64,000 bases of DNA. It comes from Candidatus Zixiibacteriota bacterium. GTDB taxonomy: Bacteria; Zixibacteria; MSB-5A5; GN15; PGXB01. Under the pieces are notes generated by a model. It had not been told where the DNA came from and ran no database searches. It saw only the letters and a program-made list of their open reading frames with translations. Both the position numbers and the translations under genes were made by a program. The DNA lies in the NCBI GenBank assembly GCA_900498245.1, contig LS998015.1, forward strand, positions 2,272,734-2,336,733, given 5' to 3'. Positions within the stretch are counted from its first letter, which is position 1. Every line of letters begins with the position of its first letter. Positions 1 through 64,000 of the stretch are shown one piece after another.

Positions 1-1392
1 ATTCTGAACTAAGACTTCTCTATTGCAATGCTCCCAATCCCTCGGCAGATGACTTGCATAGAGAGCAAGTATTGCCCGGCTTAGGCGTCCCCTTGAACTG
101 TATGAAGAAGTGCGAAGTTGTTCCTTATTAATTAAGAACCGTGCGAATTGGTAAGGTTGCTGTTGCTTTTCTTTATCAAGGAAATCCAAATGCTGGAATA
201 GATGTGATGTATTACTCAATAAATCGTCATTGTGGAAACTGTAATACCAAAAATATGCGGCCAAAAAACTGTAATTGGGATTATCATTCCTATAAAAATA
301 GTCTGCGACGGTCAAATAAAAATAACGGGACGGCATTAAGTATGGCGTCTTAATATGAAGATGATTTTCGAAAAAGTCAAAAGTTTTTAACATTGCTTCT
401 TTTGCATTATTCCAGACCGCGAGTATTTGGTCTGTTTTGATTTCATTGAGATAGCGGTCGGTAATATTTCCAACTCCTGAATTGGCTATGTGCCGATTTA
501 TAATTATGGCAAGCATTTGTAAATAATCTAAATCGCCTATGGCCATAAATTCGCTGCGGTTGGTCTTCCTAAAATCATCAATAAGCTCACGCAAATAGAA
601 GCCACTCTCCTTTTGGGTCTTAGCCCTGAAGGTTTTAGCCACAACTATATCAAAAATGCATAGTAGCTTACCAGCCTGATTGATACGTTCAAAAATTTGG
701 CAGACTTCTGCAACCTGAATGCCCCTTACTTCAATAAATGACATGCGATAATTATCAAGAATGTCTCTCAATCTTCTGAGTTCCTTGCGGACTGGCGTAT
801 CATAATCTCTAAAATCGCCCGTCGGATTTTCAACGAGGCGCCTTTCAACTGCTCCACAATTGTTTTTAATATCTATTAGTTTTATTATTAAACCTTCGTC
901 AAATTTTTTCCTTTTGGGAATATTTTGTCGTATTTCACCATTTCTATCGTCTATCTCATCCCAAAATATGAAACGATTTTTATAGCTTTCATCATCTATC
1001 TCGTTGTCGGTTTGGATTTCTGAATCAACATAAATTGTCGGGTCAAACCCCGGCTTATTCTCTATTCTCCCGCCATGTAGCGAAGTGAGCAATGAAGTAG
1101 TTCGTTGCTGGCCATCGAGAATATATTGATATTCTGTTCTGGCAAACTCTGGGTCAGTAATCTGGTGTCCGCCGATATATCTGTGGTTCTGCAATTTCAA
1201 ATCAGTTTTCCATATTAGAATGCTGCCCAAAGGATAAAATTTGTATATACTGTCCCAAAGCTTTTTGACATTGCCTTTCTCCCAAACCACTTCTCTTTGA
1301 AAAGTAGGGATCTGATAGTTTTTGTTTAGCAACTCATCAAGATAGGTTGTCAGGCCTTTATTGGTTGGATAAATTCTGTCTATATAGCTCAC
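1..1392 (-). CDS. DUF262 (GmrS-like) protein, 3' end outside window
   Basis: The frame is open for 464 codons and runs off the left edge, so the C-terminus is missing. I chose the GTG at 1392 because AAGGAG lies 8 nt upstream. The DUF262 domain is clear: IPTFQREVVW at residues 28-37 and ILDGQQRTTSLL at 91-102, the latter holding the DGQQR signature of this ParB/Srx-related nuclease-like fold. Many family members end in a DUF1524 HNH nuclease domain, as in GmrSD type IV restriction enzymes; that part would lie outside the window. The gene starts 82 nt after a PD-(D/E)XK nuclease-like gene on the same strand, so the two probably form a defence or restriction module. The family call is firm; the role in DNA restriction is an inference. 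Confidence 0.85.
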   Translation of the reverse strand, partial: MSYIDRIYPTNKGLTTYLDELLNKNYQIPTFQREVVWEKGNVKKLWDSIYKFYPLGSILIWKTDLKLQNHRYIGGHQITDPEFARTEYQYILDGQQRTTSLLTSLHGGRIENKPGFDPTIYVDSEIQTDNEIDDESYKNRFIFWDEIDDRNGEIRQNIPKRKKFDEGLIIKLIDIKNNCGAVERRLVENPTGDFRDYDTPVRKELRRLRDILDNYRMSFIEVRGIQVAEVCQIFERINQAGKLLCIFDIVVAKTFRAKTQKESGFYLRELIDDFRKTNRSEFMAIGDLDYLQMLAIIINRHIANSGVGNITDRYLNEIKTDQILAVWNNAKEAMLKTFDFFENHLHIKTPYLMPSRYFYLTVADYFYRNDNPNYSFLAAYFWYYSFHNDDLLSNTSHLFQHLDFLDKEKQQQPYQFARFLINKEQLRTSSYSSRGRLSRAILALYASHLPRDWEHCNREVLVQN

Positions 1393-1474
1393 AACTTAAT
1401 CTCCTTCTTGCCTGCTTATGCCTGGCGCAGGCTATGCTGGCATCAGCCCATGTCCTTCTGCCTTTGTTCGCTGA

Positions 1475-1924
1475 TTATCTTATCCTGACCGCCGTACCCT
1501 GCTTTTCTTCATATTCCCACACCTCAACATCCTTAGGGATGAGATGAGAATTTGTCCGAATGTAGTACTCGCCAAGAGTTTCTTTTTTCCTGCCACTGAA
1601 ATCCCTTAGAACAAATAGGATTTTCCTGTAAATGGACGGGGCCGCAAGGAAAAACAACATAACTTCGTTCCACACCGTCAACTTTGCGCTTGGAACATTA
1701 TCGCTTTCAGTCCATTTGTGTGCTTTGCACTCCACTAGTATTTTCTCTGTTTTATTTCCAAGATCGAAGTTATGAGGTTTGAATCCATTAATTCTAATTT
1801 GGACTGAAACGCGTCGCGTCAGATGCAAGCCTTGTTTAGCAAAAAAATGCTGAGCCAAAGTCTCAAATTCACGTCCAACATCGGCATTGCTTAAAGCACC
1901 TTTGCGTTGAAAAGGTTTGTCCAC
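1475..1924 (-). CDS. PD-(D/E)XK nuclease-like protein
   Basis: This 149-residue protein has a restriction-endonuclease-like core: FDLGN with Asp54, then VECKA with Glu65 and Lys67, which gives a D...ExK pattern about ten residues apart. A helical N-terminus (FETLAQHFFAKQG, about 20-32) comes before the core, as in Mrr/RecB-like nucleases. The start is a GTG at 1924 with a GAAGGG-like ribosome site just upstream. It sits directly 5' of the DUF262 gene and probably shares its transcript. The likely role is DNA cleavage within a restriction module; target and specificity cannot be read. It could also be an inactive structural homologue, since only the core motif supports the call. Confidence 0.6.
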   Translation of the reverse strand: MDKPFQRKGALSNADVGREFETLAQHFFAKQGLHLTRRVSVQIRINGFKPHNFDLGNKTEKILVECKAHKWTESDNVPSAKLTVWNEVMLFFLAAPSIYRKILFVLRDFSGRKKETLGEYYIRTNSHLIPKDVEVWEYEEKQGTAVRIR

Positions 1925-2624
1925 ATTATTCCCTTCAGCGAATAATAATTGAATTGGTGCTCACCGCGTTACGCAATTTATTTTCCCGAAGCTAATCGCA
2001 CACTGAACTAAGATTGTCCAATGAGTAATTTGGGATTAACCTTAGTCATAATCAATATAAAAATATTAGAAGCAAAACTCCACTAATTTGATCTATTTAT
2101 CTGTTTGGCTATGAAATGCAAAGATCGTCAACCGTCTGCTGAATCGTTTGGGTCGCTTTTAAGTCCCAGGCGTCCGCCAATTCCACCACTCCGGCAATTG
2201 GTTTCGCGGTAGTAAGTTGGGGATTTCTGAGACGGGGCGTAAGGGATTAAAAATCACTGGTGTAGTCAGTTCAGTTGAGGCTAAGTCGTCGAATAGTGGA
2301 ATTCTCTTGCCATATTGAAATGGGGCGGAACCAGTCACAAATTCGTCACACGGGGAATGGATGCCTGTTGTGATCTTCTAGGATCGTCAGGCCACCAGGG
2401 GCTCTACTTCTGCATCGCCCGATTTCTGGGGAGCTTACGAATCCCTTCTACTCAGAATCAGATGATTGAAATCAATCATGATACTGAGGACGTTGCGTTC
2501 ATACTTCGGCAAGTTCTGAGATTTCCTGTTCGCCGCCGTGCAACTGAATATGGTGCCCCCACTATTCTATCAAGATGTGATGAATGCAAGGTCGATTCGG
2601 ATTCTAACTTCTGACGAATTGAGG
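1925..2624. other. Non-coding gap holding tRNA-Leu half copy A
   Basis: No convincing gene lies here. The open frame at 2315-2614 (+) has no ribosome site and an unconvincing composition. The only recognisable element is the truncated tRNA-Leu copy at 2144-2195. The rest separates the 3' end of the eight-gene cargo operon from the nuclease/DUF262 module, and its left half is AT-rich. I see no terminator with a U-run after the last cargo gene. Confidence 0.6.
2144..2195 (-). repeat. Truncated tRNA-Leu(UAA) 5' half, copy A (att-like direct repeat)
   Basis: Read on the minus strand from 2195, this has a tRNA-Leu acceptor (GCCGGAG), a D-arm (GTGGAATTGGCGGACGC) and an anticodon arm ending in the loop CTTAAAA, with anticodon TAA. 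Where the 3' side of the anticodon stem should be, the sequence changes to GCGACCC, and no variable arm, T-arm or 3' acceptor follows. A second copy at 10045-10097 has the same orientation and matches at about 42 of 52 aligned positions, including a GCGAYCCnnACGA tail that is not tRNA sequence. The pair looks like integration sites around the cargo operon. Confidence 0.8.
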
Positions 2625-3365
2625 TCAGACTCTTCGCGACTCAGCTTGCCCATTTGAAAGGTTAACACGAGTCCAATCAGTGGAGCGCAGCGGCCATGGA
2701 CAAAAGTCAAAAACCACTCTCGATCCGATTGCGACCAAAGACGCGGAGGTGGTGCCATAGGTAGGATTAGTAAATGAAGTTACTGCCATATTAGCGATGA
2801 ATTCTTGCCAAGGCCTGTGCGCATAGTCATCTGGTCCGCTTGTATCCGCCCAATGTCGACAACCTGTTAGGTCAATGTGTAGTCTCCGTAGTGCGGAATA
2901 TCTTTGGTCGCGTGGATTGTCCAAATCCCCTGACGAAATGTGGTGAAACCCCAAATTATACGCGCGCTGTTCAAACGAGCGGCCATTCCATCGCCACCAT
3001 TTAACGCAGTTGGCATCCAGTAACAGCAAGTTGAACGGGAGATATCTGGACAGGTCCAAGGCGTACACCCCTGCCGGTCCCAATGCGGCAGCAATTAGCG
3101 GAAGTTCTCCTCGGCTCCAGATTCTGCGCGGAGCTTGTATTTTCTCTTCCCTATTCAGTATAATCGAGGTACGACGTGTGGGTAGATGTACGGCTAACCA
3201 TGTTCCTCCCCCTTGCAGATCTAAGCCACCCACAGTATCCGGGAAATCCGTCTCCCACCATCTATGTGGAGGTTTCCATCCTCGGGAGCGCACTTCATCG
3301 CGCACACAAGCTAAAGTGACCGGCCATCGTGAATTGGGGCTTATTACAATAGTCGCAGTGCACAT
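2625..3365 (-). CDS. NRDE/TANGO2-family protein
   Basis: This 246-residue protein opens with Met-Cys-Thr and has the family's ordered motifs: VRDE at 21-24 (usually NRDE), a Pro/Trp-rich stretch, GGLDLQGGGTW at 46-56 and NREE at 71-74. The NRDE/TANGO2 family is thought to have an N-terminal-nucleophile hydrolase fold, in which Cys2 would become the reactive N-terminal residue once Met1 is removed. TANGO2 proteins have been linked to haem or acyl-CoA handling, but the chemistry here is unknown. It is the last gene of the cargo operon, 35 nt after the preceding gene. In a cluster with a ligase and a carrier protein it might act on an amide or thioester product; that is inference. Confidence 0.7.
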   Translation of the reverse strand: MCTATIVISPNSRWPVTLACVRDEVRSRGWKPPHRWWETDFPDTVGGLDLQGGGTWLAVHLPTRRTSIILNREEKIQAPRRIWSRGELPLIAAALGPAGVYALDLSRYLPFNLLLLDANCVKWWRWNGRSFEQRAYNLGFHHISSGDLDNPRDQRYSALRRLHIDLTGCRHWADTSGPDDYAHRPWQEFIANMAVTSFTNPTYGTTSASLVAIGSRVVFDFCPWPLRSTDWTRVNLSNGQAESRRV

Positions 3366-3400
3366 AAATAGACAATCCCGCCGTCTGCAGTACGTATTGT

Positions 3401-4555
3401 TTATAGCGGTATAACGTAGCTCGCGTCGACGAGTGGTATCAATACGTCATCTGCAAGAAGCTCAACACGCATGAGTGAAACAAATGACCATTTCGCATTG
3501 TCACCAACAAGTCGGTGTACAGTGTTCATATTAGCTAAAGCCATTTGTGTGTCCGTAAACGCCTGTGCGGCTCCCAATACTCCCGCGGTATGCACGCCCT
3601 GAATAAGAACTATTGTTCGTTCAGGATTGAATGGATTTGCGAACCGCGCAAACAGCCCGACATCGGCTATCAGTTCCCCGCTTTCCGTGAACTCTGACAG
3701 TAGCCAACGTTTAATATTCCCTACAGCAAAGCTTAGGGCAGGAGGCGATTCTTGATAGTTGACTCCAATTGCCACCCGTTGCATTATCTCCCTCGCAATG
3801 ACATTGCCGTCGTTCTCGTCCCCGAAACCCGGACCGCCTATTACTATTAAGTCATCTCTGAGATGTTGGCGAGCCGGGAATTCATTGGGAGTGTAAGGGA
3901 TCACGCGGATACCATATAGGCGAGATAGAAACATTGCCACTTCCAAGAAAGCATCCTTGTCGCCGAATTTATCGAGGTGAATGTAGTTCGGCGAAGACCT
4001 AGACGCCGACGGGAGGTTGTCATAGGATGGCGGACAAATCACGTGAACGTCACGGCTATGCTGGCCGAACCAAATCAGAGATGCGAGTTGCTCGTGCCAC
4101 TGCGTTCCTCGTTCCCAGCAATCGACTACTGCTTGCCAGAATACCGCAAGTTGATTGTCAGCTTCTCGTTCTTCAATTGCATTCTTGAGTGACTCGTAAA
4201 TAACAAGGCAACTCGGTGCTTCTACAAATATACCTGCACTCAGGCTCTGCGACCTCTTGGAGCGAAGTAGTAGACAAGGAATAGTCTTCGCAGCTACCTT
4301 CCCGCAAATATATGCCATTCTTTTGTCTTCCTCAGATACTTCAATCACGGCTCCATCAACAGAGTCAATCAGATTCTCCTCAGATATCGTTAGCTGGTGA
4401 TTGTCATCAAGCAGCAGCACTTCTGTTTCGACGTCGAACCTACCTGTCGCAAGAGCCAAGACGTGCGAACGGAGGGTAGAGGCGAGACTGCGCGCGTCTT
4501 CCGGGCTATATGACTCCGTGTGAGAAGTCCGGAGGCAGCAGACAAGAAACTTCAC
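3401..4555 (-). CDS. Unrecognised two-domain protein: TIR/deoxyribosyltransferase-like N-terminus, IGGPGFG C-terminus
   Basis: The protein has 384 residues from a GTG at 4555, chosen because it lies 2 nt after the upstream stop and 8 nt after AAGGAG; an earlier in-frame ATG at 4633 would sit inside the previous gene. I do not recognise the whole protein. Residues 67-98 (DGAVIEVSEEDKR, then AKTIPCLLLR) resemble the strand-helix-strand pattern of nucleoside-deoxyribosyltransferase/TIR-like folds, which in conflict systems bind or cleave nucleotides. The C-terminal half has IGGPGFGDENDGN at 239-251 and a hydrophobic strand-Gly-His segment at about 307-325 (PFNPERTIVLIQGVH), which looks like a second alpha/beta nucleotide-handling domain. 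No transmembrane segment is seen. It is seventh in the cargo operon. Confidence 0.6.
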   Translation of the reverse strand: MKFLVCCLRTSHTESYSPEDARSLASTLRSHVLALATGRFDVETEVLLLDDNHQLTISEENLIDSVDGAVIEVSEEDKRMAYICGKVAAKTIPCLLLRSKRSQSLSAGIFVEAPSCLVIYESLKNAIEEREADNQLAVFWQAVVDCWERGTQWHEQLASLIWFGQHSRDVHVICPPSYDNLPSASRSSPNYIHLDKFGDKDAFLEVAMFLSRLYGIRVIPYTPNEFPARQHLRDDLIVIGGPGFGDENDGNVIAREIMQRVAIGVNYQESPPALSFAVGNIKRWLLSEFTESGELIADVGLFARFANPFNPERTIVLIQGVHTAGVLGAAQAFTDTQMALANMNTVHRLVGDNAKWSFVSLMRVELLADDVLIPLVDASYVIPL

Positions 4556-4557
4556 AG

Positions 4558-5181
4558 TCAGATCTCCTTTCCACCAGGTGTTCTGTGTAGACGCGAGCGT
4601 AGAAAGCCACGCCATTTCGACATTGATTGCCATTGTCCTCGATAAACGACCGTTTGCGGAGGAATATCAGTCCTTACGATTTCGCGAGCGCCGATGTAGG
4701 CCCCTTCACCGATTGTAACTCCACCGATAATCAATGCGTCAACACCGACAACACAACCACGCCTAAAAATCGGGGACGGTTCGTCCGTCGTATCCCAGTC
4801 TGCTGTAGGATCCCTGTGGGAATGCGCGATTGAACCCATGAATGTAACATCATCTTCAAGTACAACGCGCTCGCTCACGTCGCCGCCAACGATGCAGCGA
4901 CGCCCAATTGTGCATCGATTAAACAATTGTGATCCGTATAGAACTTTCGTTCCTTGCCCCACCGTTACTCCGACACCAACACGGCAATAATGATCAATCG
5001 CGACATCACTACCTATAGAAGAATCCCAATGAATGACACAGAAAGCACCAATCGTTACTCCAGATCCTAATCGAGGGGGTGCGGCGCCATCACCCTCACC
5101 AATGATGGTTGCATGACCAACTACTAGATCATCGGGAATAGCGACTTTCGGATGTATCCATGCTGTCGGAGAAATTACCAC
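4558..5181 (-). CDS. Left-handed beta-helix (hexapeptide) acyltransferase
   Basis: The 207-residue protein is made largely of hexapeptide turns (for example VTIGAF, SDVAID, VTVGQG, CTIGRR, VTIGEG) from about residue 8 to 175, which predict a trimeric left-handed beta-helix. AHSHRDP near the middle could supply the catalytic histidine common in the WbbJ/CysE-like O- or N-acetyltransferase superfamily. The start is a GTG that directly abuts the stop of the upstream hydrolase gene, with GGGGGAG just upstream, so translation is coupled. In this operon it probably moves an acetyl or other acyl group from CoA, or from the carrier protein, to a sugar or amine. The acceptor cannot be inferred from sequence. 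Confidence 0.85.
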   Translation of the reverse strand: MVISPTAWIHPKVAIPDDLVVGHATIIGEGDGAAPPRLGSGVTIGAFCVIHWDSSIGSDVAIDHYCRVGVGVTVGQGTKVLYGSQLFNRCTIGRRCIVGGDVSERVVLEDDVTFMGSIAHSHRDPTADWDTTDEPSPIFRRGCVVGVDALIIGGVTIGEGAYIGAREIVRTDIPPQTVVYRGQWQSMSKWRGFLRSRLHRTPGGKEI

Positions 5182-5994
5182 TTACATCTCCCCCTTATGT
5201 AGGAACCGGACAAGCATATCGTATACACGTCGATGATTCTGCAATGTTTCCGGCCAATCAAGATCATTATCTCCTGGAACAGCAAATCCATGGTCAACAT
5301 TTGGGAAATCGATGAGCTTCACTACCGGGAAGCGACAGGCGTAGTTCTGCGAATTGAGATGGGGAACTCCTGTGTCGGCGGTGCCATGAATTATTATAGT
5401 CGGGCAGGACGGGGGAGGCGCAGCACTGAAGTAAGGGAACTCCGCTATGATCTGGCGCGAGAATGGCCGGCCGGATGTCATAAGGTAGTGGTTGGCATCC
5501 AGGTTGTCCCTGGCAGCATCATTCAAGCCTAACATGCGATTGCCAAGACCCTCATACTCAATGTAATCGTAGGAATAGTCTAGAACAGGCGCTAACAACA
5601 CCACCGACCGTAAATTGTGGGTCGTTGTTCTACTCCATGCCACAGAAACGCCACCACCAAAGGACGCAGCTATGAGATCAAGACTGTCGGCACCGGTACT
5701 CTCAACCAGTGCACAAGCAGCGGCTTCAATATCGTTGGCTATGCCTGCAAGCGTGAGTTCGGCAATAGGACGATCACGGTCGACACCATAGCACCGCCAG
5801 TCAAAGCGGAAAGACGCGATACCGGCTTTTGCGAAAGCTGCGGCCATTCGCAGATAAAAACCCCATTCGTCTCTATCGGAATCAATTCCATGAACCAACA
5901 ACGCAAAATGCGAAGGAATTGAATTTGGTACGCATAGGGTTCCCTCAAGTGGGACGCCATCAAATGAGCGAAATGAAACGATCCGTTCTTTCAT
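5182..5994 (-). CDS. Alpha/beta hydrolase (possible thioesterase or acyl hydrolase)
   Basis: This 270-residue alpha/beta-hydrolase-fold protein has a complete apparent catalytic triad: nucleophile Ser111 in AASFGGG, Asp207 in GTADTGVP and His235 in NVDHGF. LLVHGIDSD at 32-40 gives the oxyanion-hole region. It resembles serine hydrolases of the YheT/FrsA/dienelactone type more than classic type II thioesterases. It overlaps the carrier-protein gene upstream by 4 nt (ATGA) and abuts the acyltransferase gene downstream. Placed right after the acyl carrier protein, it may release or edit thioesters, but it could equally deacylate a surface sugar. Confidence 0.8.
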   Translation of the reverse strand: MKERIVSFRSFDGVPLEGTLCVPNSIPSHFALLVHGIDSDRDEWGFYLRMAAAFAKAGIASFRFDWRCYGVDRDRPIAELTLAGIANDIEAAACALVESTGADSLDLIAASFGGGVSVAWSRTTTHNLRSVVLLAPVLDYSYDYIEYEGLGNRMLGLNDAARDNLDANHYLMTSGRPFSRQIIAEFPYFSAAPPPSCPTIIIHGTADTGVPHLNSQNYACRFPVVKLIDFPNVDHGFAVPGDNDLDWPETLQNHRRVYDMLVRFLHKGEM

Positions 5995-6254
5995 ATACAG
6001 TTCTCCTCTTGAGCAGCGACAAAAACCTCGATCTCGGCTACGCTTGTCAAATGCTCAATAGCGTCGTCAGGGATCTCGATTTCAAACATTTCCTCTAAAG
6101 CTAGAATGATATTTATCTGAGCCAAAGAGTCCCAGTTCTGTGTTCTATAAATACCAGAATCAGCAACAATGTCAGCAGTGTCTATATCGAGAATTCGAGC
6201 AATTAGTGCGTGAAGGGATGCAATTCTCGACGATCTGGGAGACGCCTCATTCAT
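5991..6254 (-). CDS. Acyl (or peptidyl) carrier protein
   Basis: The protein has 87 residues with the four-helix carrier-protein pattern and the phosphopantetheine site WDSLAQ, placing the attachment serine at Ser43. The start of helix II is followed by the acidic EEMFEIEIPDD, typical of acyl carrier proteins. It overlaps the adenylate-forming ligase by 8 nt upstream and the hydrolase by 4 nt downstream. This pairing suggests the ligase activates an acyl or aminoacyl group and loads it on this protein. No phosphopantetheinyl transferase is in the cluster, so a housekeeping one would have to serve. It is a stand-alone accessory carrier and not the fatty-acid AcpP, because no fab genes are nearby. 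Confidence 0.9.
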   Translation of the reverse strand: MNEASPRSSRIASLHALIARILDIDTADIVADSGIYRTQNWDSLAQINIILALEEMFEIEIPDDAIEHLTSVAEIEVFVAAQEENCI

Positions 6255-7641
6255 ATAAACTATGACTCCGGGCGGCTAAGAGACTAGCGGCCTGATAATC
6301 GACTTTCATTGATGGTAGACGCGGAATTCGCGATACATGTGCGACACGAACTGGCCAAAGATTGCGAGGAATCTCCTGAAGTGCCAAGCGCACCCGATTG
6401 GCGCGGTCATCATTCGATCCTTCTATCAACAAGACTAGCCCGCTAGAGTTACTGAAGAGACAGCAAGAAGAACAAACAACTGCTGAAACTCGTCGCTCAA
6501 GCGGCTCTGGTGAGACCAAAACGCCGTGATAATTGAAGCGACGGTCGAGACGACCAACAACAGCAAGAGTGCCGTCTTGCAGTTTGGTGACGGTGTCCCT
6601 AGTCTCGTGGCGTCCATTGAACGGCTGTACCGACAATCCAGTATTCGAACCTAATGCAAATTCGACATAGCCTACAGCTACGTGTTCGCTGAAAACAATG
6701 AGCTCTAAAGCTGAACGATCAGCTCGGATGGAAAAACTCCAGCCGTCTAATTCGGTGCCAATAGAGCAAGGGGCGTCTACTCCTGAAACTAGGTCATCGG
6801 TGACATCGGCAACGGAAGCGAATCCGTTAGTCTCAGTGGAACCATATGTGTTTAGGATGCGTGCAGCCGGAAATAACTTATGGGCGGCCTTCGCAATACC
6901 CGACGTCAACGTCTCGCCTCCAAAACCAACAAACCGCATCGCCGGATTCTCCGCGCCCACAGTTGAATTGCTAAACATCGAAATCCAAATTGGTACGGAG
7001 CGCCAATGAGTAGCGCCGAAACGTAGTAAAGAGCTAAATGCGCGAACCCTATCCGCAATACGAATCAACGGAACCCACGTAGAACCAGAGAAAAGCGAGA
7101 GAAAAAAATTAGTTAGGCTGAGATCTGAGGCGTTCGCGGGATCAGCTAACACAGCGCCTTCAGCGAGATGAAGGCGGTCGGAACCTCTCGACAGAAAAGC
7201 GTCATGCCCGTCGCGTGGTAGCAACACAGCTCGTACCGACCCTGTAGTGCCGGATGTGAGACCAACATACCTTAATGGCGGAAGATTGGTTCCCAATTTC
7301 CACTCCGCGTCGATAAGTCGTTGCACTGCGACGGAGGAGTCGCTGGCGTGCATGCGAACAGTCGCGCCAAGTTTCGTAATTACGTAGTCGAGAACTGCGG
7401 TAGTTTCAAGTCGGATGTTGCGTAATACGAAAGGTGTATCTCCAAGGACACATGCAGTAATTGCTATGTACGTACCGAGGCATATCTCCCCATCAATAAC
7501 TACAAGGTCACTATGTCGCAGCTTCTGTGCAAGAGACATCGCTTGAGTGACCAGGTCGCGCCAACAAAGTGGAGACTGGCCATCTACAGCATTGGCTAAG
7601 GCTTTCTTCCTGGAGTAGATGTTATCAGATAGAGTCGTCAT
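6247..7641 (-). CDS. Adenylate-forming acyl/aminoacyl ligase (ANL superfamily)
   Basis: From the ATG at 7641 the protein has 464 residues and the ordered ANL motifs: TSGTTG at 129-134 (ATP-binding loop), YGSTETNG at 266-273, GRLDRRFNYHG at 363-373 (hinge) and catalytic Lys446 in LPSMKVDY. It should activate a carboxylate as acyl-AMP and pass it to a thiol, most likely the carrier protein encoded next (8-nt overlap). At 464 residues it is somewhat short for the family. I chose the ATG at 7641, 7 nt after the upstream stop; an alternative start at 7719 would overlap that gene. The substrate is unknown. Confidence 0.85.
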   Translation of the reverse strand: MTTLSDNIYSRKKALANAVDGQSPLCWRDLVTQAMSLAQKLRHSDLVVIDGEICLGTYIAITACVLGDTPFVLRNIRLETTAVLDYVITKLGATVRMHASDSSVAVQRLIDAEWKLGTNLPPLRYVGLTSGTTGSVRAVLLPRDGHDAFLSRGSDRLHLAEGAVLADPANASDLSLTNFFLSLFSGSTWVPLIRIADRVRAFSSLLRFGATHWRSVPIWISMFSNSTVGAENPAMRFVGFGGETLTSGIAKAAHKLFPAARILNTYGSTETNGFASVADVTDDLVSGVDAPCSIGTELDGWSFSIRADRSALELIVFSEHVAVGYVEFALGSNTGLSVQPFNGRHETRDTVTKLQDGTLAVVGRLDRRFNYHGVLVSPEPLERRVSAVVCSSCCLFSNSSGLVLLIEGSNDDRANRVRLALQEIPRNLWPVRVAHVSRIPRLPSMKVDYQAASLLAARSHSLYE

Positions 7642-7648
7642 AGCTACA

Positions 7649-8524
7649 TTAAGGATCGAGTGTTGGTAGGTTGTATGTGGGCGTATTGCCGGTAAATGGT
7701 GCCTCCAGGATGTCCTCAAATTCGTCCACTACTCTTGCCCAAGAGTTGTCGGTGTGAACCTCAGACAACCTGATGAGGCCCCTGTCAAGTAATCGAATTG
7801 CACGGCGGAGCCGAGCACTTAGCTTTTTGCTTGCACGGCTTTCGATCCAGGCTAGTGCCCCTGCTGATACCGTAGTAGCTAGCCCAATCAAGCCTGCAGG
7901 ACCGCCCATGGATTGCGCGACTGCAAAACCAACTCCAACAATAGTAGCGCCGATCCCAAGAACTGTCCAGCGATTTGTGATAGATTCAAGTCGATCTGCT
8001 TCGCCCAAGTAGTCTCTTCGAATCCTCTCTATGCGCGAACGATATTCTGTCGCCTTCTCTGGAACTGGCGCGCTCCGCATTGATATCATTGATTCTGATG
8101 GACAAAGGTCGCGCCAATCTGCTCTATACGGCCAATCAGCACGACCGTACGCCTCGGCTATGTCGGTTTCTCGGTCCGCCTCCATCGACTGAAACTGAGA
8201 ATGATCGGTAATGGAACGCACGCTCGTTGCGGCAAACGCGTACCGGGCCGAGAGGCTTTCGAGCGCGCTAGCTGTCGCACGCAGAATCCCCAACTTCGTT
8301 TCGGGAACGGTTACAATTCGATACACCCATGCGCTAGCTGCGAGCAGGAATAGTGTGGCCGGCGCAAATGTCCAAGGCGGCCAGTGCATTGATTCCGTCA
8401 AACTGGCGAGAATAACGCCACCAATCTGGATACCTGTCGCAAGGGTGTCTCGGAACTTGCAGCGACGAGCTAGCATGGTGTAATGATTGACGGCGGTGAC
8501 ATGCAAAGCGGACGGACAAGTCAT
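7649..8524 (-). CDS. SLATT-like membrane protein with four TM segments
   Basis: This 291-residue protein has two pairs of predicted membrane helices, about 27-45 with 52-69 and 186-204 with 208-227. Each pair is preceded by a basic, Tyr/Arg-rich helix (HYTMLARRCKFRD; YRSRIERIRRDY). The second pair is followed by an amphipathic stretch (LSARLRRAIRLLDRGLIRL). This matches the pattern of SLATT domains (SMODS- and SLOG-associating two-TM effectors) and resembles proteins with two SLATT units in tandem. SLATT proteins are predicted membrane-disrupting effectors in nucleotide-signalling conflict systems. The gene overlaps the glycosyltransferase gene by 4 nt. The family assignment is from pattern memory and should be tested by profile search. 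Confidence 0.6.
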   Translation of the reverse strand: MTCPSALHVTAVNHYTMLARRCKFRDTLATGIQIGGVILASLTESMHWPPWTFAPATLFLLAASAWVYRIVTVPETKLGILRATASALESLSARYAFAATSVRSITDHSQFQSMEADRETDIAEAYGRADWPYRADWRDLCPSESMISMRSAPVPEKATEYRSRIERIRRDYLGEADRLESITNRWTVLGIGATIVGVGFAVAQSMGGPAGLIGLATTVSAGALAWIESRASKKLSARLRRAIRLLDRGLIRLSEVHTDNSWARVVDEFEDILEAPFTGNTPTYNLPTLDP

Positions 8525-9444
8525 GATACTACGACGTGCTCCTGGGTTTCTGGTCTATACTGATTGCGAAGCGATACAACAGGTTCGGGGTTTTGGATGC
8601 AACCCTCTGCGAGGTAAGCGGGCCAGGTGGCTCTGCCATTTATGATTGGGATGTAGTGTTGAGCACCAGTAGTGTATTCTCGACCTACATAAACAAGGCC
8701 GTCGATCACTACACCTGATCGCGCGGAATGTGCCAACAAAGCTCTTTGGCGATATTGATCAAGTTGAACACGTGCGCTGGAGTGGGAATCTGGTTGGAGG
8801 CGCGAATACCGGTACAATGGTTGCGCAACGTGGCACAAGTTTTGTGATCCGGCGGCACGTAGGATACGTAGGAAAAACTCCGTCATCTCACCCCATCGGT
8901 AATTCTCGTTGAATCCTTTTATTTCCAATACAAGATCTCGTGTCAATAGCTGGGGCTGAATAGCAAAAACCACAGAATGCCACGGGTCGAAAATTGTGCC
9001 TCCATACTCCTCATGAAGCTTCCCTAAATATGGTGCGGCGTACCGCCGGACAAAACGATCCGGAGATAGAACTAGACAATCACCAATTACAGCACAAGCG
9101 TTGGTCGATTGCGCCGAATTGTAGAGGCAAGCTAGCGCAGTTGCTTCGAGTTGATCATCGGCATCAAGCCAAGATATGTAGTCGCCGTGGGAGCACTTGA
9201 TCCCTAAATTGCGAGCGGCAGCGATGCCCGACGGACTTGACATAGATGCAAATCGAAAAGTCCGGTTGGTCGAGGAATATCGACGCGAGATCGGCATCAA
9301 CTGGTCAGCCATCTTCCAATCGGAGCCATCATTTACAACGATCGTTTCAATCTCATGATCAGTGGTCTGTAGCGCTATGCTTTCGAGGGCTCGACGGAGC
9401 AACATGAGCGGTGTATTTCGCCACGGAATTACAACGGATATCAT
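8521..9444 (-). CDS. Family 2 glycosyltransferase
   Basis: From the ATG at 9444 (MISVVIPWRN) the protein has 307 residues. GT-A motifs are intact: VVNDGSD at 36-42 (nucleotide-sugar binding), GIAAARNLGI at 73-82 and WLDADDQ at 92-98 (metal-binding DxD). It should move a sugar from a nucleotide-sugar to an unknown acceptor at the cytoplasmic side of the membrane. An upstream in-frame start at 9555 is unlikely because a good promoter (9526-9555) lies over it, and AGGGGG sits 9 nt before 9444. It is the first gene of the eight-gene operon, and its stop overlaps the next start by 4 nt. Confidence 0.85.
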   Translation of the reverse strand: MISVVIPWRNTPLMLLRRALESIALQTTDHEIETIVVNDGSDWKMADQLMPISRRYSSTNRTFRFASMSSPSGIAAARNLGIKCSHGDYISWLDADDQLEATALACLYNSAQSTNACAVIGDCLVLSPDRFVRRYAAPYLGKLHEEYGGTIFDPWHSVVFAIQPQLLTRDLVLEIKGFNENYRWGEMTEFFLRILRAAGSQNLCHVAQPLYRYSRLQPDSHSSARVQLDQYRQRALLAHSARSGVVIDGLVYVGREYTTGAQHYIPIINGRATWPAYLAEGCIQNPEPVVSLRNQYRPETQEHVVVS

Positions 9445-9525
9445 CAAAATGTGCCCCCTAGTGCACCCGGCTCTCGCCATTTGGATGTTAGAAGGTAGTG
9501 CTAATTCTTTCGTCTTAAATATTAA

Positions 9526-9555
9526 ATAATAACAAAGCAACGCCAAATAAGTCAA
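9526..9555 (-). promoter_or_regulatory. Sigma-70-type promoter of the cargo operon
   Basis: On the minus strand TTGACT (9555-9550) is followed after 18 nt by TATTAT (9531-9526). Each box differs from consensus at one position. It lies about 80 nt upstream of the glycosyltransferase start and would drive all eight genes. Confidence 0.6.
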
Positions 9556-9716
9556 GCTAAATTTACAGAAACGGCTAACTAGCCCTTCAGAAACATCCTA
9601 GGAGAATTTCGACCAAACTGGCTCCTGGGACTTGTTGGTGCCAGAACTCATCCGACGCAGTTCTCCATCACCCAGTAGGTAGACGCAAGAAAGGAACTGC
9701 TATCCGGAGAGAACTC

Positions 9717-9845
9717 ATGCCGCTATCGGCCACTGGGAATCCGACTCCAGAGCAGCGCTGTAAGGAGATGGCCACCATCCTCGGCCGAGGGCTCTTACTT
9801 CAAGCGAAAATGAGCTGCCAGCATTGGCCAATTCCTGCTTTTTGA
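9717..9845 (+). pseudogene. Small frame resembling transposase/recombinase accessory ORFs
   Basis: This 42-codon frame starts with ATG at 9717, 7 nt after GGAG. The stretch NPTPEQRCKEMATILGRG resembles the N-terminus of small proteins found beside site-specific recombinases, which I recall as a TPEQRRREIAAILARG-type pattern. It stops shortly after the motif, so it is either a short accessory protein or the remnant of a decayed mobile gene. It is the only plus-strand frame with a plausible start in the island. The resemblance is from memory and unverified. Confidence 0.3.
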
Positions 9846-9930
9846 TCAAGTCTTAAAACTACTTGCTTTGGCGTTACTTCAAGTCTGCCAAGTACCACAC
9901 TGCAATTCATTTGCGTTCCTGTGGCTAATT

Positions 9931-9950
9931 TGTGACCATAACGGGTCACA
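9931..9950. promoter_or_regulatory. Perfect 7-bp inverted repeat, operator-like
   Basis: TGTGACC (9931-9937) and GGTCACA (9944-9950) form perfect arms around a 6-nt spacer, a typical layout for a dimeric regulator or a recombinase arm site. It lies about 95 nt from tRNA-Leu copy B and about 375 nt upstream of the cargo promoter, so it could belong to either. No run of T follows, so it is not a terminator. Confidence 0.3.
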
Positions 9951-10044
9951 ATCAATACAAATCACAACAAAGCAATACTTGAACTTCTGCCGCCCAACTC
10001 GTTGCTCCATTATTAATTGTCTTGGCGTTCAGTCATTTACATTT

Positions 10045-10097
10045 TCGTCAGGATCGCTTTTTAAGTCCCTGGCGTCCACCAATTCCATTGCTGCCGC
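10045..10097 (-). repeat. Truncated tRNA-Leu(UAA) 5' half, copy B (att-like direct repeat)
   Basis: Read on the minus strand from 10097, this shares the D-arm and anticodon arm of copy A: TGGAATTGG, GGACGCC, then GGGACTTAAAA with the TAA anticodon. It continues into AGCGATCC and ACGA, matching the non-tRNA tail of copy A. The acceptor (GCGGCAG) has drifted more than in copy A. Nothing like a T-arm follows. It lies upstream of the cargo operon and about 220 nt downstream of the recombinase stop. Confidence 0.75.
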
Positions 10098-10319
10098 AAT
10101 TGCCAATTCAACGACAAATTACACGAATTTCAATTGGGGAGTAAGATAATAAAAACTTCATGATTCCCATAATTAGCCTTGATCCGATAGTATGATTATC
10201 ATCATGTTTACTTTATGACATAACCTAAAGGTCATATGCTAAAATGATCCTCTAAGAAATCGTCTCAATGAATTGCGGGCCTTCGAGGGCCGCTGTCGGG
10301 GAAACATGTTTATGACAAC

Positions 10320-11255
10320 CTATACTCGTAGCGAGTTCGCCGGGCTATACAGCTCGTAAGAATTCACTAAGTCATTCGGCATGAGGTGGGCATAAACGGA
10401 TGTGACCGCCAAGCTGGTATGCCCCATGATCCGACTCAAGATCGCGGGACTGCCGCCCAGCCTTAAGTAATGCGTTGCCGCTGAATGTCGAATTAGGTGG
10501 GGGGCGAGCTTTATTCCGCACCGGAGGCCTGTCCGTTCAAAGATTTGGTGAATGTGCCGGTATGACAGAGGCTCTCCTGTTTTTGTGCAAAACAGCTTGT
10601 CACCACCCAGCTCAGCACGAAAGCGCGTAAGGTAGTAATGGAGAACTTTGACAACCTTTGCTCCCATAGGGACTTCCCTCCACTTCCGGCCCTTGCCAAG
10701 GACCCGAACCAAGCCAGCCTTGAGATCAACATGCTCGGTGGCCAACCCTGCGATTTCGGCACGCCTAAGCATACCATCCCAGGCCAGAAGCAAGAGCGCG
10801 AAGTTGCGGTAGCCCTCAAATGACCTGCGGTTGAGGCAGGACAGGGCAAGCTCATACTCGGTCGGGGTAACGATTTCCTTAACTTTCCGCTCGCACTTGA
10901 CCATTTTCAGGCCTTTAGTCGGATTTGGTTTTCCATCCCAGACGCCTTCTTCTTCAAGGTAGTTGAAAAATCGCCGGTAGGCCCGGATTCGGCCATTCAC
11001 GGTCTCATCTGAGACCTTACCCAACAACGCAAGCACATAACCCTGAAGATCACGCTTGGTAAGGTTATCAATATCGATGTGTTGAATGTCGAGATAGCGG
11101 GCCAAGTGGCCCAGCCGCTCAGCGTAAACATTGATCGTGGCTTCGGTGAGTCGACGCACTCGGCAGCCAAAAAGGAACGTATCGAGGTACGTCCGCCAAT
11201 TCTTCCCCATATAGAAATTGTCGACTTGGTTGTAGAGATTCTTGAGTTGGTTCAT
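10320..11255 (-). CDS. Tyrosine recombinase/integrase
   Basis: The 311-residue protein has an N-terminal SAM-like core-binding domain (about 15-110) and a complete catalytic domain: Arg164 in GMLRRAE, Lys188 in GKGRKW, His253 and Arg256 in PHLIRHSAA, His279 in MGHTSL and Tyr288 in SVYAH. It is XerC/D-like in size, without the long arm-binding domain of lambda-type integrases. The ATG at 11255 has AGGAG 7 nt upstream. It lies between tRNA-Leu copy B and the tRNA-Gly half, so it is the natural candidate for having moved the cargo. It is not the chromosomal XerC/D by context, although that cannot be fully excluded from sequence. Confidence 0.9.
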   Translation of the reverse strand: MNQLKNLYNQVDNFYMGKNWRTYLDTFLFGCRVRRLTEATINVYAERLGHLARYLDIQHIDIDNLTKRDLQGYVLALLGKVSDETVNGRIRAYRRFFNYLEEEGVWDGKPNPTKGLKMVKCERKVKEIVTPTEYELALSCLNRRSFEGYRNFALLLLAWDGMLRRAEIAGLATEHVDLKAGLVRVLGKGRKWREVPMGAKVVKVLHYYLTRFRAELGGDKLFCTKTGEPLSYRHIHQIFERTGLRCGIKLAPHLIRHSAATHYLRLGGSPAILSRIMGHTSLAVTSVYAHLMPNDLVNSYELYSPANSLRV

Positions 11256-11334
11256 CCCTAAACTCCTATAGTCTGTGACTCATTCATGCCGGAATTCAGG
11301 GACTTGAGCCAAATGGTGCGCTGTATCTGCAAGA

Positions 11335-11340
11335 ATTATA
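11335..11340 (-). promoter_or_regulatory. Possible -10 box of the integrase gene
   Basis: A perfect TATAAT reads on the minus strand 80 nt upstream of the integrase start. No acceptable -35 box lies 16-18 nt further upstream, so this is a weak call. Confidence 0.25.
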
Positions 11341-11379
11341 GCGGCTTAACAATCCGATCGTGGACTAGATGGTAGGGTC

Positions 11380-11423
11380 ACTGCTTGGAAGGCTGTGACT
11401 CTAGCCAACTGAGTTACTCCCGC
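11380..11423 (-). pseudogene. Truncated tRNA-Gly(UCC) 5' half at island edge
   Basis: On the minus strand from 11423 the sequence reads acceptor GCGGGAG, D-arm ACTC-loop-GAGT, then an anticodon arm with loop CTTCCAA (anticodon TCC) closed by a stem with one A-A mismatch. It then runs into GACCCTACC, with no variable loop, T-arm or CTCCCGC 3' strand. It is therefore a 5' half cut just after the anticodon arm. It marks the boundary between the integrase and core-type sequence, and is probably the host tRNA gene that was split. Confidence 0.75.
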
Positions 11424-11554
11424 GAGCGGCAGGATTATATATATAATGTGGCCTTTCCGCAAGCGAATTTTCTTTTTCCCTGCCTCCCTGACCCGGGATT
11501 TCCCCGTCAATGATTCCAATATTAAAAAGAAATATCTCGGTATTTACATTTTAA

Positions 11555-11585
11555 TTGCAAAATATTATGGACTCGACGGTATAAG
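11555..11585 (+). promoter_or_regulatory. Possible promoter of the LVIVD gene
   Basis: TTGCAA (11555-11560) and TATAAG (11580-11585) are 19 nt apart in an AT-rich stretch upstream of the LVIVD gene. The spacing is long, so confidence is low. Confidence 0.3.
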
Positions 11586-11611
11586 ATTCACTTATAAAAT
11601 GGAGGTGATTT

Positions 11612-13465
11612 ATGACAAAATTAAACAGGCTGTTAATTGCGGTTGCATTCGGCCTGATAATTTGTCTGGCTTCGGCCGGTATGGCGCAGTCCAACGCCGC
11701 CCCGGCCGGAACATCTGTCAGAAAACTCGATTATGTCGGCAGCGCCATGTGGACCGGCGCTCACGAGGTCCGTATGGCCGGCAATCTTGTCTATTGCGCC
11801 ATGCCTTATGGCCTGGAAGTCTTCGATATAAAAGACCCTTCTCATCCCCGAATGATCGGCCAATTCCTCACTGAGGGGACCGCCCATCGCATGGCTGTCG
11901 TCGACAGCGTAGTTTATCTGGCCGATGGTGAGGACGGCCTTCTCATAATAGACTTTTCCAACCCGTCAAGTCCGAAGATTCTCGGTAATGTCGATACGCC
12001 CGGTCATGCTTACGATGTCGAAATTTCCGGGAAATACGCCTTTATTGCCGACGGCGCGTCCGGACTGCAGGTTGTCGATATATCGAAACCTTCCGCCCCG
12101 AAATTGGTCGGAACCTACGATACCCCCGGAACCGCCTACGGTGTCGCTGTCATGGGCAAGTATGCTTATATCGCCGATGGAAAAGAGGGCCTGCAAGTGA
12201 TTAATATTTCCAATCCCAAATCGCCGCGCTGGACAGTCAGGGCAGACACACGGGGCGAAGCCAGGGATGTTTCTGTCGCCGGGTCATATGCCTACGTCGC
12301 CGCGGCGGACGAAGGACTGCATATTATCGATATCAAGAAGCCGACTGCCCCGTTCAGTATCGGATTTTACGATACCCCCGGTTTTGCCCGAGGTGTCGAA
12401 GTTGCCGGCAATCTGGCTTATGTCGCCGACGGTCACGCCGGATTACAGGTTATTGACGTTACCGTGCCCGATGCTCCCCGACCGATCGGTCATTGCGAAA
12501 CGCCCGGATATGCCGAGGGGGTGGCGGTTGCCGGAACCATCGCCTGTATCGGTGACGGTGACGCCGGCATGCAGGTCATCGACATTTCCAAACCGCAGAC
12601 GCCGCAGATTGTGGGAAGTCTTGGCCGGCCCGGTTATATCACCGATGTCGACATACTTGGTGATTATGCTTTTACCGCCTGTCATGATGCCGGATTAAGG
12701 ATCATCAAAGTCTCGGATCCGACTGCCCCGCAGTTGATAGGCGAATACAACACGCCCGGCTCCGCCACGGGCGTGCAGGTCCTGGACGGTTATGCTTTCA
12801 TCGCCGACGGCAGCGCCGGCCTGCAGATAGTCAATATCGCCGATCCGATGAAACCGGCGCTCGCAGGAACATACAATTCCATGTGGGTCACTGGCGATGT
12901 CGCGGTCGCGGGAAATTACGCCTATGTTGCCGACGGCGACCGGGGGCTGAAAATTGTCGATGTCACCAATCCGCAAAATCCCGATCTGGTCGGCCATCTC
13001 GATACCAACGGAAGCATCAATGGTGTCGCGGTTGAAAAGAATTACCTGTATGTGGCGGAAGGAAGCGCCGGAATGCTGATTGTCGATGTTACCGATCCGA
13101 CCAATCCGCGCGCAATCGGCTCTTATGATACCCCCGGCTATTCACTGGATGTCGCCGTAAACGGTAACTATGCTTATGTCGCCGACGGGGACGGCGGTCT
13201 GCAGATTATTGATATTTCCGACAAGACAAAACCGCTTCCGGTGGCGCTGATCAAGACCGATGGCACGGCCCGCAAGGTCGCGGTCGGAAATGGGAATCTC
13301 TATGTCGCCGATGACCTCGCCGGTGTCCTGGTGTATGATATGAAAAATCCGAAAGCCCCCCAACTGGCCGCCAACTATGACACCAAGGGACGGTGTTTCG
13401 GGGTGGCCTACAAAAATGGCTTCGTTTATGCCGCCGATCTGTACGGGTTGCTTATTCTGAAGTAA
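11612..13465 (+). CDS. Exported LVIVD-repeat beta-propeller protein
   Basis: The 617-residue protein has a signal peptide (hydrophobic run about 6-23, likely cut after AGMA). About 13 full repeats of roughly 42 residues and one partial repeat follow. A typical unit reads V.V.G.YAYVADG..GLQVIDIS.P..P..VG.YDTPG. These LVIVD repeats form beta-propeller blades. Near-regular phasing across the whole length suggests two propellers or one large closed toroid. It should act in the periplasm or at the surface; no enzyme motif is seen, so binding or adhesion is the likeliest role. The ATG has GGAGGTG 4 nt upstream. It is the first core-type gene beyond the island edge, and its repeat arrays are open to internal recombination. 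Confidence 0.9.
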   Translation: MTKLNRLLIAVAFGLIICLASAGMAQSNAAPAGTSVRKLDYVGSAMWTGAHEVRMAGNLVYCAMPYGLEVFDIKDPSHPRMIGQFLTEGTAHRMAVVDSVVYLADGEDGLLIIDFSNPSSPKILGNVDTPGHAYDVEISGKYAFIADGASGLQVVDISKPSAPKLVGTYDTPGTAYGVAVMGKYAYIADGKEGLQVINISNPKSPRWTVRADTRGEARDVSVAGSYAYVAAADEGLHIIDIKKPTAPFSIGFYDTPGFARGVEVAGNLAYVADGHAGLQVIDVTVPDAPRPIGHCETPGYAEGVAVAGTIACIGDGDAGMQVIDISKPQTPQIVGSLGRPGYITDVDILGDYAFTACHDAGLRIIKVSDPTAPQLIGEYNTPGSATGVQVLDGYAFIADGSAGLQIVNIADPMKPALAGTYNSMWVTGDVAVAGNYAYVADGDRGLKIVDVTNPQNPDLVGHLDTNGSINGVAVEKNYLYVAEGSAGMLIVDVTDPTNPRAIGSYDTPGYSLDVAVNGNYAYVADGDGGLQIIDISDKTKPLPVALIKTDGTARKVAVGNGNLYVADDLAGVLVYDMKNPKAPQLAANYDTKGRCFGVAYKNGFVYAADLYGLLILK

Positions 13466-13512
13466 ACAGCGACATAGTACAGTCGCAAGTTGGAATATTC
13501 CGCGGGGTCGTG

Positions 13513-13560
13513 CCGAGGGCTCAAATCCGATGCATGACCTCGCTTTTATTTAGCCCTCGG
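13513..13560. terminator. Long-loop inverted repeat between convergent genes
   Basis: CCGAGGGCT (13513-13521) pairs with AGCCCTCGG (13552-13560) across 30 nt, between the LVIVD gene and the convergent lipoprotein gene, and overlaps the end of the latter. A T-rich patch lies in the loop and not after the stem, so termination is only possible, not clear. Confidence 0.25.
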
Positions 13561-14290
13561 AATATCCCCAACTGCCCGATGATGTCACATGTCCCTCGGT
13601 ATAGTCGTACCACATCCCGGAGCATGACGGGCGGCCCGAGCCCCAGTCAACTTTCCAATCGATGGCATCATTGACATAACATTCCAGATATCCGGTTTTA
13701 TCCGAACTCAGGGAAATCTTGACCTCCATATGATTGACTCCGACATACCAGTTGATCAAGACGTTGGTTTGCCCGCCAATCAAGGTCCAGCCCCAGTGAT
13801 AATTCGGCGCGCCCACCAGATTCTCCGTCAATTGCATCGCTCCGATACTTTTATCATGCTTCTCACCGGCTTCGATATATGTCCAATCGGTATAATCTAT
13901 CCCGGACCTGTTGCCGTTGAAAATAATTCTCCAGCCATAGGCCGAAGCGGTATCACGCCGGATCAGTTTTATCCCCAACTGGTCGGCTGTCCAGGTGTAC
14001 ACCACGGAATCTCCGTCGACAATACTGTCGGCGGGGGTCCCCGACGGCGTCAGATGGCTGAACAGAGAATCATACTTTTTGGCCAGCGTGGTATAGGTAT
14101 ATGCCTCGCCCGTAAAATTAGCCCCGCATAATAACAGCGCCTTATCGGGCGTGTTCAGACTCACCACGGATGGATTGAAAGGATTGGTACTGTCCGGGCC
14201 GACGGGATTGCTCTTCTTGCTGGAACATCCGGCCAATATAATAATCGCCAGCGCCGCGGTCAGAATTTTCGCGATGACATGCCTACTCAC
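13550..14290 (-). CDS. Lipoprotein of unknown function
   Basis: From a GTG at 14290 (GGAGG 5 nt upstream) the protein has 246 residues. A lipoprotein signal ends in LAGC with Cys22, followed by a Ser/Lys/Pro-rich linker (SSKKSNPVGPDS). The mature part is rich in aromatic residues and beta-strand pattern (for example TLIGGQTNVLINWYVG) and shows no catalytic motif I recognise. It probably sits in the outer membrane facing the periplasm or surface. It converges on the LVIVD gene. Related proteins with an SNPVGP-type linker are common in FCB-group bacteria, which is a weak taxonomic hint. Confidence 0.75.
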   Translation of the reverse strand: MSRHVIAKILTAALAIIILAGCSSKKSNPVGPDSTNPFNPSVVSLNTPDKALLLCGANFTGEAYTYTTLAKKYDSLFSHLTPSGTPADSIVDGDSVVYTWTADQLGIKLIRRDTASAYGWRIIFNGNRSGIDYTDWTYIEAGEKHDKSIGAMQLTENLVGAPNYHWGWTLIGGQTNVLINWYVGVNHMEVKISLSSDKTGYLECYVNDAIDWKVDWGSGRPSCSGMWYDYTEGHVTSSGSWGYSEG

Positions 14291-14430
14291 AATTGCCTCC
14301 AATTTATGAAACTGATCCTTATTTTTTAAAAAATGCCTTATTCAGGTACCCGCCGAAATTTAATCTCAAAAACCATCCTGTCAACCCCTCATATATATAT
14401 GACGCAACCTGTGCGCGGCGTTATTTTGCT

Positions 14431-14452
14431 GGGGCGTATTGCCATACGCCCC
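14431..14452. repeat. Hairpin GGGGCGTA/TACGCCCC
   Basis: Perfect 8-bp arms (14431-14438 and 14445-14452) enclose a 6-nt loop. It belongs to the intergenic hairpin field around the RAYT genes. Confidence 0.6.
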
Positions 14453-14507
14453 TACAATACCTTTCATCACCTTCCCCCATAATGACGATCCCGCATGGAT
14501 TCTGTAG

Positions 14508-14554
14508 GTCGAAATCCCCTGAATCCGGCGCCAGCCGGATGACGGGGTTTCGAC
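14508..14554. repeat. Nested hairpin GTCGAAA.../...TTTCGAC
   Basis: The outer arms GTCGAAATCCCC (14508-14519) and GGGGTTTCGAC (14544-14554) pair almost fully. Inside them ATCCGGC (14523-14529) pairs with GCCGGAT (14534-14540), giving a cruciform-like unit. A related GTCGAAACC hairpin lies at 17259-17281. Confidence 0.6.
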
Positions 14555-14911
14555 ATCTTCCCTGAAATTCGCCTTCATAACCTCTTGCCCCGCAACATCC
14601 GAAATAAAACAAAGCCGCCTAAATTTGCGGTAACCGCCAAGCGAGCAACGGCATACCGAAAGTTGGGTTTGTTTTGTGAAATTTTTTCGATATCCCCGGA
14701 AACCACTCTTTGCCCCCCGCAACATGCTCCCTCCATTGCGCTTGCGGACATGCAACCGCCGCAAATTGATTGGCTTGGTATCGCAAAACAAAGCAGGTTT
14801 GGCCTCCTCGCTCATTATAGACCATAAATATAATAGTCCTTTCTATAATTGGCCCCGCCGACCAGATCACACCGAAATGGTATCGAAAATGCAATAATAA
14901 GAAGCAAGATT

Positions 14912-14934
14912 CCGTCAGGAGAGACTCCTGACGG
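14912..14934. repeat. REP-like hairpin, GTCAGGAG type
   Basis: CCGTCAGGAG (14912-14921) and CTCCTGACGG (14925-14934) pair perfectly over a 3-nt loop. The GTCAGGAG core recurs at 54588-54606 and 55343-55361, so this is a dispersed family. Confidence 0.7.
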
Positions 14935-14995
14935 CGCTTAAAATGCTTGTAGGTCAAGCCCACTTGGAGCTTGACTCTTGAATTTTGTTCCGTGC

Positions 14996-15019
14996 GCGGC
15001 AGACGTCCTCGTCTGCCGC
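14996..15019. repeat. REP-like hairpin, GGCAGACG type, left of RAYT 1
   Basis: GCGGCAGACG (14996-15005) pairs perfectly with CGTCTGCCGC (15010-15019). The same core recurs just after the transposase gene at 15604-15623, so the gene is flanked by matching hairpins. Confidence 0.7.
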
Positions 15020-15061
15020 AAAAGTGATTGCCATAAAATTTCTGTCATCATATAATTAATC

Positions 15062-15598
15062 GTGAGCACTAGAGGAAGGATAAACGGAGATGGTCCGGCC
15101 GTCGAATTCGTAACAACATCGGCGCACAACAGACAATATCTTTTCCGCAATGATGCCATCGCTTTGAATGTGTTAAAGCAATTGAGCGAGACGGCCGGCT
15201 ATTTTACAATTGCCATTATGGCCTATGTTCTAATGCCATCTCATCTGCACGCAATACTGGGACTTCCCAAAGCCAGGGATCTTTCCAAATTTATGCAGAG
15301 TTTTAAGAGTCTCTCGTCGCGGCGGATCAGGCATAAATTCGCTTATAGTATAAATGGTTTTCAGTTCGATTCGAGAACGGCATTATGGCAGCCCCGGTTT
15401 GATGATGTATTAATTATTTCTGAACTCCAGTTTAATGTGAAACTGGATTATATTCATAATAATCCGGTAAAGGCGGGTCTGGTACAGAGACCCGAGGAGT
15501 GGAAATATTCCAGCGCAGGGTTTTGGTTAAAAGAAATTCCGGGCCCGATTGTGGTAGAGAGTAGTTTTAAATGGATGGAAATTGTCTCGGAGAAATGA
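15062..15598 (+). CDS. RAYT-type Y1 (IS200-like) transposase 1
   Basis: The 178-residue protein has the HUH motif in MPSHLHAIL (His61, His63) and the catalytic Tyr130 in LDYIHNNPVKAGLV, the signature of REP-associated tyrosine transposases. The start is a GTG at 15062 without a strong ribosome site. Matching GGCAGACG hairpins lie on both sides (14996-15019 and 15604-15623), as expected for a RAYT with its own REP elements. RAYTs nick and move REP-containing single-stranded DNA and are usually single-copy, domesticated genes. All key residues are present, so it is probably active. Confidence 0.9.
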   Translation: MSTRGRINGDGPAVEFVTTSAHNRQYLFRNDAIALNVLKQLSETAGYFTIAIMAYVLMPSHLHAILGLPKARDLSKFMQSFKSLSSRRIRHKFAYSINGFQFDSRTALWQPRFDDVLIISELQFNVKLDYIHNNPVKAGLVQRPEEWKYSSAGFWLKEIPGPIVVESSFKWMEIVSEK

Positions 15599-15603
15599 CA
15601 GGC

Positions 15604-15623
15604 GGCAGACGGGGACGTCTGCC
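15604..15623. repeat. REP-like hairpin, GGCAGACG type, right of RAYT 1
   Basis: GGCAGACG (15604-15611) and CGTCTGCC (15616-15623) pair over a 4-nt loop, 5 nt after the transposase stop codon. Confidence 0.7.
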
Positions 15624-15642
15624 GGGCACAATAATTTAATCC

Positions 15643-15849
15643 ATGGACAAGAAACACAGGGAATTAATCGAGTTGAATTTCAGGGGAATGCTGGAAGATG
15701 GAGAATCCCCAGAGTCAGCAATAAAAGAAATGCAACATCTCAACCCGAGGCTACTGTCCGTCCCGATGACGCAGGAAGAGGAGTCCCTGATAAACCAATT
15801 AATATTGCAGTATCAAGCCAGGGTAGGTCCAGACCCCGAGGCCACATAG
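15643..15849 (+). CDS. Small hypothetical protein
   Basis: A 68-codon frame encodes a hydrophilic, mostly helical protein (MDKKHRELIELNFRGMLEDG at the start, ending VGPDPEAT) with a plausible amino-acid composition. No Shine-Dalgarno sequence is seen, and the frame lies between REP-like hairpins just after RAYT 1. I do not recognise it. It may be a real small protein, or chance. Confidence 0.35.
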   Translation: MDKKHRELIELNFRGMLEDGESPESAIKEMQHLNPRLLSVPMTQEEESLINQLILQYQARVGPDPEAT

Positions 15850-15894
15850 GTCAGGAGCGTTTTCGGGCCTGGCAATTTTTCATCCGGCACCGAT

Positions 15895-15918
15895 GTCAGG
15901 ATCTAAGAAGATCCTGAC
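15895..15918. repeat. REP-like hairpin, GTCAGGATCT type
   Basis: GTCAGGATCT (15895-15904) and AGATCCTGAC (15909-15918) pair perfectly over 4 nt, and the right arm is followed by CTACC. It shares the GTCAGG start with its neighbours but has a different stem. Confidence 0.65.
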
Positions 15919-15951
15919 CTACCCCAACTGACGGAACATCCAATTATAGTT

Positions 15952-16001
15952 CCGTCAGGTCCTTAATCCCGACTTGCAGAGTCGGGATGGTGACCTGACG
16001 G
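15952..16001. repeat. Nested REP-like hairpin at the 3' side of RAYT 2
   Basis: The outer arms CCGTCAGGTC (15952-15961) and GACCTGACGG (15992-16001) pair perfectly. They enclose ATCCCGACT (15966-15974) paired with AGTCGGGAT (15980-15988). Confidence 0.7.
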
Positions 16002-16009
16002 CCCCCGTC

Positions 16010-16489
16010 TTACCATTCTTTCCAAACCAGTTTGAATATATCAATCCCCTTGATATACGCCCCCGCACTCGACCATGGCCAATCTTCCGGATTTTGCACC
16101 AATCCGGATTTGACGGGATTATTATGAATATAGTCCAATTTAATCCTAAAGACCCTTTCCCCACCAATAGCAACGCGATCATAGCGCGGCATCCATAGAT
16201 TGCTTATCCTATCAGAAATGTTATTCATAACTCTATGCGCCGTAAATTTCTTGAAGTCGCGCATGAAGTCGGCGAGACAAGAGCCGTCTATAAAAAGCAA
16301 TAAATGCAGGTGACTGGGCATCAAAACATAGGCCGCGAGGCGGGCTTCATATTTCCGGGAATAAAACTGCAGCGAATCGATTAATATTTGATAGACGCCT
16401 TCCGCAGAAGCAAGGCTGGCATGTCCGGAGAAGGTCGTGGTCACAAAGAAGCAAGAATGATTCTTTTGGTCCGGAAAGCGGAGGCCCAT
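16010..16489 (-). CDS. RAYT-type Y1 (IS200-like) transposase 2
   Basis: The 159-residue protein has LMPSHLHLLLF (His60, His62) and LDYIHNNPVKSGLV (catalytic Tyr120). It differs clearly from RAYT 1 (different N-terminus, shorter) while sharing the core, so it is a second family member and not a recent copy. Hairpins with GTCAG-type arms flank it at 15952-16001 and 16532-16574. It faces RAYT 1 across about 400 nt. Two distinct RAYTs with different hairpins side by side would fit two co-existing REP families. Confidence 0.9.
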   Translation of the reverse strand: MGLRFPDQKNHSCFFVTTTFSGHASLASAEGVYQILIDSLQFYSRKYEARLAAYVLMPSHLHLLLFIDGSCLADFMRDFKKFTAHRVMNNISDRISNLWMPRYDRVAIGGERVFRIKLDYIHNNPVKSGLVQNPEDWPWSSAGAYIKGIDIFKLVWKEW

Positions 16490-16531
16490 GTTTTTATATA
16501 ATTATGGTGGGGGATATTGTCAAGGACAAAG

Positions 16532-16574
16532 GCGTCAGTTCATCGCTCGCCGAAGCTCGCTAAGGAACTGACGC
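16532..16574. repeat. Hairpin GCGTCAGTTC/GAACTGACGC at the 5' side of RAYT 2
   Basis: Perfect 10-bp arms (16532-16541 and 16565-16574) enclose 23 nt that include a further CTCGC/GCTCG-like pairing. Confidence 0.65.
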
Positions 16575-16648
16575 AACTATATTGATTAATTTTAGTTTCG
16601 TAGGTTACGCCGGCTCGCGGCTTGACACTTGATGGGGTGCAGAATGAT

Positions 16649-16671
16649 GTCAGGCCCCAAGTGGGCCTGAC
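16649..16671. repeat. REP-like hairpin, GTCAGGCCC type
   Basis: GTCAGGCCC (16649-16657) pairs with GGGCCTGAC (16663-16671) and is followed by CTACGAGG, a flank shared with other units in this field. Confidence 0.65.
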
Positions 16672-16947
16672 CTACGAGGATTTTGAAAAGAGCGACATTT
16701 CAGAAAGATGTCGGGTTTCTCGTCCCTTTCGGGGCTCGAAACTCGACCTACGAAGACCCGCACCGTGCAATTATGATATCAATTTGATGTGAATCGGTCA
16801 AAGGGGTGGATAGGTACAGTGAGGTCTACAATTATGTCCGTATATTATCAAAAGCCGATCGGTCTTTGCGCCGGGCATTCATTGCGCGAAATTGCGCCAG
16901 AATATTGCTGTAATCTAAACATCTGCAATCGGTTGAGAGAAAAGATG

Positions 16948-17079
16948 CAAAAAATGGGGCCCCCTTTTGTATCAGAAGAAGCGAAGCCAAAGAACCGGAA
17001 ACTCAAGTCCTTGCCGAACAACATAATAACCAAGATCCCCGCGCCTCCCCCTGGATTCCGGCCTGCGCCGGAATGACAT
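16948..17079. repeat. Composite dispersed repeat, copy 1
   Basis: A 30-nt block (16948-16977) with the palindromic core TGGGGCCCCC is followed 31 nt later by TCCTTGCCGAACAACAT (17008-17024) and then by an ATTCCGGC/GCCGGAAT hairpin with GACAT (17055-17079). The same three parts in the same order, with nearly the same spacing, recur at 56662-56787. Confidence 0.75.
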
Positions 17080-17149
17080 TGCACGGGAGATGGATTCCGA
17101 GTCATGCCCGGAATGACATTATGAGAAGTGTGGTGCAAATCAACACACG

Positions 17150-17169
17150 GGCAGATGTGGACATCTGCC
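17150..17169. repeat. REP-like hairpin, GGCAGATGT type
   Basis: GGCAGATGT (17150-17158) pairs with ACATCTGCC (17161-17169). Read on the minus strand it carries the GTGCGCGGCAG flank seen at 14996, 55253 and 56199, but with a different, self-complementary inner stem. Confidence 0.7.
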
Positions 17170-17184
17170 GCGCACATATGGTAG

Positions 17185-17233
17185 GGGTCGACCTATGTGT
17201 CGACCCGAAAAGGGCGGACACGCAGGTCCGCCC
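17185..17233. repeat. Two adjacent hairpins: GGGTCGAC type and GGGCGGAC type
   Basis: GGGTCGAC (17185-17192) pairs with GTCGACCC (17199-17206). A few bases later GGGCGGAC (17212-17219) pairs with GTCCGCCC (17226-17233). Both are perfect. Confidence 0.65.
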
Positions 17234-17258
17234 CTACGAAGATCATACCAGGGAAGAT

Positions 17259-17281
17259 GTCGAAACCACAAGGGTTTCGAC
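17259..17281. repeat. Hairpin GTCGAAACC/GGTTTCGAC
   Basis: Perfect 9-bp arms (17259-17267 and 17273-17281) are followed by CTACGAG. It is related to the outer arms at 14508-14554. Confidence 0.65.
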
Positions 17282-17372
17282 CTACGAGAGCGAGGCCCAC
17301 ATTATATATAGGATTCATATGCCGGAATTACTAGATTCCCGCCTGCGCGGGAACGACATTGATGATAAGGAA

Positions 17373-18260
17373 TTACTCTTTGAAATCGGACTTGTTGTAA
17401 TCGACCACCGGCAGTTTGCCCCAGTGGAGTTTGTTGCGGAGAATGTCGTAAAAAGAATTTTCCTCGAACCGGATGAATTTGACAATATGATCGGCGCGGG
17501 AAATCCGTATCCGGCCCGACGACGCAAAATGGGTCGCCACCTGCCCGTCGATAGTCACCATGGCGCTGCCGTGCTCCGAACGGAGGCGGACCTCCAGTTT
17601 GTAATCGGGCGGAAAGATCAAAGGGCGGCTGGTGAGCGAAAAGGGCGATATCGGCGAAACGATCATGGCCTGCATATGCGGAGTAAGAATCGGTCCCCCG
17701 ACCGCCAGCGAATAGGCGGTCGAACCGGTCGGGGTCGAGATAATCAGCCCGTCGGCGGTATAGGAGCAGATATATTCATCGTTGGCATAGAGACTCAAAT
17801 GTATGACCCGGCTCACCTCGCCGTTGTCGATGACCACGTCGTTAAGGGCGTACGGATATTCCAGAGTCTCTTCGTTAATCATCTCCGTCTTGAGAACCAG
17901 CCGTTCTTCGATAAGAAAATCGCCTCCGACCACTCTCTCCAGGGCGTTTTCCATCCGCTCCGGGGTAAGTTGTGTCAGAAAGCCGAGCGAGCCGAGGTTA
18001 ATGCCGAGAATCGGCCGGGCGTGCTCGCAGAGAGCCCGGACCGAGGCCAGCATGGTGCCGTCGCCGCCCATCGAAATGATGATGTCGGAATCTTTCCACA
18101 ATCCTTTCATCGGGCATGATTCGACTTCGAGTTCGACATTGGGCTTGATATCTTCGCTCAAGATCGCCCGGTGCCCATGTTTTTGGCACCATTTGATGGC
18201 CCGCAGGACGGTATCTTTGGCGTCGGGACGGCGAAAATTGGCGATTATTCCGAAATTCAT
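17373..18260 (-). CDS. nadK: NAD kinase
   Basis: The 295-residue protein phosphorylates NAD to NADP in the cytoplasm. The ATP/diphosphate motif GGDGT lies at 65-69, followed by GINLGSLGFLT, ALNDVVIDNGE and TPTGSTAYSLAVGGP, all diagnostic for the NAD kinase family. Length is typical. Its ATG lies 1 nt after the dxs stop, so it is the last gene of the xseA-xseB-ispA-dxs-nadK run. NADP supply suits the neighbouring isoprenoid pathway, though the linkage may only reflect operon layout. No U-rich terminator follows; a plain hairpin at 17336-17353 has no T-run. Confidence 0.97.
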   Translation of the reverse strand: MNFGIIANFRRPDAKDTVLRAIKWCQKHGHRAILSEDIKPNVELEVESCPMKGLWKDSDIIISMGGDGTMLASVRALCEHARPILGINLGSLGFLTQLTPERMENALERVVGGDFLIEERLVLKTEMINEETLEYPYALNDVVIDNGEVSRVIHLSLYANDEYICSYTADGLIISTPTGSTAYSLAVGGPILTPHMQAMIVSPISPFSLTSRPLIFPPDYKLEVRLRSEHGSAMVTIDGQVATHFASSGRIRISRADHIVKFIRFEENSFYDILRNKLHWGKLPVVDYNKSDFKE

Positions 18261-18261
18261 A

Positions 18262-20232
18262 TTATTTGCTGTACCGTTTGCCCCTGGTGCCGTCGGCCAC
18301 CTCGGCGGTCTTTTCCGTCTGACGGTTCTCGGGTTTGCGGAAAGTCAGTTTCTGAAGGAAGGTCCGCCGGACCCCGTTCATCTTGCGGATCGAATCGATG
18401 ATGCTGTCCGTGTCGAGTCCGATTTCATTCAGAAGTAGATCTCTCCGGCCGTGGGTCACAAAATTGTCCGGGATGGCAAAAGCGTGGAATTTCCCCTTGA
18501 AGCCATTCTCTTCGAGATATGTCCCGACCATCTGCCCCAGCCCGCCCAAAGCGGCGTTTTCCTCGACAGTGAAAATATTCCGCCCATTCTCCATAATATC
18601 TTGGAGCATGGCGGTATCGAGGGGCTTGATGAATCGGGCGTTGATGACGCTGAGTTCCCGTTCATCTTTGAGGGTATGATATATCTTGAGGGCGCTGTCC
18701 ACCATCGTCCCGGCTGCGATAATTACCGTCTCCGCCGGCGGAAAGAGCCGTTCCCATTTGCCGTATTCTATCGGCTCGATGATATTGGTCATCGGATGCG
18801 GTATGGCCGAGCGCGGGTACCTGATCGCCACCGGGCCGTGCCAATCGGAGGCGGCGGCGAGATGAAGCATCGAGCGCAGTTCATCGCCGTCTTTCGGCAC
18901 CATTATGGTCATGTTCGGAACGGCGGAGAGATAGGAAATATCGAAACAGCCGTGATGAGTCGGGCCGTCTTCCCCGACCAGGCCGGCGCGGTCGATACAG
19001 AACACCACCGGCAGTTTCTGAAGGGCGATATCGTGTATGATCTGATCATAGGCCCGTTGCAGGAAAGTCGAATAGATCGCGACAAACGGTCTTATTCCCC
19101 CGGCCGCCAATCCGGCCGCAAAACAGGAAGCGTGCGCCTCGGCGATCCCGACATCATAGAAGCATTCCGGGAACTTTTCGGCGAATTTTGTCAGGCCGGT
19201 TCCCGAAGTCATCGCGGCGGTGATGGCGATAATGCGGTCATTTTTCTCGGCCAGTTCCACCATGGTGTCGCCGAACACGGTCGTATATTGCGGCAATCCG
19301 GTCGAAGCGGGCGATTTGCCGGTGATTTTATCGAAAGAGCCGACACCGTGAAATTTGGAGGCGTCCTCTTCGGCGGGAGCGTACCCTTTGCCTTTGGTTG
19401 TCACGACATGAAGCAGAATCGGTCCGGGGAGATCTTTTATCTGGTTGATGGTTTTTACTAATAACGGCAGATTGTGCCCGTCAATCGGCCCGAAATAACG
19501 GAACCCGAGTTTGTCGAAAAGATAACCGGGGACAAACAATCCTTTGACGGAATCCTCGATATCGGACACCATTGCCCGAATTTTATCGCGCCGTTTGAAT
19601 CTGCCGGTCAACTCCCAAATCTCGTTGCGGAGTTTATTGAAACGGGTGTCGGCCATGATGTTGGTTAGATATTTCGAGATAGCTCCGACATTTTTCGAAA
19701 TCGACATTTTGTTGTCGTTGACGATTACCAGAAGATTTTTCCGGGACGCGCCGGCGTTGTTGAGACCCTCAAAAGCCAGTCCGCCGGTCAAGGCGCCGTC
19801 GCCGACCACGGCCACAACCTTATGATTCTGCCCCAGATTGTCCCGCGCCGCGGCGAAACCGAGGGCGGCCGAAATGGCGGTCGAAGCGTGCCCGGCTCCG
19901 AATGGATCCGCCGGAGATTCTTCGCGCTTGGGGAAGCCCGAAATACCTTTGTACTGCCGGAGATTTTTCAACTGCTCCCGGCGGCCGGTCAGCATTTTGT
20001 GGACATACGATTGATGGCCCACATCCCAGAGAATCTTGTCGGTCGGAATATCAAAACAATAGTGCAGGGCCAGGGTTAGTTCGACCGCGCCCAGATTGGA
20101 GGCCAGGTGACCGCCCGTATGGGCGACGGCGGAAATGATATCCTGACGAATTTCATCCGCCAGGGACGCCAACCCTTCATCATCAAGTTTCTTCAGGTCG
20201 GCGGAACTTTTGACATCATCAAGTAGACTCAT
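18262..20232 (-). CDS. dxs: 1-deoxy-D-xylulose-5-phosphate synthase
   Basis: This 656-residue transketolase-like enzyme makes DXP from pyruvate and glyceraldehyde-3-phosphate, the first step of the MEP isoprenoid route. The thiamine-diphosphate motif runs from GDGALTGG (144-151) to NDN (172-174). The substrate-binding stretch GLVGEDGPTHHG lies near the middle, and the transketolase C-terminal domain is complete. The end carries a charged extension of about 25 residues (RKPENRQTEKTAEVADGTRG) beyond the usual length of about 620-630. It lies 4 nt after ispA, so precursor synthesis and prenyl-chain building are co-expressed. Confidence 0.97.
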   Translation of the reverse strand: MSLLDDVKSSADLKKLDDEGLASLADEIRQDIISAVAHTGGHLASNLGAVELTLALHYCFDIPTDKILWDVGHQSYVHKMLTGRREQLKNLRQYKGISGFPKREESPADPFGAGHASTAISAALGFAAARDNLGQNHKVVAVVGDGALTGGLAFEGLNNAGASRKNLLVIVNDNKMSISKNVGAISKYLTNIMADTRFNKLRNEIWELTGRFKRRDKIRAMVSDIEDSVKGLFVPGYLFDKLGFRYFGPIDGHNLPLLVKTINQIKDLPGPILLHVVTTKGKGYAPAEEDASKFHGVGSFDKITGKSPASTGLPQYTTVFGDTMVELAEKNDRIIAITAAMTSGTGLTKFAEKFPECFYDVGIAEAHASCFAAGLAAGGIRPFVAIYSTFLQRAYDQIIHDIALQKLPVVFCIDRAGLVGEDGPTHHGCFDISYLSAVPNMTIMVPKDGDELRSMLHLAAASDWHGPVAIRYPRSAIPHPMTNIIEPIEYGKWERLFPPAETVIIAAGTMVDSALKIYHTLKDERELSVINARFIKPLDTAMLQDIMENGRNIFTVEENAALGGLGQMVGTYLEENGFKGKFHAFAIPDNFVTHGRRDLLLNEIGLDTDSIIDSIRKMNGVRRTFLQKLTFRKPENRQTEKTAEVADGTRGKRYSK

Positions 20233-20236
20233 TTTG

Positions 20237-21130
20237 CTAATTATCTCGCTGCCCGATATAGCGGGCCAATACCAAAAAATGATTGTTCTTCAAATCGAAT
20301 TGCCGGCTGATGGCGATGGCCTCGTCGATCAATCGATTCGCATCATCATGCGCCCGGGATAACCCCACCACCCCGGGATAGGTTGCCTTATTATTTTTGC
20401 AGTCGGATCCGACGGTCTTGCCCAATTTGCGCTCATCCCCCTCCACATCGAGGATATCATCTATAATTTGAAAAGCCAATCCGGCCTTTTCGCCGTAAAG
20501 CGTCAATTGCGTCAATATATTTTTATCGACACCCGCCAGGATGCCCCCGATTCTTACGGAGGCCCGGATAAGGGCGCCGGTCTTGTGGGCGTGGATATAT
20601 TGTATTTGCTCCAGTGACACTTCTTTGCCCTCGGCTTCGACATCCGCCATTTGCCCCCCCAGCATGCCGTAAGTACCGATCGCCTGCGCCAGTTCTTTTA
20701 CCGCCGCCGCCGAACCCGATTCGGCCAAAAGGTCAAAGGCGATATCATGCAGGGCATCGCCGGCCAGGACCGCGGTCGCTTCGTCGAACTTTTTATGCAG
20801 GGTTGGTATCCCCCGGCGCAAATCGTCATCGTCCATGCAGGGCAGATCGTCATGTATGAGGGAATAGGTATGCACCATTTCCAGCGCGCAGGCGGCCCGG
20901 TTGATGATATCTTCATTGTCACCCCCGAATGACTCATAGGCGACCATAGCCAATATCGGACGGATTCTTTTCCCTCCCGCCAGGACCGAGTATCGCATGG
21001 CCCTATGGAGCATTTGGGGATAGGCATCTTCAGGCGGAAGATATTTATCCAGCAAGGTGTCGACAAGGTGTCGTTTCTGCTCTATATACTGAAGGCCGGA
21101 GATTTCCTTTTCACTCACTTTCATCGGCAC
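20237..21130 (-). CDS. ispA: Short-chain polyprenyl diphosphate synthase (farnesyl/geranylgeranyl type)
   Basis: The 297-residue trans-prenyltransferase has the first aspartate-rich motif DDLPCMD at 94-100 and the second DDILD at 224-228, plus GGKRIRP at 52-58. The insertion between the first two Asp residues (DDxxxxD) marks the bacterial FPP/GGPP group. It condenses IPP with allylic diphosphates to feed UppS, UbiA-type enzymes and quinones. The start overlaps the xseB end by about 20 nt; a second ATG two codons later is equally possible. Product chain length cannot be fixed from sequence. Confidence 0.93.
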   Translation of the reverse strand: MPMKVSEKEISGLQYIEQKRHLVDTLLDKYLPPEDAYPQMLHRAMRYSVLAGGKRIRPILAMVAYESFGGDNEDIINRAACALEMVHTYSLIHDDLPCMDDDDLRRGIPTLHKKFDEATAVLAGDALHDIAFDLLAESGSAAAVKELAQAIGTYGMLGGQMADVEAEGKEVSLEQIQYIHAHKTGALIRASVRIGGILAGVDKNILTQLTLYGEKAGLAFQIIDDILDVEGDERKLGKTVGSDCKNNKATYPGVVGLSRAHDDANRLIDEAIAISRQFDLKNNHFLVLARYIGQRDN

Positions 21131-21395
21131 TTTCCGCTATCTCCTCGGCCCCATCATCGCCAAACGGCACTTCCACCAATTCCGCATTCTTTTTCTTCAA
21201 AATCATAATCTTCTTCTCGGCCTCCGATAGTTTCTGAGAACAGAAGGCCGCAATTTCAACCCCTTCGGTATAGAGCGCGATCGATTCCTCAAGGGTGGCC
21301 TCGCCAGATTCCAATTTCCCCGTAATTTCCTCCAACCGATTCAGGGCCGATTCGAAATCCTTGAAACGTTTTTTGGCTGCCTTTTGGGCCGTCAT
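21111..21395 (-). CDS. xseB: Exodeoxyribonuclease VII small subunit
   Basis: The 94-residue protein fits the XseB family: FESALNRLEEITGKLESGEATLEESIALYTEG is the family core (about 14-45), two helices that bind XseA. An acidic tail follows (EEIAESADESE). It overlaps xseA by 4 nt and ispA by about 20 nt, the common xseA-xseB-ispA order of many bacteria. With XseA it forms the multi-subunit nuclease that degrades single-stranded DNA to oligonucleotides. Confidence 0.96.
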   Translation of the reverse strand: MTAQKAAKKRFKDFESALNRLEEITGKLESGEATLEESIALYTEGVEIAAFCSQKLSEAEKKIMILKKKNAELVEVPFGDDGAEEIAESADESE

Positions 21396-22609
21396 TTTAT
21401 CTCCGTCTCTTTAATTATAGCCACTGCCGTGCCGTCCTTCAAGGTCGCCTCAATCCTGTCATCCGGCTTCAATTCTTTTATGGATTTGACCGATTTGCCG
21501 GAGGCAAGATTTTTCAATACCGCATATCCCCGGTTTAAAACCGCCAGAGGTGACAGCGATTCCAGCCGGGACAGGAGAAAAGATAAAGCATTTTTTTCTT
21601 TTTCCAATACAATTCTTCCGGCGGTCTGGAACTCCTTTTTGAGATGATCCAGATATTGTTCCCTTTGGCGCACAACGGATTCCGGCGTCATAAAAACAGG
21701 CCTGCTCATGAAATACCGAAGCCGCTCCCGACCCGCCTCCGCCGTGCCTGACAGATATTCCCCCAGTCTTGCCACACTGATCTTCAATTGCTCCAAAAAT
21801 GCGCTCTTTTCCCAAATGACAAGTTCCGCCGCCGCCGAGGGTGTCGGCGCCCGCAGATCGGCCGCCAGGTCCGAAAGGGTTGTGTCAATTTCGTGTCCCA
21901 CGGCCGATACAATCGGGAGTTCCGATCCGGCCACGGCCCGCACTAAGGCCTCTTCGTTGAAGGCCCATAAATCTTCCAGCGACCCGCCACCCCGCCCAAT
22001 TATTATAACATCGATATCTTCACGGCGATTGAAATATTCTATCCCCGCAATCAGGCTTTCCGCCGCTCCTTCCCCCTGCACCCTGGCAGGATAAATAATC
22101 AATTGCACACTGTCGTTGCGCCGGAGCCCAATATTTATGATATCTCTTATGGCCGCACCGGTCGGCGATGTCACCAAGCCAATCTTCAAGGGATAATTTG
22201 GGATGGAGATTTTAAGAGACTCATCAAACAGCCCTTCCTCGGACAACTTTTCATACAATTGACGGAAGGCGACTTCCAGTTCTCCGACTCCGACCGTCTG
22301 AAGTCTCTTGACATTAAGCTGATAATTTCCCCCCTTTTCATATACCGTAATATCCCCGAAGGCCCTTACTTTCATCCCGTCCTCGGGAGCGAATTTCAAA
22401 TACTGCCCCGCCGATCTCCAGATGGTGCATTTGATGGCCGCATTTTCGTCTTTCAGAGAGAAATATCGATGGCCCGACGAATGATGCAGATAATTGGAGA
22501 TTTCTCCTTCCACCCACACCGATGGAAAAGTCTCTTCCAGGGTATATTTGATCAGCCGCGTAATCGCCGTGACGGTAAATACTTTTTCATCGCTATTTTT
22601 CATTTCCAT
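21392..22609 (-). CDS. xseA: Exodeoxyribonuclease VII large subunit
   Basis: The 405-residue protein has an N-terminal OB-fold (about 10-105, SVWVEGEISNYLHHSSGHRYFSLKD region) and the exonuclease domain with GLVTSPTGAAIRD, IGRGGGSLEDLWAFNEE and SAVGHEIDTTLSD. A coiled-coil arm and C-terminal beta segment (NRGYAVLKN) complete it. It is the catalytic subunit of the Mg-independent single-strand exonuclease. It sits 20 nt after uvrC and overlaps xseB by 4 nt. Length is slightly short but within the family range. Confidence 0.96.
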   Translation of the reverse strand: MEMKNSDEKVFTVTAITRLIKYTLEETFPSVWVEGEISNYLHHSSGHRYFSLKDENAAIKCTIWRSAGQYLKFAPEDGMKVRAFGDITVYEKGGNYQLNVKRLQTVGVGELEVAFRQLYEKLSEEGLFDESLKISIPNYPLKIGLVTSPTGAAIRDIINIGLRRNDSVQLIIYPARVQGEGAAESLIAGIEYFNRREDIDVIIIGRGGGSLEDLWAFNEEALVRAVAGSELPIVSAVGHEIDTTLSDLAADLRAPTPSAAAELVIWEKSAFLEQLKISVARLGEYLSGTAEAGRERLRYFMSRPVFMTPESVVRQREQYLDHLKKEFQTAGRIVLEKEKNALSFLLSRLESLSPLAVLNRGYAVLKNLASGKSVKSIKELKPDDRIEATLKDGTAVAIIKETEIK

Positions 22610-22629
22610 ATCAATCGGCTAAAGTGATT

Positions 22630-24447
22630 TTAATGCGCCAATCGGTAGACTTTCTCGGCTATCTTCTGCGGGATCCCCTTGACCGCTTTTAGTTCCTCCA
22701 TGGTCGCTTCCTTGACCCGCTTCATCGAGCCAAAATGCTTTAAAAGAATATCTCTTCTCTTTGGACCGATACCCGCCAATTCATCGAGTTCCGATTTTAT
22801 GGTGCGCGCCGATCGTACTTTGCGGTTATACTCAATCGCAAAACGATGGGCTTCGTCGCGAACCTGCTTCAATAATCGCAATCCCGGCGAGGCTTTGGGA
22901 ATGGTCAATGGTTCGGAGTGGCCGGCCAAGTATATTTCTTCAAATTTCTTTGCCAAGCCGATAATACTCAGTCTCTCAAATCCGAGGGATTTCAGTTCCG
23001 CTAAAACCGATGACAATTGGCCCCGTCCGCCATCTACCACCAGCAGATCCGGGGAATCGCCTTTTTCCTCTTTCAAGCGGAAAAAATATCGCCCCACCAC
23101 TTCGCGCATCATGGCAAAATCATTTTGCCCGGCCACACCCTTTATTTTGAAATGCCGATAGCCGGCCTTTTTGGGACGTCCATTCTCGAAATAAACGAGC
23201 GAACCGACGGCGTCGGTCTCCCCGGTGTTGGAAATATCGACACAGGCAATGGTTCGGGGAAGATAATCAAGATGCAGGTCCCCTTTAAGAATCTGGACCG
23301 ACTGGGTGACTCTCTCCTTGAATCCTTTTTTCTGAATCAGGATTTCGTCCAAGAGAAGTCTGGCATTGGCGGCCGCCATATCCACCAATTTGACTTTTTC
23401 CCCTTTTTGCGGCGTGACCATCGTGACCTTTGTCCCCCGTTTTCCGGACAGCCAGCGGCCCATTAATTTTTCGTCGGGGAGGCCGAGGGGAAGAAACAGT
23501 TCTTTCGGCAGGTTCGGCTGATGATTGTAATACTGGCGCACGAATTCGGTGATTATTTCCTCATCCGACTCTTCGGGCTCCGAATTCAATTGAAAGTCCT
23601 GCCGCCCGATTAAAATGCCCTCTCGAATCTGAAGTACGACCACGACCGTATCCCGCTCTTCGCGGGCGAAGGCGATAATATCCCGGTCGACAATTTTGCC
23701 GGCATCAACTTTCTGCTTGCGCCAGACCTCTTCGAGGGAATCGATTTGATCGCGGACCTCGGCCGCTTCTTCGAATTTCATCCGTCGGGACAGAACCTCC
23801 ATCCGACGCGTCAAGGATTGAATCAGCGTTTCGCTTTTTCCGGAGAGAAACATAATGACGGCATCGACATTCCGGCGATAATCTTTTTCCGACTGAAATC
23901 CTTCGCACGGTCCGCCGCAACGGCCGATATGATAATCAAGACAGACCTTATAAGGCTTTCCGGACGGATGCGGAATAATCAGATTGCAGGATCGAATTTT
24001 GAACAGATGGCACAAAAAATGAAGGGTCCTTCGCATGCTTTTGGCGCTGGTGTACGGGCCGAAATAGCGGGCTCCGTCATCCGCCAGTCTCCTGACCACC
24101 AGAACCCGCGGGAACGGTTCATTGACCGTGACCTTGATATAGGGAAAGTGCTTATCGTCCTTGAGATTTACATTATATCGCGGCTTGTGTTCTTTGACCA
24201 GATTCGCTTCCAGGATGAGCGCTTCTACCTCCGAATCGGTCACCAGCATATCGAAATCATCCACGGCCGCGACCAGCCCTTCCGTCTTGGCGTCGAGACC
24301 GCGCGCCGACTGGAAATAGGTGCGTACCCGATGGCGAAGGTTTTTCGCTTTGCCGATATAGATAATCTTCCCCTCCCGATTCTTGAAAAGATATACTCCC
24401 GGGTTAGGGGGAAGATTTTTTAACTTAATTTCCAGTTTCTCGTTCAT
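22630..24447 (-). CDS. uvrC: UvrABC excinuclease subunit C
   Basis: The 605-residue protein has the full UvrC layout: N-terminal GIY-YIG nuclease (GVYLFKNREGKIIYIGKAKN, about 17-36), UVR motif around 205-240 (MKFEEAAEVRDQIDSLEE), RNase H-like endonuclease domain (VDISNTGETDAVGSLVYF) and a C-terminal helix-hairpin-helix pair (LAGIGPKRRDILLKHFG, VKGIPQKIAEKVY). It makes the 3' and 5' cuts in nucleotide excision repair with UvrA and UvrB, which are outside this window. A 55-nt gap separates it from the NlpC/P60 gene upstream. Confidence 0.97.
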   Translation of the reverse strand: MNEKLEIKLKNLPPNPGVYLFKNREGKIIYIGKAKNLRHRVRTYFQSARGLDAKTEGLVAAVDDFDMLVTDSEVEALILEANLVKEHKPRYNVNLKDDKHFPYIKVTVNEPFPRVLVVRRLADDGARYFGPYTSAKSMRRTLHFLCHLFKIRSCNLIIPHPSGKPYKVCLDYHIGRCGGPCEGFQSEKDYRRNVDAVIMFLSGKSETLIQSLTRRMEVLSRRMKFEEAAEVRDQIDSLEEVWRKQKVDAGKIVDRDIIAFAREERDTVVVVLQIREGILIGRQDFQLNSEPEESDEEIITEFVRQYYNHQPNLPKELFLPLGLPDEKLMGRWLSGKRGTKVTMVTPQKGEKVKLVDMAAANARLLLDEILIQKKGFKERVTQSVQILKGDLHLDYLPRTIACVDISNTGETDAVGSLVYFENGRPKKAGYRHFKIKGVAGQNDFAMMREVVGRYFFRLKEEKGDSPDLLVVDGGRGQLSSVLAELKSLGFERLSIIGLAKKFEEIYLAGHSEPLTIPKASPGLRLLKQVRDEAHRFAIEYNRKVRSARTIKSELDELAGIGPKRRDILLKHFGSMKRVKEATMEELKAVKGIPQKIAEKVYRLAH

Positions 24448-24502
24448 CTTAATTACTACGAAGGAATTAAAAGAGACGCTATATCGCTGACAGCGCTTTG
24501 TG

Positions 24503-25057
24503 TCAATATCGTGGATTCAGAATGCGGCGGGCCCCGGCGTATCTTTTCTTCCAGTAATTATCATACAATTTAGATATCACGACACCGCTCGATAATGAGG
24601 AATGAGCGAATTCGTTATAGCCGACATAAATCCCGACGTGCGAAATTTCCCGGCCATTAATTTTGAAAAATACCAGGTCGCCGAATTGCAGTCGGTTTCG
24701 ATTGACCGGAATTCCTTCCGCAAATTGCTCGCCGGTGGAGCGAGGCAACCTGATTTTGTCGTATTGCATGAAGACATCCCCTGTGAATTCGCTGCAATCA
24801 AGGCCGGGACGGAATTTGGAGCGACCTTCATACGGAGCCCCGAGATAACTCTGAATCACCCGTCCCAGAGCCATTTTTTCGTAGGCGTCCAGATATGACT
24901 CTTTATTTTTGAGGGATTCTTTTTTCCAGTCGTCTTTTTGCGACCACCGATCCCGCTCCTTTTCCCTCGGTTTATAGTCGCCGCTTCGCGGCGGGGGAAC
25001 CGGAGAGCACCCGGCGAGTATCGCAAGAGAAATGACGCCCAGCAAAAAGTATTTCAC
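24503..25057 (-). CDS. NlpC/P60 lipoprotein, cell-wall peptidase
   Basis: The 184-residue protein begins with a lipoprotein signal ending LAGC (Cys17), followed by a proline- and charge-rich linker. The NlpC/P60 core holds Cys87 in LDCSEF, His139 in ISHVGIY and a polar third residue near His151. It should be anchored in the outer or inner membrane and cut D-gamma-glutamyl-diaminopimelate bonds in peptidoglycan, like E. coli MepS/NlpC. It starts 1 nt before the UbiA-family stop, so it shares that transcript. Confidence 0.92.
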   Translation of the reverse strand: MKYFLLGVISLAILAGCSPVPPPRSGDYKPREKERDRWSQKDDWKKESLKNKESYLDAYEKMALGRVIQSYLGAPYEGRSKFRPGLDCSEFTGDVFMQYDKIRLPRSTGEQFAEGIPVNRNRLQFGDLVFFKINGREISHVGIYVGYNEFAHSSLSSGVVISKLYDNYWKKRYAGARRILNPRY

Positions 25058-25957
25058 TCAGTTAAGCCTCGGATAAGTCATTTTAAATCTCTTGTGATAA
25101 TATATTCGTGTGAGAATCAGAAGAGCAATGATAAAAACCAGATAGACAGGAAAATAGTAGCCGGCCAAAAGAGTCAGGAGAAATATGGGAAATTTGCAGG
25201 CAAAGAGAATTATCTCCTTTTTCGGCGCGATCAGGGCCATGATATATAATGTTACTGCAATAATGCTTATTCCCAGCAGAAAGCCATTTTTCAGCATCAG
25301 CGCAAAGAGAGCCGATAGGGTCAGAAAAACGATACCCTCGACAATCAGGATCCGATTCGGGAAATGAATCGCCAGAGTTTTCTTTTCCGCGAGCAAATCT
25401 CCGGGTCGGTCGGGTATTATTGTAAGCATATAGCCGGCCGCGATGGCCGAGAAGAAATATGCCGGGAGATACAGCATCAGGTTGGTCCGGTCGGCAAACT
25501 GATCCATTACAAGAAGCGGGACCAGGACACCGTACCCGAGACTATTGGCCAGAAGGCCGCTTATGGGGCGATCCTTTAATTTGATCGGGGGCACCGAATA
25601 GGCCAGTCCCAAAATGGTCGCCAGAATTATAATGGCCGACGAGAAAAAGGATTGCATGAATATCAACACCCAGGCGAGGGCCGTGACCGACAAATAGGCC
25701 GCCATCATCTGGGACCGGCGGATTAATCCTTTCTGCAGAAATCCCAGTTTTCCATTTTTCAGGTCACTTTCATAATCGAAAATTTGATTTATGAAGTATA
25801 CGCCCGCCGTCATGAGGGTGAGACTTGCAAGAACGATTAATGAACTCCTTTTAAGGTTCAATCCGCCAGACAGGGAATTAAATGACACCAGGTATATCGA
25901 CCAGACCGGAAGCAGCAGCATCGGGCGGGCGGCAAAAAGGAAATCGAGGATTTTCAC
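25058..25957 (-). CDS. UbiA-family prenyltransferase
   Basis: The 299-residue protein is predicted to have about eight to nine membrane helices. It contains the first UbiA aspartate motif NQIFDYESD (57-65, NxxxDxxxD) and a second DRPGDLLAEKKT region that binds the prenyl diphosphate with Mg. It transfers a prenyl chain to an aromatic or other acceptor in the membrane, as in quinone, haem O or archaeal-type lipid synthesis. The acceptor cannot be inferred. It lies between cdsA and the NlpC gene, close to uppS and ispA, which fits a lipid/isoprenoid context. Confidence 0.88.
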   Translation of the reverse strand: MKILDFLFAARPMLLLPVWSIYLVSFNSLSGGLNLKRSSLIVLASLTLMTAGVYFINQIFDYESDLKNGKLGFLQKGLIRRSQMMAAYLSVTALAWVLIFMQSFFSSAIIILATILGLAYSVPPIKLKDRPISGLLANSLGYGVLVPLLVMDQFADRTNLMLYLPAYFFSAIAAGYMLTIIPDRPGDLLAEKKTLAIHFPNRILIVEGIVFLTLSALFALMLKNGFLLGISIIAVTLYIMALIAPKKEIILFACKFPIFLLTLLAGYYFPVYLVFIIALLILTRIYYHKRFKMTYPRLN

Positions 25958-25968
25958 GAAGCGATCTC

Positions 25969-26772
25969 CTAATTATATATTATGAACCGAAGCGCGGCAT
26001 AGAGAAACGGGGCGGCGAAAAGGAGGGAATCAAAGCGATCCAGGACGCCTCCGTGTCCCGGAATAATTTTGGAGGAATCCTTAATTCCCAGAGAGCGCTT
26101 CCAAAGGGATTCGGCCAGATCTCCCAGTTGCCCGGTCAAGGACACGAGAAGACCGGCACCGAGCAAAATCGGAAAAGGAATAATATGAAGGCGCCAGAAA
26201 CTCATTATCACGGCCACGAAAATTCCGCCGAAAAGGCCGGCGATAAAGCCTTCGATTGTCTTTCCCGGCGACACTATCGGCGAGAGTTTATGGCACCCTA
26301 TCGCCTTGCCAACCCACATCGCGAGCGAATCCGAGAGCCAGATGGTCCCGAAAAGAAAGAGGAGCCAGTCACCGCCGGAGCCCTGGGAAATCTGACGGAT
26401 TAGATAAACGAACGGATAGAGGAATCCCAGATAAGCAACACCCCACACTAAAGCGGCATTCAGGGCAAAACTTTCCCCGGGATCTTCCCGCGCAAAAGAA
26501 ATAAGCATCCCCTGAGTCATAAAATAGATGATAAAGATTCCGGCACCCCATTTGGGACCAAGGAAAATCGAAAGGAATATCATAATTATGACGGCGGTCA
26601 GGGGAAGCCAGAAGACCGGCAAAAATATTTTTACCTGCTGGGCGACAAGATATTCTATCATGCCCAGGCAGGCGAGAACGAGGATCATTCCGGCCAGCAA
26701 GTTTCCGCCCTGATACATTATGAAAATCAGCAGGGGTATAAAGATGATCGCGATCAATACCCGCTTTATCAT
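25969..26772 (-). CDS. cdsA: Phosphatidate cytidylyltransferase
   Basis: About 267 residues from the ATG at 26772; a TTG four codons upstream with AGGA nearby is an alternative. It is a polytopic membrane protein with the CdsA C-terminal signature: SLWKRSLGIKDSSKIIPGHGGVLDRFDSL. It makes CDP-diacylglycerol from phosphatidic acid and CTP, the precursor of all phospholipids. It directly follows uppS, a classic uppS-cdsA pair linking cell-wall carrier and phospholipid synthesis. Confidence 0.95.
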   Translation of the reverse strand: MIKRVLIAIIFIPLLIFIMYQGGNLLAGMILVLACLGMIEYLVAQQVKIFLPVFWLPLTAVIIMIFLSIFLGPKWGAGIFIIYFMTQGMLISFAREDPGESFALNAALVWGVAYLGFLYPFVYLIRQISQGSGGDWLLFLFGTIWLSDSLAMWVGKAIGCHKLSPIVSPGKTIEGFIAGLFGGIFVAVIMSFWRLHIIPFPILLGAGLLVSLTGQLGDLAESLWKRSLGIKDSSKIIPGHGGVLDRFDSLLFAAPFLYAALRFIIYN

Positions 26773-26790
26773 ATTGCTGCCCAAGTTTTC

Positions 26791-27525
26791 CTACACTTTT
26801 CCGAATCGACGGTCGCGTCTTTGATATTCGATAATTGCTTCGAACAACTCATTCCGGCCGAAATCGGGCCATAAAACATCGGTGACATACAATTCCGTGT
26901 AACTCGTCTGCCAAATCAGGAAATTAGATATCCGCATTTCGCCGGAGGTCCGCACCAAGAGATCCGGATCCGGTATGTTTGCCGTGTACAGAAAATCGGC
27001 AAACAGCTTCTCATCAATTTCCGCCGGCTTCAACTTTCCGGATATCACTGCCCCGGCGATATTTCTAACGGCATCAATAATCTCACTGCGGCCCCCGTAA
27101 TTCAGGGCCAGGTTAAGGACCAAGCCGCTGTTGCCTTTCGTTTTCTCCATCGCGTGAGCCAAAACCTGGCGGCGCGAGAAGGAAAGGCCGTCGATCCGCC
27201 CGGTTGTAATCAAACGGACATTGTTGCGATTGAGTTCATCGATCTCGTTTCGGGTGGTCCGTGACAACAGTTTCATCAGAGCCGTCACTTCTTCCCGCGG
27301 GCGTTTCCAGTTTTCGACAGAAAAAGTATAGAGCGTTAGGTATTTGATACCGATTTCGGCCGCGGCCCGGACCACTTTTCGCACCGCTTCCACTCCGGCT
27401 TCGTGTCCCGCGGTCCGAGGGAGATTCCGTTTTCCCGCCCATCGCCCATTGCCGTCCATTATGATGGCGATATGAACCGGGAGACGTCCCAAATCAATTT
27501 TGCTTTTTAATTCCTCTTCGGCCAT
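26791..27525 (-). CDS. uppS: Undecaprenyl diphosphate synthase
   Basis: The 244-residue cis-prenyltransferase has the motif IIMDGNGRWA near residue 22 with the catalytic Asp, TLYTFSVENWKRP (about 66-78), and RTSGEMRISNFLIWQTSYTE near the C-terminus. It extends farnesyl diphosphate to the C55 carrier used for peptidoglycan and O-antigen synthesis. Substrate is probably supplied by the IspA homologue nearby. It sits upstream of cdsA on the same strand. Confidence 0.97.
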   Translation of the reverse strand: MAEEELKSKIDLGRLPVHIAIIMDGNGRWAGKRNLPRTAGHEAGVEAVRKVVRAAAEIGIKYLTLYTFSVENWKRPREEVTALMKLLSRTTRNEIDELNRNNVRLITTGRIDGLSFSRRQVLAHAMEKTKGNSGLVLNLALNYGGRSEIIDAVRNIAGAVISGKLKPAEIDEKLFADFLYTANIPDPDLLVRTSGEMRISNFLIWQTSYTELYVTDVLWPDFGRNELFEAIIEYQRRDRRFGKV

Positions 27526-27572
27526 GCTCCAACCTTATTTAATGTCATCTCGGCAATGAACCGGGAATATGA

Positions 27573-28244
27573 TTATTTATCACCCAACTTGAATTCCTTG
27601 AACTCCAGTATCTGTTTGAAATACTTTATTCCGGTGAAAGTGTTCATGGAGCCGTCAATCTCCCAAATCGTCGGAATATAATAATCGTCAAACCGCTCAA
27701 AGTGATAGGTCCGGGAATATTGGCGATATCCTTCCTTCTCGGGAAAACTCAGGAAGAGACTCTTCAAATAATAAGTATCCCGATCCATCGTCAAAAAGCC
27801 GACCGGGGGATTTTCTGCATTTGACTGTCGGTCAAAACCGATCGCCAGGATTCCCGCCCCGGTATCGTTGGGATAAAAAGAGTAATCATACTGATGGCGC
27901 CAAACCGGGGGAACGGCAAAACTATCGGGTATGATATTTTTTTCGTCTTGTGCGGAATCGATAATTTCCAGGGAGTCCCGCTTGCCAGCGGAAAAATAGA
28001 GTTCCATCGCGGCGGTGTCGGCCTTGTTAATCGTCCCTCTATAACTCGTCTCTTCATATATAATCCGGATTTTGAATGAAAAGGCGGTTCCTGAGGCAAA
28101 GATATATGATTTTGCGTAAGCGGAGTCGAGGTTCTTGAGATAATAGCGGATGACGGTGCTGTCGCCGCGCCCGGCGGCAAAAGCCGGACCGCATATGAAT
28201 GCCACCATCAAAAAGCAAGATATCTTTGCGCGCATAAATTTCAT
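27573..28244 (-). CDS. Exported protein of unknown function, DUF3108-like pattern
   Basis: I place the start at the ATG at 28244 (MKFMRAKIS); an upstream TTG at 28271 is possible but unsupported. A signal peptide ends near GPAFAAG. The mature part is rich in beta-strands and aromatic residues, with phrases such as DRDTYYLKSLFLSFPE and FERFDDYYIPTIWEIDGSM that resemble periplasmic outer-membrane-lipoprotein-sorting-like folds. I do not recognise a defined family. It is transcribed away from the plus-strand gene at 28424, with which it shares a 179-nt promoter region. Confidence 0.6.
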   Translation of the reverse strand: MKFMRAKISCFLMVAFICGPAFAAGRGDSTVIRYYLKNLDSAYAKSYIFASGTAFSFKIRIIYEETSYRGTINKADTAAMELYFSAGKRDSLEIIDSAQDEKNIIPDSFAVPPVWRHQYDYSFYPNDTGAGILAIGFDRQSNAENPPVGFLTMDRDTYYLKSLFLSFPEKEGYRQYSRTYHFERFDDYYIPTIWEIDGSMNTFTGIKYFKQILEFKEFKLGDK

Positions 28245-28423
28245 CGGCAAAAAACCAAAATTGTCTTTCAATTTAGGAATTTCAGATGCAATTGGAAAGA
28301 ATAAATTTTTTTGCCCGATTCTTATAATTCCGCTCCAAATACCTTTACTTTGTCCCTAATTGCGGTATCTTTGCTCATTATGAGAGTATTGCTCAAACGC
28401 GCCCACGTTTTTTGAGGAATTGA

Positions 28424-29047
28424 ATGCATCAATTGCTGATGGTCCTTTTCCTTCTCAATCCGATCGTCCCCAAGAATCCCGTGGCTCAGGATACGGTGGA
28501 AGTCACTAATATTCATTTCACGGTCGGCGCCCGGGTCGGCGGCGAACTGCTGAAGCCCGGCCCGGAGGCAGGTGTAAAATTGGAATATCTGCTTACTCAT
28601 CCGGTGATCGTCCGGGTATCGGCGGATTTGAATACCGCCTACGTCAGCAATTTTCGTTTCCCCGAAGGCCGCAAGAAGTCCCTGGATCTGGCTTTTGAAA
28701 CGCTGGCATACCGCGGCCGAGACAAATTCACGGTTTTTCTTGGATTGGGCGCTGTCCTCAGTCTAAGTTCATTCGACCTGCATAAACAGATGCCGGATTC
28801 CGTTTTTCCTGTCGATACCCTTGTCTCACCCTCTCAAATCTATAAGACCAGAATCGAAAACGGCTATGGTTATCGTATCATTCTTGGTTTCCGCTATCAG
28901 GTTCATTATTCTTTCGAGTTCGGTTTTCAGGAAATAAGGCCGAATTTCTCTTTCTGGTCGCGGGATACCGAGGGACAATACATTATTTACCGCAAAGCAA
29001 AACTATCGACTTTGCGCTTTACGATCGGATACTTATTTCATCCCTGA
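28424..29047 (+). CDS. Probable outer-membrane beta-barrel protein
   Basis: This 207-residue protein has a short N-terminal signal (LLMVLFLLNPIVP). It then alternates strands such as FTVFLGLGAVLSLSS and GYRIILGFRYQVHYSFEFGFQE, and ends in a strand with aromatic residues (LRFTIGYLFHP), typical of small outer-membrane barrels. The start has GAGGA 5 nt upstream. It is the only plus-strand gene between 15850 and 52986, and its last 15 nt overlap the convergent tgt gene. Function unknown. Confidence 0.65.
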   Translation: MHQLLMVLFLLNPIVPKNPVAQDTVEVTNIHFTVGARVGGELLKPGPEAGVKLEYLLTHPVIVRVSADLNTAYVSNFRFPEGRKKSLDLAFETLAYRGRDKFTVFLGLGAVLSLSSFDLHKQMPDSVFPVDTLVSPSQIYKTRIENGYGYRIILGFRYQVHYSFEFGFQEIRPNFSFWSRDTEGQYIIYRKAKLSTLRFTIGYLFHP

Positions 29048-30169
29048 ATAGCGGTTTAAGAAATCTTTCCGAAACTCCGCGAAATCCCCATTCTCGATAG
29101 CAATCCTGATTTGCCTCATCAGGTTTTGATAAAAATAGGTGGAATGATACGATGCCAGAATCAGCGCCGTGATTTCTTTTTGATTATATAAGTGACGAAT
29201 ATAGGCCCGGCTGTATCTTCGGCAGACCCGGCAGTCACAATGGGGATCGAGCGGTTTGTCGTCGTCGGTGCAGTCGGCGTTACGAAAAACCAGGGGCCCC
29301 TCCGACGTGAACACCATGCCGGTCCGGGCGTTTCGGGTCGGCAGAACACAATCGAACATATCGATTCCGTAAGATACGGCCATTAAGATATCTTCGGGAT
29401 ACCCCACTCCCATCAAATATCGGGGCCGATCGGTCGGCAGGAATTGGACGGTATATGCCAGAATTTCCTCCAGTTCCTTTTCCGGCTCCCCAACCGCTAA
29501 ACCCCCGATGGCATATCCGGGAAAATTGAGCGATAGAATCTGCTCGGCCGATAATTTCCGCAATTCCTGAAAGGTGGATCCCTGGACAATTCCGAAAAGA
29601 GCGATCCCGGTCGGCTCACTATCTTCCAATCGGCGAAAGTGCTCCAGGCCCTTTTGCGCCCACACGAATGTCCGTTGCACTCCCCTTTCGGCTTCTTTGA
29701 ATTCCGCCGGGTACCCGACACATTGATCGAACGACATGATAATATCGGCACCCAGAGCCCGCTCGATTTCGATTACTTTTTCAGGGAAGAACCGATGCAG
29801 TGAACCGTCATGATGCGAACGAAAACTTACACCGTCGTCGTCGGTTTGAGATAGATCCTGCATCGAGAAAATCTGGAATCCGCCGGAATCGGTCAGCATC
29901 GGCTTGTTCCAGGCCGTGAATTTGGCCAATCCCCCCTTCTGCCTGATTAATTTCTCCCCGGGCCGCAAATACAAATGATAGGTATTTCCCAGTATTATTT
30001 CCGCCCCGCACTCTTCCAGATTTTCGGCGGTCATCGCTTTTACGGCGCCGGATGTCCCCACCGGCATAAAGGCCGGAGTATGAAAGACTCCATGAGCCGT
30101 CGACGCCTCGCCGAGACGCGCCATCCCGCAGGTTTTGGAGAGATGGAACGAAAATTTTTCTCCGGCCAT
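29033..30169 (-). CDS. tgt: tRNA-guanine transglycosylase
   Basis: 378 residues from the ATG at 30169, which shares one base with the preceding stop (TGATG), so translation is coupled. Motifs: PVGTSGAVKAMT, the nucleophile region GGFQIFSM with upstream DSG, and the zinc site CDCRVCRRY followed by the His of YIRHLYNQKE. It swaps guanine 34 for preQ1 in GUN anticodons, the committed step of queuosine formation. An in-frame upstream start would overlap the flavin reductase gene. No other queuosine genes are in the window. Confidence 0.96.
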   Translation of the reverse strand: MAGEKFSFHLSKTCGMARLGEASTAHGVFHTPAFMPVGTSGAVKAMTAENLEECGAEIILGNTYHLYLRPGEKLIRQKGGLAKFTAWNKPMLTDSGGFQIFSMQDLSQTDDDGVSFRSHHDGSLHRFFPEKVIEIERALGADIIMSFDQCVGYPAEFKEAERGVQRTFVWAQKGLEHFRRLEDSEPTGIALFGIVQGSTFQELRKLSAEQILSLNFPGYAIGGLAVGEPEKELEEILAYTVQFLPTDRPRYLMGVGYPEDILMAVSYGIDMFDCVLPTRNARTGMVFTSEGPLVFRNADCTDDDKPLDPHCDCRVCRRYSRAYIRHLYNQKEITALILASYHSTYFYQNLMRQIRIAIENGDFAEFRKDFLNRYSGMK

Positions 30170-30753
30170 CAGGACGGCTTCTCTTTTTTTCCTGCCGCCT
30201 GACCGTAACGAGAAAGGACTTTGGTCAATCCCCCGCGATATTCGCGCGCCGCTGTGCAATATACGAGCGGCTTGATTTTGTCGATATCGGGACGGCCGTT
30301 TTCGTCGATCAAATCGGCATCGGCGTGCACGGCCACGATTTCGGCCACGAACATTTCGTGGGTTCCCAGAAGCATCGAACTTTTAACGACACATTCCAAA
30401 TTTACGGGGCATTCCTTGATAAGCGGCGCCGAAACCATTTTGGCCGCGACCGGAGTTAAGTGCAGTTCCTTGAATTTATCATATTCCCGTCCCGAACGGT
30501 TGCCGCAAAAGTCAGCCGCGTGAAGATTTTTTTCGCCGGTAAGATTGACCACGAACTGCCCGGTCTCTTTGACGATATTATAGGAATACCGTTTGGGCTG
30601 AATCGATATGGATAGCATCGGCGGCTCCGAGTTGACAATCCCAATCCAACTAATAGTAATAATATTGGGCTTCTGTCCCTTCGCCTGACAGGAGATCATC
30701 GCCGCCGGAAGGGGTATCAGTAATGTTTGCGGGGTTAATTCAACTTTACTCAT
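30169..30753 (-). CDS. Flavin reductase-like FMN-binding protein (flavoredoxin type)
   Basis: The 194-residue protein matches the flavin-reductase-like/split-barrel family: an N-terminal P-LPAAMISCQAKGQKPNIIT segment, the SISIQPKRYSYNIVKETGQFVVN strand-helix block (about 48-70) and CGNRSGREYDKF (83-94). Members bind FMN and transfer electrons or reduce free flavin. The closest feel is to flavoredoxin of anaerobes. It lies 14 nt after radA and is coupled to tgt. Substrate is not predictable. Confidence 0.88.
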   Translation of the reverse strand: MSKVELTPQTLLIPLPAAMISCQAKGQKPNIITISWIGIVNSEPPMLSISIQPKRYSYNIVKETGQFVVNLTGEKNLHAADFCGNRSGREYDKFKELHLTPVAAKMVSAPLIKECPVNLECVVKSSMLLGTHEMFVAEIVAVHADADLIDENGRPDIDKIKPLVYCTAAREYRGGLTKVLSRYGQAAGKKEKPS

Positions 30754-30767
30754 AAAAGGTTCCTTAT

Positions 30768-32123
30768 TTAAAAAAGCAGGTCAAAGGCCTTTTCCAGGCT
30801 GACAATGCCGACAATTTCGATCTTCTTGTTGGCCGTCCCTTTCAGATTTTGTTCCGGAATTATTATACGTTTGAAACCGAGTTTGGCGGCTTCGGAAATC
30901 CTTTGCTCCGCCATGCCGATCGGCCGCACCTCTCCGGAAAGTCCTACTTCTCCGGCCAGAGCCGTCTTGACATCAAAGGGGATCTCCCGAAGCGACGATA
31001 TAACCGAAACGAGAATCGCCAAATCGATAGCGGGTTCGTTCAAGCGTAGTCCCCCCGCGATAGATACAAAAACATCATTTCCCCCCATCGGAATTCCCAG
31101 ACGCTTTTCCAGTATGGCCAAAAGAAGGGCCAACCGTTTGTTATCAATACCTCCCGCCACCCGCTGCGGGGTGCCGTAGGACGCCGATGACACCAGCGCC
31201 TGAATTTCGACCATAATCGGGCGGTTCCCTTCGCACGAAGCCGCCACCACCGCCCCGGTTCTTCGAATATTTCCGTAATCGGATAAAAACAGTTGCGACG
31301 GATTTTCCACCTGCAATAATCCGCCGGCCGACATTTCAAAAACCCCCAATTCAAAAGTCGATCCATAACGGTTTTTGATCGGGCGAAGAAGCCGAAAGAG
31401 ATGCTGGCTATCCCCTTCAAAATAAAGAACGGCGTCAACCATATGCTCCAAGACTTTCGGCCCGGCGACCAGCCCCTCTTTGGTCACATGACCAACCAGG
31501 AACAGAGCAAAGCCGTCCTTTTTTGCTTTTTCTATCAGACGGCCCGCCGATTCCCGAATCTGTCCGATTGTCCCCGGGGGCGATTCGAACATTTCGCTCG
31601 ATACGGTTTGAATGGAATCGATGATGACGATATTGGCCGGATAATCATCGATGGCGGCCATTATAGATTCCAAGCCGGTCATGTTGACAGCCGCAATTTT
31701 AGTCCCCGCGATCGCCAGCCGATCCGACCGTTTTTTCAACTGGCCCAGCGATTCCTCGCCTGTGACATAAAGCACCCCGGCGCCGGCTTTCGAATAGGCA
31801 TCGGCCGCTTGCAGTATGAGGGTCGATTTGCCGATTCCCGGTTCGCCGGCAAGAAGGACGGTGCTTCCCGATGTCAAACTGCCGCCCAAAACGCGGTCGA
31901 ATTCCGGCATCCCCGAGCGCAAGCCGATCGCTTTCTCGGTGCTGATATCCGGCAATAGTTGCGGCCGTTCGGTGTCGATTTTGCGGGATTTTTTTGACGA
32001 TTTAACCACTCGTTCTTCGGCAAGGGTATTCCATTCCCCGCAATCTTTGCACTGCCCCTGCCATTTGGGGTGAATAGCCCCGCACTGGGTGCAGACATAT
32101 GCCGTCTTGAACTGTTTTTCCAT
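30768..32123 (-). CDS. radA: DNA repair protein RadA
   Basis: 451 residues from the ATG at 32123 (1 nt after the mlaF stop). The N-terminal C4 zinc finger has Cys11, Cys14, Cys25 and Cys28. The RecA-like ATPase has Walker A GEPGIGKST, then the KNRYGS motif specific to RadA, and a C-terminal Lon-protease-like domain (GGLRLNEPAIDLAILVS). RadA drives branch migration in recombinational repair. It is co-directional with dnaB, mlaEF and UDG in a long transcript-like run. Confidence 0.97.
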   Translation of the reverse strand: MEKQFKTAYVCTQCGAIHPKWQGQCKDCGEWNTLAEERVVKSSKKSRKIDTERPQLLPDISTEKAIGLRSGMPEFDRVLGGSLTSGSTVLLAGEPGIGKSTLILQAADAYSKAGAGVLYVTGEESLGQLKKRSDRLAIAGTKIAAVNMTGLESIMAAIDDYPANIVIIDSIQTVSSEMFESPPGTIGQIRESAGRLIEKAKKDGFALFLVGHVTKEGLVAGPKVLEHMVDAVLYFEGDSQHLFRLLRPIKNRYGSTFELGVFEMSAGGLLQVENPSQLFLSDYGNIRRTGAVVAASCEGNRPIMVEIQALVSSASYGTPQRVAGGIDNKRLALLLAILEKRLGIPMGGNDVFVSIAGGLRLNEPAIDLAILVSVISSLREIPFDVKTALAGEVGLSGEVRPIGMAEQRISEAAKLGFKRIIIPEQNLKGTANKKIEIVGIVSLEKAFDLLF

Positions 32124-32124
32124 A

Positions 32125-32880
32125 TTATTGGACCTGAATCGGCCCTGTCGATCGCCCGTTAATAAACTGATCGACGATATCATTGGAGGAATGCTTCACC
32201 TGCTCCGGCGTCCCTTCGAATTCCACGCGGCCCTCATACAGCATTATAATGCGATCCGCGATTTTATAGGCCGAGGTCATATCATGGGTGACGGCAATCG
32301 ATGTCACATCGAGTTTTTCGCGCAATTGTATCATCAGATCGTTAATCATATCGGAGGTTATCGGATCCAGTCCCGTGGTCGGCTCATCATACAGAAGGAT
32401 ATCCGGATCGGTCGCAATCGCCCGGGCCAAACCCACCCGTTTGCGCATCCCGCCGGAAAGATCGGAGGGCATCAAATTGCCGGTACCGGGTAATCCGACC
32501 ATTTCCAGTTTCTGATCCACAATCTCCGCGATGTCGCGCCGAGAATGTTTCCCGCCCTCTTTCAATCCCAAACCGACATTTTCCGCCACATTCAAAGAAT
32601 CGAGCAGGGCTGCTGATTGGAATAGCATCCCGACTCTCTTGCGCAATTCCGTCAGTTCCTCGGATCGCATCGGGGCCACATCTTTCCCATCGATTAAAAT
32701 CTTGCCGGAATCGGGCCGCATCAGCCGATTGAGATGTTTCAACAGCACCGATTTTCCGCAACCCGATTGACCGATAATGACGAGCGATTCCCCTTTTTTG
32801 ACCTCCAAAGTGGCGCCGTTGAGAACCTTCTTTCTGCCGAAAGATTTATAAACATTTTCTATTTTTATTACCGGTTCCAT
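32125..32880 (-). CDS. mlaF: ABC transporter ATPase, MlaF type
   Basis: The 251-residue ATPase has Walker A IGQSGCGKS (about 37-45), signature LSGGMRKRVGLARA, Walker B DILLYDEPTTGLDP and the switch His in AVTHDM. The signature variant and the neighbouring MlaE-type permease identify the MlaFE phospholipid transport system, which moves lipids between inner and outer membranes. MlaD, MlaC and MlaB are not in this window, so the substrate-binding part is encoded elsewhere. Confidence 0.94.
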   Translation of the reverse strand: MEPVIKIENVYKSFGRKKVLNGATLEVKKGESLVIIGQSGCGKSVLLKHLNRLMRPDSGKILIDGKDVAPMRSEELTELRKRVGMLFQSAALLDSLNVAENVGLGLKEGGKHSRRDIAEIVDQKLEMVGLPGTGNLMPSDLSGGMRKRVGLARAIATDPDILLYDEPTTGLDPITSDMINDLMIQLREKLDVTSIAVTHDMTSAYKIADRIIMLYEGRVEFEGTPEQVKHSSNDIVDQFINGRSTGPIQVQ

Positions 32881-32886
32881 CTCGGT

Positions 32887-33672
32887 CTAAACCCTGAACA
32901 AAATCGTAGCGATAATATAATCCGAAATCAGAATGAGCACCGACGCGATAACCACCGCTTCGGTGGTAACCTGCCCCACCCCTTTCGCTCCCCCCTCGGC
33001 CCGGAAACCCTCGTGACACCCGGCAATACCGATTATCATTCCGAACACCGCCGATTTCACCAGGCCAGAGAACATGTCCGACATCTGGAAGGAATTTTTT
33101 ACTCCCAAAAGGAAAGTCTCATAGGAAATATTGACAAACAGAATCGACACCAGTAGTGCTCCCAGGATGGCGATGCAATCGGAGAATATAGTCAGGAGAG
33201 GAATCATAATGGTGCTCGAGACCAGGCGCGGCATTACCAGGTAGCGCACCGGACTGATCCCCATCGATTCCAGGGCGTCAATCTGCTCGGTCACCCGCAT
33301 CGTACCCATTTCGGCGGCGATTCCGGCCCCGACTCGTCCGGCGATGACCAGAGCCGTCAGAACCGGCGACAATTCGATAATGACCCCTTTCCCTACCGCC
33401 GTTCCCAGATAGCGGAGCGGTGCCCCGATAAATTTGAACTGATAGGCCGCCTGCCAGGCCGATACCGCCCCAATAAAAATTGAAATAATTATGACCAACG
33501 GCAGCGACTTATTGCCGATGAAGAAACACTGCTCCAGAATCAGATTAAAGGAACGCGGGATATCTTTAAGATGATACAGGGATTTTAAAAGAAGGATAAA
33601 AGTGCTGCCGAGGCGGGCAATAAAATTCAGGGCCTTTCGCCCGATAACAAGAAATCCATTTCCCATTTCCAT
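32887..33672 (-). CDS. mlaE: ABC transporter permease, MlaE type
   Basis: The 261-residue membrane protein has five to six helices and the MlaE/Ttg2B pattern: FIGAVSAWQAAYQFKFIG (about 62-79), GRVGAGIAAEMGTMRVTEQIDALESMG and SPVRYLVMPRLV. It pairs with the adjacent MlaF ATPase, 6 nt downstream, to move phospholipids and help keep outer-membrane asymmetry. This supports a diderm cell envelope. Confidence 0.95.
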   Translation of the reverse strand: MEMGNGFLVIGRKALNFIARLGSTFILLLKSLYHLKDIPRSFNLILEQCFFIGNKSLPLVIIISIFIGAVSAWQAAYQFKFIGAPLRYLGTAVGKGVIIELSPVLTALVIAGRVGAGIAAEMGTMRVTEQIDALESMGISPVRYLVMPRLVSSTIMIPLLTIFSDCIAILGALLVSILFVNISYETFLLGVKNSFQMSDMFSGLVKSAVFGMIIGIAGCHEGFRAEGGAKGVGQVTTEAVVIASVLILISDYIIATILFRV

Positions 33673-33675
33673 TTC

Positions 33676-35088
33676 CTAAAAAGGTGCTTCTCCTTCCCGG
33701 CTCTCCGGTATTTGATAGGAGAGATTGGCGAACGAAACATATTCCTTGAGAAACGCCAGGTTCACCAGCCCGGTCGGGCCGTTACGCTGTTTGGCGACAA
33801 TAATTTCGGCCTTGCCCTCGACTTCCATCCGTTTGGGATCATCCTTGTCCAGATGCGAGAGATAAAATTCCGGTCGATACACGAACATAACGACATCGGC
33901 ATCCTGCTCAATCGCACCCGATTCACGCAAGTCGGACAGTTGCGGCCGCTTGTCGCCGCCGCGCATTTCCACCATGCGCGATAACTGACTGCAGGCGACA
34001 ACCGGTATTTCGAGTTCTTTGGCCAGAGTTTTCAGTCCGCGGGAAATCAAAGACATTTCCTGTTGCCGGTTTTCCGCTCTTCCGGCGCTGTGAATCATCT
34101 GAATATAATCCACAATAATCATGCCGATGTTATGTTGGGCCTTTAGCCGGCGCGCCTTGGCTCTCATTTCCAGAGTTGACAGGGTCGCGGAATCGTCGAT
34201 AAAAATCGGAGCATTCGCCATCGGGCCGCTTGCTTCGGCCAGTTTCGCCCATTCATTATCGCGCAATCTCCCCGTCCTCAGCATATGCTGATTGATTTTG
34301 GCTTTGGAGCAGAGAAAGCGGAGCGCCAACTGCTCTTTTGACATTTCTATCGAGAATATTCCCACTCCGACATTTCTCTCGCCTACATATTGCGCGATAT
34401 TCAGAGCGAAGGCGGTCTTGCCCATCGACGGCCGTCCGGCGATAACTATGAAATCTCCATTGTGCAGACCGGCCGTCATGTTGTCGAGATCGGGAAAGCC
34501 TGTCCCTAACCCGACCAGTCCGCCTTTAGTATCCTGGTAATTTTCGATTTGTTCAAAGGTGCGGGGAAGCATTTCGCCGATCGGGATAAAACCTTTTCGG
34601 AGGCGATTTTGAGAAATGCCGAAAATGGAACTTTCGGCCTCATCCAGAATGGTATCTATACCATCCTGATTCTGATAGCAATTCAATTCTATGTCATTGC
34701 AGACGCTGATTAAATTTCTCAGGAGCGCCTTTTCGAGAATTATATTGGCGTATGATGTCACATGGGCGGTCGTGACGATGGCCGTAACCAGTTCGATTAA
34801 ATAGACCCTGCCGCCGATTTTTTCAAGTTGATCCATTTTGGCCAGTTCATCCGCGACGGTCGTAATATCGCATGGCTCATTTTTTTCGAAGAGAGTCAAC
34901 ATAGCCCGAAATATCTGCCGGTGCTTGGGGACATAGAAATAATCTTCGGCGTCGAAGACGTCGATTATCGCCGCGATCGCCGTCGCGTCCTTCATGACCG
35001 AACCCAGCACCGCCTGTTCCGCGGCAATATCTTGCGGCGGCTCCAGAACTTTCATTTCATCTGAAGTTAATCGCGATTTTGAGCCCAT
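33676..35088 (-). CDS. dnaB: Replicative DNA helicase DnaB
   Basis: The 470-residue protein has the N-terminal domain that contacts primase (about 15-120) and the RecA-like C-terminal domain with Walker A AGRPSMGKTAFALN, IIVDYIQMI (Walker B) and SQLSRMVEMRGGDKRPQLSDLRESG. It unwinds the replication fork as a hexamer. No intein or insertion is present. It overlaps nothing but is only 1-3 nt from its neighbours, UDG and mlaE. Confidence 0.97.
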   Translation of the reverse strand: MGSKSRLTSDEMKVLEPPQDIAAEQAVLGSVMKDATAIAAIIDVFDAEDYFYVPKHRQIFRAMLTLFEKNEPCDITTVADELAKMDQLEKIGGRVYLIELVTAIVTTAHVTSYANIILEKALLRNLISVCNDIELNCYQNQDGIDTILDEAESSIFGISQNRLRKGFIPIGEMLPRTFEQIENYQDTKGGLVGLGTGFPDLDNMTAGLHNGDFIVIAGRPSMGKTAFALNIAQYVGERNVGVGIFSIEMSKEQLALRFLCSKAKINQHMLRTGRLRDNEWAKLAEASGPMANAPIFIDDSATLSTLEMRAKARRLKAQHNIGMIIVDYIQMIHSAGRAENRQQEMSLISRGLKTLAKELEIPVVACSQLSRMVEMRGGDKRPQLSDLRESGAIEQDADVVMFVYRPEFYLSHLDKDDPKRMEVEGKAEIIVAKQRNGPTGLVNLAFLKEYVSFANLSYQIPESREGEAPF

Positions 35089-35089
35089 T

Positions 35090-35824
35090 TTAATCCTGCT
35101 TTATCATTTCGTCGTACTTGGCCCGAAGCATCCGCACATCGTCCCAGACATCTTTTTTGTATGACGGAAAACGCAAAAGGGCCGCCGGGTGATAGGTCAC
35201 GATAAACGGTATGCCCTGATACTGGTGCCACTGCCCGCGTAATTTGCCGATCGGGGTTGTCGTCTGAAGAAGCGCCTGAGCGGCGATCCGTCCCAGGGCG
35301 CAGATGATTTTCGGCTTGATGAGACGAATCTGCTCCAGAAGATACGGAGTACACATCGCCATCTCATCCGGCTGGGGGTCACGGTTGTTCGGCGGACGGC
35401 ATTTCAATATGTTGGCGATATAGATTTCTTTGCGGTCAAATTTGATCGCCGCCAGTATTTTGTCCAGGAGTTGCCCCGCCCGTCCCACAAACGGCTCTCC
35501 CTGCAGATCTTCATCGCGCCCCGGCGCCTCACCGATGAAAAGGATATCGGCGTTGGGATTGCCGACCCCGTACACGAATTTGGTTCTGGTTTTTCCCAGC
35601 GGGCATTTCTGGCAATCCTTAATCGCTTGAAAATGTTCTTCCAGTGTTTTGAAATGAACGATTTCCGTCGGTGCGGTGACCGCTTTCCTCAGGGTGCGGC
35701 GTTTCTTCAATATATTGGACCGGTTAATGACCATCTCACCGGCGCCGGTTTCCATTTGCGCCTTCACCGCTTTAATCAAAAGCGATGAGGTCTTGGGATC
35801 AATTTTCGCTTTTCCCGTTTTCAT
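35090..35824 (-). CDS. Family 4 uracil-DNA glycosylase (Fe-S type)
   Basis: The 244-residue protein has an N-terminal extension of about 65 residues, then CQKCPLG with Cys71 and Cys74, GEAPG at 98-102, [12 protein letters not shown], and Cys142 and Cys158, the four cluster ligands of UDG family 4. The C-terminal HPAALLR motif completes the active site. It removes uracil from DNA. It overlaps coaBC by 4 nt and lies 1 nt before dnaB. Confidence 0.94.
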
Positions 35825-37017
35825 TTGTTTTTCAATTTCGCAATTCTGTCAATCAAGATCGGCGCCAGGTCGGTTTTTGACATCAGCGGCAAGGATTCGG
35901 ATCGCCCGTTTTTGTAAATCAAACTCACTTTATTACTATCACTCTCAAAGGCCGGGCTTTCATTGGTGCTATTCAGCACTATCATATCGAGACCCTTGTC
36001 TCGAAGTTTGGCCTTCGCATTTATTATTCCATTTTCCGTTTCCAGAGCAAAGCCGACCAATAACTGGCTTTTGCGCCGCATTGGTATCAAAGACTGCAAT
36101 ATATCAACGGTGCCGGTCAATTCAATGGATAAATCTTTCCCCTTTTTAATTTTATTTTTTTCAATTTTCCTCGGCTTAAAATCGGCCGGGGCGGCCGCCA
36201 TGATTAAAATATCCGTTTGACGGAACCGCTTCTTGACAGCCGCAAACATTTCCGCCGTCGTTTCAACTTTAAGCAAGTTAATATCCGGCTCAGTTCGAAG
36301 CGCAGATGGCCCCGAAATTAATGTCACCTCGGCGCCGGCATCGCGGGCAGCGGCGGCCAGGGCATATCCCATCTTTCCGGAGGAGCGATTGGAGATATAA
36401 CGAACCGGATCGAGCGGCTCCCGGCACGGACCGGCCGTGACCGTCACTTTCTTACCGGTCAGACTCTTTTTTTTTTGAAGGTACTTAAGGACGAATTGGT
36501 AAATCTCTTCCGGTTCGGCCATCCGCCCCCAGCCGACCACATTGCAGGCCAGTTCCCCCTCGTTAGGGTCGATAAATATATATCCCAGGGATTTAAGGTA
36601 CTGGATATTTTTCTGAGTAACCGGGTTCAAATACATATTGGTGTTCATGGCGGGCGCTATTATGACCGGCTTTTTGGTGGCGCAAATGACGGTTGTCAGG
36701 AGATCATCACAAATACCCGAAGCGATCTTGGCGATAAAATTGGCCGTCGCCGGAGCGATAACAAATAAATCCGGCCAATCGGCCAGATCGATATGATGTG
36801 TCCCCACATACCGGTCGGCCGGGAACATTTCTCTGGCCACCGGGTTCTGCGACACCGTCTCAATGGTCAGTTCCGTGATAAATTTAGTCGCCGCGTCCGT
36901 CATTATGGCCCGTACTTCGGCATCATCCTTTTTCAGCAGACGAATAAAATTCGGCGTTTTATAAGCCGCGATACCGCCGGTCAGGCCGACAATTATTTTC
37001 TTATCCTGCAAAGACAT
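35821..37017 (-). CDS. coaBC: Bifunctional phosphopantothenoylcysteine decarboxylase/synthase
   Basis: 398 residues from the ATG at 37017 (a TTG one codon earlier is less likely). The N-terminal CoaC flavoprotein part has GGIAAYK, the THHIDLADW region with the catalytic His, and PAMNTNMY. The C-terminal CoaB part has GPCREPLDPVRYISNRSSGKMG and the CTP-site stretch AAAPADFKPR. It makes 4'-phosphopantetheine for coenzyme A. The missing omega subunit often encoded before it is not seen; a DUF494 gene is there instead. Confidence 0.96.
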   Translation of the reverse strand: MSLQDKKIIVGLTGGIAAYKTPNFIRLLKKDDAEVRAIMTDAATKFITELTIETVSQNPVAREMFPADRYVGTHHIDLADWPDLFVIAPATANFIAKIASGICDDLLTTVICATKKPVIIAPAMNTNMYLNPVTQKNIQYLKSLGYIFIDPNEGELACNVVGWGRMAEPEEIYQFVLKYLQKKKSLTGKKVTVTAGPCREPLDPVRYISNRSSGKMGYALAAAARDAGAEVTLISGPSALRTEPDINLLKVETTAEMFAAVKKRFRQTDILIMAAAPADFKPRKIEKNKIKKGKDLSIELTGTVDILQSLIPMRRKSQLLVGFALETENGIINAKAKLRDKGLDMIVLNSTNESPAFESDSNKVSLIYKNGRSESLPLMSKTDLAPILIDRIAKLKNK

Positions 37018-37047
37018 CAAGATTTATTTTTAAAGAATAGCCGAATG

Positions 37048-37521
37048 CTAATTAATCAGCCCTTCTTCATCCTGGAAGAAGTAGGCCGGTTGCCGAATCA
37101 ATTCCGGATGCCCCGATTCGCGGAAAAGCACGGTGCCGATAACGACTCTCAATTGGGCCAGGTTGACAGGCGGCGGTCCCACCAGACTGCTTCGTTCGAG
37201 TATCTGCTCCAGTTGACTGTCATTTAAAAGGGCCAAATATCTCAATTGGAGCAGGTAACCGAGGGCCTCGGTCGTAAAATGCTGTCTTTCCTTGTCGGTC
37301 AGGACCCGGAAAGAATTGCCGGAATGGGAAAAATTGTACAGAAACTGGGAGTCGGTCTGAAGTTGATCCAGAACCCAGGAATAGGCCGAACTTATCTCGT
37401 TATCGGTAAATCCCTGGCTTTTAAGCCGGTCCGACATATCTTCAAGATTCTCAATCCGTCCCTTCGATTCGCGAATCTGGGACATCAAGAGAACCACTAT
37501 TTCCAGAATCCTGTCACCCAC
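37048..37521 (-). CDS. DUF494 (Smg-like) protein
   Basis: The 157-residue acidic helical protein matches the DUF494/Smg family: MGDRILEIVVLLMSQI at the start, LKSQGFTDNEISSAYSWVLDQL (about 33-54), and FRVLTDKERQHFTTEALGYLLQL. The E. coli homologue lies near the topA/dprA region, but its function is unsettled. The start is a GTG with AGGA 7 nt upstream. It opens the coaBC-dnaB-radA-tgt run, 110 nt after purH. Confidence 0.85.
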   Translation of the reverse strand: MGDRILEIVVLLMSQIRESKGRIENLEDMSDRLKSQGFTDNEISSAYSWVLDQLQTDSQFLYNFSHSGNSFRVLTDKERQHFTTEALGYLLQLRYLALLNDSQLEQILERSSLVGPPPVNLAQLRVVIGTVLFRESGHPELIRQPAYFFQDEEGLIN

Positions 37522-37631
37522 TCAGATTCCTTTCCTCGCCTCAAAATCTACCCTTAAATATATGATGAAACGCCCCGGTTGCAAGAATAAACTGAGGCGT
37601 TCAAGGAATATTTGCGGAAAGCGGCTTAACT

Positions 37632-39203
37632 TTAGTGCTTGAAATGCCTTATGCCGGTGAAGACCATCGCCGCCCCGGCCTTTTCGACCGCGGCAATCAC
37701 CTCCGGATCACCCTTGGAACCGCCGGGCTGAATTATGGCCGATACACCCGCTTCGAGAGCCACTTCGGCCCCGTCGGGCATCGGGAAAAAAGCATCCGAT
37801 GCCAGCACCGCCCCTTTGGCCCGTTCTCCGGCCCGTTTTACCGCCAGCGCTGAAGCATCAACCCGCGAGGTCTGCCCCATGCCAATTCCGACAGTCGCCA
37901 GGTTTTTGGCGATAACTATAGCATTTGATCTGGTGTGCTTGACTATTTTCCAGGCAAAGAGAAGAGATTTTATTTCATCCTTTGATGGCTTCTTGGTCGT
38001 AACGGATTGCAGGGAACTTTCCAGCAATTCCCCTTCGTCGGCCGTTTGATACAACAATCCGCCGCGAATATATTTGAACACCATCTCCCCCGGGGTTCTT
38101 CCCTTCAAAATGTCGGGAAGTGCCAGAAGGCGACGCGTTTTCTTTTTCTTCATCATTTCCAGCGCTTCCGGCTCATATCCGGGCGCCAGAATACATTCTA
38201 TAAACTGGGTTTCATGAAGCAGTTTGGCGGTGTCCATATCGACGATTCTATTCAAACCGATAATCGAACCGAAGGCCGATAACGGATCCGATGCCAAGGC
38301 GTTTTCATATGCTTCCGCCAACGCCTTCCCCTGTGCCGCCCCGCAGGGATTGGCATGTTTCACGATGCAGGCAAACGGTTCTTTGAAATCAAGCACCATA
38401 TCCAGGCAGGCATCCATATCGGCAATATTATTATAGGAGAGTTCCTTCCCGGCCAGAATCTCGGCGTTAGTCAACGTCGCGCCGCGATAATTCTCGTCCT
38501 GATAGTATGCCCCCTGCTGATGGGGATTTTCCCCGTAGCGTAGCGACGATTTCAGGTCGAAGGAAAACTCCAGATGGTTCGGGAGGGGACCGCCTGAAAC
38601 TCCGTGTCCTTTCTCAAAATAGCCGGCGACCGCCCGGTCATACACATTGGTCAGGGCGAAGGCTTTGCCCGCCAGTACTCTTCTGAAATCCAACCCGAGC
38701 GCCCCGTCATTCTTCTTCATTTCCGCCGCCAGGGCCTCATAGTCTTTCGGATTTGAAACCACCGCCACCCCTTCGAAATTTTTGGCCGCGGCGCGGATCA
38801 TCGACGGTCCGCCGATATCGATATTTTCAATGATTTCTTCCTCGGTCGCCTTGGGATTACTGACGGTTTTTTCGAAAGGATAGAGGTTGACCACGACCAT
38901 ATCGATCGGCTTGTACTCATGATGAGCCAGTTCCTCGATATCCTCTTTATTGTCCCGGCGATACAAAATACCGGCATGAATTTTGGGATGGAGAGTTTTG
39001 ACCCGTCCCCCGAGAATTTCCGGTTCGCCGGTGAAAGTAGATACCGAAACGGCCTGAATACCGCCCTTTTTCAGCGCGGCCAGAGTCCCGCCGGTCGAGA
39101 TAATTTCCACGCCAAAGTCCGATAGTTCCCGGGCGAATTCCAGAAGTCCCGTCTTATCGGATACCGAAACCAGGGCTCTTTTTATTTTAATCAAATCTGT
39201 CAT
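37632..39203 (-). CDS. purH: Bifunctional AICAR transformylase/IMP cyclohydrolase
   Basis: The 523-residue enzyme does the last two steps of IMP synthesis. The N-terminal MGS-like domain (about 1-150) has SDKTGLLEFARELSDFGVEIISTGGT. The C-terminal transformylase has KHANPCGAA with the Lys-His pair and FFPMPDGAEVALEAG. It lies 1 nt after purC. Internal glnA-to-purH order couples nitrogen assimilation to purine synthesis. Confidence 0.97.
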   Translation of the reverse strand: MTDLIKIKRALVSVSDKTGLLEFARELSDFGVEIISTGGTLAALKKGGIQAVSVSTFTGEPEILGGRVKTLHPKIHAGILYRRDNKEDIEELAHHEYKPIDMVVVNLYPFEKTVSNPKATEEEIIENIDIGGPSMIRAAAKNFEGVAVVSNPKDYEALAAEMKKNDGALGLDFRRVLAGKAFALTNVYDRAVAGYFEKGHGVSGGPLPNHLEFSFDLKSSLRYGENPHQQGAYYQDENYRGATLTNAEILAGKELSYNNIADMDACLDMVLDFKEPFACIVKHANPCGAAQGKALAEAYENALASDPLSAFGSIIGLNRIVDMDTAKLLHETQFIECILAPGYEPEALEMMKKKKTRRLLALPDILKGRTPGEMVFKYIRGGLLYQTADEGELLESSLQSVTTKKPSKDEIKSLLFAWKIVKHTRSNAIVIAKNLATVGIGMGQTSRVDASALAVKRAGERAKGAVLASDAFFPMPDGAEVALEAGVSAIIQPGGSKGDPEVIAAVEKAGAAMVFTGIRHFKH

Positions 39204-39204
39204 T

Positions 39205-40101
39205 TTATTTGCCTAACAATAGTTGCTCCGCTTCTCTATATTTGGCGGATGTTTTGGCCACTATCTCATCCGGCAGAACCGGCGCCGGAGGAGTCTTATC
39301 CCAATCGAGAGTGTTAAGATAATCGCGGATTATCTGCTTGTCAAATGACGGCTGACCTTTCCCGGGGGTATACTGGCTCACCGGCCAGAATCGCGATGAG
39401 TCCGGAGACAGTATTTCATCGATAATTATAAATTTATTATTATGGTATCCGAACTCAAATTTGGTGTCGGCGATTATTATGCCTTTCTTACGGGCATATT
39501 CGGCCGCTTTGGTATAAATGGCGAGCGATTTATCCCGGCAAAGAGCCGCGGTGTCCGTCCCGACAGTTTTCACCATTTGCTCAAACGAGATATTTTCATC
39601 GTGGCCGCTCTCGGCCTTGGTCGATGGCGTAAATATCGGCGCCGGCAATTGATCGGACTCTTTCAAATTCGACGGAAATTTAAATCCGTGAACCTCATCC
39701 TTTCCCCCTTTGCGGGCAGCGAGTAATTCTTTCCAGAGCGACCCCGATATATATCCCCTGACCACGCACTCAATATCGATTCTTTTGGCCTTGACCACCA
39801 GCATGGAGCGCCCCTCAAGAATCTCGCGATATTTCCGCAGGTTCGATGGGTATTCATCCACATGCGCCGTGATCAAATGGGAGTCGATAGTTTCTTTCAA
39901 GAGGTCGAACCAGAAAAGTGACATCTGCGTCAAAACCCGTCCTTTTCCCGGAATGCCGTTCGGCAGGACGACATCGAAAGCCGAAACGCGGTCGGTGGCG
40001 ATTATCAAAAGTCTGTCGCCCAGATCATAAACATCGCGGACCTTCCCCTTCGAAAATAAAGGATATTCCGCGATTTTGGTCTGCATGACTATTTTTTCCA
40101 T
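39205..40101 (-). CDS. purC: SAICAR synthetase
   Basis: The 298-residue enzyme joins aspartate to CAIR using ATP. Motifs: SKGKVRDVYDLGDRLLIIATD (about 14-34, P-loop-like), FDVVLPNGIPGKG and VRGYISGSLWKE. The longer 290-300 residue form seen here is the bacterial/yeast ADE1-like variant. Two ATGs (residues 1 and 6) are possible; the first has AGGAAAC upstream. It follows purN by 2 nt. Confidence 0.96.
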   Translation of the reverse strand: MEKIVMQTKIAEYPLFSKGKVRDVYDLGDRLLIIATDRVSAFDVVLPNGIPGKGRVLTQMSLFWFDLLKETIDSHLITAHVDEYPSNLRKYREILEGRSMLVVKAKRIDIECVVRGYISGSLWKELLAARKGGKDEVHGFKFPSNLKESDQLPAPIFTPSTKAESGHDENISFEQMVKTVGTDTAALCRDKSLAIYTKAAEYARKKGIIIADTKFEFGYHNNKFIIIDEILSPDSSRFWPVSQYTPGKGQPSFDKQIIRDYLNTLDWDKTPPAPVLPDEIVAKTSAKYREAEQLLLGK

Positions 40102-40103
40102 AA

Positions 40104-40700
40104 TTATATGTTTCCTTTTATCAATTGCTCGAGGGCCTCGGCGTAGATTTGATGTTCCACGGCCAGGACCCGTTCTGCCAGACTGTCCGGGGTATCGCCC
40201 GGATGAATCGGCACTCTCTTTTGAAGTAATATTTTTCCATGGTCATAGATTTCATCGACTATATGCACGGTGGCTCCGGATTCCGTGTCTCCCGAAGCCA
40301 GAACCGCCTCATGCACATGATGACCGTACATCCCCTTGCCCCCGTACTTCGGCAGAAGAGCCGGATGGATATTTACTATCCTGTTTTTATATTTCCTTAT
40401 AATTGACAGCGGCACCATTTTCAAATATCCGGCCAGGGCAATATAATCGACATCATACTCTTCCATAATATGAAGGAGGTGCTCGGCTCCTTCCTCGGGA
40501 GTCTGGAAATCTTTCGACCGATATACGAAGGTGCTGATGCCTTCATTCTGGGCCCGCACCAGCCCGTAAGCGTCGTTCCGGCTGGAAACGACCAGTACGA
40601 TTTCGGCGGAAAGCCGTCCGGCCTTTGAAGAATCAATCAGGGCCTGTAAGTTGGAACCGCTGCCGGATATGAAGACGGCCAGTTTAACCGGCAAATTCAT
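40104..40700 (-). CDS. purN: Phosphoribosylglycinamide formyltransferase
   Basis: The 198-residue enzyme uses 10-formyl-THF to formylate GAR. It has ISGSGSNLQALID (10-22), the HPALLPKYGGKGMYGHHVHEAVL block with the catalytic Asn/His/Asp set, and SGATVHIVDEIYDHGKIL. The gene overlaps the gatB end by 17 nt. The phospho-binding GSGSN loop is intact. Confidence 0.96.
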   Translation of the reverse strand: MNLPVKLAVFISGSGSNLQALIDSSKAGRLSAEIVLVVSSRNDAYGLVRAQNEGISTFVYRSKDFQTPEEGAEHLLHIMEEYDVDYIALAGYLKMVPLSIIRKYKNRIVNIHPALLPKYGGKGMYGHHVHEAVLASGDTESGATVHIVDEIYDHGKILLQKRVPIHPGDTPDSLAERVLAVEHQIYAEALEQLIKGNI

Positions 40701-42156
40701 CCAGTTTCTCCTTTAATAGTCTGTTAACCAGGCCGGGATTGGCTTTTCCCCCGGTTTCCTTCATCACCTGCCCCACAAAATATCCGAAAATCTGACTTTT
40801 GCCACTCCGATATTTTTTTAAATTGTCCGGATTTTCCCGGATGATTTTCGCAATAATCTCTTTCAGCACGCTCTCGTCGGTGACCTGGACCAGGCCGCGG
40901 GATTTGATTATTTCGTTAGGCCGGCGCCCGGTTTGCACCATCTCTTCAAAAACTTCCTTAGCCATCTTGCCGGAAATCACGCCCTCTTTGACACTGTTAA
41001 GCAGTTCGGCTATCATCGGCGGACCGATTCGAAAGCTCTCAATTGCAGCGCCTTCCTCATTAATGACTTTAAGGAGTTCAACCATTATCCAGTTTGACGC
41101 CGCCTTGCCGTTATCAAAAGAATTCATCACTTCTTCGTAATAATCAGCCAATTCGCGGCTTTCGGTCAAGACGCCGGCATCATACTCCGGAATCCCATAT
41201 TGATTCACGAATCTTTTGGCGCGTTTATCGGGCAATTCCGGCAGACCATTTTTGACTTCTTTCAGCCAAGTCTCATCTACAACCAGATTGACCAGATCCG
41301 GTTCGGGGAAGTAGCGGTAATCGTGCGACTCTTCTTTGGTTCGCATCGGCTCTGACGCCTGTTTTTTTTCGTCCCAGAGCATGGTTACCTGCTCTATGGA
41401 GCCGCCCGATTTTATGACACCGACCTGCCTTTCTATTTCGAAGGCCAGCGCCTTTTCGACCCACCGGAAGGAATTCATATTTTTGACTTCCGTCTTGGTT
41501 CCGAGTTCGCTCGAGCCAAGCGGACGAACCGAGACATTGGCGTCGCAGCGCAAATGCCCTTTTTCCATATCCCCGGAACAAATATTGAGGTAACGCAAAA
41601 TCTGTTTCAATTTGATCAAGTATTCGCGGGCCTCGGCAGGAGAAGTGATATCCGGTTCCGTCACTATTTCGATAAGCGGAACGCCGCATCGATTAAGATC
41701 CACCCGGGTGTAATATCCTCCTCTTTCCGGGTGAAGTGATTTCCCGGCGTCTTCCTCCAGATGAATTCGTTTGATCCGAATGACTTTTGACTCTCCGTTT
41801 CCGTACCGAACCTTGACTGATCCCCTTTCGCCGATCGGATGATCATACTGCGAGATCTGATATCCTTTCGGCAAATCCGGATAGAAATAATTTTTGCGGG
41901 CGAAGATGGAACGAAGATTGACCTCTCCCTCGACGGCCAGAATCATTTTCATCGCGTATTCTACGGCCTGTTTGTTAAGGACCGGCAGGGCCCCGGGGAG
42001 CCCCAGGCAAACCGGGCAGGTCAGGGTATTGGGCGGCAGGCCGTATTCATTTTTACAGCCGCAAAATATTTTCGACGCCGTCGTCAATTGGGCGTGGACC
42101 TCCAGCCCGATTACCGGTTCGAAATCATGGACTATGTACTTAGCTTCGTCCGGCAA
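40684..42156 (-). CDS. gatB: Asp/Glu-tRNA amidotransferase subunit B
   Basis: The 490-residue subunit carries the kinase-like cradle domain (PVIGLEVHAQL, 14-24; YFYPDLPKGYQISQYD) and the C-terminal YqeY-type tail domain (about 335-480). It phosphorylates the misacylated Glu/Asp-tRNA before amidation. Zinc-type cysteines are present (CGC, CPVCLG). GatA is two genes upstream; GatC is not in the window. Confidence 0.97.
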   Translation of the reverse strand: MPDEAKYIVHDFEPVIGLEVHAQLTTASKIFCGCKNEYGLPPNTLTCPVCLGLPGALPVLNKQAVEYAMKMILAVEGEVNLRSIFARKNYFYPDLPKGYQISQYDHPIGERGSVKVRYGNGESKVIRIKRIHLEEDAGKSLHPERGGYYTRVDLNRCGVPLIEIVTEPDITSPAEAREYLIKLKQILRYLNICSGDMEKGHLRCDANVSVRPLGSSELGTKTEVKNMNSFRWVEKALAFEIERQVGVIKSGGSIEQVTMLWDEKKQASEPMRTKEESHDYRYFPEPDLVNLVVDETWLKEVKNGLPELPDKRAKRFVNQYGIPEYDAGVLTESRELADYYEEVMNSFDNGKAASNWIMVELLKVINEEGAAIESFRIGPPMIAELLNSVKEGVISGKMAKEVFEEMVQTGRRPNEIIKSRGLVQVTDESVLKEIIAKIIRENPDNLKKYRSGKSQIFGYFVGQVMKETGGKANPGLVNRLLKEKLDEFAG

Positions 42157-42163
42157 GGCACTC

Positions 42164-42949
42164 CTACCCCTTTATTTTTGACAAAAATTCTTCCAGGATG
42201 GTGTTGAATTTCTCCGGCGCTTCCATATTGGACATATGCCCAACTCCCGAAAGGATTTCCAGTCTGGAATCGAGAATCACCTCATTCAATTTTTTCGCCA
42301 AAGGTAACCAGGCCAGATCTTTTTTCCCGACTATGATAAGGACCGGGATACGCACCATTACAGCCAGCCGAAGATCATCGCGCTTGGGATATTTCCCCCG
42401 CATCGGATCGGTCAACGGTCTGCCGCTGAACAGAAGCATCATTTGCTCCAAATTCTGTCTGATCTCGGGATCCCGATCGACATAATAGGCCAAGGTGGCG
42501 TCGATAAATTTCTCTTTCGCTTCGGCGGTAGGCAACTGCTGGAAAAGTTCCGCGTAGTCGCGAAATTTGGTTTTCGGTTTGTAACCGGCGGCGACCGAAT
42601 CGGCCAGGGTCAGGGACAAAAGTCTCTCCTGGTAATCGATGGCGAAACTCAGAGCATCACCACCGCCCATGGAAAGTCCGATCAAATGAAATTTGGGCAA
42701 TTTCAAATATTGGGCCAGGTTCAGGATATCGCCGGCTCGATCTTCTCGTGCATACCCGGACTCCGGAGCATCGGATTTCCCGTGACCCCTGGCGTCAACC
42801 GTAATGACACGATATTTCGAGGAAAAGTATTCAATTTGTTTTTCCCACATGCGATGATCCAGGGAGAAGCCGTGAAGAAAGATGAGCGGGACACCGGTTC
42901 CGCCATCCTCATAAAATATATTCACCCCGTTCGAATTGAATAAAGCCAT
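42164..42949 (-). CDS. Alpha/beta hydrolase between gatA and gatB
   Basis: From the ATG at 42949 (AAGGA 7 nt upstream) the protein has 261 residues. It has FLHGFSLDHRMW (oxyanion region), GLSMGGG with nucleophile Ser93, an Asp in VGKKDLAW and a His in GVGHMSNME. It resembles 3-oxoadipate enol-lactonase/esterase-type hydrolases. It lies between gatA and gatB, overlapping the gatA stop region and 7 nt before gatB. The substrate is unknown, and the link with tRNA amidation may be only positional. Confidence 0.88.
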   Translation of the reverse strand: MALFNSNGVNIFYEDGGTGVPLIFLHGFSLDHRMWEKQIEYFSSKYRVITVDARGHGKSDAPESGYAREDRAGDILNLAQYLKLPKFHLIGLSMGGGDALSFAIDYQERLLSLTLADSVAAGYKPKTKFRDYAELFQQLPTAEAKEKFIDATLAYYVDRDPEIRQNLEQMMLLFSGRPLTDPMRGKYPKRDDLRLAVMVRIPVLIIVGKKDLAWLPLAKKLNEVILDSRLEILSGVGHMSNMEAPEKFNTILEEFLSKIKG

Positions 42950-42951
42950 GT

Positions 42952-44388
42952 TCAATTCCTTAAAGCAGCGAATAATTTCGCCGCCTGAAACAGGGTGGCT
43001 TCGCCAAACGGCGGCGCCATTAACTGCAGCCCGATCGGACGGCTGTCAGCGGTTGCACCGCAGGGAATCGAAATCGCGGGAATTCCGGCCAGATTGGCCG
43101 GCGCCGTGAAGATGTCCGAAAGATACATCGCCAACGGGTCATGCAACCTTTCACCCAACTTGAATGCTCCGGTCGGGGAGGTCGGGGTAATCAATAAGTC
43201 AACCCTTTCGAATACCTTCTCAAAATCGAGCCGTAACAATTCCCGCACCTGCTGGGCCTTATGGTAATAAGCATCGTAATAGCCCGACGAAAGAACATAA
43301 GTCCCCAGCATGATGCGCCTTTTTACTTCCTCACCGAAACCTGTCGATCGGGTCTTCCGATACATCCCTATCAGTTCCTCATCAGTTTCGCGCAAGCCGT
43401 ACCTGACGCCATCATACCGGGCCAGGTTCGACGACGCTTCGGCATCGGCGATAATATAATAAATCGCTATGGCCAGCGGGCTGTGGGGCAAGGAGACTTC
43501 CTCCACACGGTGGCCATTTTTCTTGAGATTCTCAATGACTCCGGCCACCTCTTTCTTCACTTCTTCTTCGATCCCCTCTTTGAAGAATTCTCTGGGGACC
43601 CCGAAGCGGAATTTCAGGCCGGTGTTCAGTATTTCAGGATAGTCGGGATGAGCAAAAGCCACCGAAGTCGAGTCGTTTTCGTCCCGTCCCGAAACGACAC
43701 TGTATGCGAGCGCCAGATCCTCGACATCCCTGGCCATCGGGCCGATTTGATCCATCGATGACGCAAAAGCCACCAATCCGTATCGAGAAATTCCTCCGTA
43801 AGTCGGCTTTAATCCATAGACCCCGCAGAATGCCGCCGGCTGACGCACCGATCCCCCGGTTTCGGAACCAAACGCGATCGGGACTATTCCTGCCGCCACC
43901 GCCGCGGCCGATCCGCCCGAGGATCCCCCCGGAACCAGATTGGGTTCGACTGGATTCAGCACCGGACCGTAAAACGAATTTTCGTTGGAGGAACCCATGG
44001 CGAATTCATCCATATTGCTTTTGCCGATTATTACGGCGCCCTCTTCGATCAATTTTTTTGTACACGTTGCATCATAGGGGGAAATAAAGTTTTTCAGAAT
44101 ATTTGAGCCGCAGGTGGTGGGATAATCCCGATAGCAGATATTGTCTTTCAAAACGATGGGAACTCCGGCCAGGCGCCCGTCGCAGGTTCCGGAGGCGACC
44201 TGCCGATCTGTTTCTTCGGCCTGCCGCCGCGCTTTTTCTTCGGTGACAGTGATAAGGGCGTTGAGCCGGCGGCCGGTCCCGCCGGCTTCCCCGAGAGCCG
44301 TCATACAAATCTCGACCGCGCTGAAATCTTTCCTTTTTATGCCCGCTACAATAGCCGCCGCCGAGAGTTTGATATAATTATCTATCAC
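42952..44388 (-). CDS. gatA: Asp/Glu-tRNA amidotransferase subunit A
   Basis: The 478-residue amidase-signature enzyme has the complete Ser-cisSer-Lys triad: Lys81 (VLKDN), Ser156 in GGSSGGS and Ser180 in GSETGGS. It makes ammonia from glutamine for transamidation of Glu-tRNA(Gln) or Asp-tRNA(Asn). Length fits GatA. It overlaps glnA by 4 nt, so the glutamine-making enzyme and the glutamine user are translated together. Confidence 0.97.
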
Positions 44389-45710
44389 AGGAACGACAGA
44401 TATTTATTGATTTCGTGGTTGGTGACATTGACTCGATATTCATCCCACTCCACCTTCTTATTGGCAATCAGAGTATCGAAAATATGATTTCCCAGCGTCT
44501 CCCGTACCAGTTTCGATTTTTCCGTTTCCCGGATGGCGTTCTCGAGCGAATCCGGGAGAGAGTCAATTTTCAACTTGGCCCGTTTCTCGGTGCTCATTTC
44601 AAAAATATTTTCCTCGATCGGGCTGGGGAGCGGGTATTTTTTCTCGATTCCCTGCAGGCCGGCCGACAGCATCAGGGCGAAAGCCAGATACGGATTGCAG
44701 GCCGGGTCGGGTGAGCGCAGTTCAATGCGGGTCGATTTTTCATGACCGGCCTTGAACATCGGCACCCGCACCAGACTGGAGCGATTGCGCCGCCCCCAGG
44801 ATACATACACCGGCGCTTCGTAACCCACCACCAGTCGCTTATAGGAATTGACCCACTGGTTCAGCACCATGGTAATCTCTTTGACATGAGTCAAAATGCC
44901 GGCCATAAAATGACGCGCCAGTTCGGTCAGTTGATATTCATTATCCTTATCGTAGAACAGATTGGTATCCCCTTTGAAAAGCGACATATGAGTATGCATT
45001 CCGGAGCCGTTTTCACCGAATATCGGCTTCGGCATGAACGTAGCATAAATTTCATTTTCGGCGGCCACTTCCTTGACGACGAATTTATAAATCTGGGCGA
45101 AATCGGCCATTATCAGCGCTTCCTGATATTTCAGATCGATTTCCTGCTGGCTGGGAGCGACTTCATGGTGCGAACACTCCACCGGAATACCCATAAGTTC
45201 GAGCGCGGTGACCGTTTTCTTAACCACCTGCGTTCCCAGGTCAAAAGATTCATAATCGAAATAGCCGCTCTGATCGATCGCTTCCGGGGTCATCTCATCT
45301 TTGAAATAGAAGAACTCCAATTCCGGTCCCAGGTACGCCGTCCAGCCTTTCTGAGCCAGTTTCTCCAAAGTTCTTTTCAGAACCCAGCGCGGATCGCCGT
45401 CATACGGGGTCCCGTCGTGATTCTGAATATCGCAAAACATCATGGCGGTACGTTCTCCGCCGATATCCCAGGGGATTATGCGGAACGTCCGGAAATCCGG
45501 GATGGCCATCAAATCTGATTCTTCAATTCTGACAAACCCTTCAATCGATGAACCGTCGAAACCCTGGCCGCGTTCAAGAATCGTCTCAATTTCGGAACGA
45601 GTAATCGACATTCCTTTCAGGCGGCCCAGGATGTCGGTGAAATTCAATCGGATGTAATGCACGTCGGCATCGTCAATCAGCCGCAGAATGTCTTCTTTAG
45701 ACTTGGTCAC
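44385..45710 (-). CDS. glnA: Glutamine synthetase, type I
   Basis: 441 residues from a GTG at 45710 with GGAGG 8 nt upstream; an in-frame TTG at 45731 is upstream of that ribosome site and is rejected. Motifs: GFDGSSIEGF, LGPELEFFYF, MHTHMSLFKG and the Arg/Glu ATP site STRIELRSPDPACNPYLAFA. The length and lack of the adenylylation region place it in the GSI-alpha (feedback-inhibited) group. It heads the gatA-hydrolase-gatB-purNCH operon. Confidence 0.96.
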   Translation of the reverse strand: MTKSKEDILRLIDDADVHYIRLNFTDILGRLKGMSITRSEIETILERGQGFDGSSIEGFVRIEESDLMAIPDFRTFRIIPWDIGGERTAMMFCDIQNHDGTPYDGDPRWVLKRTLEKLAQKGWTAYLGPELEFFYFKDEMTPEAIDQSGYFDYESFDLGTQVVKKTVTALELMGIPVECSHHEVAPSQQEIDLKYQEALIMADFAQIYKFVVKEVAAENEIYATFMPKPIFGENGSGMHTHMSLFKGDTNLFYDKDNEYQLTELARHFMAGILTHVKEITMVLNQWVNSYKRLVVGYEAPVYVSWGRRNRSSLVRVPMFKAGHEKSTRIELRSPDPACNPYLAFALMLSAGLQGIEKKYPLPSPIEENIFEMSTEKRAKLKIDSLPDSLENAIRETEKSKLVRETLGNHIFDTLIANKKVEWDEYRVNVTNHEINKYLSFL

Positions 45711-45846
45711 CTCTTTTTCCTCCAAATGCAATTTGAGAAACTAATTTATTCTTTTTATCTTTCAAATCAAACCAAAATTAGCTGCTTCTGTCCAGGATGC
45801 CAGATATACGCCGGAGGTCCCTTCGATATTGAAATCAATTTTGAGG

Positions 45847-45871
45847 AATAAAAAGCCGGCTGTCGACCGGC
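45847..45871 (-). terminator. Rho-independent terminator of the aspS-phoH-ybeY operon
   Basis: On the minus strand GCCGG (45871-45867) pairs with CCGGC (45859-45855) over a 7-nt loop and is followed directly by a T-run. It lies about 60 nt after the CBS-protein stop codon and isolates the glnA operon downstream. Confidence 0.7.
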
Positions 45872-45929
45872 ACCTGATGGTTTTATAATTTATTGATTGC
45901 TAATTAGATATGAAATATAGTTAGAGTCC

Positions 45930-47210
45930 TTATTGAGTTTCCGCCCCTCTTTTGAGCCGCACCTTTACCTGTGTAATTCTTTGACCTTCTACGCCCGCGA
46001 CCTCCAGCAAAAGCCCCTTCCAACCTACCGTGGATCCGACAGTCGGAACCGAGCCCACCAGATCGTAAATCAGGCCTCCGACCGTTTCGAAATCTTCGGT
46101 TTCATATTCCAGATTCAATTCTTCGATTAATTCTTCCACCGAGATTCCCGGGTCGATTAAAAGAGAGCCGTCCGGCAATTTGGTCATCTCCGCCGGCTCG
46201 TAATCATGTTCGTCCTTAATATCGCCGACAATCTCTTCCAGGATATCTTCCATCGTAATCAAACCGGACGTCCCGCCGTATTCATCGACCACAATCGCCA
46301 TATGGACCCGCTCGGCCTTGAACTCGGACAGGAGAACACTTATTTTTTTCGTTTCCGGTATGAAATGCGGTTTCCGCATATATTTGGCGACATCGAATGC
46401 CGCTTCATCAACCGGAAAAGGCAATTCCGTGAAGAGATCTTTGATGTATAATATGCCTAAAATATTATCGATGGTCTGATCGTAAATCGGGTATCGGGAA
46501 TAGCCGACTTCATCGGTCAGCCGTCTGACATCGTCAAGACGGCACCCCTTGGGTAATCCTTTAATATCAATTCGCGGAACCATTATCTCGCGGACCTCGG
46601 TGACGTTCAGTTGGAAGATTTGCCCGATCATTTCCCTTTCTTCTTCCTCGACAATCGGTTCACTCACACCGGATCGCTCCGCCAGTGTCTCTATTGCCCG
46701 CTCCACCAAATCCTCTTTTCTTTCTTCCGTCAGACCCTTCTGATGAAAACTGAACAACCGACGATACACCAAAAGCAACGGCCTCAGGGCCAGATAGGCC
46801 AGCGCGAACAGAGGCAGGAATTTCAGGACGCTCCTGTCGATCGGCTGGGCCGCCCGCCGGCGCGGCAGATATTCCAGGAAAAAGAGATAAAGCACCCAGA
46901 CCACTACCAGACTGATTATTACGGCAATGCTCTGGCTGATTGGATAGAGCGGCGCCACCCGCTGAGCGATCAGAGTCGCAAGAAAGGATGCCGTTACAAT
47001 CGACAGGGATTTAATGACGACACTCAATTGAATGGCCACGCGATGGCTGGCAAGTACCTCGAGCAGATAGCGCCGGCTCAGACCCGACAACCGCCCCGCA
47101 ATCGGCTCCAGATCCTCCGGCGCCAGATAGGAAATAAGAAAGTGCAGGGAAAATATATAACCGACGGAAAAGATAAGCAGTATCAGCACGAAATAAAGAA
47201 TGAGTATCAT
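45930..47210 (-). CDS. CBS-pair/CorC_HlyC membrane protein
   Basis: The 426-residue protein has N-terminal membrane helices (about 1-30, 60-115 and a further one near 135-150), a tandem CBS domain region (VPRIDIKGLPKG to VDEYGGTSGLITMEDILEEIVGDI, about 208-330) and the C-terminal CorC_HlyC domain that ends the protein. The family is often called hemolysin-like but is linked to divalent-cation transport or sensing. It overlaps ybeY by 4 nt, a common pairing with YbeY and PhoH. It ends just before a terminator. Confidence 0.9.
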   Translation of the reverse strand: MILILYFVLILLIFSVGYIFSLHFLISYLAPEDLEPIAGRLSGLSRRYLLEVLASHRVAIQLSVVIKSLSIVTASFLATLIAQRVAPLYPISQSIAVIISLVVVWVLYLFFLEYLPRRRAAQPIDRSVLKFLPLFALAYLALRPLLLVYRRLFSFHQKGLTEERKEDLVERAIETLAERSGVSEPIVEEEEREMIGQIFQLNVTEVREIMVPRIDIKGLPKGCRLDDVRRLTDEVGYSRYPIYDQTIDNILGILYIKDLFTELPFPVDEAAFDVAKYMRKPHFIPETKKISVLLSEFKAERVHMAIVVDEYGGTSGLITMEDILEEIVGDIKDEHDYEPAEMTKLPDGSLLIDPGISVEELIEELNLEYETEDFETVGGLIYDLVGSVPTVGSTVGWKGLLLEVAGVEGQRITQVKVRLKRGAETQ

Positions 47211-47629
47211 CGTTCGCCTCTGCGGAGATACTGCTCTTCTCTTTTTCGCATCTTTTCGGCCTGGGCCGGTTTCATATGATCATATCCGTGAAGGTGCAAT
47301 AATCCGTGACAGCATAATTTGAGAATCGCTTCGTCAAAGCCGATACCGTCATCGGCGGCGTCGCGAAACGCCGTCTCCAGGGAAATATAAACTTCTCCCA
47401 GCAAATCGTCCTCATCCTTGCCGTCGCCGAGATTGAATGACAAAACATCGGTGGATTTATTTATGTGCCGAAAGCGGGTATTCAATTTTCTGATGGTCGG
47501 GTCGTCGATAAAAACGATATTGGCCCGAGTCTTTTGCTTTTTTTCTCCCCTGCCGATTCTCGCCGCCAGATCGATTATCTTCGACCGCGGAACTCGGCCG
47601 GGGGCATTTTTGAAAATTTGGACTCTCAT
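47207..47629 (-). CDS. ybeY: Endoribonuclease YbeY
   Basis: The 140-residue metal-dependent RNase has the zinc motif CHGLLHLHGYDH (about 109-120) and FNLGDGKDEDDLLGEVYIS upstream. It matures 16S rRNA 3' ends and aids ribosome quality control. It overlaps the 7TM-HD gene by 4 nt on one side and the CBS gene by 4 nt on the other: the conserved phoH-(7TM-HD)-ybeY-CBS order. Confidence 0.96.
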   Translation of the reverse strand: MRVQIFKNAPGRVPRSKIIDLAARIGRGEKKQKTRANIVFIDDPTIRKLNTRFRHINKSTDVLSFNLGDGKDEDDLLGEVYISLETAFRDAADDGIGFDEAILKLCCHGLLHLHGYDHMKPAQAEKMRKREEQYLRRGER

Positions 47630-49902
47630 GCCTGGGTCTCTTCCCTTTTCGGATATTCGATGCGGTAATGAAAAACTCCGATCAAAATTTGCGTGAACGA
47701 TTCCCTGATATCGGCCAGATCCTTCAATGTCAGAGGGCAGTCCTCCAATTCTCCGGACTGAAATCGGTCATTGATGATATTCTGGACAAGCGTGCTGATC
47801 CGCGCCGGTTTGGGATTGGCCAGGGTCCGGCTGGCGGCTTCGGTCGTGTCGGCCAGCATTACGATCGCCGTCTCCCGCGTCCGCGGTTTGGGGCCGGGAT
47901 AGCGAAAATCATCGATGGGCGGATTTTCGATGCCCAGTTCCTTCGCCTTATTGAGGAAATAATTCATGGTCATCGTTCCGTGGTGCTCCTCGATGAAATT
48001 AAGCACCTCGTCGGGCAGATCGGCCTCTTCGCCCAGGAGACGTCCTTTCTTGACGTGCGAGGATAATATGATAGCCGACATGGTCGGCGTCAGGGCGTCA
48101 TGTTTGGACTTGATACCCAACTGGTTCTCCACGAAATATTCCGGGATCTCCATTTTCCCGATATCATGATAATATGCCCCGACCCGCGCCAGAAGCGAAT
48201 TGGCCCCGATCGATTTGGCGGCCGCTTCGGCCAGGTTGCCGACTATTATCGAATGATGATATGTTCCGGGGGCTTCCAGAGAAAGCCGCTTCAGGAGGGG
48301 ATGATTCAAATCCGAAAGTTCCAGAAGGGTGATATCGGTGGTAAATCCGAAAAGCGATTCGAATATCGGCAGGAGGCCGATGGTCAGAATCGGCGAGACG
48401 ATGCCATTAACCAGACCCAGACCGGCCAGATTTATAATTTCGTCCGGCGGAGAGACTTTGAATGATTCGATTAGAAGTATCAATACCACATAGGTCAAAC
48501 TCAAATAAACGATGGTGCGGAAAAATTCCGAACGGTGACGGACCTGCTGGGTGGAGTAACAAGTTACCGTCCCAACAACTATCGTTACGAGAACAATAGT
48601 GAAATTGAAACGGTGCAGAACCCCCAGAAGAAGGGCCAGAATGAAGACATTGAAAATGCCGACTTCGGCATCGAATAAAATCGTCACGAGGGCCGCGAAT
48701 ATCGCCACCGGATAGAGATACACCGAAAGATTCAATCTGGTTCCGATGAAATAAATCAGGACCAGTTCCAATCCATATATCAGAAAGAGCGAAAATACCT
48801 TGGGGTTTGAAAGAAACAACTGACCATGAAAATAGTACAAATACAGGTAAAGCATCAGGAAAGCGGTCAGAATAAGGAGCCACCGGGCCATGACCGGCGC
48901 CAGCGGCAGATACCACCCCTGGGACTTGACCAGACTCTCTTTCTGCTTATACATTGCTTCCAGAATTTTTTCCTGTCGATCATTGATGCGGCTCCCCGAC
49001 CGGGCGATCACTTCGCCGGCGGGCACCACTTCGGCGACCGGGGAAATCTCGGCGATAGCCGCCTGCCGCCGGGATTCCATCTCCATGGCGTTGAGCGTAA
49101 GATTCGGAATTATGAAGTGCCGGCCCAGATCATAGTACAAATCGACATCGAAAGAATCGGTGATGGTGCGATTATTCAGGTCCGCCAGAAAACTGACATA
49201 GGCCCTGGGAAGATCCAGGAGTTTGTCGCGGACCAGAAATATCTCCCGCTTATCGATACGAACGATTATGGAGCGCGATTTCAGATCCGGCAGGGTCGTC
49301 GCATCGGCGATGACCCCGGTGAAATAGATGTCATTTTTCAGAATGTCAAAGATGACGTCGGCTATCTGCTGGTTATTGCCTATTTTCAAAAGGCGGCCGA
49401 TAGTGTTGCCGTCGATAAAAGGAAACCGAAGAACCAGCGCATTACGAAGCGAGTCGGCCACGTTATCCAGGGCAGCCGGAGTCCGCCCGGCGTTCTTTTG
49501 ACGCTGTTTCAGAAATCTCGCCGAGGAATCGACCGATGCCATAAATTGCGTGAAGCGCGCCAATATCGAATCGACTTTCTGACTGTCATATTCCAGAATA
49601 ACCGGAATTGCCCCCGCCGCGGCGTCTTTTTCCTCTTTGATTTCGCCGGGGGTTTTGGCGACCGTTACCTGAAACGGGGCAATAATATCCTCAAAGGCGA
49701 TTTCTCCTTTCCGGGGGAAATCGAGCGGGAAGAAAAGATTCTCGCCCGGATAGAGAAAGGCCACGAGGGTCGTCGCCAAAATCAGTATCGTAATTTTGAA
49801 TATTTTGCTGCGAACGCCGGAAATTAGAGTCTGACGAGTCTCGGCCTTGACCTTTAGAATCCGTTTGAAAAATCTTTTCAGCCTTAAAAGGGCCCGATAC
49901 AT
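47626..49902 (-). CDS. 7TM-HD membrane phosphohydrolase (PgpH/YqfF-like)
   Basis: The 758-residue protein has an N-terminal membrane helix, a periplasmic 7TMR-HDED domain (about 60-320), seven membrane helices (about 325-510) and a C-terminal HD domain: HHSIIVGNLAEAA, then AYYHDIGKMEIPEYF and SSHVKKGRLLGEE. PgpH of Listeria degrades cyclic di-AMP, so that activity is likely here; no diadenylate cyclase is in the window. It lies between phoH and ybeY, a widespread arrangement. Confidence 0.93.
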   Translation of the reverse strand: MYRALLRLKRFFKRILKVKAETRQTLISGVRSKIFKITILILATTLVAFLYPGENLFFPLDFPRKGEIAFEDIIAPFQVTVAKTPGEIKEEKDAAAGAIPVILEYDSQKVDSILARFTQFMASVDSSARFLKQRQKNAGRTPAALDNVADSLRNALVLRFPFIDGNTIGRLLKIGNNQQIADVIFDILKNDIYFTGVIADATTLPDLKSRSIIVRIDKREIFLVRDKLLDLPRAYVSFLADLNNRTITDSFDVDLYYDLGRHFIIPNLTLNAMEMESRRQAAIAEISPVAEVVPAGEVIARSGSRINDRQEKILEAMYKQKESLVKSQGWYLPLAPVMARWLLILTAFLMLYLYLYYFHGQLFLSNPKVFSLFLIYGLELVLIYFIGTRLNLSVYLYPVAIFAALVTILFDAEVGIFNVFILALLLGVLHRFNFTIVLVTIVVGTVTCYSTQQVRHRSEFFRTIVYLSLTYVVLILLIESFKVSPPDEIINLAGLGLVNGIVSPILTIGLLPIFESLFGFTTDITLLELSDLNHPLLKRLSLEAPGTYHHSIIVGNLAEAAAKSIGANSLLARVGAYYHDIGKMEIPEYFVENQLGIKSKHDALTPTMSAIILSSHVKKGRLLGEEADLPDEVLNFIEEHHGTMTMNYFLNKAKELGIENPPIDDFRYPGPKPRTRETAIVMLADTTEAASRTLANPKPARISTLVQNIINDRFQSGELEDCPLTLKDLADIRESFTQILIGVFHYRIEYPKREETQA

Positions 49903-49923
49903 AGAGGGAAGACGCCGCTTCCC

Positions 49924-50904
49924 TTACTCCTTTCGTCTGCTTTTCTCATACCGCTCATAGGCGCGGATTATTTTCTGCACCAGCGGATGCCTTACTACAT
50001 CCTTATCGGAAAGATATACAAATTTTATTCCCTCGATGCCACTCAAAATGCGCTGAATGACAACCAGCCCGGAATTCCGTTTGTCCGTCAAGTCGATCTG
50101 GGTGATGTCCCCGGTGATAATCGCCCGCGATCCCTCGCCGATTCTGGTCAGAAACATTTTCATCTGCGCCGGGGTCGTGTTTTGGGCTTCATCGAGAATG
50201 ACGAAGGTATTATTGAGCGTCCGGCCCCGCATGAAAGCCAGAGGCAGAATTTCGATTATTCCCAGTTCCGTCAATTTTTTTATTTTTTCTGCCGCCATCA
50301 TTTCGTGCAGGGCATCATACACCGGCCGCAGATAGGGATCGACTTTGGCCCGGATATCCCCCGGCAGAAAGCCGAGCGATTCGCCCGCTTCAACCGCCGG
50401 TCGCGCCAGCACCAGCCGGTTGACCTTGCGATTTTTAAGCGCCGCGACCGCTTCGCCGACCGCGAGATACGTTTTTCCGGTACCGGCCGGGCCGATCGAA
50501 AAGACAATATCATTCTCGGCGATAGCATCGAGATATACTTTCTGCCCGACCGTTTTCGGCCGTATCGCTCTTTTGGGAAGCGGCCCGCCGTTCGGTTCTC
50601 CGATCAATTCCGCCGGTCCGTGGTTCCCTTCTTTTACCAGCTCAGCGGCGTAATTCAAGTACTGCTCGGTGATGAACGCACCTTGTCCGAGACGAGCGAT
50701 AAGGTCCCGAAATAGTTCGGCGACCTGCTCGACTTCATCTGGCCGGCCCTCAATGATAATGCGGTCACCCCGGGCGACAATCGAAGGGGCAAAGGCCTTT
50801 TCTATCATCCGGAGAAAGATATCGTTCTGCCCGAAAAGGAGCCGCGGGTCCAGGCCCTCGATACTAATGCTTTTGGAAATTTTTTCTTCTAAATTGGTGC
50901 TCAT
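49924..50904 (-). CDS. phoH: PhoH-family ATPase
   Basis: The 326-residue protein has a short KH-like N-terminus and a P-loop ATPase with GPAGTGKT at 138-145, FVILDEAQNTT (Walker B) and TGDITQIDL. PhoH proteins are RNA-helicase-related and often co-occur with YbeY, as here. It is 14 nt after aspS and 21 nt before the 7TM-HD gene. Confidence 0.95.
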   Translation of the reverse strand: MSTNLEEKISKSISIEGLDPRLLFGQNDIFLRMIEKAFAPSIVARGDRIIIEGRPDEVEQVAELFRDLIARLGQGAFITEQYLNYAAELVKEGNHGPAELIGEPNGGPLPKRAIRPKTVGQKVYLDAIAENDIVFSIGPAGTGKTYLAVGEAVAALKNRKVNRLVLARPAVEAGESLGFLPGDIRAKVDPYLRPVYDALHEMMAAEKIKKLTELGIIEILPLAFMRGRTLNNTFVILDEAQNTTPAQMKMFLTRIGEGSRAIITGDITQIDLTDKRNSGLVVIQRILSGIEGIKFVYLSDKDVVRHPLVQKIIRAYERYEKSRRKE

Positions 50905-50918
50905 GCTTCAATCAAAAT

Positions 50919-52745
50919 CTACGATATCTTTTCATCCGGCCGTAAACCTAATTCATGCCATTGTTCCGGGTCGATCTCCGACGGCGCTCCGTCCATAAGC
51001 GACTGCGCCGAGGCGGTCTTGGGAAAGGCGATGACATCCCGGATACTCTCCGAGCCGGTCATGAGCGCCACAATACGATCCAGCCCGGCCGCGACACCGC
51101 CGTGCGGCGGCGCACCATACTCCAGCGCCCGAAGCAAAAATCCGAACATCTTCTCCGCCCGCTCATCCGAGATTCCCAGAATATTCAATACTTGCTTCTG
51201 CAATTCGCGGCGGTTTATCCGAATGCTTCCCGAAGCCAGTTCCGTCCCGTTCAGAACCAGATCATACTGCTCGGCGCGGATTTTGCGGAGCGGATGATCC
51301 GGATGACTTAAGGGGATTTCGGCGCTTTTGGCCTCATCAAAATATGGAAGATCCTCGGTCACCGGATTCGAAACGATGTTATGCATCGCATCCAGGCGTT
51401 TCATCTCTTCGTTGTACTCAAACAGCGGGAATCTTGTCACCCAGAGAAACTTCCACGCCCCGGTATCGATCAATTGATGGCTCCGCCCGAGATGAAGACG
51501 CAACTGGCCCAGTATCGCCTCGGCTTTCAGGCGCGGCGCCGAGATGATAAAGACGGCGTCACCCTTCTCCGCACCGGCGGCCCGACAAATCTTATCTTTT
51601 ATATCTTCCCCGATAAATTTCAAAATCGGCGATTTGTCCCCGTCCTTTTGTTTGAGTATGTACGCCAGCCCCCCGGCCCCGAGATTTTTGGCCGTCTCCG
51701 TAAGAGAGTCGATCTGGCTTCGCGAGTACTCCCCTCCCCCTTTGAGACAAATCGCTTTGACCACTCCGCCATTATTGATGGTATCGGTGAACACTTTAAA
51801 TCCGCAATTCCGCACGGTTTCGGTCAGGTCGATTATTTCCATTCCGAAGCGGAGATCCGGTTTATCGATTCCCCAGCGGTTCATGACCTCGGCATATTCG
51901 TACTGCGGAAAGGGAGTCGTAATATCGACACCAAGGACGGTCTTAAACAAATGCTTCATCATCCCTTCGGCCAGCGCGAAAACGTCATCCTTGGTGACAA
52001 ACGACATTTCCAAATCGATCTGTGTGTGTTCCGGCTGACGGTCGGCGCGGAGATCTTCGTCACGCAGACAGCGGGCCAGTTGGAAATAGCGGTCAAACCC
52101 GGAAATCATCAGAATCTGCTTGAGTAACTGCGGCGACTGCGGGAGAGCGTAAAACCGTCCTTTCTGCACCCGGCTCGGGACCACGTAATCGCGGGCCCCT
52201 TCGGGAGTGGAACGAATCAGAAGCGGCGTCTCGATTTCATAGAACCCCTGCGATGACAGGTAATTGCGCACCGCCAGAGCCGCTTCGTGCCGCACCCGGA
52301 TTTTTTCCTGAAGCGGTTTGCGACGGAGGTCGAGATAGCGGTACTCCAGCCGAAGCACCTCGGCGGCGTTCGGATTATCTTCGATCTCGAACGGCGGCGT
52401 TTTCGACTCGGCCAGGATATGAAAATCATCGGCGGCGATTTCTATCTCACCGGTGGCAAGATTTTTATTTTCGGTTCCGGCCGGGCGCGTCCGCACTTGG
52501 CCCCGGGCCGCGACCACAAACTCGGTGCGGGCCAAAGCGGCCCGCTCGAAAATCTCGGGGGTCACGGTTTCCGGGTTAAAGACCACCTGAGTGATCCCGT
52601 AGCGGTCGCGCAAATCGAGAAAAAGCAAACCACCGAGATTTCGGTAAGATTGGACCCAGCCGTTGAGGGTGACCGTGTTACCGACATTTTTGGTGGTCAA
52701 TTCGCCGCAGGTGTGGGTTCTTTTGAGGTTCTCGAATGACGGCAA
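50919..52745 (-). CDS. aspS: Aspartyl-tRNA synthetase
   Basis: The 608-residue class II synthetase has an N-terminal OB anticodon-binding domain (about 1-105), class II motif 2 (FRDED-like CLRDEDLRADRQPEHTQID), a bacterial GAD insertion (about 305-415) and motif 3 GVAAGLDRIVALMTG. The bacterial-type insertion is present. With GatAB in the window, a non-discriminating role (making Asp-tRNA(Asn)) is possible but cannot be read from the sequence here. It heads the aspS-phoH run. Confidence 0.96.
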   Translation of the reverse strand: MPSFENLKRTHTCGELTTKNVGNTVTLNGWVQSYRNLGGLLFLDLRDRYGITQVVFNPETVTPEIFERAALARTEFVVAARGQVRTRPAGTENKNLATGEIEIAADDFHILAESKTPPFEIEDNPNAAEVLRLEYRYLDLRRKPLQEKIRVRHEAALAVRNYLSSQGFYEIETPLLIRSTPEGARDYVVPSRVQKGRFYALPQSPQLLKQILMISGFDRYFQLARCLRDEDLRADRQPEHTQIDLEMSFVTKDDVFALAEGMMKHLFKTVLGVDITTPFPQYEYAEVMNRWGIDKPDLRFGMEIIDLTETVRNCGFKVFTDTINNGGVVKAICLKGGGEYSRSQIDSLTETAKNLGAGGLAYILKQKDGDKSPILKFIGEDIKDKICRAAGAEKGDAVFIISAPRLKAEAILGQLRLHLGRSHQLIDTGAWKFLWVTRFPLFEYNEEMKRLDAMHNIVSNPVTEDLPYFDEAKSAEIPLSHPDHPLRKIRAEQYDLVLNGTELASGSIRINRRELQKQVLNILGISDERAEKMFGFLLRALEYGAPPHGGVAAGLDRIVALMTGSESIRDVIAFPKTASAQSLMDGAPSEIDPEQWHELGLRPDEKIS

Positions 52746-52919
52746 TAGTTCTCCAATAACTTTATATCATTTATATATTTAATTCGGCACAAAACGATCA
52801 ATTTTCACATGGGTGATATTGTCATAGCGCTCGAAAGTAAATAATTCGCCGGCGATTGTCAATAGGAACAATACGGCGCAAAACCTGTTATCGTCAATGA
52901 AGATACGGCGACAAACCGC

Positions 52920-52947
52920 TTGACAAATGCGGACAGGTCTATATAAT
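52920..52947 (+). promoter_or_regulatory. Near-consensus sigma-70 promoter of the PTS IIA gene
   Basis: TTGACA (52920-52925) and TATAAT (52942-52947) match both consensus boxes exactly, with a 16-nt spacer. It lies about 40 nt upstream of the PTS IIA-like start, in the divergent gap to aspS. Confidence 0.8.
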
Positions 52948-52986
52948 CAATTCAGGTTTATAGGCTTGCCGCCGATAGAAAAGATT

Positions 52987-53487
52987 ATGAATATTGCGCG
53001 ATTCCTAAAAGAGGACATGATTGTCCTCGACCTTCAGGTGGAGCAGGAACCGCCCCCCGAGGAGAACAACTCCAGTAAATGGCGGGAGCGGAACAAGGAG
53101 AGAATTCTGTCCGAACTGGTGACTATTCTTGACAAGAGCGGACGGACCGGCAATAACTGCAAACTGCTCACCGATTTCATCAACCGCGAGCGCAAGGCCA
53201 CCACCGCCATCGGGCACGGCATCGCCGTCCCGCATATCCGGACGATGCAGGCCAAGGAATTCTTGATAGGGGTGGCGCGCTCCAGCGAGGGGTACTATTT
53301 CGACGCCCCCGATAACGAACCGGTACATCTTTTCTTCATCATGGCGGCTCCGCCATACGATGACAGTTTCTATCTCAAAATCTTCAAGGGTTTGGCCGAA
53401 AACCTGCAGTACGAGTCATTTCGGCAGGAACTGCTGGACGCCAAACAACCCTACGATATCATCCGGGCCTTCAAGAATATGGAATAG
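52987..53487 (+). CDS. Stand-alone PTS EIIA (fructose/nitrogen type) domain protein
   Basis: 166 residues from the ATG at 52987. The EIIA(Fru/Ntr) core has GHGIAVPH at 76-83, with His83 as the probable phosphorylation site, and FFIMAAPPYDDSFYLKIFKGLA. No sugar permease or EIIBC genes are adjacent, so it is likely a PtsN-like regulator and not a transporter part. The first 40 residues include a proline/glutamate-rich linker (VEQEPPPEENN). It converges with the PEBP gene, 1 nt between stops. Confidence 0.85.
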   Translation: MNIARFLKEDMIVLDLQVEQEPPPEENNSSKWRERNKERILSELVTILDKSGRTGNNCKLLTDFINRERKATTAIGHGIAVPHIRTMQAKEFLIGVARSSEGYYFDAPDNEPVHLFFIMAAPPYDDSFYLKIFKGLAENLQYESFRQELLDAKQPYDIIRAFKNME

Positions 53488-53488
53488 A

Positions 53489-54100
53489 CTATTTCCGCTG
53501 ATAGGTTCCCAGGAGTGATGCTTCCGCCAGAACGTGATCTTTCATCCGCTCCAACAGAATTTTCTTCGTAATCCCGCTTTTGATTTCCTCGATGGTAAAA
53601 TCAAATTTGGTATCAAGGGCATAAACCTTGAAATAATACCGGTGCGGTTTCCCTTTTGGAGGGCACGGCCCGCCGTAACCATAACGGCCAAAATCATTCC
53701 TGCCGTGCTGAAGGGCGAATTCCTGGCCCTTAATTTTTACAATCGACGATACCGCCCGCGTGATCCCCTCCGGAAGCATTCTGGCTTCGAGCGGAATGTT
53801 ATATATTATCCAGTGGACAAAATCACCCGAGGGCGCGTCGGGGTCGTCGCAGATAAGAGTCAGACTTTTGGCTTCTTTGGGGACATTGAGAATATTGAGA
53901 GCCGGTGACAGATCCTGTCCGTCGCAGGTGAATTTCGCCGGAATCGCCTCCCCCTCCTTGAAATCGGGGCAATAGACTTCCATTTTCACCTCGCTTTTTT
54001 TCATACTGGAGTCGGCCGGCGGCTGTTGCGCGGATACAAGAAAAGCGACCATCATCAGGGCCAGCCCGGCCATCACTATCGATAAGGCAATTTTCATCAT
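53489..54100 (-). CDS. Exported PEBP-family (YbhB/YbcL-like) protein
   Basis: From the ATG at 54100 (GGAGG 4 nt upstream) the protein has about 203 residues. A signal peptide (LSIVMAGLALMMVAFLVSA, cut near SAQQ) comes before the PEBP core: LICDDPDAPSGDFVHWIIYNIP and the GPCPPKGKPHRYYFKVYAL block that forms the anion pocket. Function of bacterial PEBP proteins is not settled. It follows the cysteine-rich gene by 26 nt. Confidence 0.92.
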   Translation of the reverse strand: MMKIALSIVMAGLALMMVAFLVSAQQPPADSSMKKSEVKMEVYCPDFKEGEAIPAKFTCDGQDLSPALNILNVPKEAKSLTLICDDPDAPSGDFVHWIIYNIPLEARMLPEGITRAVSSIVKIKGQEFALQHGRNDFGRYGYGGPCPPKGKPHRYYFKVYALDTKFDFTIEEIKSGITKKILLERMKDHVLAEASLLGTYQRK

Positions 54101-54126
54101 CTTTCCTCCATAACAAACTTTCCCTG

Positions 54127-54546
54127 TTACAATTTCACCCGGAACCGGCAAATATCATCCCCCTGCTTGATTGCTTTCTCCAGTATCACGGTTACCGGTT
54201 TCTCCAGCGATTTTTCAAACAACTCCTTCACCCAACCCCGGGAGCAGTGGCAAAACGATTTCGACAATTTCCCTTCATAACTTTTCATCATCGGGCAGTA
54301 ACATTGATTATACACCACAAAGATATTTTTGCCGTCAAGTTTCAGATGGCTCCAGATTTTGGCCAGTTTTTTCAGAAATTCTTCATTGGAGCCGGATTTT
54401 TCTTTTAGTTTTTTCGCTTTTTTTACAAACGCCGGTGAGATGCAGGTCCGGCCGCAATTTTCCAGAATTGTGATTTTGGCTTTGGCATCGACCATATCTT
54501 CGAGCCCATCGACAACAGTCCCGATCCATTTCTGCAGATGACTCAT
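54127..54546 (-). CDS. Cysteine-rich protein of unknown function
   Basis: The 139-residue protein has eight cysteines in ordered places: ENCGRTC, YNQCYCPM and SFCHCSRGW. It ends with a positively charged strand. The CGR.C and C.C pairs suggest a bound metal, heme or redox centre. It vaguely recalls a DUF6144-type family, but I cannot confirm that. It is upstream of the PEBP gene on the same strand. Confidence 0.6.
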   Translation of the reverse strand: MSHLQKWIGTVVDGLEDMVDAKAKITILENCGRTCISPAFVKKAKKLKEKSGSNEEFLKKLAKIWSHLKLDGKNIFVVYNQCYCPMMKSYEGKLSKSFCHCSRGWVKELFEKSLEKPVTVILEKAIKQGDDICRFRVKL

Positions 54547-54587
54547 ATTTCACACTCCGATATTATTCAAATTCTTTCCCTCGCGCC

Positions 54588-54606
54588 GTCAGGAGTCCCT
54601 CCTGAC
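54588..54606. repeat. REP-like hairpin, GTCAGGAG type
   Basis: GTCAGGAG (54588-54595) pairs with CTCCTGAC (54599-54606). The left flank TTTCCCTCGCGCC is shared with the copy at 55343, and the core with 14912-14934. Confidence 0.7.
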
Positions 54607-54640
54607 AGTTTTAGTTTGTCGGAACCACCGGGGTTTCGAA

Positions 54641-55150
54641 TTACTTTTTGCGCAACTCCTTCTTAATCACCCTCTGCATCGCCAGCAAGATTGTGGTATC
54701 ATGCTCGTCGTGGTACGGCTTAATATCAAGATTGGGCGGGATACGGGTCAGACGTTCATCGCCGACAACCTTGATATATTTCTGCATGAACCGATCATAT
54801 TCCCGCCAGGCCACACCGGCGGCCCGCACCGCTGCTTCCTCGGCCCGAAGCGCGATCTGGTGGGCATGCTGATAAACCAGCCCCAGTTCGTCAATGAGCG
54901 ACTTTTCCACCGCCTCGTGCAAAATCAGATACGGATCGACATAAATCCGCCTGCCCCGTGTCTCAAACGATTTCGGCAGATGGCGGTCGATATAGATAGT
55001 TTTGGCGTCGCGGCTGTACCCGGCCAGATACGGAATATCCCAGGTCCGATCGAGTCTGACATCTTTTAAGATATTGCTGACAGCATTTTTAAGCATCGCC
55101 GCCGAAACGAGAGTATCATCTTTTGGTATTCGTCCCTTTTTCCGTGGCAT
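54641..55150 (-). CDS. Conserved-looking hypothetical with HEAVE motif
   Basis: The 169-residue protein has well-ordered segments: IPYLAGYSRDAKTIYIDRH (39-57), DPYLILHEAVEKSLIDELGL (72-91), then YQHAHQIALRAEEAAVRAAG and a basic tail (VIKKELRKK). HEAVE (78-82) with His95 and His97 resembles a metal-binding HExxE site, so a metallopeptidase-like role is possible. I recall similar hypothetical proteins in other bacteria and phages, but no named family. It is flanked by REP-like hairpins. Confidence 0.6.
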   Translation of the reverse strand: MPRKKGRIPKDDTLVSAAMLKNAVSNILKDVRLDRTWDIPYLAGYSRDAKTIYIDRHLPKSFETRGRRIYVDPYLILHEAVEKSLIDELGLVYQHAHQIALRAEEAAVRAAGVAWREYDRFMQKYIKVVGDERLTRIPPNLDIKPYHDEHDTTILLAMQRVIKKELRKK

Positions 55151-55252
55151 ATTTTCCCCTGAATTTATGAATTGTCAGCACTCCTTGTAGGGCAACCCTT
55201 GTAGGGCAGAACCCCAGACGAAGTCTTGCGGTTCTGCCATTTTTCCGTGCGC

Positions 55253-55270
55253 GGCAGACTTCAGTCTGCC
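55253..55270. repeat. REP-like hairpin, GGCAGACT type
   Basis: GGCAGACT (55253-55260) pairs with AGTCTGCC (55263-55270), preceded by GTGCGC. It is a covarying relative of the 14996-15019 unit. Confidence 0.7.
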
Positions 55271-55289
55271 CGTCCACTCCTATATTGTC

Positions 55290-55309
55290 ATTCCGGCGAA
55301 GGCCGGAAT
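55290..55309. repeat. ATTCCGGC/GCCGGAAT hairpin
   Basis: ATTCCGGC (55290-55297) pairs with GCCGGAAT (55302-55309). Related units occur at 17055-17074 and 56762-56782. It resembles the ATTCC...GGAAT type of dispersed repeat seen in many bacteria. Confidence 0.65.
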
Positions 55310-55342
55310 CCACTCTTGCAAGCCGTCCCTTTCCCTCGCGCC

Positions 55343-55361
55343 GTCAGGAGTCTCTCCTGAC
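55343..55361. repeat. REP-like hairpin, GTCAGGAG type
   Basis: GTCAGGAG (55343-55350) pairs with CTCCTGAC (55354-55361), with the same TTTCCCTCGCGCC left flank as the copy at 54588. It lies just after the stop of the 55370-56107 gene. Confidence 0.7.
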
Positions 55362-55369
55362 AGAAAAAA

Positions 55370-56107
55370 CTATTTATCCTTCCAGTAGGCTTCTGCCTCT
55401 TTCATCAAGAAAGATTCCTTTCCGCAATCTTTGAACTTATTCTCATCTGCAATATATTTATAGACTGAATATTCAGTTGTATCTACCGGGGGCATATTTT
55501 TATCGAAACTTTCACCCCAGGTATGAACCCGAACCAGTATTTCCTTGATTTTGTCACCATCAAGGTCTTCAAAAATTACTGAATCTTCAACCGCCTTGTC
55601 ATACGAAAAAAATTCCAGATTGGCCAAAGGTTCACCCTTCTTCCCAAATTCGGCCAATATCTCATTCCAAATTGTAAACCCATGGGAATAACTGACTGAA
55701 TAAAATATAAGAAGCTTTCCGGGGATAATATCATCGAGTAATTTTATGCCGTATAGAGCATTATGAAAAATTACGGGTGGCGTATCAAAATTATTAAAAA
55801 TCAACGTAATCCAGCGGTTTCCCCCTCCGGCCATATCTACCTCAAGATAGGTTGCCTTAACAATCGTATAAGCAATGGAATCATGAGTGTATCGAATAAC
55901 TTCGCGTATTACAATTGTATCATTGGAACGATCAAAACGGGAATCTTTGAGAAAAACCATTCTGGTATTGATGACAGTGGAATCTGACCTTATTATTGAT
56001 CTGACCCGCGATTCCTGATCTGGCGTAAGAGCGATTGCATTTGCAGAGTCAATTTTGGTTAAAAACAGAATAATGAAAAATAATGGAGAATATTTTATAT
56101 ATTTCAT
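55370..56107 (-). CDS. Exported protein of unknown function
   Basis: I place the start at the ATG at 56107 (MKYIKYSPLFFIILFL), giving 245 residues with a signal peptide ending near SANA. The rest is Asp-rich with strand-like phrases (VIFEDLDGDKIKEILVRVH), reminiscent of FG-GAP/Ca-binding repeats, but no domain is sure. No neighbours suggest a role. Composition is more AT-rich than the nearby core genes. Confidence 0.55.
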   Translation of the reverse strand: MKYIKYSPLFFIILFLTKIDSANAIALTPDQESRVRSIIRSDSTVINTRMVFLKDSRFDRSNDTIVIREVIRYTHDSIAYTIVKATYLEVDMAGGGNRWITLIFNNFDTPPVIFHNALYGIKLLDDIIPGKLLIFYSVSYSHGFTIWNEILAEFGKKGEPLANLEFFSYDKAVEDSVIFEDLDGDKIKEILVRVHTWGESFDKNMPPVDTTEYSVYKYIADENKFKDCGKESFLMKEAEAYWKDK

Positions 56108-56198
56108 ATATTGAAACCCTCTCTTAAAAAACCGATCTTCGTCCATTATATTCTAGTTAATGAAGCCGCCATCCCAATTCAGAAAAAATTTCATGCGC

Positions 56199-56217
56199 GG
56201 CAGGTATCCTACCTGCC
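56199..56217. repeat. REP-like hairpin, GGCAGGTA type
   Basis: GGCAGGTA (56199-56206) pairs with TACCTGCC (56210-56217), preceded by ATGCGC and followed by CGTCC, the flanks of the GGCAGAC family. Confidence 0.7.
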
Positions 56218-56661
56218 CGTCCATACATCTCAAGCAACTTCTCAGCATAAAATTCCCCGCCCATGATAATTATCTTACTTCTTCCAATAAAATCGGCGTA
56301 TCTGCCAAATGCAATATTTTTTATTCCCAGCCGGTATATCCGCCCACCACTATCATTTATGCACCGCATTCTCCCATTCATACAATTTCGATATCTATTC
56401 GATGTGGTTTCCCCGCCCTTCTATTGGTAGAGAAAGGTGGTACTATGGCAAATGACGAAAATCTATTCGCTCCACTGAAGAAACAAAAATCTCCGGCATC
56501 ATTGCCCTGTCGGGCTATCCGCGTCTATTCCCCATTTATTAATAAGGATCAAGCCGATCACCATCATCCTGCCAATGCCCGTTTGCTCCAAAAATCCCTG
56601 CAAATACACTCTAAATATTCCCGTAAGCCAAAGACTACCAGAAAGATGACGAAAAAGTATC

Positions 56662-56787
56662 AAAAAATGGGGCCCCCTTTTGTATCAGAAAAACAAACCG
56701 AAAGCCGCAAATCGTGAATTCCTTGCCGAACAACATGATAGCCAAAAACCCATCCCTCCGGATCCCGGGTTGGGCCCGGAATGACAT
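56662..56787. repeat. Composite dispersed repeat, copy 2
   Basis: The 30-nt block at 56662-56691 is identical to 16948-16977. TCCTTGCCGAACAACAT (56720-56736) and an ATCCCGGG/CCCGGAAT hairpin ending in GACAT (56762-56787) follow, matching copy 1 in order and spacing. Confidence 0.75.
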
Positions 56788-56839
56788 CGACAGGCGAATC
56801 GGCAGATTCAGACATTTATCACTTATGAGACGGATGGAT

Positions 56840-56866
56840 AAAAAAGGGCGAGCGAAAGGCCCGCCC
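56840..56866 (-). terminator. Rho-independent terminator after NfeD-slipin
   Basis: On the minus strand GGGCGGGC (56866-56859) pairs with GCTCGCCC (56853-56846), with one G-U pair and a 5-nt loop, followed by six T. It lies 69 nt after the slipin stop. Confidence 0.85.
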
Positions 56867-56935
56867 CAGCAGGGAATTTCGATCTACAAAAATGCAAAAC
56901 TATGCCCGCTATCCATTGCAGGCGCAATTATATCG

Positions 56936-57712
56936 TTACTTCATATCGCCGTACTTTTTCAGGAACGGAATGAAAAGGTCAATCGGCAGAGGGAACACAA
57001 TGGTGTTGGTCTTGCCGACCGAAACTTCGGTCAGAGTCTGCATATACCGCAACTGCAGAGCGTTCTCTTCCTTCCCCAGAATCGCGGCCGCTTCGGCCAG
57101 TTTGGTCGAGGCCTGATATTCACCCTCGGCATGAATCACCTTGGCGCGCCGCTCGCGTTCGGCTTCGGCCTGACGGGCGATGGCGCGGGTCATCTCCGGC
57201 GGGAGATCGACATTCTTGATTTCCACCACCGAAACCTTGATACCCCACGGTTCGGTCTGATGGTCGATAATCTTCTGCAGTTCCTGATTGATCTTCTCGC
57301 GGTTGGCCAGAAGTTCATCGAGTTCGACCTGCCCCAGCACCGAGCGCAGGGTGGTCTGGGCGATCTGGGAGGTCGCCTCGAAGAAATTGGCGACGGCGAC
57401 AATGGCCTTATTGGGATCCATCACGCGGAAATAGACGACGGCATTGACCTTGACCGAGACGTTGTCGCGGGTGATGACATCCTGCGGGGGAACGTCGAAC
57501 GTGATCGTCCGCAGATCAACCTTGAGCAGACGGTCCACGATCGGGATAAGAAAAATAATGCCGGGTCCTTTGGCGCCGATAAGGCGACCCAGGCGGAACA
57601 CGACGCCGCGTTCATATTCGCGGAGAATTTTTATGGCATTGGATAATATAATAATGAGCAAAAATACGATAACACCAATGGCCACCAATGGCAAATCGCC
57701 TCCTGTTTTCAT
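56936..57712 (-). CDS. Slipin/SPFH (band 7) membrane protein
   Basis: The 258-residue stomatin-like protein has an N-terminal membrane helix (9-28), the band 7 domain ([20 protein letters not shown] to [14 protein letters not shown]) and an [16 protein letters not shown] coiled-coil. It forms membrane scaffolds in partnership with NfeD proteins. It starts 1 nt after the NfeD-protease gene, the standard NfeD1b-slipin pair. It ends before a strong terminator. Confidence 0.96.
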
Positions 57713-57713
57713 A

Positions 57714-59039
57714 TTACCATTTCCTCCTCACTTTTATTTTAAGGTCCTTGACTTCGGTAACTATGACTTCGCTTTCGGCTTCGAGCGGTTCATCGGCGGA
57801 CGCCTCCCACAATTCCCCGGCGACATAAACATAGCCGGTTTTATCGATGCGCGATTTGACAACCCCGGTTTGCCCGAGAAGCCCTTCGGCTCCGGTGGTC
57901 GGTTTGGAAAGACGGGCCTTCAGAGCATAGGTGAAAGCGATGGCGACAAAACCGCCGACAACGAGGGCCACCGAAAAGATGACGGTCTTGGAAATGCGCA
58001 ACGACGGATCGGTGGTATTGATCAGCATCAGGCCGCCGAAAATAAGGGCAATGATTCCTCCGACGGTCAAAATTCCGTGACTCACGATTTTTATCTCCAG
58101 TATAAAGAGCAGTATGGCGAATATAATCAAAAGCAGTCCGGCGTAATTTATCGGCAGGGTGCGGAAACTATAGAAGGCGAGAATAATGCAGATACCGCCG
58201 ACCACACCGGGCAGGATAGAGCCGGGATTATAGAGTTCCAGAACCAGGCCAAGTCCCCCCAGGGAAAAGAGGATGAAGGCGACATTGGGATTGGCAATAA
58301 CTTCGAGAAGCGCTTGTATGAAGGTCCGTTTGATCGGGCGCTGGACCGGATTGGTGAGGATAATTTTCTTTTTGCCCAGGACGGTGTTGATTTCCATCCC
58401 GTTGGCTTTGGCCAGAAGGTCATCCATATTGTCGGCAATAAAATTAATGACATGCAGATTGAGGGCTTCGGTGCTGGTTATGGAAACCGACTTGCGGGCG
58501 GCCTCTTCGGCCCACTGGGCATTGCGGCCATTACGTTCGGCCATCGCCTTGAGGGCGGCGACGGCGTCATTCATGATTTTTTCCGAGAGCACCGAATCGA
58601 TCGGCTGGCCGGTGCCCGAAACGACATGAGCGGCGCCAATATTGGTGCTGGGGGCCATGGCGGCAATTGCGGCGGAGTAAGTGATATAGACTCCGGCCGA
58701 GGCGGCCCGTGCTCCCGCCGGGGCAATATATACGGCCACCGGGACAGTGGAGTTCATGATCCCCTTGGTAATCGGCCACATGGCGTCGGTCAATCCGCCG
58801 GGAGTGTCCATCCTGATGACAAGGAGATCGGCGTGGTTTTTTTCCGATTGGGAGATGGCATCGAGCACACGATCGGTGGTGGTCGAGACAATGGGGCCGT
58901 CGATGTCCATAACATAAACCAGACTGGACGGCGGCGGCGATTCGGCCGATGCGGAATCTCCGGATACATTTTCGGCCCGAAGATGTGCGGCCGAGAATAT
59001 TAGAAGAAAAATAAAAAAGAATGATATTATTTTTGACAT
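57714..59039 (-). CDS. NfeD-family membrane serine protease (NfeD1b)
   Basis: The 441-residue protein has a signal peptide (about 1-22), a ClpP-like protease domain with RMDTPGGL and the SAGVYITYS region that should hold the catalytic Ser, then Lys in ARKSVSITS, four to five membrane helices (about 240-370) and a C-terminal OB/NfeD domain ([20 protein letters not shown]). Homologues cut stomatin-type proteins, fitting the slipin gene next to it. Confidence 0.94.
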
Positions 59040-59135
59040 AAGGTCACCCTGCCTTTAAGGTATTACCCGTTCGGGTACCAAATAATCTAAGGCCTCGGCG
59101 CTATAATATCAACAAATATATGGCCGGTATAGTTT

Positions 59136-60734
59136 TCAGAAGGAAAGTGAAATTTTGGGGCTTTTATAGACAAGGCGGCCGTCAAAGATGGTCGCAAGAG
59201 GTTTTATTCTCCCAATTTGCGCGGGCGGAACATGGTAAATATCTTCGGAAAGGATGACAAAATCGGCCTTGTATCCGGGCAGAAGGTAACCGCATTCATA
59301 TTCTTTATTGACGGCATAGGCGGCGCCGGCGGTGAAGCCGTGGATTGCTTGACTTACGGAAATTTTTTCTTTTGGATTAAACGATTTTTTTGTCCCGGGA
59401 ATGAAACGATTAACTGCGGCATCGATTCCGGCCAAAGGGTCAAGGGGCTCAATGGGAGCGTCGGAGCCGAAAGCCAGCGGGATATTTTTCTTAAGAAAGG
59501 TATTGAATATATAGCAATTTTTAGCACGCTTCTTCCAGTATTTCCTGATAAGGTGAACATCGGAAGGGCAATGAGTCGGCTGCATGGAGGCGATAATGCC
59601 GAGTCTTTTTACGCGATCGACATCGGACGGACGGATCATTTGCAGATGCTCGATACGATGGCGAGCGCCGTTCTTGAGACGAGGGGCGCGCGAGACGCAA
59701 TCAAGCACATTACATATGGCTTTATCGCCGATGGCATGTATGGCGCAGGGCAGACCTATAGAATCGGCACTTTTGATAAGACGCAGCATTTCCTTTTTGG
59801 GCGTGACTTCAATCCCGAAGTTGTTTTGGGAACCGTCATATTTATCAAAGCAGAGCGCGGTCTGACTGCCAAGAGCACCGTCGGCAAAGATTTTCACTCC
59901 GGAAATTTGAAGATAATCATTGCCGAACGGTCCTTTGACGCCGGCTATTTTAAGTTCCGGCAGAACTTTGGCAGGAGGATAATAATTGATTCTGAGGCCG
60001 AGAGCTCCTTTGGCGGCCTTTTCGGTAAAAAACGGCAGAGCATCGGGGCCGTCAAAGGAATGAACGGCAGTCACCCCGCGGGAATAAATTATCTCCAAGG
60101 CGCGGCGATATAATTGTTCGGCTTTGGCACGGGGCGGCCTTTTTATTTTTTTGAAGACCGGGAAATAGGCCGGAATTTCCTTCAATATGCCGGTCGGTTC
60201 GCCGTCATCAAACCGGACAATCGTCCCGCCCGAGGGGTCGGGTGAGTTGCGGGCAATGCCACCCAGCGCCAGAGCCGCGGAGTTGGCCCACATCATATGG
60301 GTATCTTTGGAAAAAATGGCGGCAGGACGCCCGCCGGTGACTTTATCAAGCATGCAGCGGTCAGGCATCAAGTATTTATCCCATTGATCGGGGGAAAAAC
60401 CTTCGCCTATGACCCATTCATTTTTAGACAAGGTCCGGACATGGCGCCTAATTCTATTCAGGACGTCGGCAATCGATTTGGCTCCGTCCAGATGAACATT
60501 GCCAAGGGAGATGGCCATAAAATAAAAATGGGTATGAGAATCGACCAGCCCGGGAATGACCGTTTTCCCGCGCAAATCGAATTTTCGATAGAATTTAAAA
60601 TCGGGATCCTTCTCCAGATGATGGCCGACGGCAATAATGGTATGATTGCTTACGGCCATGGAATCGGCGACCGGCGGCAGACCTTCGGCCTGAGTATATA
60701 TTTTCCCGTTGTAAAAAAGGTTATTTCTGGTCAT
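59136..60734 (-). CDS. Amidohydrolase (YtcJ-like)
   Basis: The 532-residue metal-dependent hydrolase has LVDSHTHFYFM (about 59-69), FADGALGSQTALCFD, HAIGDKAICNVLDC, RHRIEHLQMI and FGSDAPIEPLDPL, the metal and acid residues of amidohydrolase family 3. N- and C-terminal beta-sandwich parts are complete. Substrate unknown. It overlaps selB by 14 nt, so it is likely co-transcribed with selAB, for which I see no functional reason. Confidence 0.93.
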   Translation of the reverse strand: MTRNNLFYNGKIYTQAEGLPPVADSMAVSNHTIIAVGHHLEKDPDFKFYRKFDLRGKTVIPGLVDSHTHFYFMAISLGNVHLDGAKSIADVLNRIRRHVRTLSKNEWVIGEGFSPDQWDKYLMPDRCMLDKVTGGRPAAIFSKDTHMMWANSAALALGGIARNSPDPSGGTIVRFDDGEPTGILKEIPAYFPVFKKIKRPPRAKAEQLYRRALEIIYSRGVTAVHSFDGPDALPFFTEKAAKGALGLRINYYPPAKVLPELKIAGVKGPFGNDYLQISGVKIFADGALGSQTALCFDKYDGSQNNFGIEVTPKKEMLRLIKSADSIGLPCAIHAIGDKAICNVLDCVSRAPRLKNGARHRIEHLQMIRPSDVDRVKRLGIIASMQPTHCPSDVHLIRKYWKKRAKNCYIFNTFLKKNIPLAFGSDAPIEPLDPLAGIDAAVNRFIPGTKKSFNPKEKISVSQAIHGFTAGAAYAVNKEYECGYLLPGYKADFVILSEDIYHVPPAQIGRIKPLATIFDGRLVYKSPKISLSF

Positions 60735-62613
60735 ATTTCTTTCCCTTGATACGGATATCGCCCTGCCGTTCCGTGATATTTATGCGATCGGTTTCTTCAA
60801 GAATCGGAACGGCATATTTTCGGGAGTTTCCCAATTTCTCCCGCAATGACGCCACGGTCAAGGCCTCTCCCCGATCGAGGGTATTTCGAATTATCGCGAT
60901 TATTTCATTCCAGTGGGAGCGATGGAAGGCAAGCCCTCCGGTGACCTTCACGGCCTGCCCGATGTTTACCAGATAGTCAAAGGCGTCCCTTTTGATTTTG
61001 GTACCGTCGGTCAAATCATCGATTGATGGCGGCGCATACTTGCCGGCAATAAGTCTCTTTTCAATCTCATCGGCTGCCTGTTTCAATTCTCCCGTTACCG
61101 TTATGATTCGCCCGGGCAAATCGTAGCGGTTTTTTTTTCGAGCCAGAATGCCTCCGTCAGTCATTAATTCGAGAACCGTCTCCAAATCAAGTACTTTCCG
61201 ATTCAAGATATGCGCAATCTGATCGGCCTGAAGCCCATCGATATGGGGCCGCTTATCAAATTCATTTTTCATTCCAATAAGGATTTCGGCCTGGAGCGCT
61301 TTCATTTCTTCCGGTCGAAAGTAAAGACCGTTATATTCTTTAATAAAACCGGATTCAATCAGGCGAGCGACTAATTCGGTCATTTCGGCTTGTGAAAGAT
61401 TCGAGTGCAGCAGCGATTTCCGGAGGTTGACCAGCGGCAATCGTAAAATTTCAGAGCGAACCAGATTTTCCGGTGTCAAATTGATCCGCGCAGTCAAATA
61501 CTCGTACAATTGATAGTCCTTCTTCTTAGGAACATTATCCAGAAAACCGAGAATTTCTCCGCCGCCGACAGTCACCTGTGGGGTCGGGAGGCGGAAAATG
61601 AAGCGATCACCGATAAAAGCCAGGATGGGGCCATAGGGCCGAAAGAAAGCCAGGTCGCTCTGGCCGGGAAAAAGTGACGAATCAGCGGTCAGCCGGAGTT
61701 CCCCTTCGACTTCGGTGGTTCCCAGGATCATGAGAAGGCGACGTTTGTCTTCAAGGGGGAAAGGCGACTCTTCGATCACTTTCAGATTTACGGCCAAAAC
61801 CGGCGAATCAGGGTATGTCTCAATTAACTGCGGTGTGGTAACAACGCCGCCGCGTATGATATAATCTTTATCAAGACCGGTGAAGGTAATTGCGGTCCGC
61901 TGACCCGGTTGAGCGGTTTCGACCTGATTATTATGGGATTGAATGGTTCTGATTTTTCCTTTCCGACGGGAGGGGAAAATCGCTATTTCCTGCCCTGCGG
62001 AAAGAGTCCCACCGCGCAACGTTCCGGTGGCCACGCCCCCGAGCCCCGACAATACAAAGGAGCGGTCGATATAGAGACGAGGTTTTAAAATATTCTCACG
62101 CTCCATGATTTTTCCGGCCAGCTTTTCGATCTCTTCTCTGAGCCTAGGGATCCCTTCCCCGCTGACCGCAGAAGCCTTGACCACCGGGGCGTCGGCCAGA
62201 AAGGTGCCCTTGAGCCGGGCCCTGATATCTTCTTCAACCATTTCCACCCAGTAGCGGTCGGCCAGGTCAATTTTTGAAATCACGATGATGCCGTATTTGA
62301 TGCCGAGTAATTTGGTTATCTGGAGATGTTCCTGGGTTTGCGGCATCCAACCGTCATCGGCGGCGACTACCAGCAGAACGGCGTCGATGCCTCCCGCTCC
62401 GGCGATCATGTTACGCACGAATCGCTCATGCCCGGGAACATCGACAATCCCGATACGTTTGCCATCGCTGGTATCATACCAGGCGAAACCGAGGTCGATA
62501 GTCATGCCGCGCGCTTTTTCTTCAGGCAGACGATCCGGATCAATGCCGGTCAGGCGAATTATGATTGATGATTTACCATGATCGATATGGCCCGCAGTAC
62601 CTATGACTATCAT
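60721..62613 (-). CDS. selB: Selenocysteine-specific elongation factor
   Basis: The 630-residue translation GTPase has G1 GHIDHGKS (8-15), DVPGHERFVRN (G3) and SKIDL (G4), followed by EF-Tu-like domains 2-3 and four winged-helix repeats in the C-terminal third (for example LYFRPEEMKALQAEILIGM and SRKYAVPILEETDRINITERQGD) that bind SECIS hairpins in mRNA. It brings Sec-tRNA to UGA codons. It follows selA by 3 nt. Confidence 0.96.
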   Translation of the reverse strand: MIVIGTAGHIDHGKSSIIIRLTGIDPDRLPEEKARGMTIDLGFAWYDTSDGKRIGIVDVPGHERFVRNMIAGAGGIDAVLLVVAADDGWMPQTQEHLQITKLLGIKYGIIVISKIDLADRYWVEMVEEDIRARLKGTFLADAPVVKASAVSGEGIPRLREEIEKLAGKIMERENILKPRLYIDRSFVLSGLGGVATGTLRGGTLSAGQEIAIFPSRRKGKIRTIQSHNNQVETAQPGQRTAITFTGLDKDYIIRGGVVTTPQLIETYPDSPVLAVNLKVIEESPFPLEDKRRLLMILGTTEVEGELRLTADSSLFPGQSDLAFFRPYGPILAFIGDRFIFRLPTPQVTVGGGEILGFLDNVPKKKDYQLYEYLTARINLTPENLVRSEILRLPLVNLRKSLLHSNLSQAEMTELVARLIESGFIKEYNGLYFRPEEMKALQAEILIGMKNEFDKRPHIDGLQADQIAHILNRKVLDLETVLELMTDGGILARKKNRYDLPGRIITVTGELKQAADEIEKRLIAGKYAPPSIDDLTDGTKIKRDAFDYLVNIGQAVKVTGGLAFHRSHWNEIIAIIRNTLDRGEALTVASLREKLGNSRKYAVPILEETDRINITERQGDIRIKGKKYDQK

Positions 62614-62616
62614 AAC

Positions 62617-63999
62617 TCAAATCTGGGGAAGCAAATTTATAATTGTTGCCGCAAGTAATTCGAATTCATTATCGTCAATCGCCTTAAGGTCGATAATGAA
62701 GTTATCAGCGGTGACTCGGCCGATTACCGGTAATTCGGCGGATCGAAACAACTGCGCCAATTTTTGCGGCGCCAGGCGACTACGAAACACAAGGGCGACC
62801 GAAGGCAGGGGGACTCCCGGAAGAGAGCCACCACCCATTTCACCCTGCGAACCCTCCAGAATTATTTTGTCTCCGGCATCCACTTGTTTTAAGAGCCTCC
62901 GGCCCTTTTCGTACATCTCCGATTCTCTGACCGCGGCCAGGCTCCACAATTTAACATTTTCGCGCCAGGAATCATCGAGGTAATAACCCAGCAGTTCCTC
63001 GAGAGCCGAAAAAATAATTTTATCGACGCGCAGGGCCCGATAAATCGGGTTTTTCTTCAACCGGGTAATCATCTCCATTTGCCCGACAATCAGTCCGGCT
63101 TGAACGCCGCCAAGTAATTTATCGCCGGAAAAACAGGTTAAAGCGGCGCCGTCACGGACGGAGTTTTGTACTGTCGATTCGTGTTTGCCGGCAAAATCGG
63201 AGGTATCCACGAAGACTCCACTCCCCAGATCATTTATGACCGGCAAATTATTCTGGTCACCCAACCGAGCCAGATCTTTGAGCGTGACCTCCTCAGTAAA
63301 GCCGGAGACGGAAAAATTGCTGCGATGCACTTTCAGGATAAGGGCCGGTTCCTGTTCAAGAGCCTCTTTGTAGTCGGCCAGAGTAGTAATATTGGTGGTG
63401 CCGATTTCAATCAAGCGGGCTCCGGAACGACGAATAATATCGGGGATGCGAAAACCGCCCCCGATTTGCACCAATTCGCCCCGGGAGATCAGAACCGGTT
63501 TCTTATTGGCAAAAGTGTTGAGGATTAAAAACAGGGCGGCGGCATTATTATTGACTATAATTCCCGCTTCGGCTCCGGATAATAGAGCCAATAATTTTTC
63601 GGCCAACTCGCCGCGTCGACCCCGTTTACCCGTATCGACTTCAAATTCAAGATTTCCATAACCGGTGATTTGATTCCTAATTTTATTGAAGAGGTCTTCC
63701 GATAGGGGAGCGCGGCCAAGGTTGGTATGCACGAGGATGCCTGTTCCGTTAATTACACGGCCAATTTTCTTTCTCTGGAATTTTTTAATTTCAGTAATGA
63801 TTTTCACCTTGAAGCCGGCGAATAAGATTTCATCATATTTTTGGCCCAACTCCAATTTAAGCGTTTCGATTGCCGCCCTGACAATTTCTACAAGAAGAGG
63901 GCGCGGTAATCCGCGGCTTTCCTTTAACAAGTCTTCATCGGACGAGACAATTTCAACGGCGGGGATATCTCTTTTCGATTTGATAATAAAATCATCCAT
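62617..63999 (-). CDS. selA: L-seryl-tRNA(Sec) selenium transferase
   Basis: The 460-residue PLP enzyme turns Ser-tRNA(Sec) into Sec-tRNA(Sec) using selenophosphate. Motifs: NGTGILVHTNLGRAPLSE, NNNAAALFLIL, NDLGSGVFVD and the PLP lysine in FSGDKLLGGVQAGL. The ATG at 63999 lies at the window edge, so a more distal start cannot be excluded. selD and selC are not in the window. With selB it shows the cell uses selenocysteine. Confidence 0.95.
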   Translation of the reverse strand: MDDFIIKSKRDIPAVEIVSSDEDLLKESRGLPRPLLVEIVRAAIETLKLELGQKYDEILFAGFKVKIITEIKKFQRKKIGRVINGTGILVHTNLGRAPLSEDLFNKIRNQITGYGNLEFEVDTGKRGRRGELAEKLLALLSGAEAGIIVNNNAAALFLILNTFANKKPVLISRGELVQIGGGFRIPDIIRRSGARLIEIGTTNITTLADYKEALEQEPALILKVHRSNFSVSGFTEEVTLKDLARLGDQNNLPVINDLGSGVFVDTSDFAGKHESTVQNSVRDGAALTCFSGDKLLGGVQAGLIVGQMEMITRLKKNPIYRALRVDKIIFSALEELLGYYLDDSWRENVKLWSLAAVRESEMYEKGRRLLKQVDAGDKIILEGSQGEMGGGSLPGVPLPSVALVFRSRLAPQKLAQLFRSAELPVIGRVTADNFIIDLKAIDDNEFELLAATIINLLPQI

Positions 64000-64000
64000 T

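Follow-up and report, generated by a model that had tools for sequence, protein, structure and literature searches.

What does an orphan protein do in an operon that also encodes a SLATT membrane protein? This question is raised by a gene, here called X, at 3401..4555 on the minus strand of the window (the whole 64,000-nucleotide stretch of DNA that was analysed). The original prediction had described its product as a fusion of two alpha/beta halves, one resembling TIR or nucleoside deoxyribosyltransferase (NDT) domains and one carrying IGGPGFG, and had proposed a nucleotide sensor-effector lying beside a SLATT-like gene. Our analysis bore out part of this: X is an orphan made of two parts, and its operon includes a SLATT gene. 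Its reading frame is unbroken and represents a real ORF of 384 amino acids, which runs from a GTG start, preceded at 8 nt by a good Shine–Dalgarno sequence (AAAGGAG), to a TAA stop. An alternative ATG start (extending the gene to 4633) would create an overlap with the preceding gene, and this longer form is unnecessary. The protein is predicted to be soluble, with no signal peptide noticed.

Searches with X against the Pfam, NCBIfam, PADLOC and PHROGs models returned no family match. Full-length relatives were absent from every collection searched: we saw none in 131 further genomes from the phylum, in 296 genomes sampled from the phylum of a Bacteroidetes MAG (G132), in viral contigs, or in plasmids and phages at E 1. 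Given this lack of annotation and of relatives, X is either acquired or a very fast-evolving orphan. Two chance-level matches arose on the way: an NCBIfam line to BcsB (E 0.055), kept merely as a lead, and MAF1 of Toxoplasma, which was dropped as a relative. AlphaFold2 models of X alone and of residues 1-150 had very low confidence (pLDDT 36 and 43, respectively) and served solely to read the succession of strands and helices; Foldseek, queried with the 1-150 model, returned no match below E 0.49. The proposed division into two alpha/beta halves therefore stands for the C-terminal half by family membership, as described below, and for the N-terminal half comes from the strand and helix order of these two models.

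At the level of sequence profiles, the C-terminal half (residues 166-384; 3404..4060, minus strand) belongs to the S_layer_C / BcsB-FD-like alpha/beta superfamily. A scan of genome contigs revealed one remote relative of this half, a domain at the C terminus of a Bacteroidetes protein that also matches phospholipase B and peptidase M1, and from the family of that domain, drawn from the phylum of G132 and the phylum of the window itself, a profile was built without X. When this profile was run against 659 decoy ORFs and 2000 shuffles of X, X ranked first (E 4.8e-5), with three BcsB proteins ranking after it, and HHalign aligned X to it with E 3e-6 over 90 columns (score 41.4, shuffles 12.4 ± 2.2 with a maximum of 16.8); part of the profile was gathered using an X-containing profile, so that the training sequences retain some dependence on X. 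A smaller family gathered without X also aligned to X (E 8e-5; 35.8 against 12.8 ± 2.2 for shuffles, maximum 17.9), over just 29 columns. The family takes in an S_layer_C (PF05124) domain and domains at the C termini of peptidase/esterase-like proteins; the flavodoxin-like domains of BcsB are linked to it more weakly. An X-including profile led to a surface-layer-like protein of the same order (L055), which scores above the Pfam cutoff for S_layer_C and weakly matches BcsB, and, in the PDB, to the S-layer protein 9fsa (E 0.006). X itself has no direct match to PF05124 or PF03170; as these were reached through an intermediate alone, we claim the superfamily for the C-terminal half and not those Pfam families.

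Members of this family share a signature composed of a hydrophobic strand followed by G and, further on, N, then NPxNP(E/K), then a strand ending in G. In X the first part is IGGPGFGDENDGN (residues 239-251; 3803..3841, minus strand) and the second is NPFNPE (residues 307-312; 3620..3637, minus strand), which is followed by a hydrophobic strand and GVLGAA (325-330). An alignment of 11 sequences showed that G240 and N251 are invariant and that N307-P308 are nearly so, being missing in a Streptomyces relative; G241 and P242 vary, and X alone has an insertion, the six residues that follow P242. The glycine-containing motif is thus meaningful beyond chance, as had been suspected. Of the glycines in IGGPGF that were expected to be conserved, the first is invariant, whereas the second and the GF are not conserved. 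These variable positions and the family assignment lend no support to this half as a nucleotide sensor, and IGGPGFGDENDGN is not a nucleotide-binding signature. The S_layer_C / peptidase-associated / BcsB flavodoxin-like family is known from modules of the surface layer or the envelope. For a protein that goes without a name in the searched family libraries, the placement yields a structural prediction that can be tested; it also reveals the IGGP...NPFNP domain, with its ties to the S-layer, BcsB and peptidase-associated modules, in a version that Pfam does not recognise and in a predicted-soluble protein.

Comparison with individual relatives indicated how far this kinship extends. S_layer_C (PF05124) has the GG(A/P)...N and NP(F/W)(N/D)P(E/K) signatures in the same strand context as X; unlike it, X lacks a PF05124 match, is predicted to be soluble and has another N-terminal half attached. 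A profile trained on neither X nor BcsB found BcsB (PF03170) at both of its flavodoxin-like domains, FD1 and FD2, which share the N-P-x-N-P...G pattern with X, whereas X has none of the carbohydrate-binding domains, signal peptide or tail anchor of BcsB. The direct likeness between X and BcsB FD1 is weak (HHalign E 0.004). E. coli BcsB scores E 0.32 against the X-free profile and some other BcsB copies likewise fall near the best shuffle, which makes E. coli BcsB a weaker link in this chain of profile matches. The closest relative of the C-terminal half is a hypothetical protein on a plasmid of Streptomyces sp. NBC_01601 (WP_329020962.1; L002, 5551-6615), which first surfaced as a weak plasmid match in a search with the C-terminal half alone. 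The two are 26% identical over 179 aa (pairwise E 6e-8), GEL-AD and GVLGAA included. The Streptomyces protein differs in its N terminus, a possible sigma-70 region 4/HTH-like segment that is sub-threshold (Sigma70_r4_2 E 0.05), and its gene neighbours are unlike those of X.

X is the seventh of eight genes in an operon on the minus strand. The operon starts with a family 2 glycosyltransferase (GT2; 8521..9444, frame open to 9555; Pfam, NCBIfam), followed by a membrane protein with two SLATT units (7649..8524; Pfam, NCBIfam, hydropathy), an adenylation (AMP-binding) enzyme of the amino-acid-adenylation/DltA-like type (6247..7641; Pfam, NCBIfam), an acyl carrier protein (ACP; 5991..6254; DSL serine motif, Pfam, NCBIfam), an alpha/beta hydrolase (5182..5994; Pfam) and a left-handed beta-helix (LbH, hexapeptide) acyltransferase that is NeuD/LpxD-like (4558..5181; Pfam, NCBIfam). 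X is followed by the last gene, which encodes a TANGO2 (NRDE)-like protein (2625..3365; PF05742, E 7e-16). Reading the sequence of the adenylation enzyme located its core motifs, TSGTTG, YGSTE, GRxD and the C-terminal lysine. The first seven genes are separated by gaps of 0-7 nt or overlap by 4-8 nt, with 35 nt before the last, and several have good ribosome sites. Promoter and terminator scans stayed at shuffle level. Searches of plasmids or viral contigs with the SLATT protein, the adenylation enzyme, TANGO2 and GT2 turned up no matching neighbourhood, the hits of the two large enzyme families having been inspected in part.

The SLATT protein, alone among the operon's products in being recognised as a membrane protein, consists of a SLATT_3-like unit (34-157) and a SLATT_1 unit (162-277); its Pfam values are E 1e-14 for PF18181 and E 1e-5 for PF18184, the latter narrowly under its cutoff. 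SLATT by Pfam and NCBIfam, it does share an operon with X, as the original prediction held, but the two genes are not adjacent, since four others lie between them. Few genomes of the phylum have SLATT (4 of 129), and no SLATT protein was found in 29 relatives. The other SLATT_1 proteins in the phylum (n=3) are short (140-182 aa), and in the three other genomes that have SLATT the enzymes of this operon are absent beside it. TIR and other nucleotide-related proteins are known partners of SLATT genes (PMC9503650; PMC7159879), and the literature that we searched has so far treated SLATT proteins as membrane effectors that respond to nucleotide signals. One such neighbourhood occurs in a genome of the same order (G033; L063, 6207-9840), where SLATT adjoins a TIR protein and a KGGVGR-type P-loop/pentapeptide-repeat protein; it is a typical SLATT conflict context of the kind described in PMC7159879 and PMC9503650. 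Like these SLATT/TIR conflict systems, the operon of X encodes a SLATT membrane protein with a soluble partner; unlike them, its SLATT is tandem and sits amid adenylation, ACP, acyltransferase and glycosyltransferase genes. Pfam, PADLOC and NCBIfam detected no SMODS, SLOG, TIR, STAND or P-loop signal generator or sensor among the eight genes, and a literature search returned no relevant paper joining SLATT to such a biosynthetic pathway. The combination of SLATT with a carrier-protein biosynthetic pathway in one operon suggests another type of signal or another job for SLATT.

Our tentative preference, which we hold at a little short of an even chance, is that X, a soluble and probably non-catalytic protein, plays an accessory part in a biosynthetic operon gained by horizontal transfer, acting as a scaffold or sensor coupled to SLATT. 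The adenylation enzyme would adenylate an amino or fatty acid and charge the ACP with the amino or acyl group, the LbH acyltransferase and the hydrolase would pass the ACP-bound group to a sugar-containing acceptor, and GT2 would attach a sugar. X would keep these enzymes in one assembly or detect what they make, with the tandem SLATT protein as the part of the system at the membrane. The C-terminal half would be a cytosolic version of the alpha/beta domain found as the outer domain of S-layers, at the C terminus of some peptidases/esterases and, more weakly, in BcsB, and the N-terminal half an orphan predicted alpha/beta domain with no recognisable active site. The flavodoxin-like domains of BcsB stack via beta-sheet complementation (PMC11470070), from which we infer an assembly or ligand-binding role for the C-terminal half. 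This role is putative, the function of the domain family being established in BcsB alone. We infer the coupling of X to SLATT from a single fact, their shared operon. Counting against this explanation, the nearest relative of the C-terminal half is perhaps regulator-like, which would fit a sensor better than a scaffold, and the kinship with E. coli BcsB is weak.

The main competitor hinges on the N-terminal half (residues 1-165; 4061..4555, minus strand), which is an orphan and predicted alpha/beta. If this half were a diverged TIR/DrHyd/SLOG Rossmannoid that binds a nucleotide or NAD+-derived signal, the C-terminal half might open or license SLATT in abortive defence. We consider this nucleotide sensor unlikely, if far from negligible, and hold the same view of its corollary, in which the biosynthetic genes would serve to produce or alter the signal. 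The known pairing of SLATT with TIR and nucleotide-related proteins (PMC9503650, PMC7159879), with its example in the same order, argues for it, as does a possible defence gene in the flank (DUF262/HEC-05-like, 1-1392). So does the best local match of the N-terminal half, in which HHalign to a five-member NDT profile (NPNVFYE-type proteins of the phylum) sets residues 63-99 on the expected strand-helix-strand. The score in that profile, however, equals the shuffle mean (11.4 vs 11.4 ± 2.1), and in a broader NDT profile X reaches z = 2.9, whereas left-out true members reach 9.9 to 19.7. A real TIR domain scores just z 1.7 in the broader profile, which means that this comparison is blind to distances of the TIR level. 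Pfam TIR, NDT and SLOG are silent on X even at E 10, with no TIR or SLOG from PADLOC and NCBIfam either, and the four biosynthetic genes between SLATT and X also weigh against a nucleotide sensor. The NDT/TIR strand pattern once read into residues 67-98 was not confirmed, and these profile scores do not support membership of the N-terminal half in the nucleoside deoxyribosyltransferase family; a Rossmannoid (TIR/DrHyd/SLOG-like) domain of distant origin is possible but unproven.

The same register, and the location of X amid pathway enzymes, would suit an enzyme, that is, an active deoxyribosyltransferase/NADase-like hydrolase or some other transferase step with the C-terminal half as assembly module. 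We regard this as very unlikely: the catalytic Glu of NDT, in (F/Y)E(L/I)G, falls on Ile83 of X in the HHalign register, which is itself uncertain, no enzyme family of Pfam or NCBIfam matches, and from a single sequence no conserved catalytic residues can be named. We give an equally slim chance to X being the regulator of the operon, its C-terminal half sensing the product or a cell-envelope cue and its N-terminal half serving as a diverged output domain. Such a role would agree with the Streptomyces protein, which combines its resemblance across the C-terminal half with a possible HTH-like N terminus, but that HTH is itself sub-threshold, no library finds an HTH in X, and position seven is unusual for an operon's own regulator. 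Improbable as well, if marginally less so, is a conflict or self-limitation system with a metabolite in place of a nucleotide as its signal: the adenylation, ACP, LbH and GT2 genes would make it from acyl- or aminoacyl-ACP, X would sense it through its cytosolic S-layer/BcsB-type domain and the tandem SLATT would execute the response.

The operon is probably an acquired island. Upstream of it lies a tyrosine integrase gene (10320..11255, minus strand; PF00589, E 2e-30), and integrase and operon are bracketed by two truncated tRNA 5' halves on the same strand, one tRNA-Gly (TCC)-like (about 11381-11425, minus strand; seen by eye, with a sub-threshold Rfam tRNA match) and one tRNA-Leu (TAA)-like (about 2156-2195, minus strand; by eye). 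Both stop just past the anticodon loop and may be marks of integration into tRNA anticodon arms. Searches turned up neither tRNA 3' halves nor complete tRNA genes in the window, no tRNA gene in the 16 kb upstream (L008), and no direct repeats of at least 16 nt around the island. The integrase and the two 5' halves around the operon suggest a mobile element of about 9 kb, and an acquired origin is supported by these edges together with the absence of X from 131 other genomes of the phylum and of SLATT from the 29 relatives. It is unusual for a mobile cluster to combine a biosynthetic pathway and a membrane protein predicted to be an effector from immune systems. The DUF262/HEC-05-like gene (1-1392, minus strand), a possible Mrr-like nuclease gene that is sub-threshold (1475-1924, minus strand) and a gene in L008 (9671-13288, minus strand) for a 1205-aa protein, which by eye resembles a STAND-type NTPase, form a neighbouring variable region. 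Just outside the island, on the plus strand (11612-13465), a 617-aa repeat protein has about a dozen GNYAYVADG..GLQIIDIS... repeats and looks, by eye, like an LVIVD-type beta-propeller.
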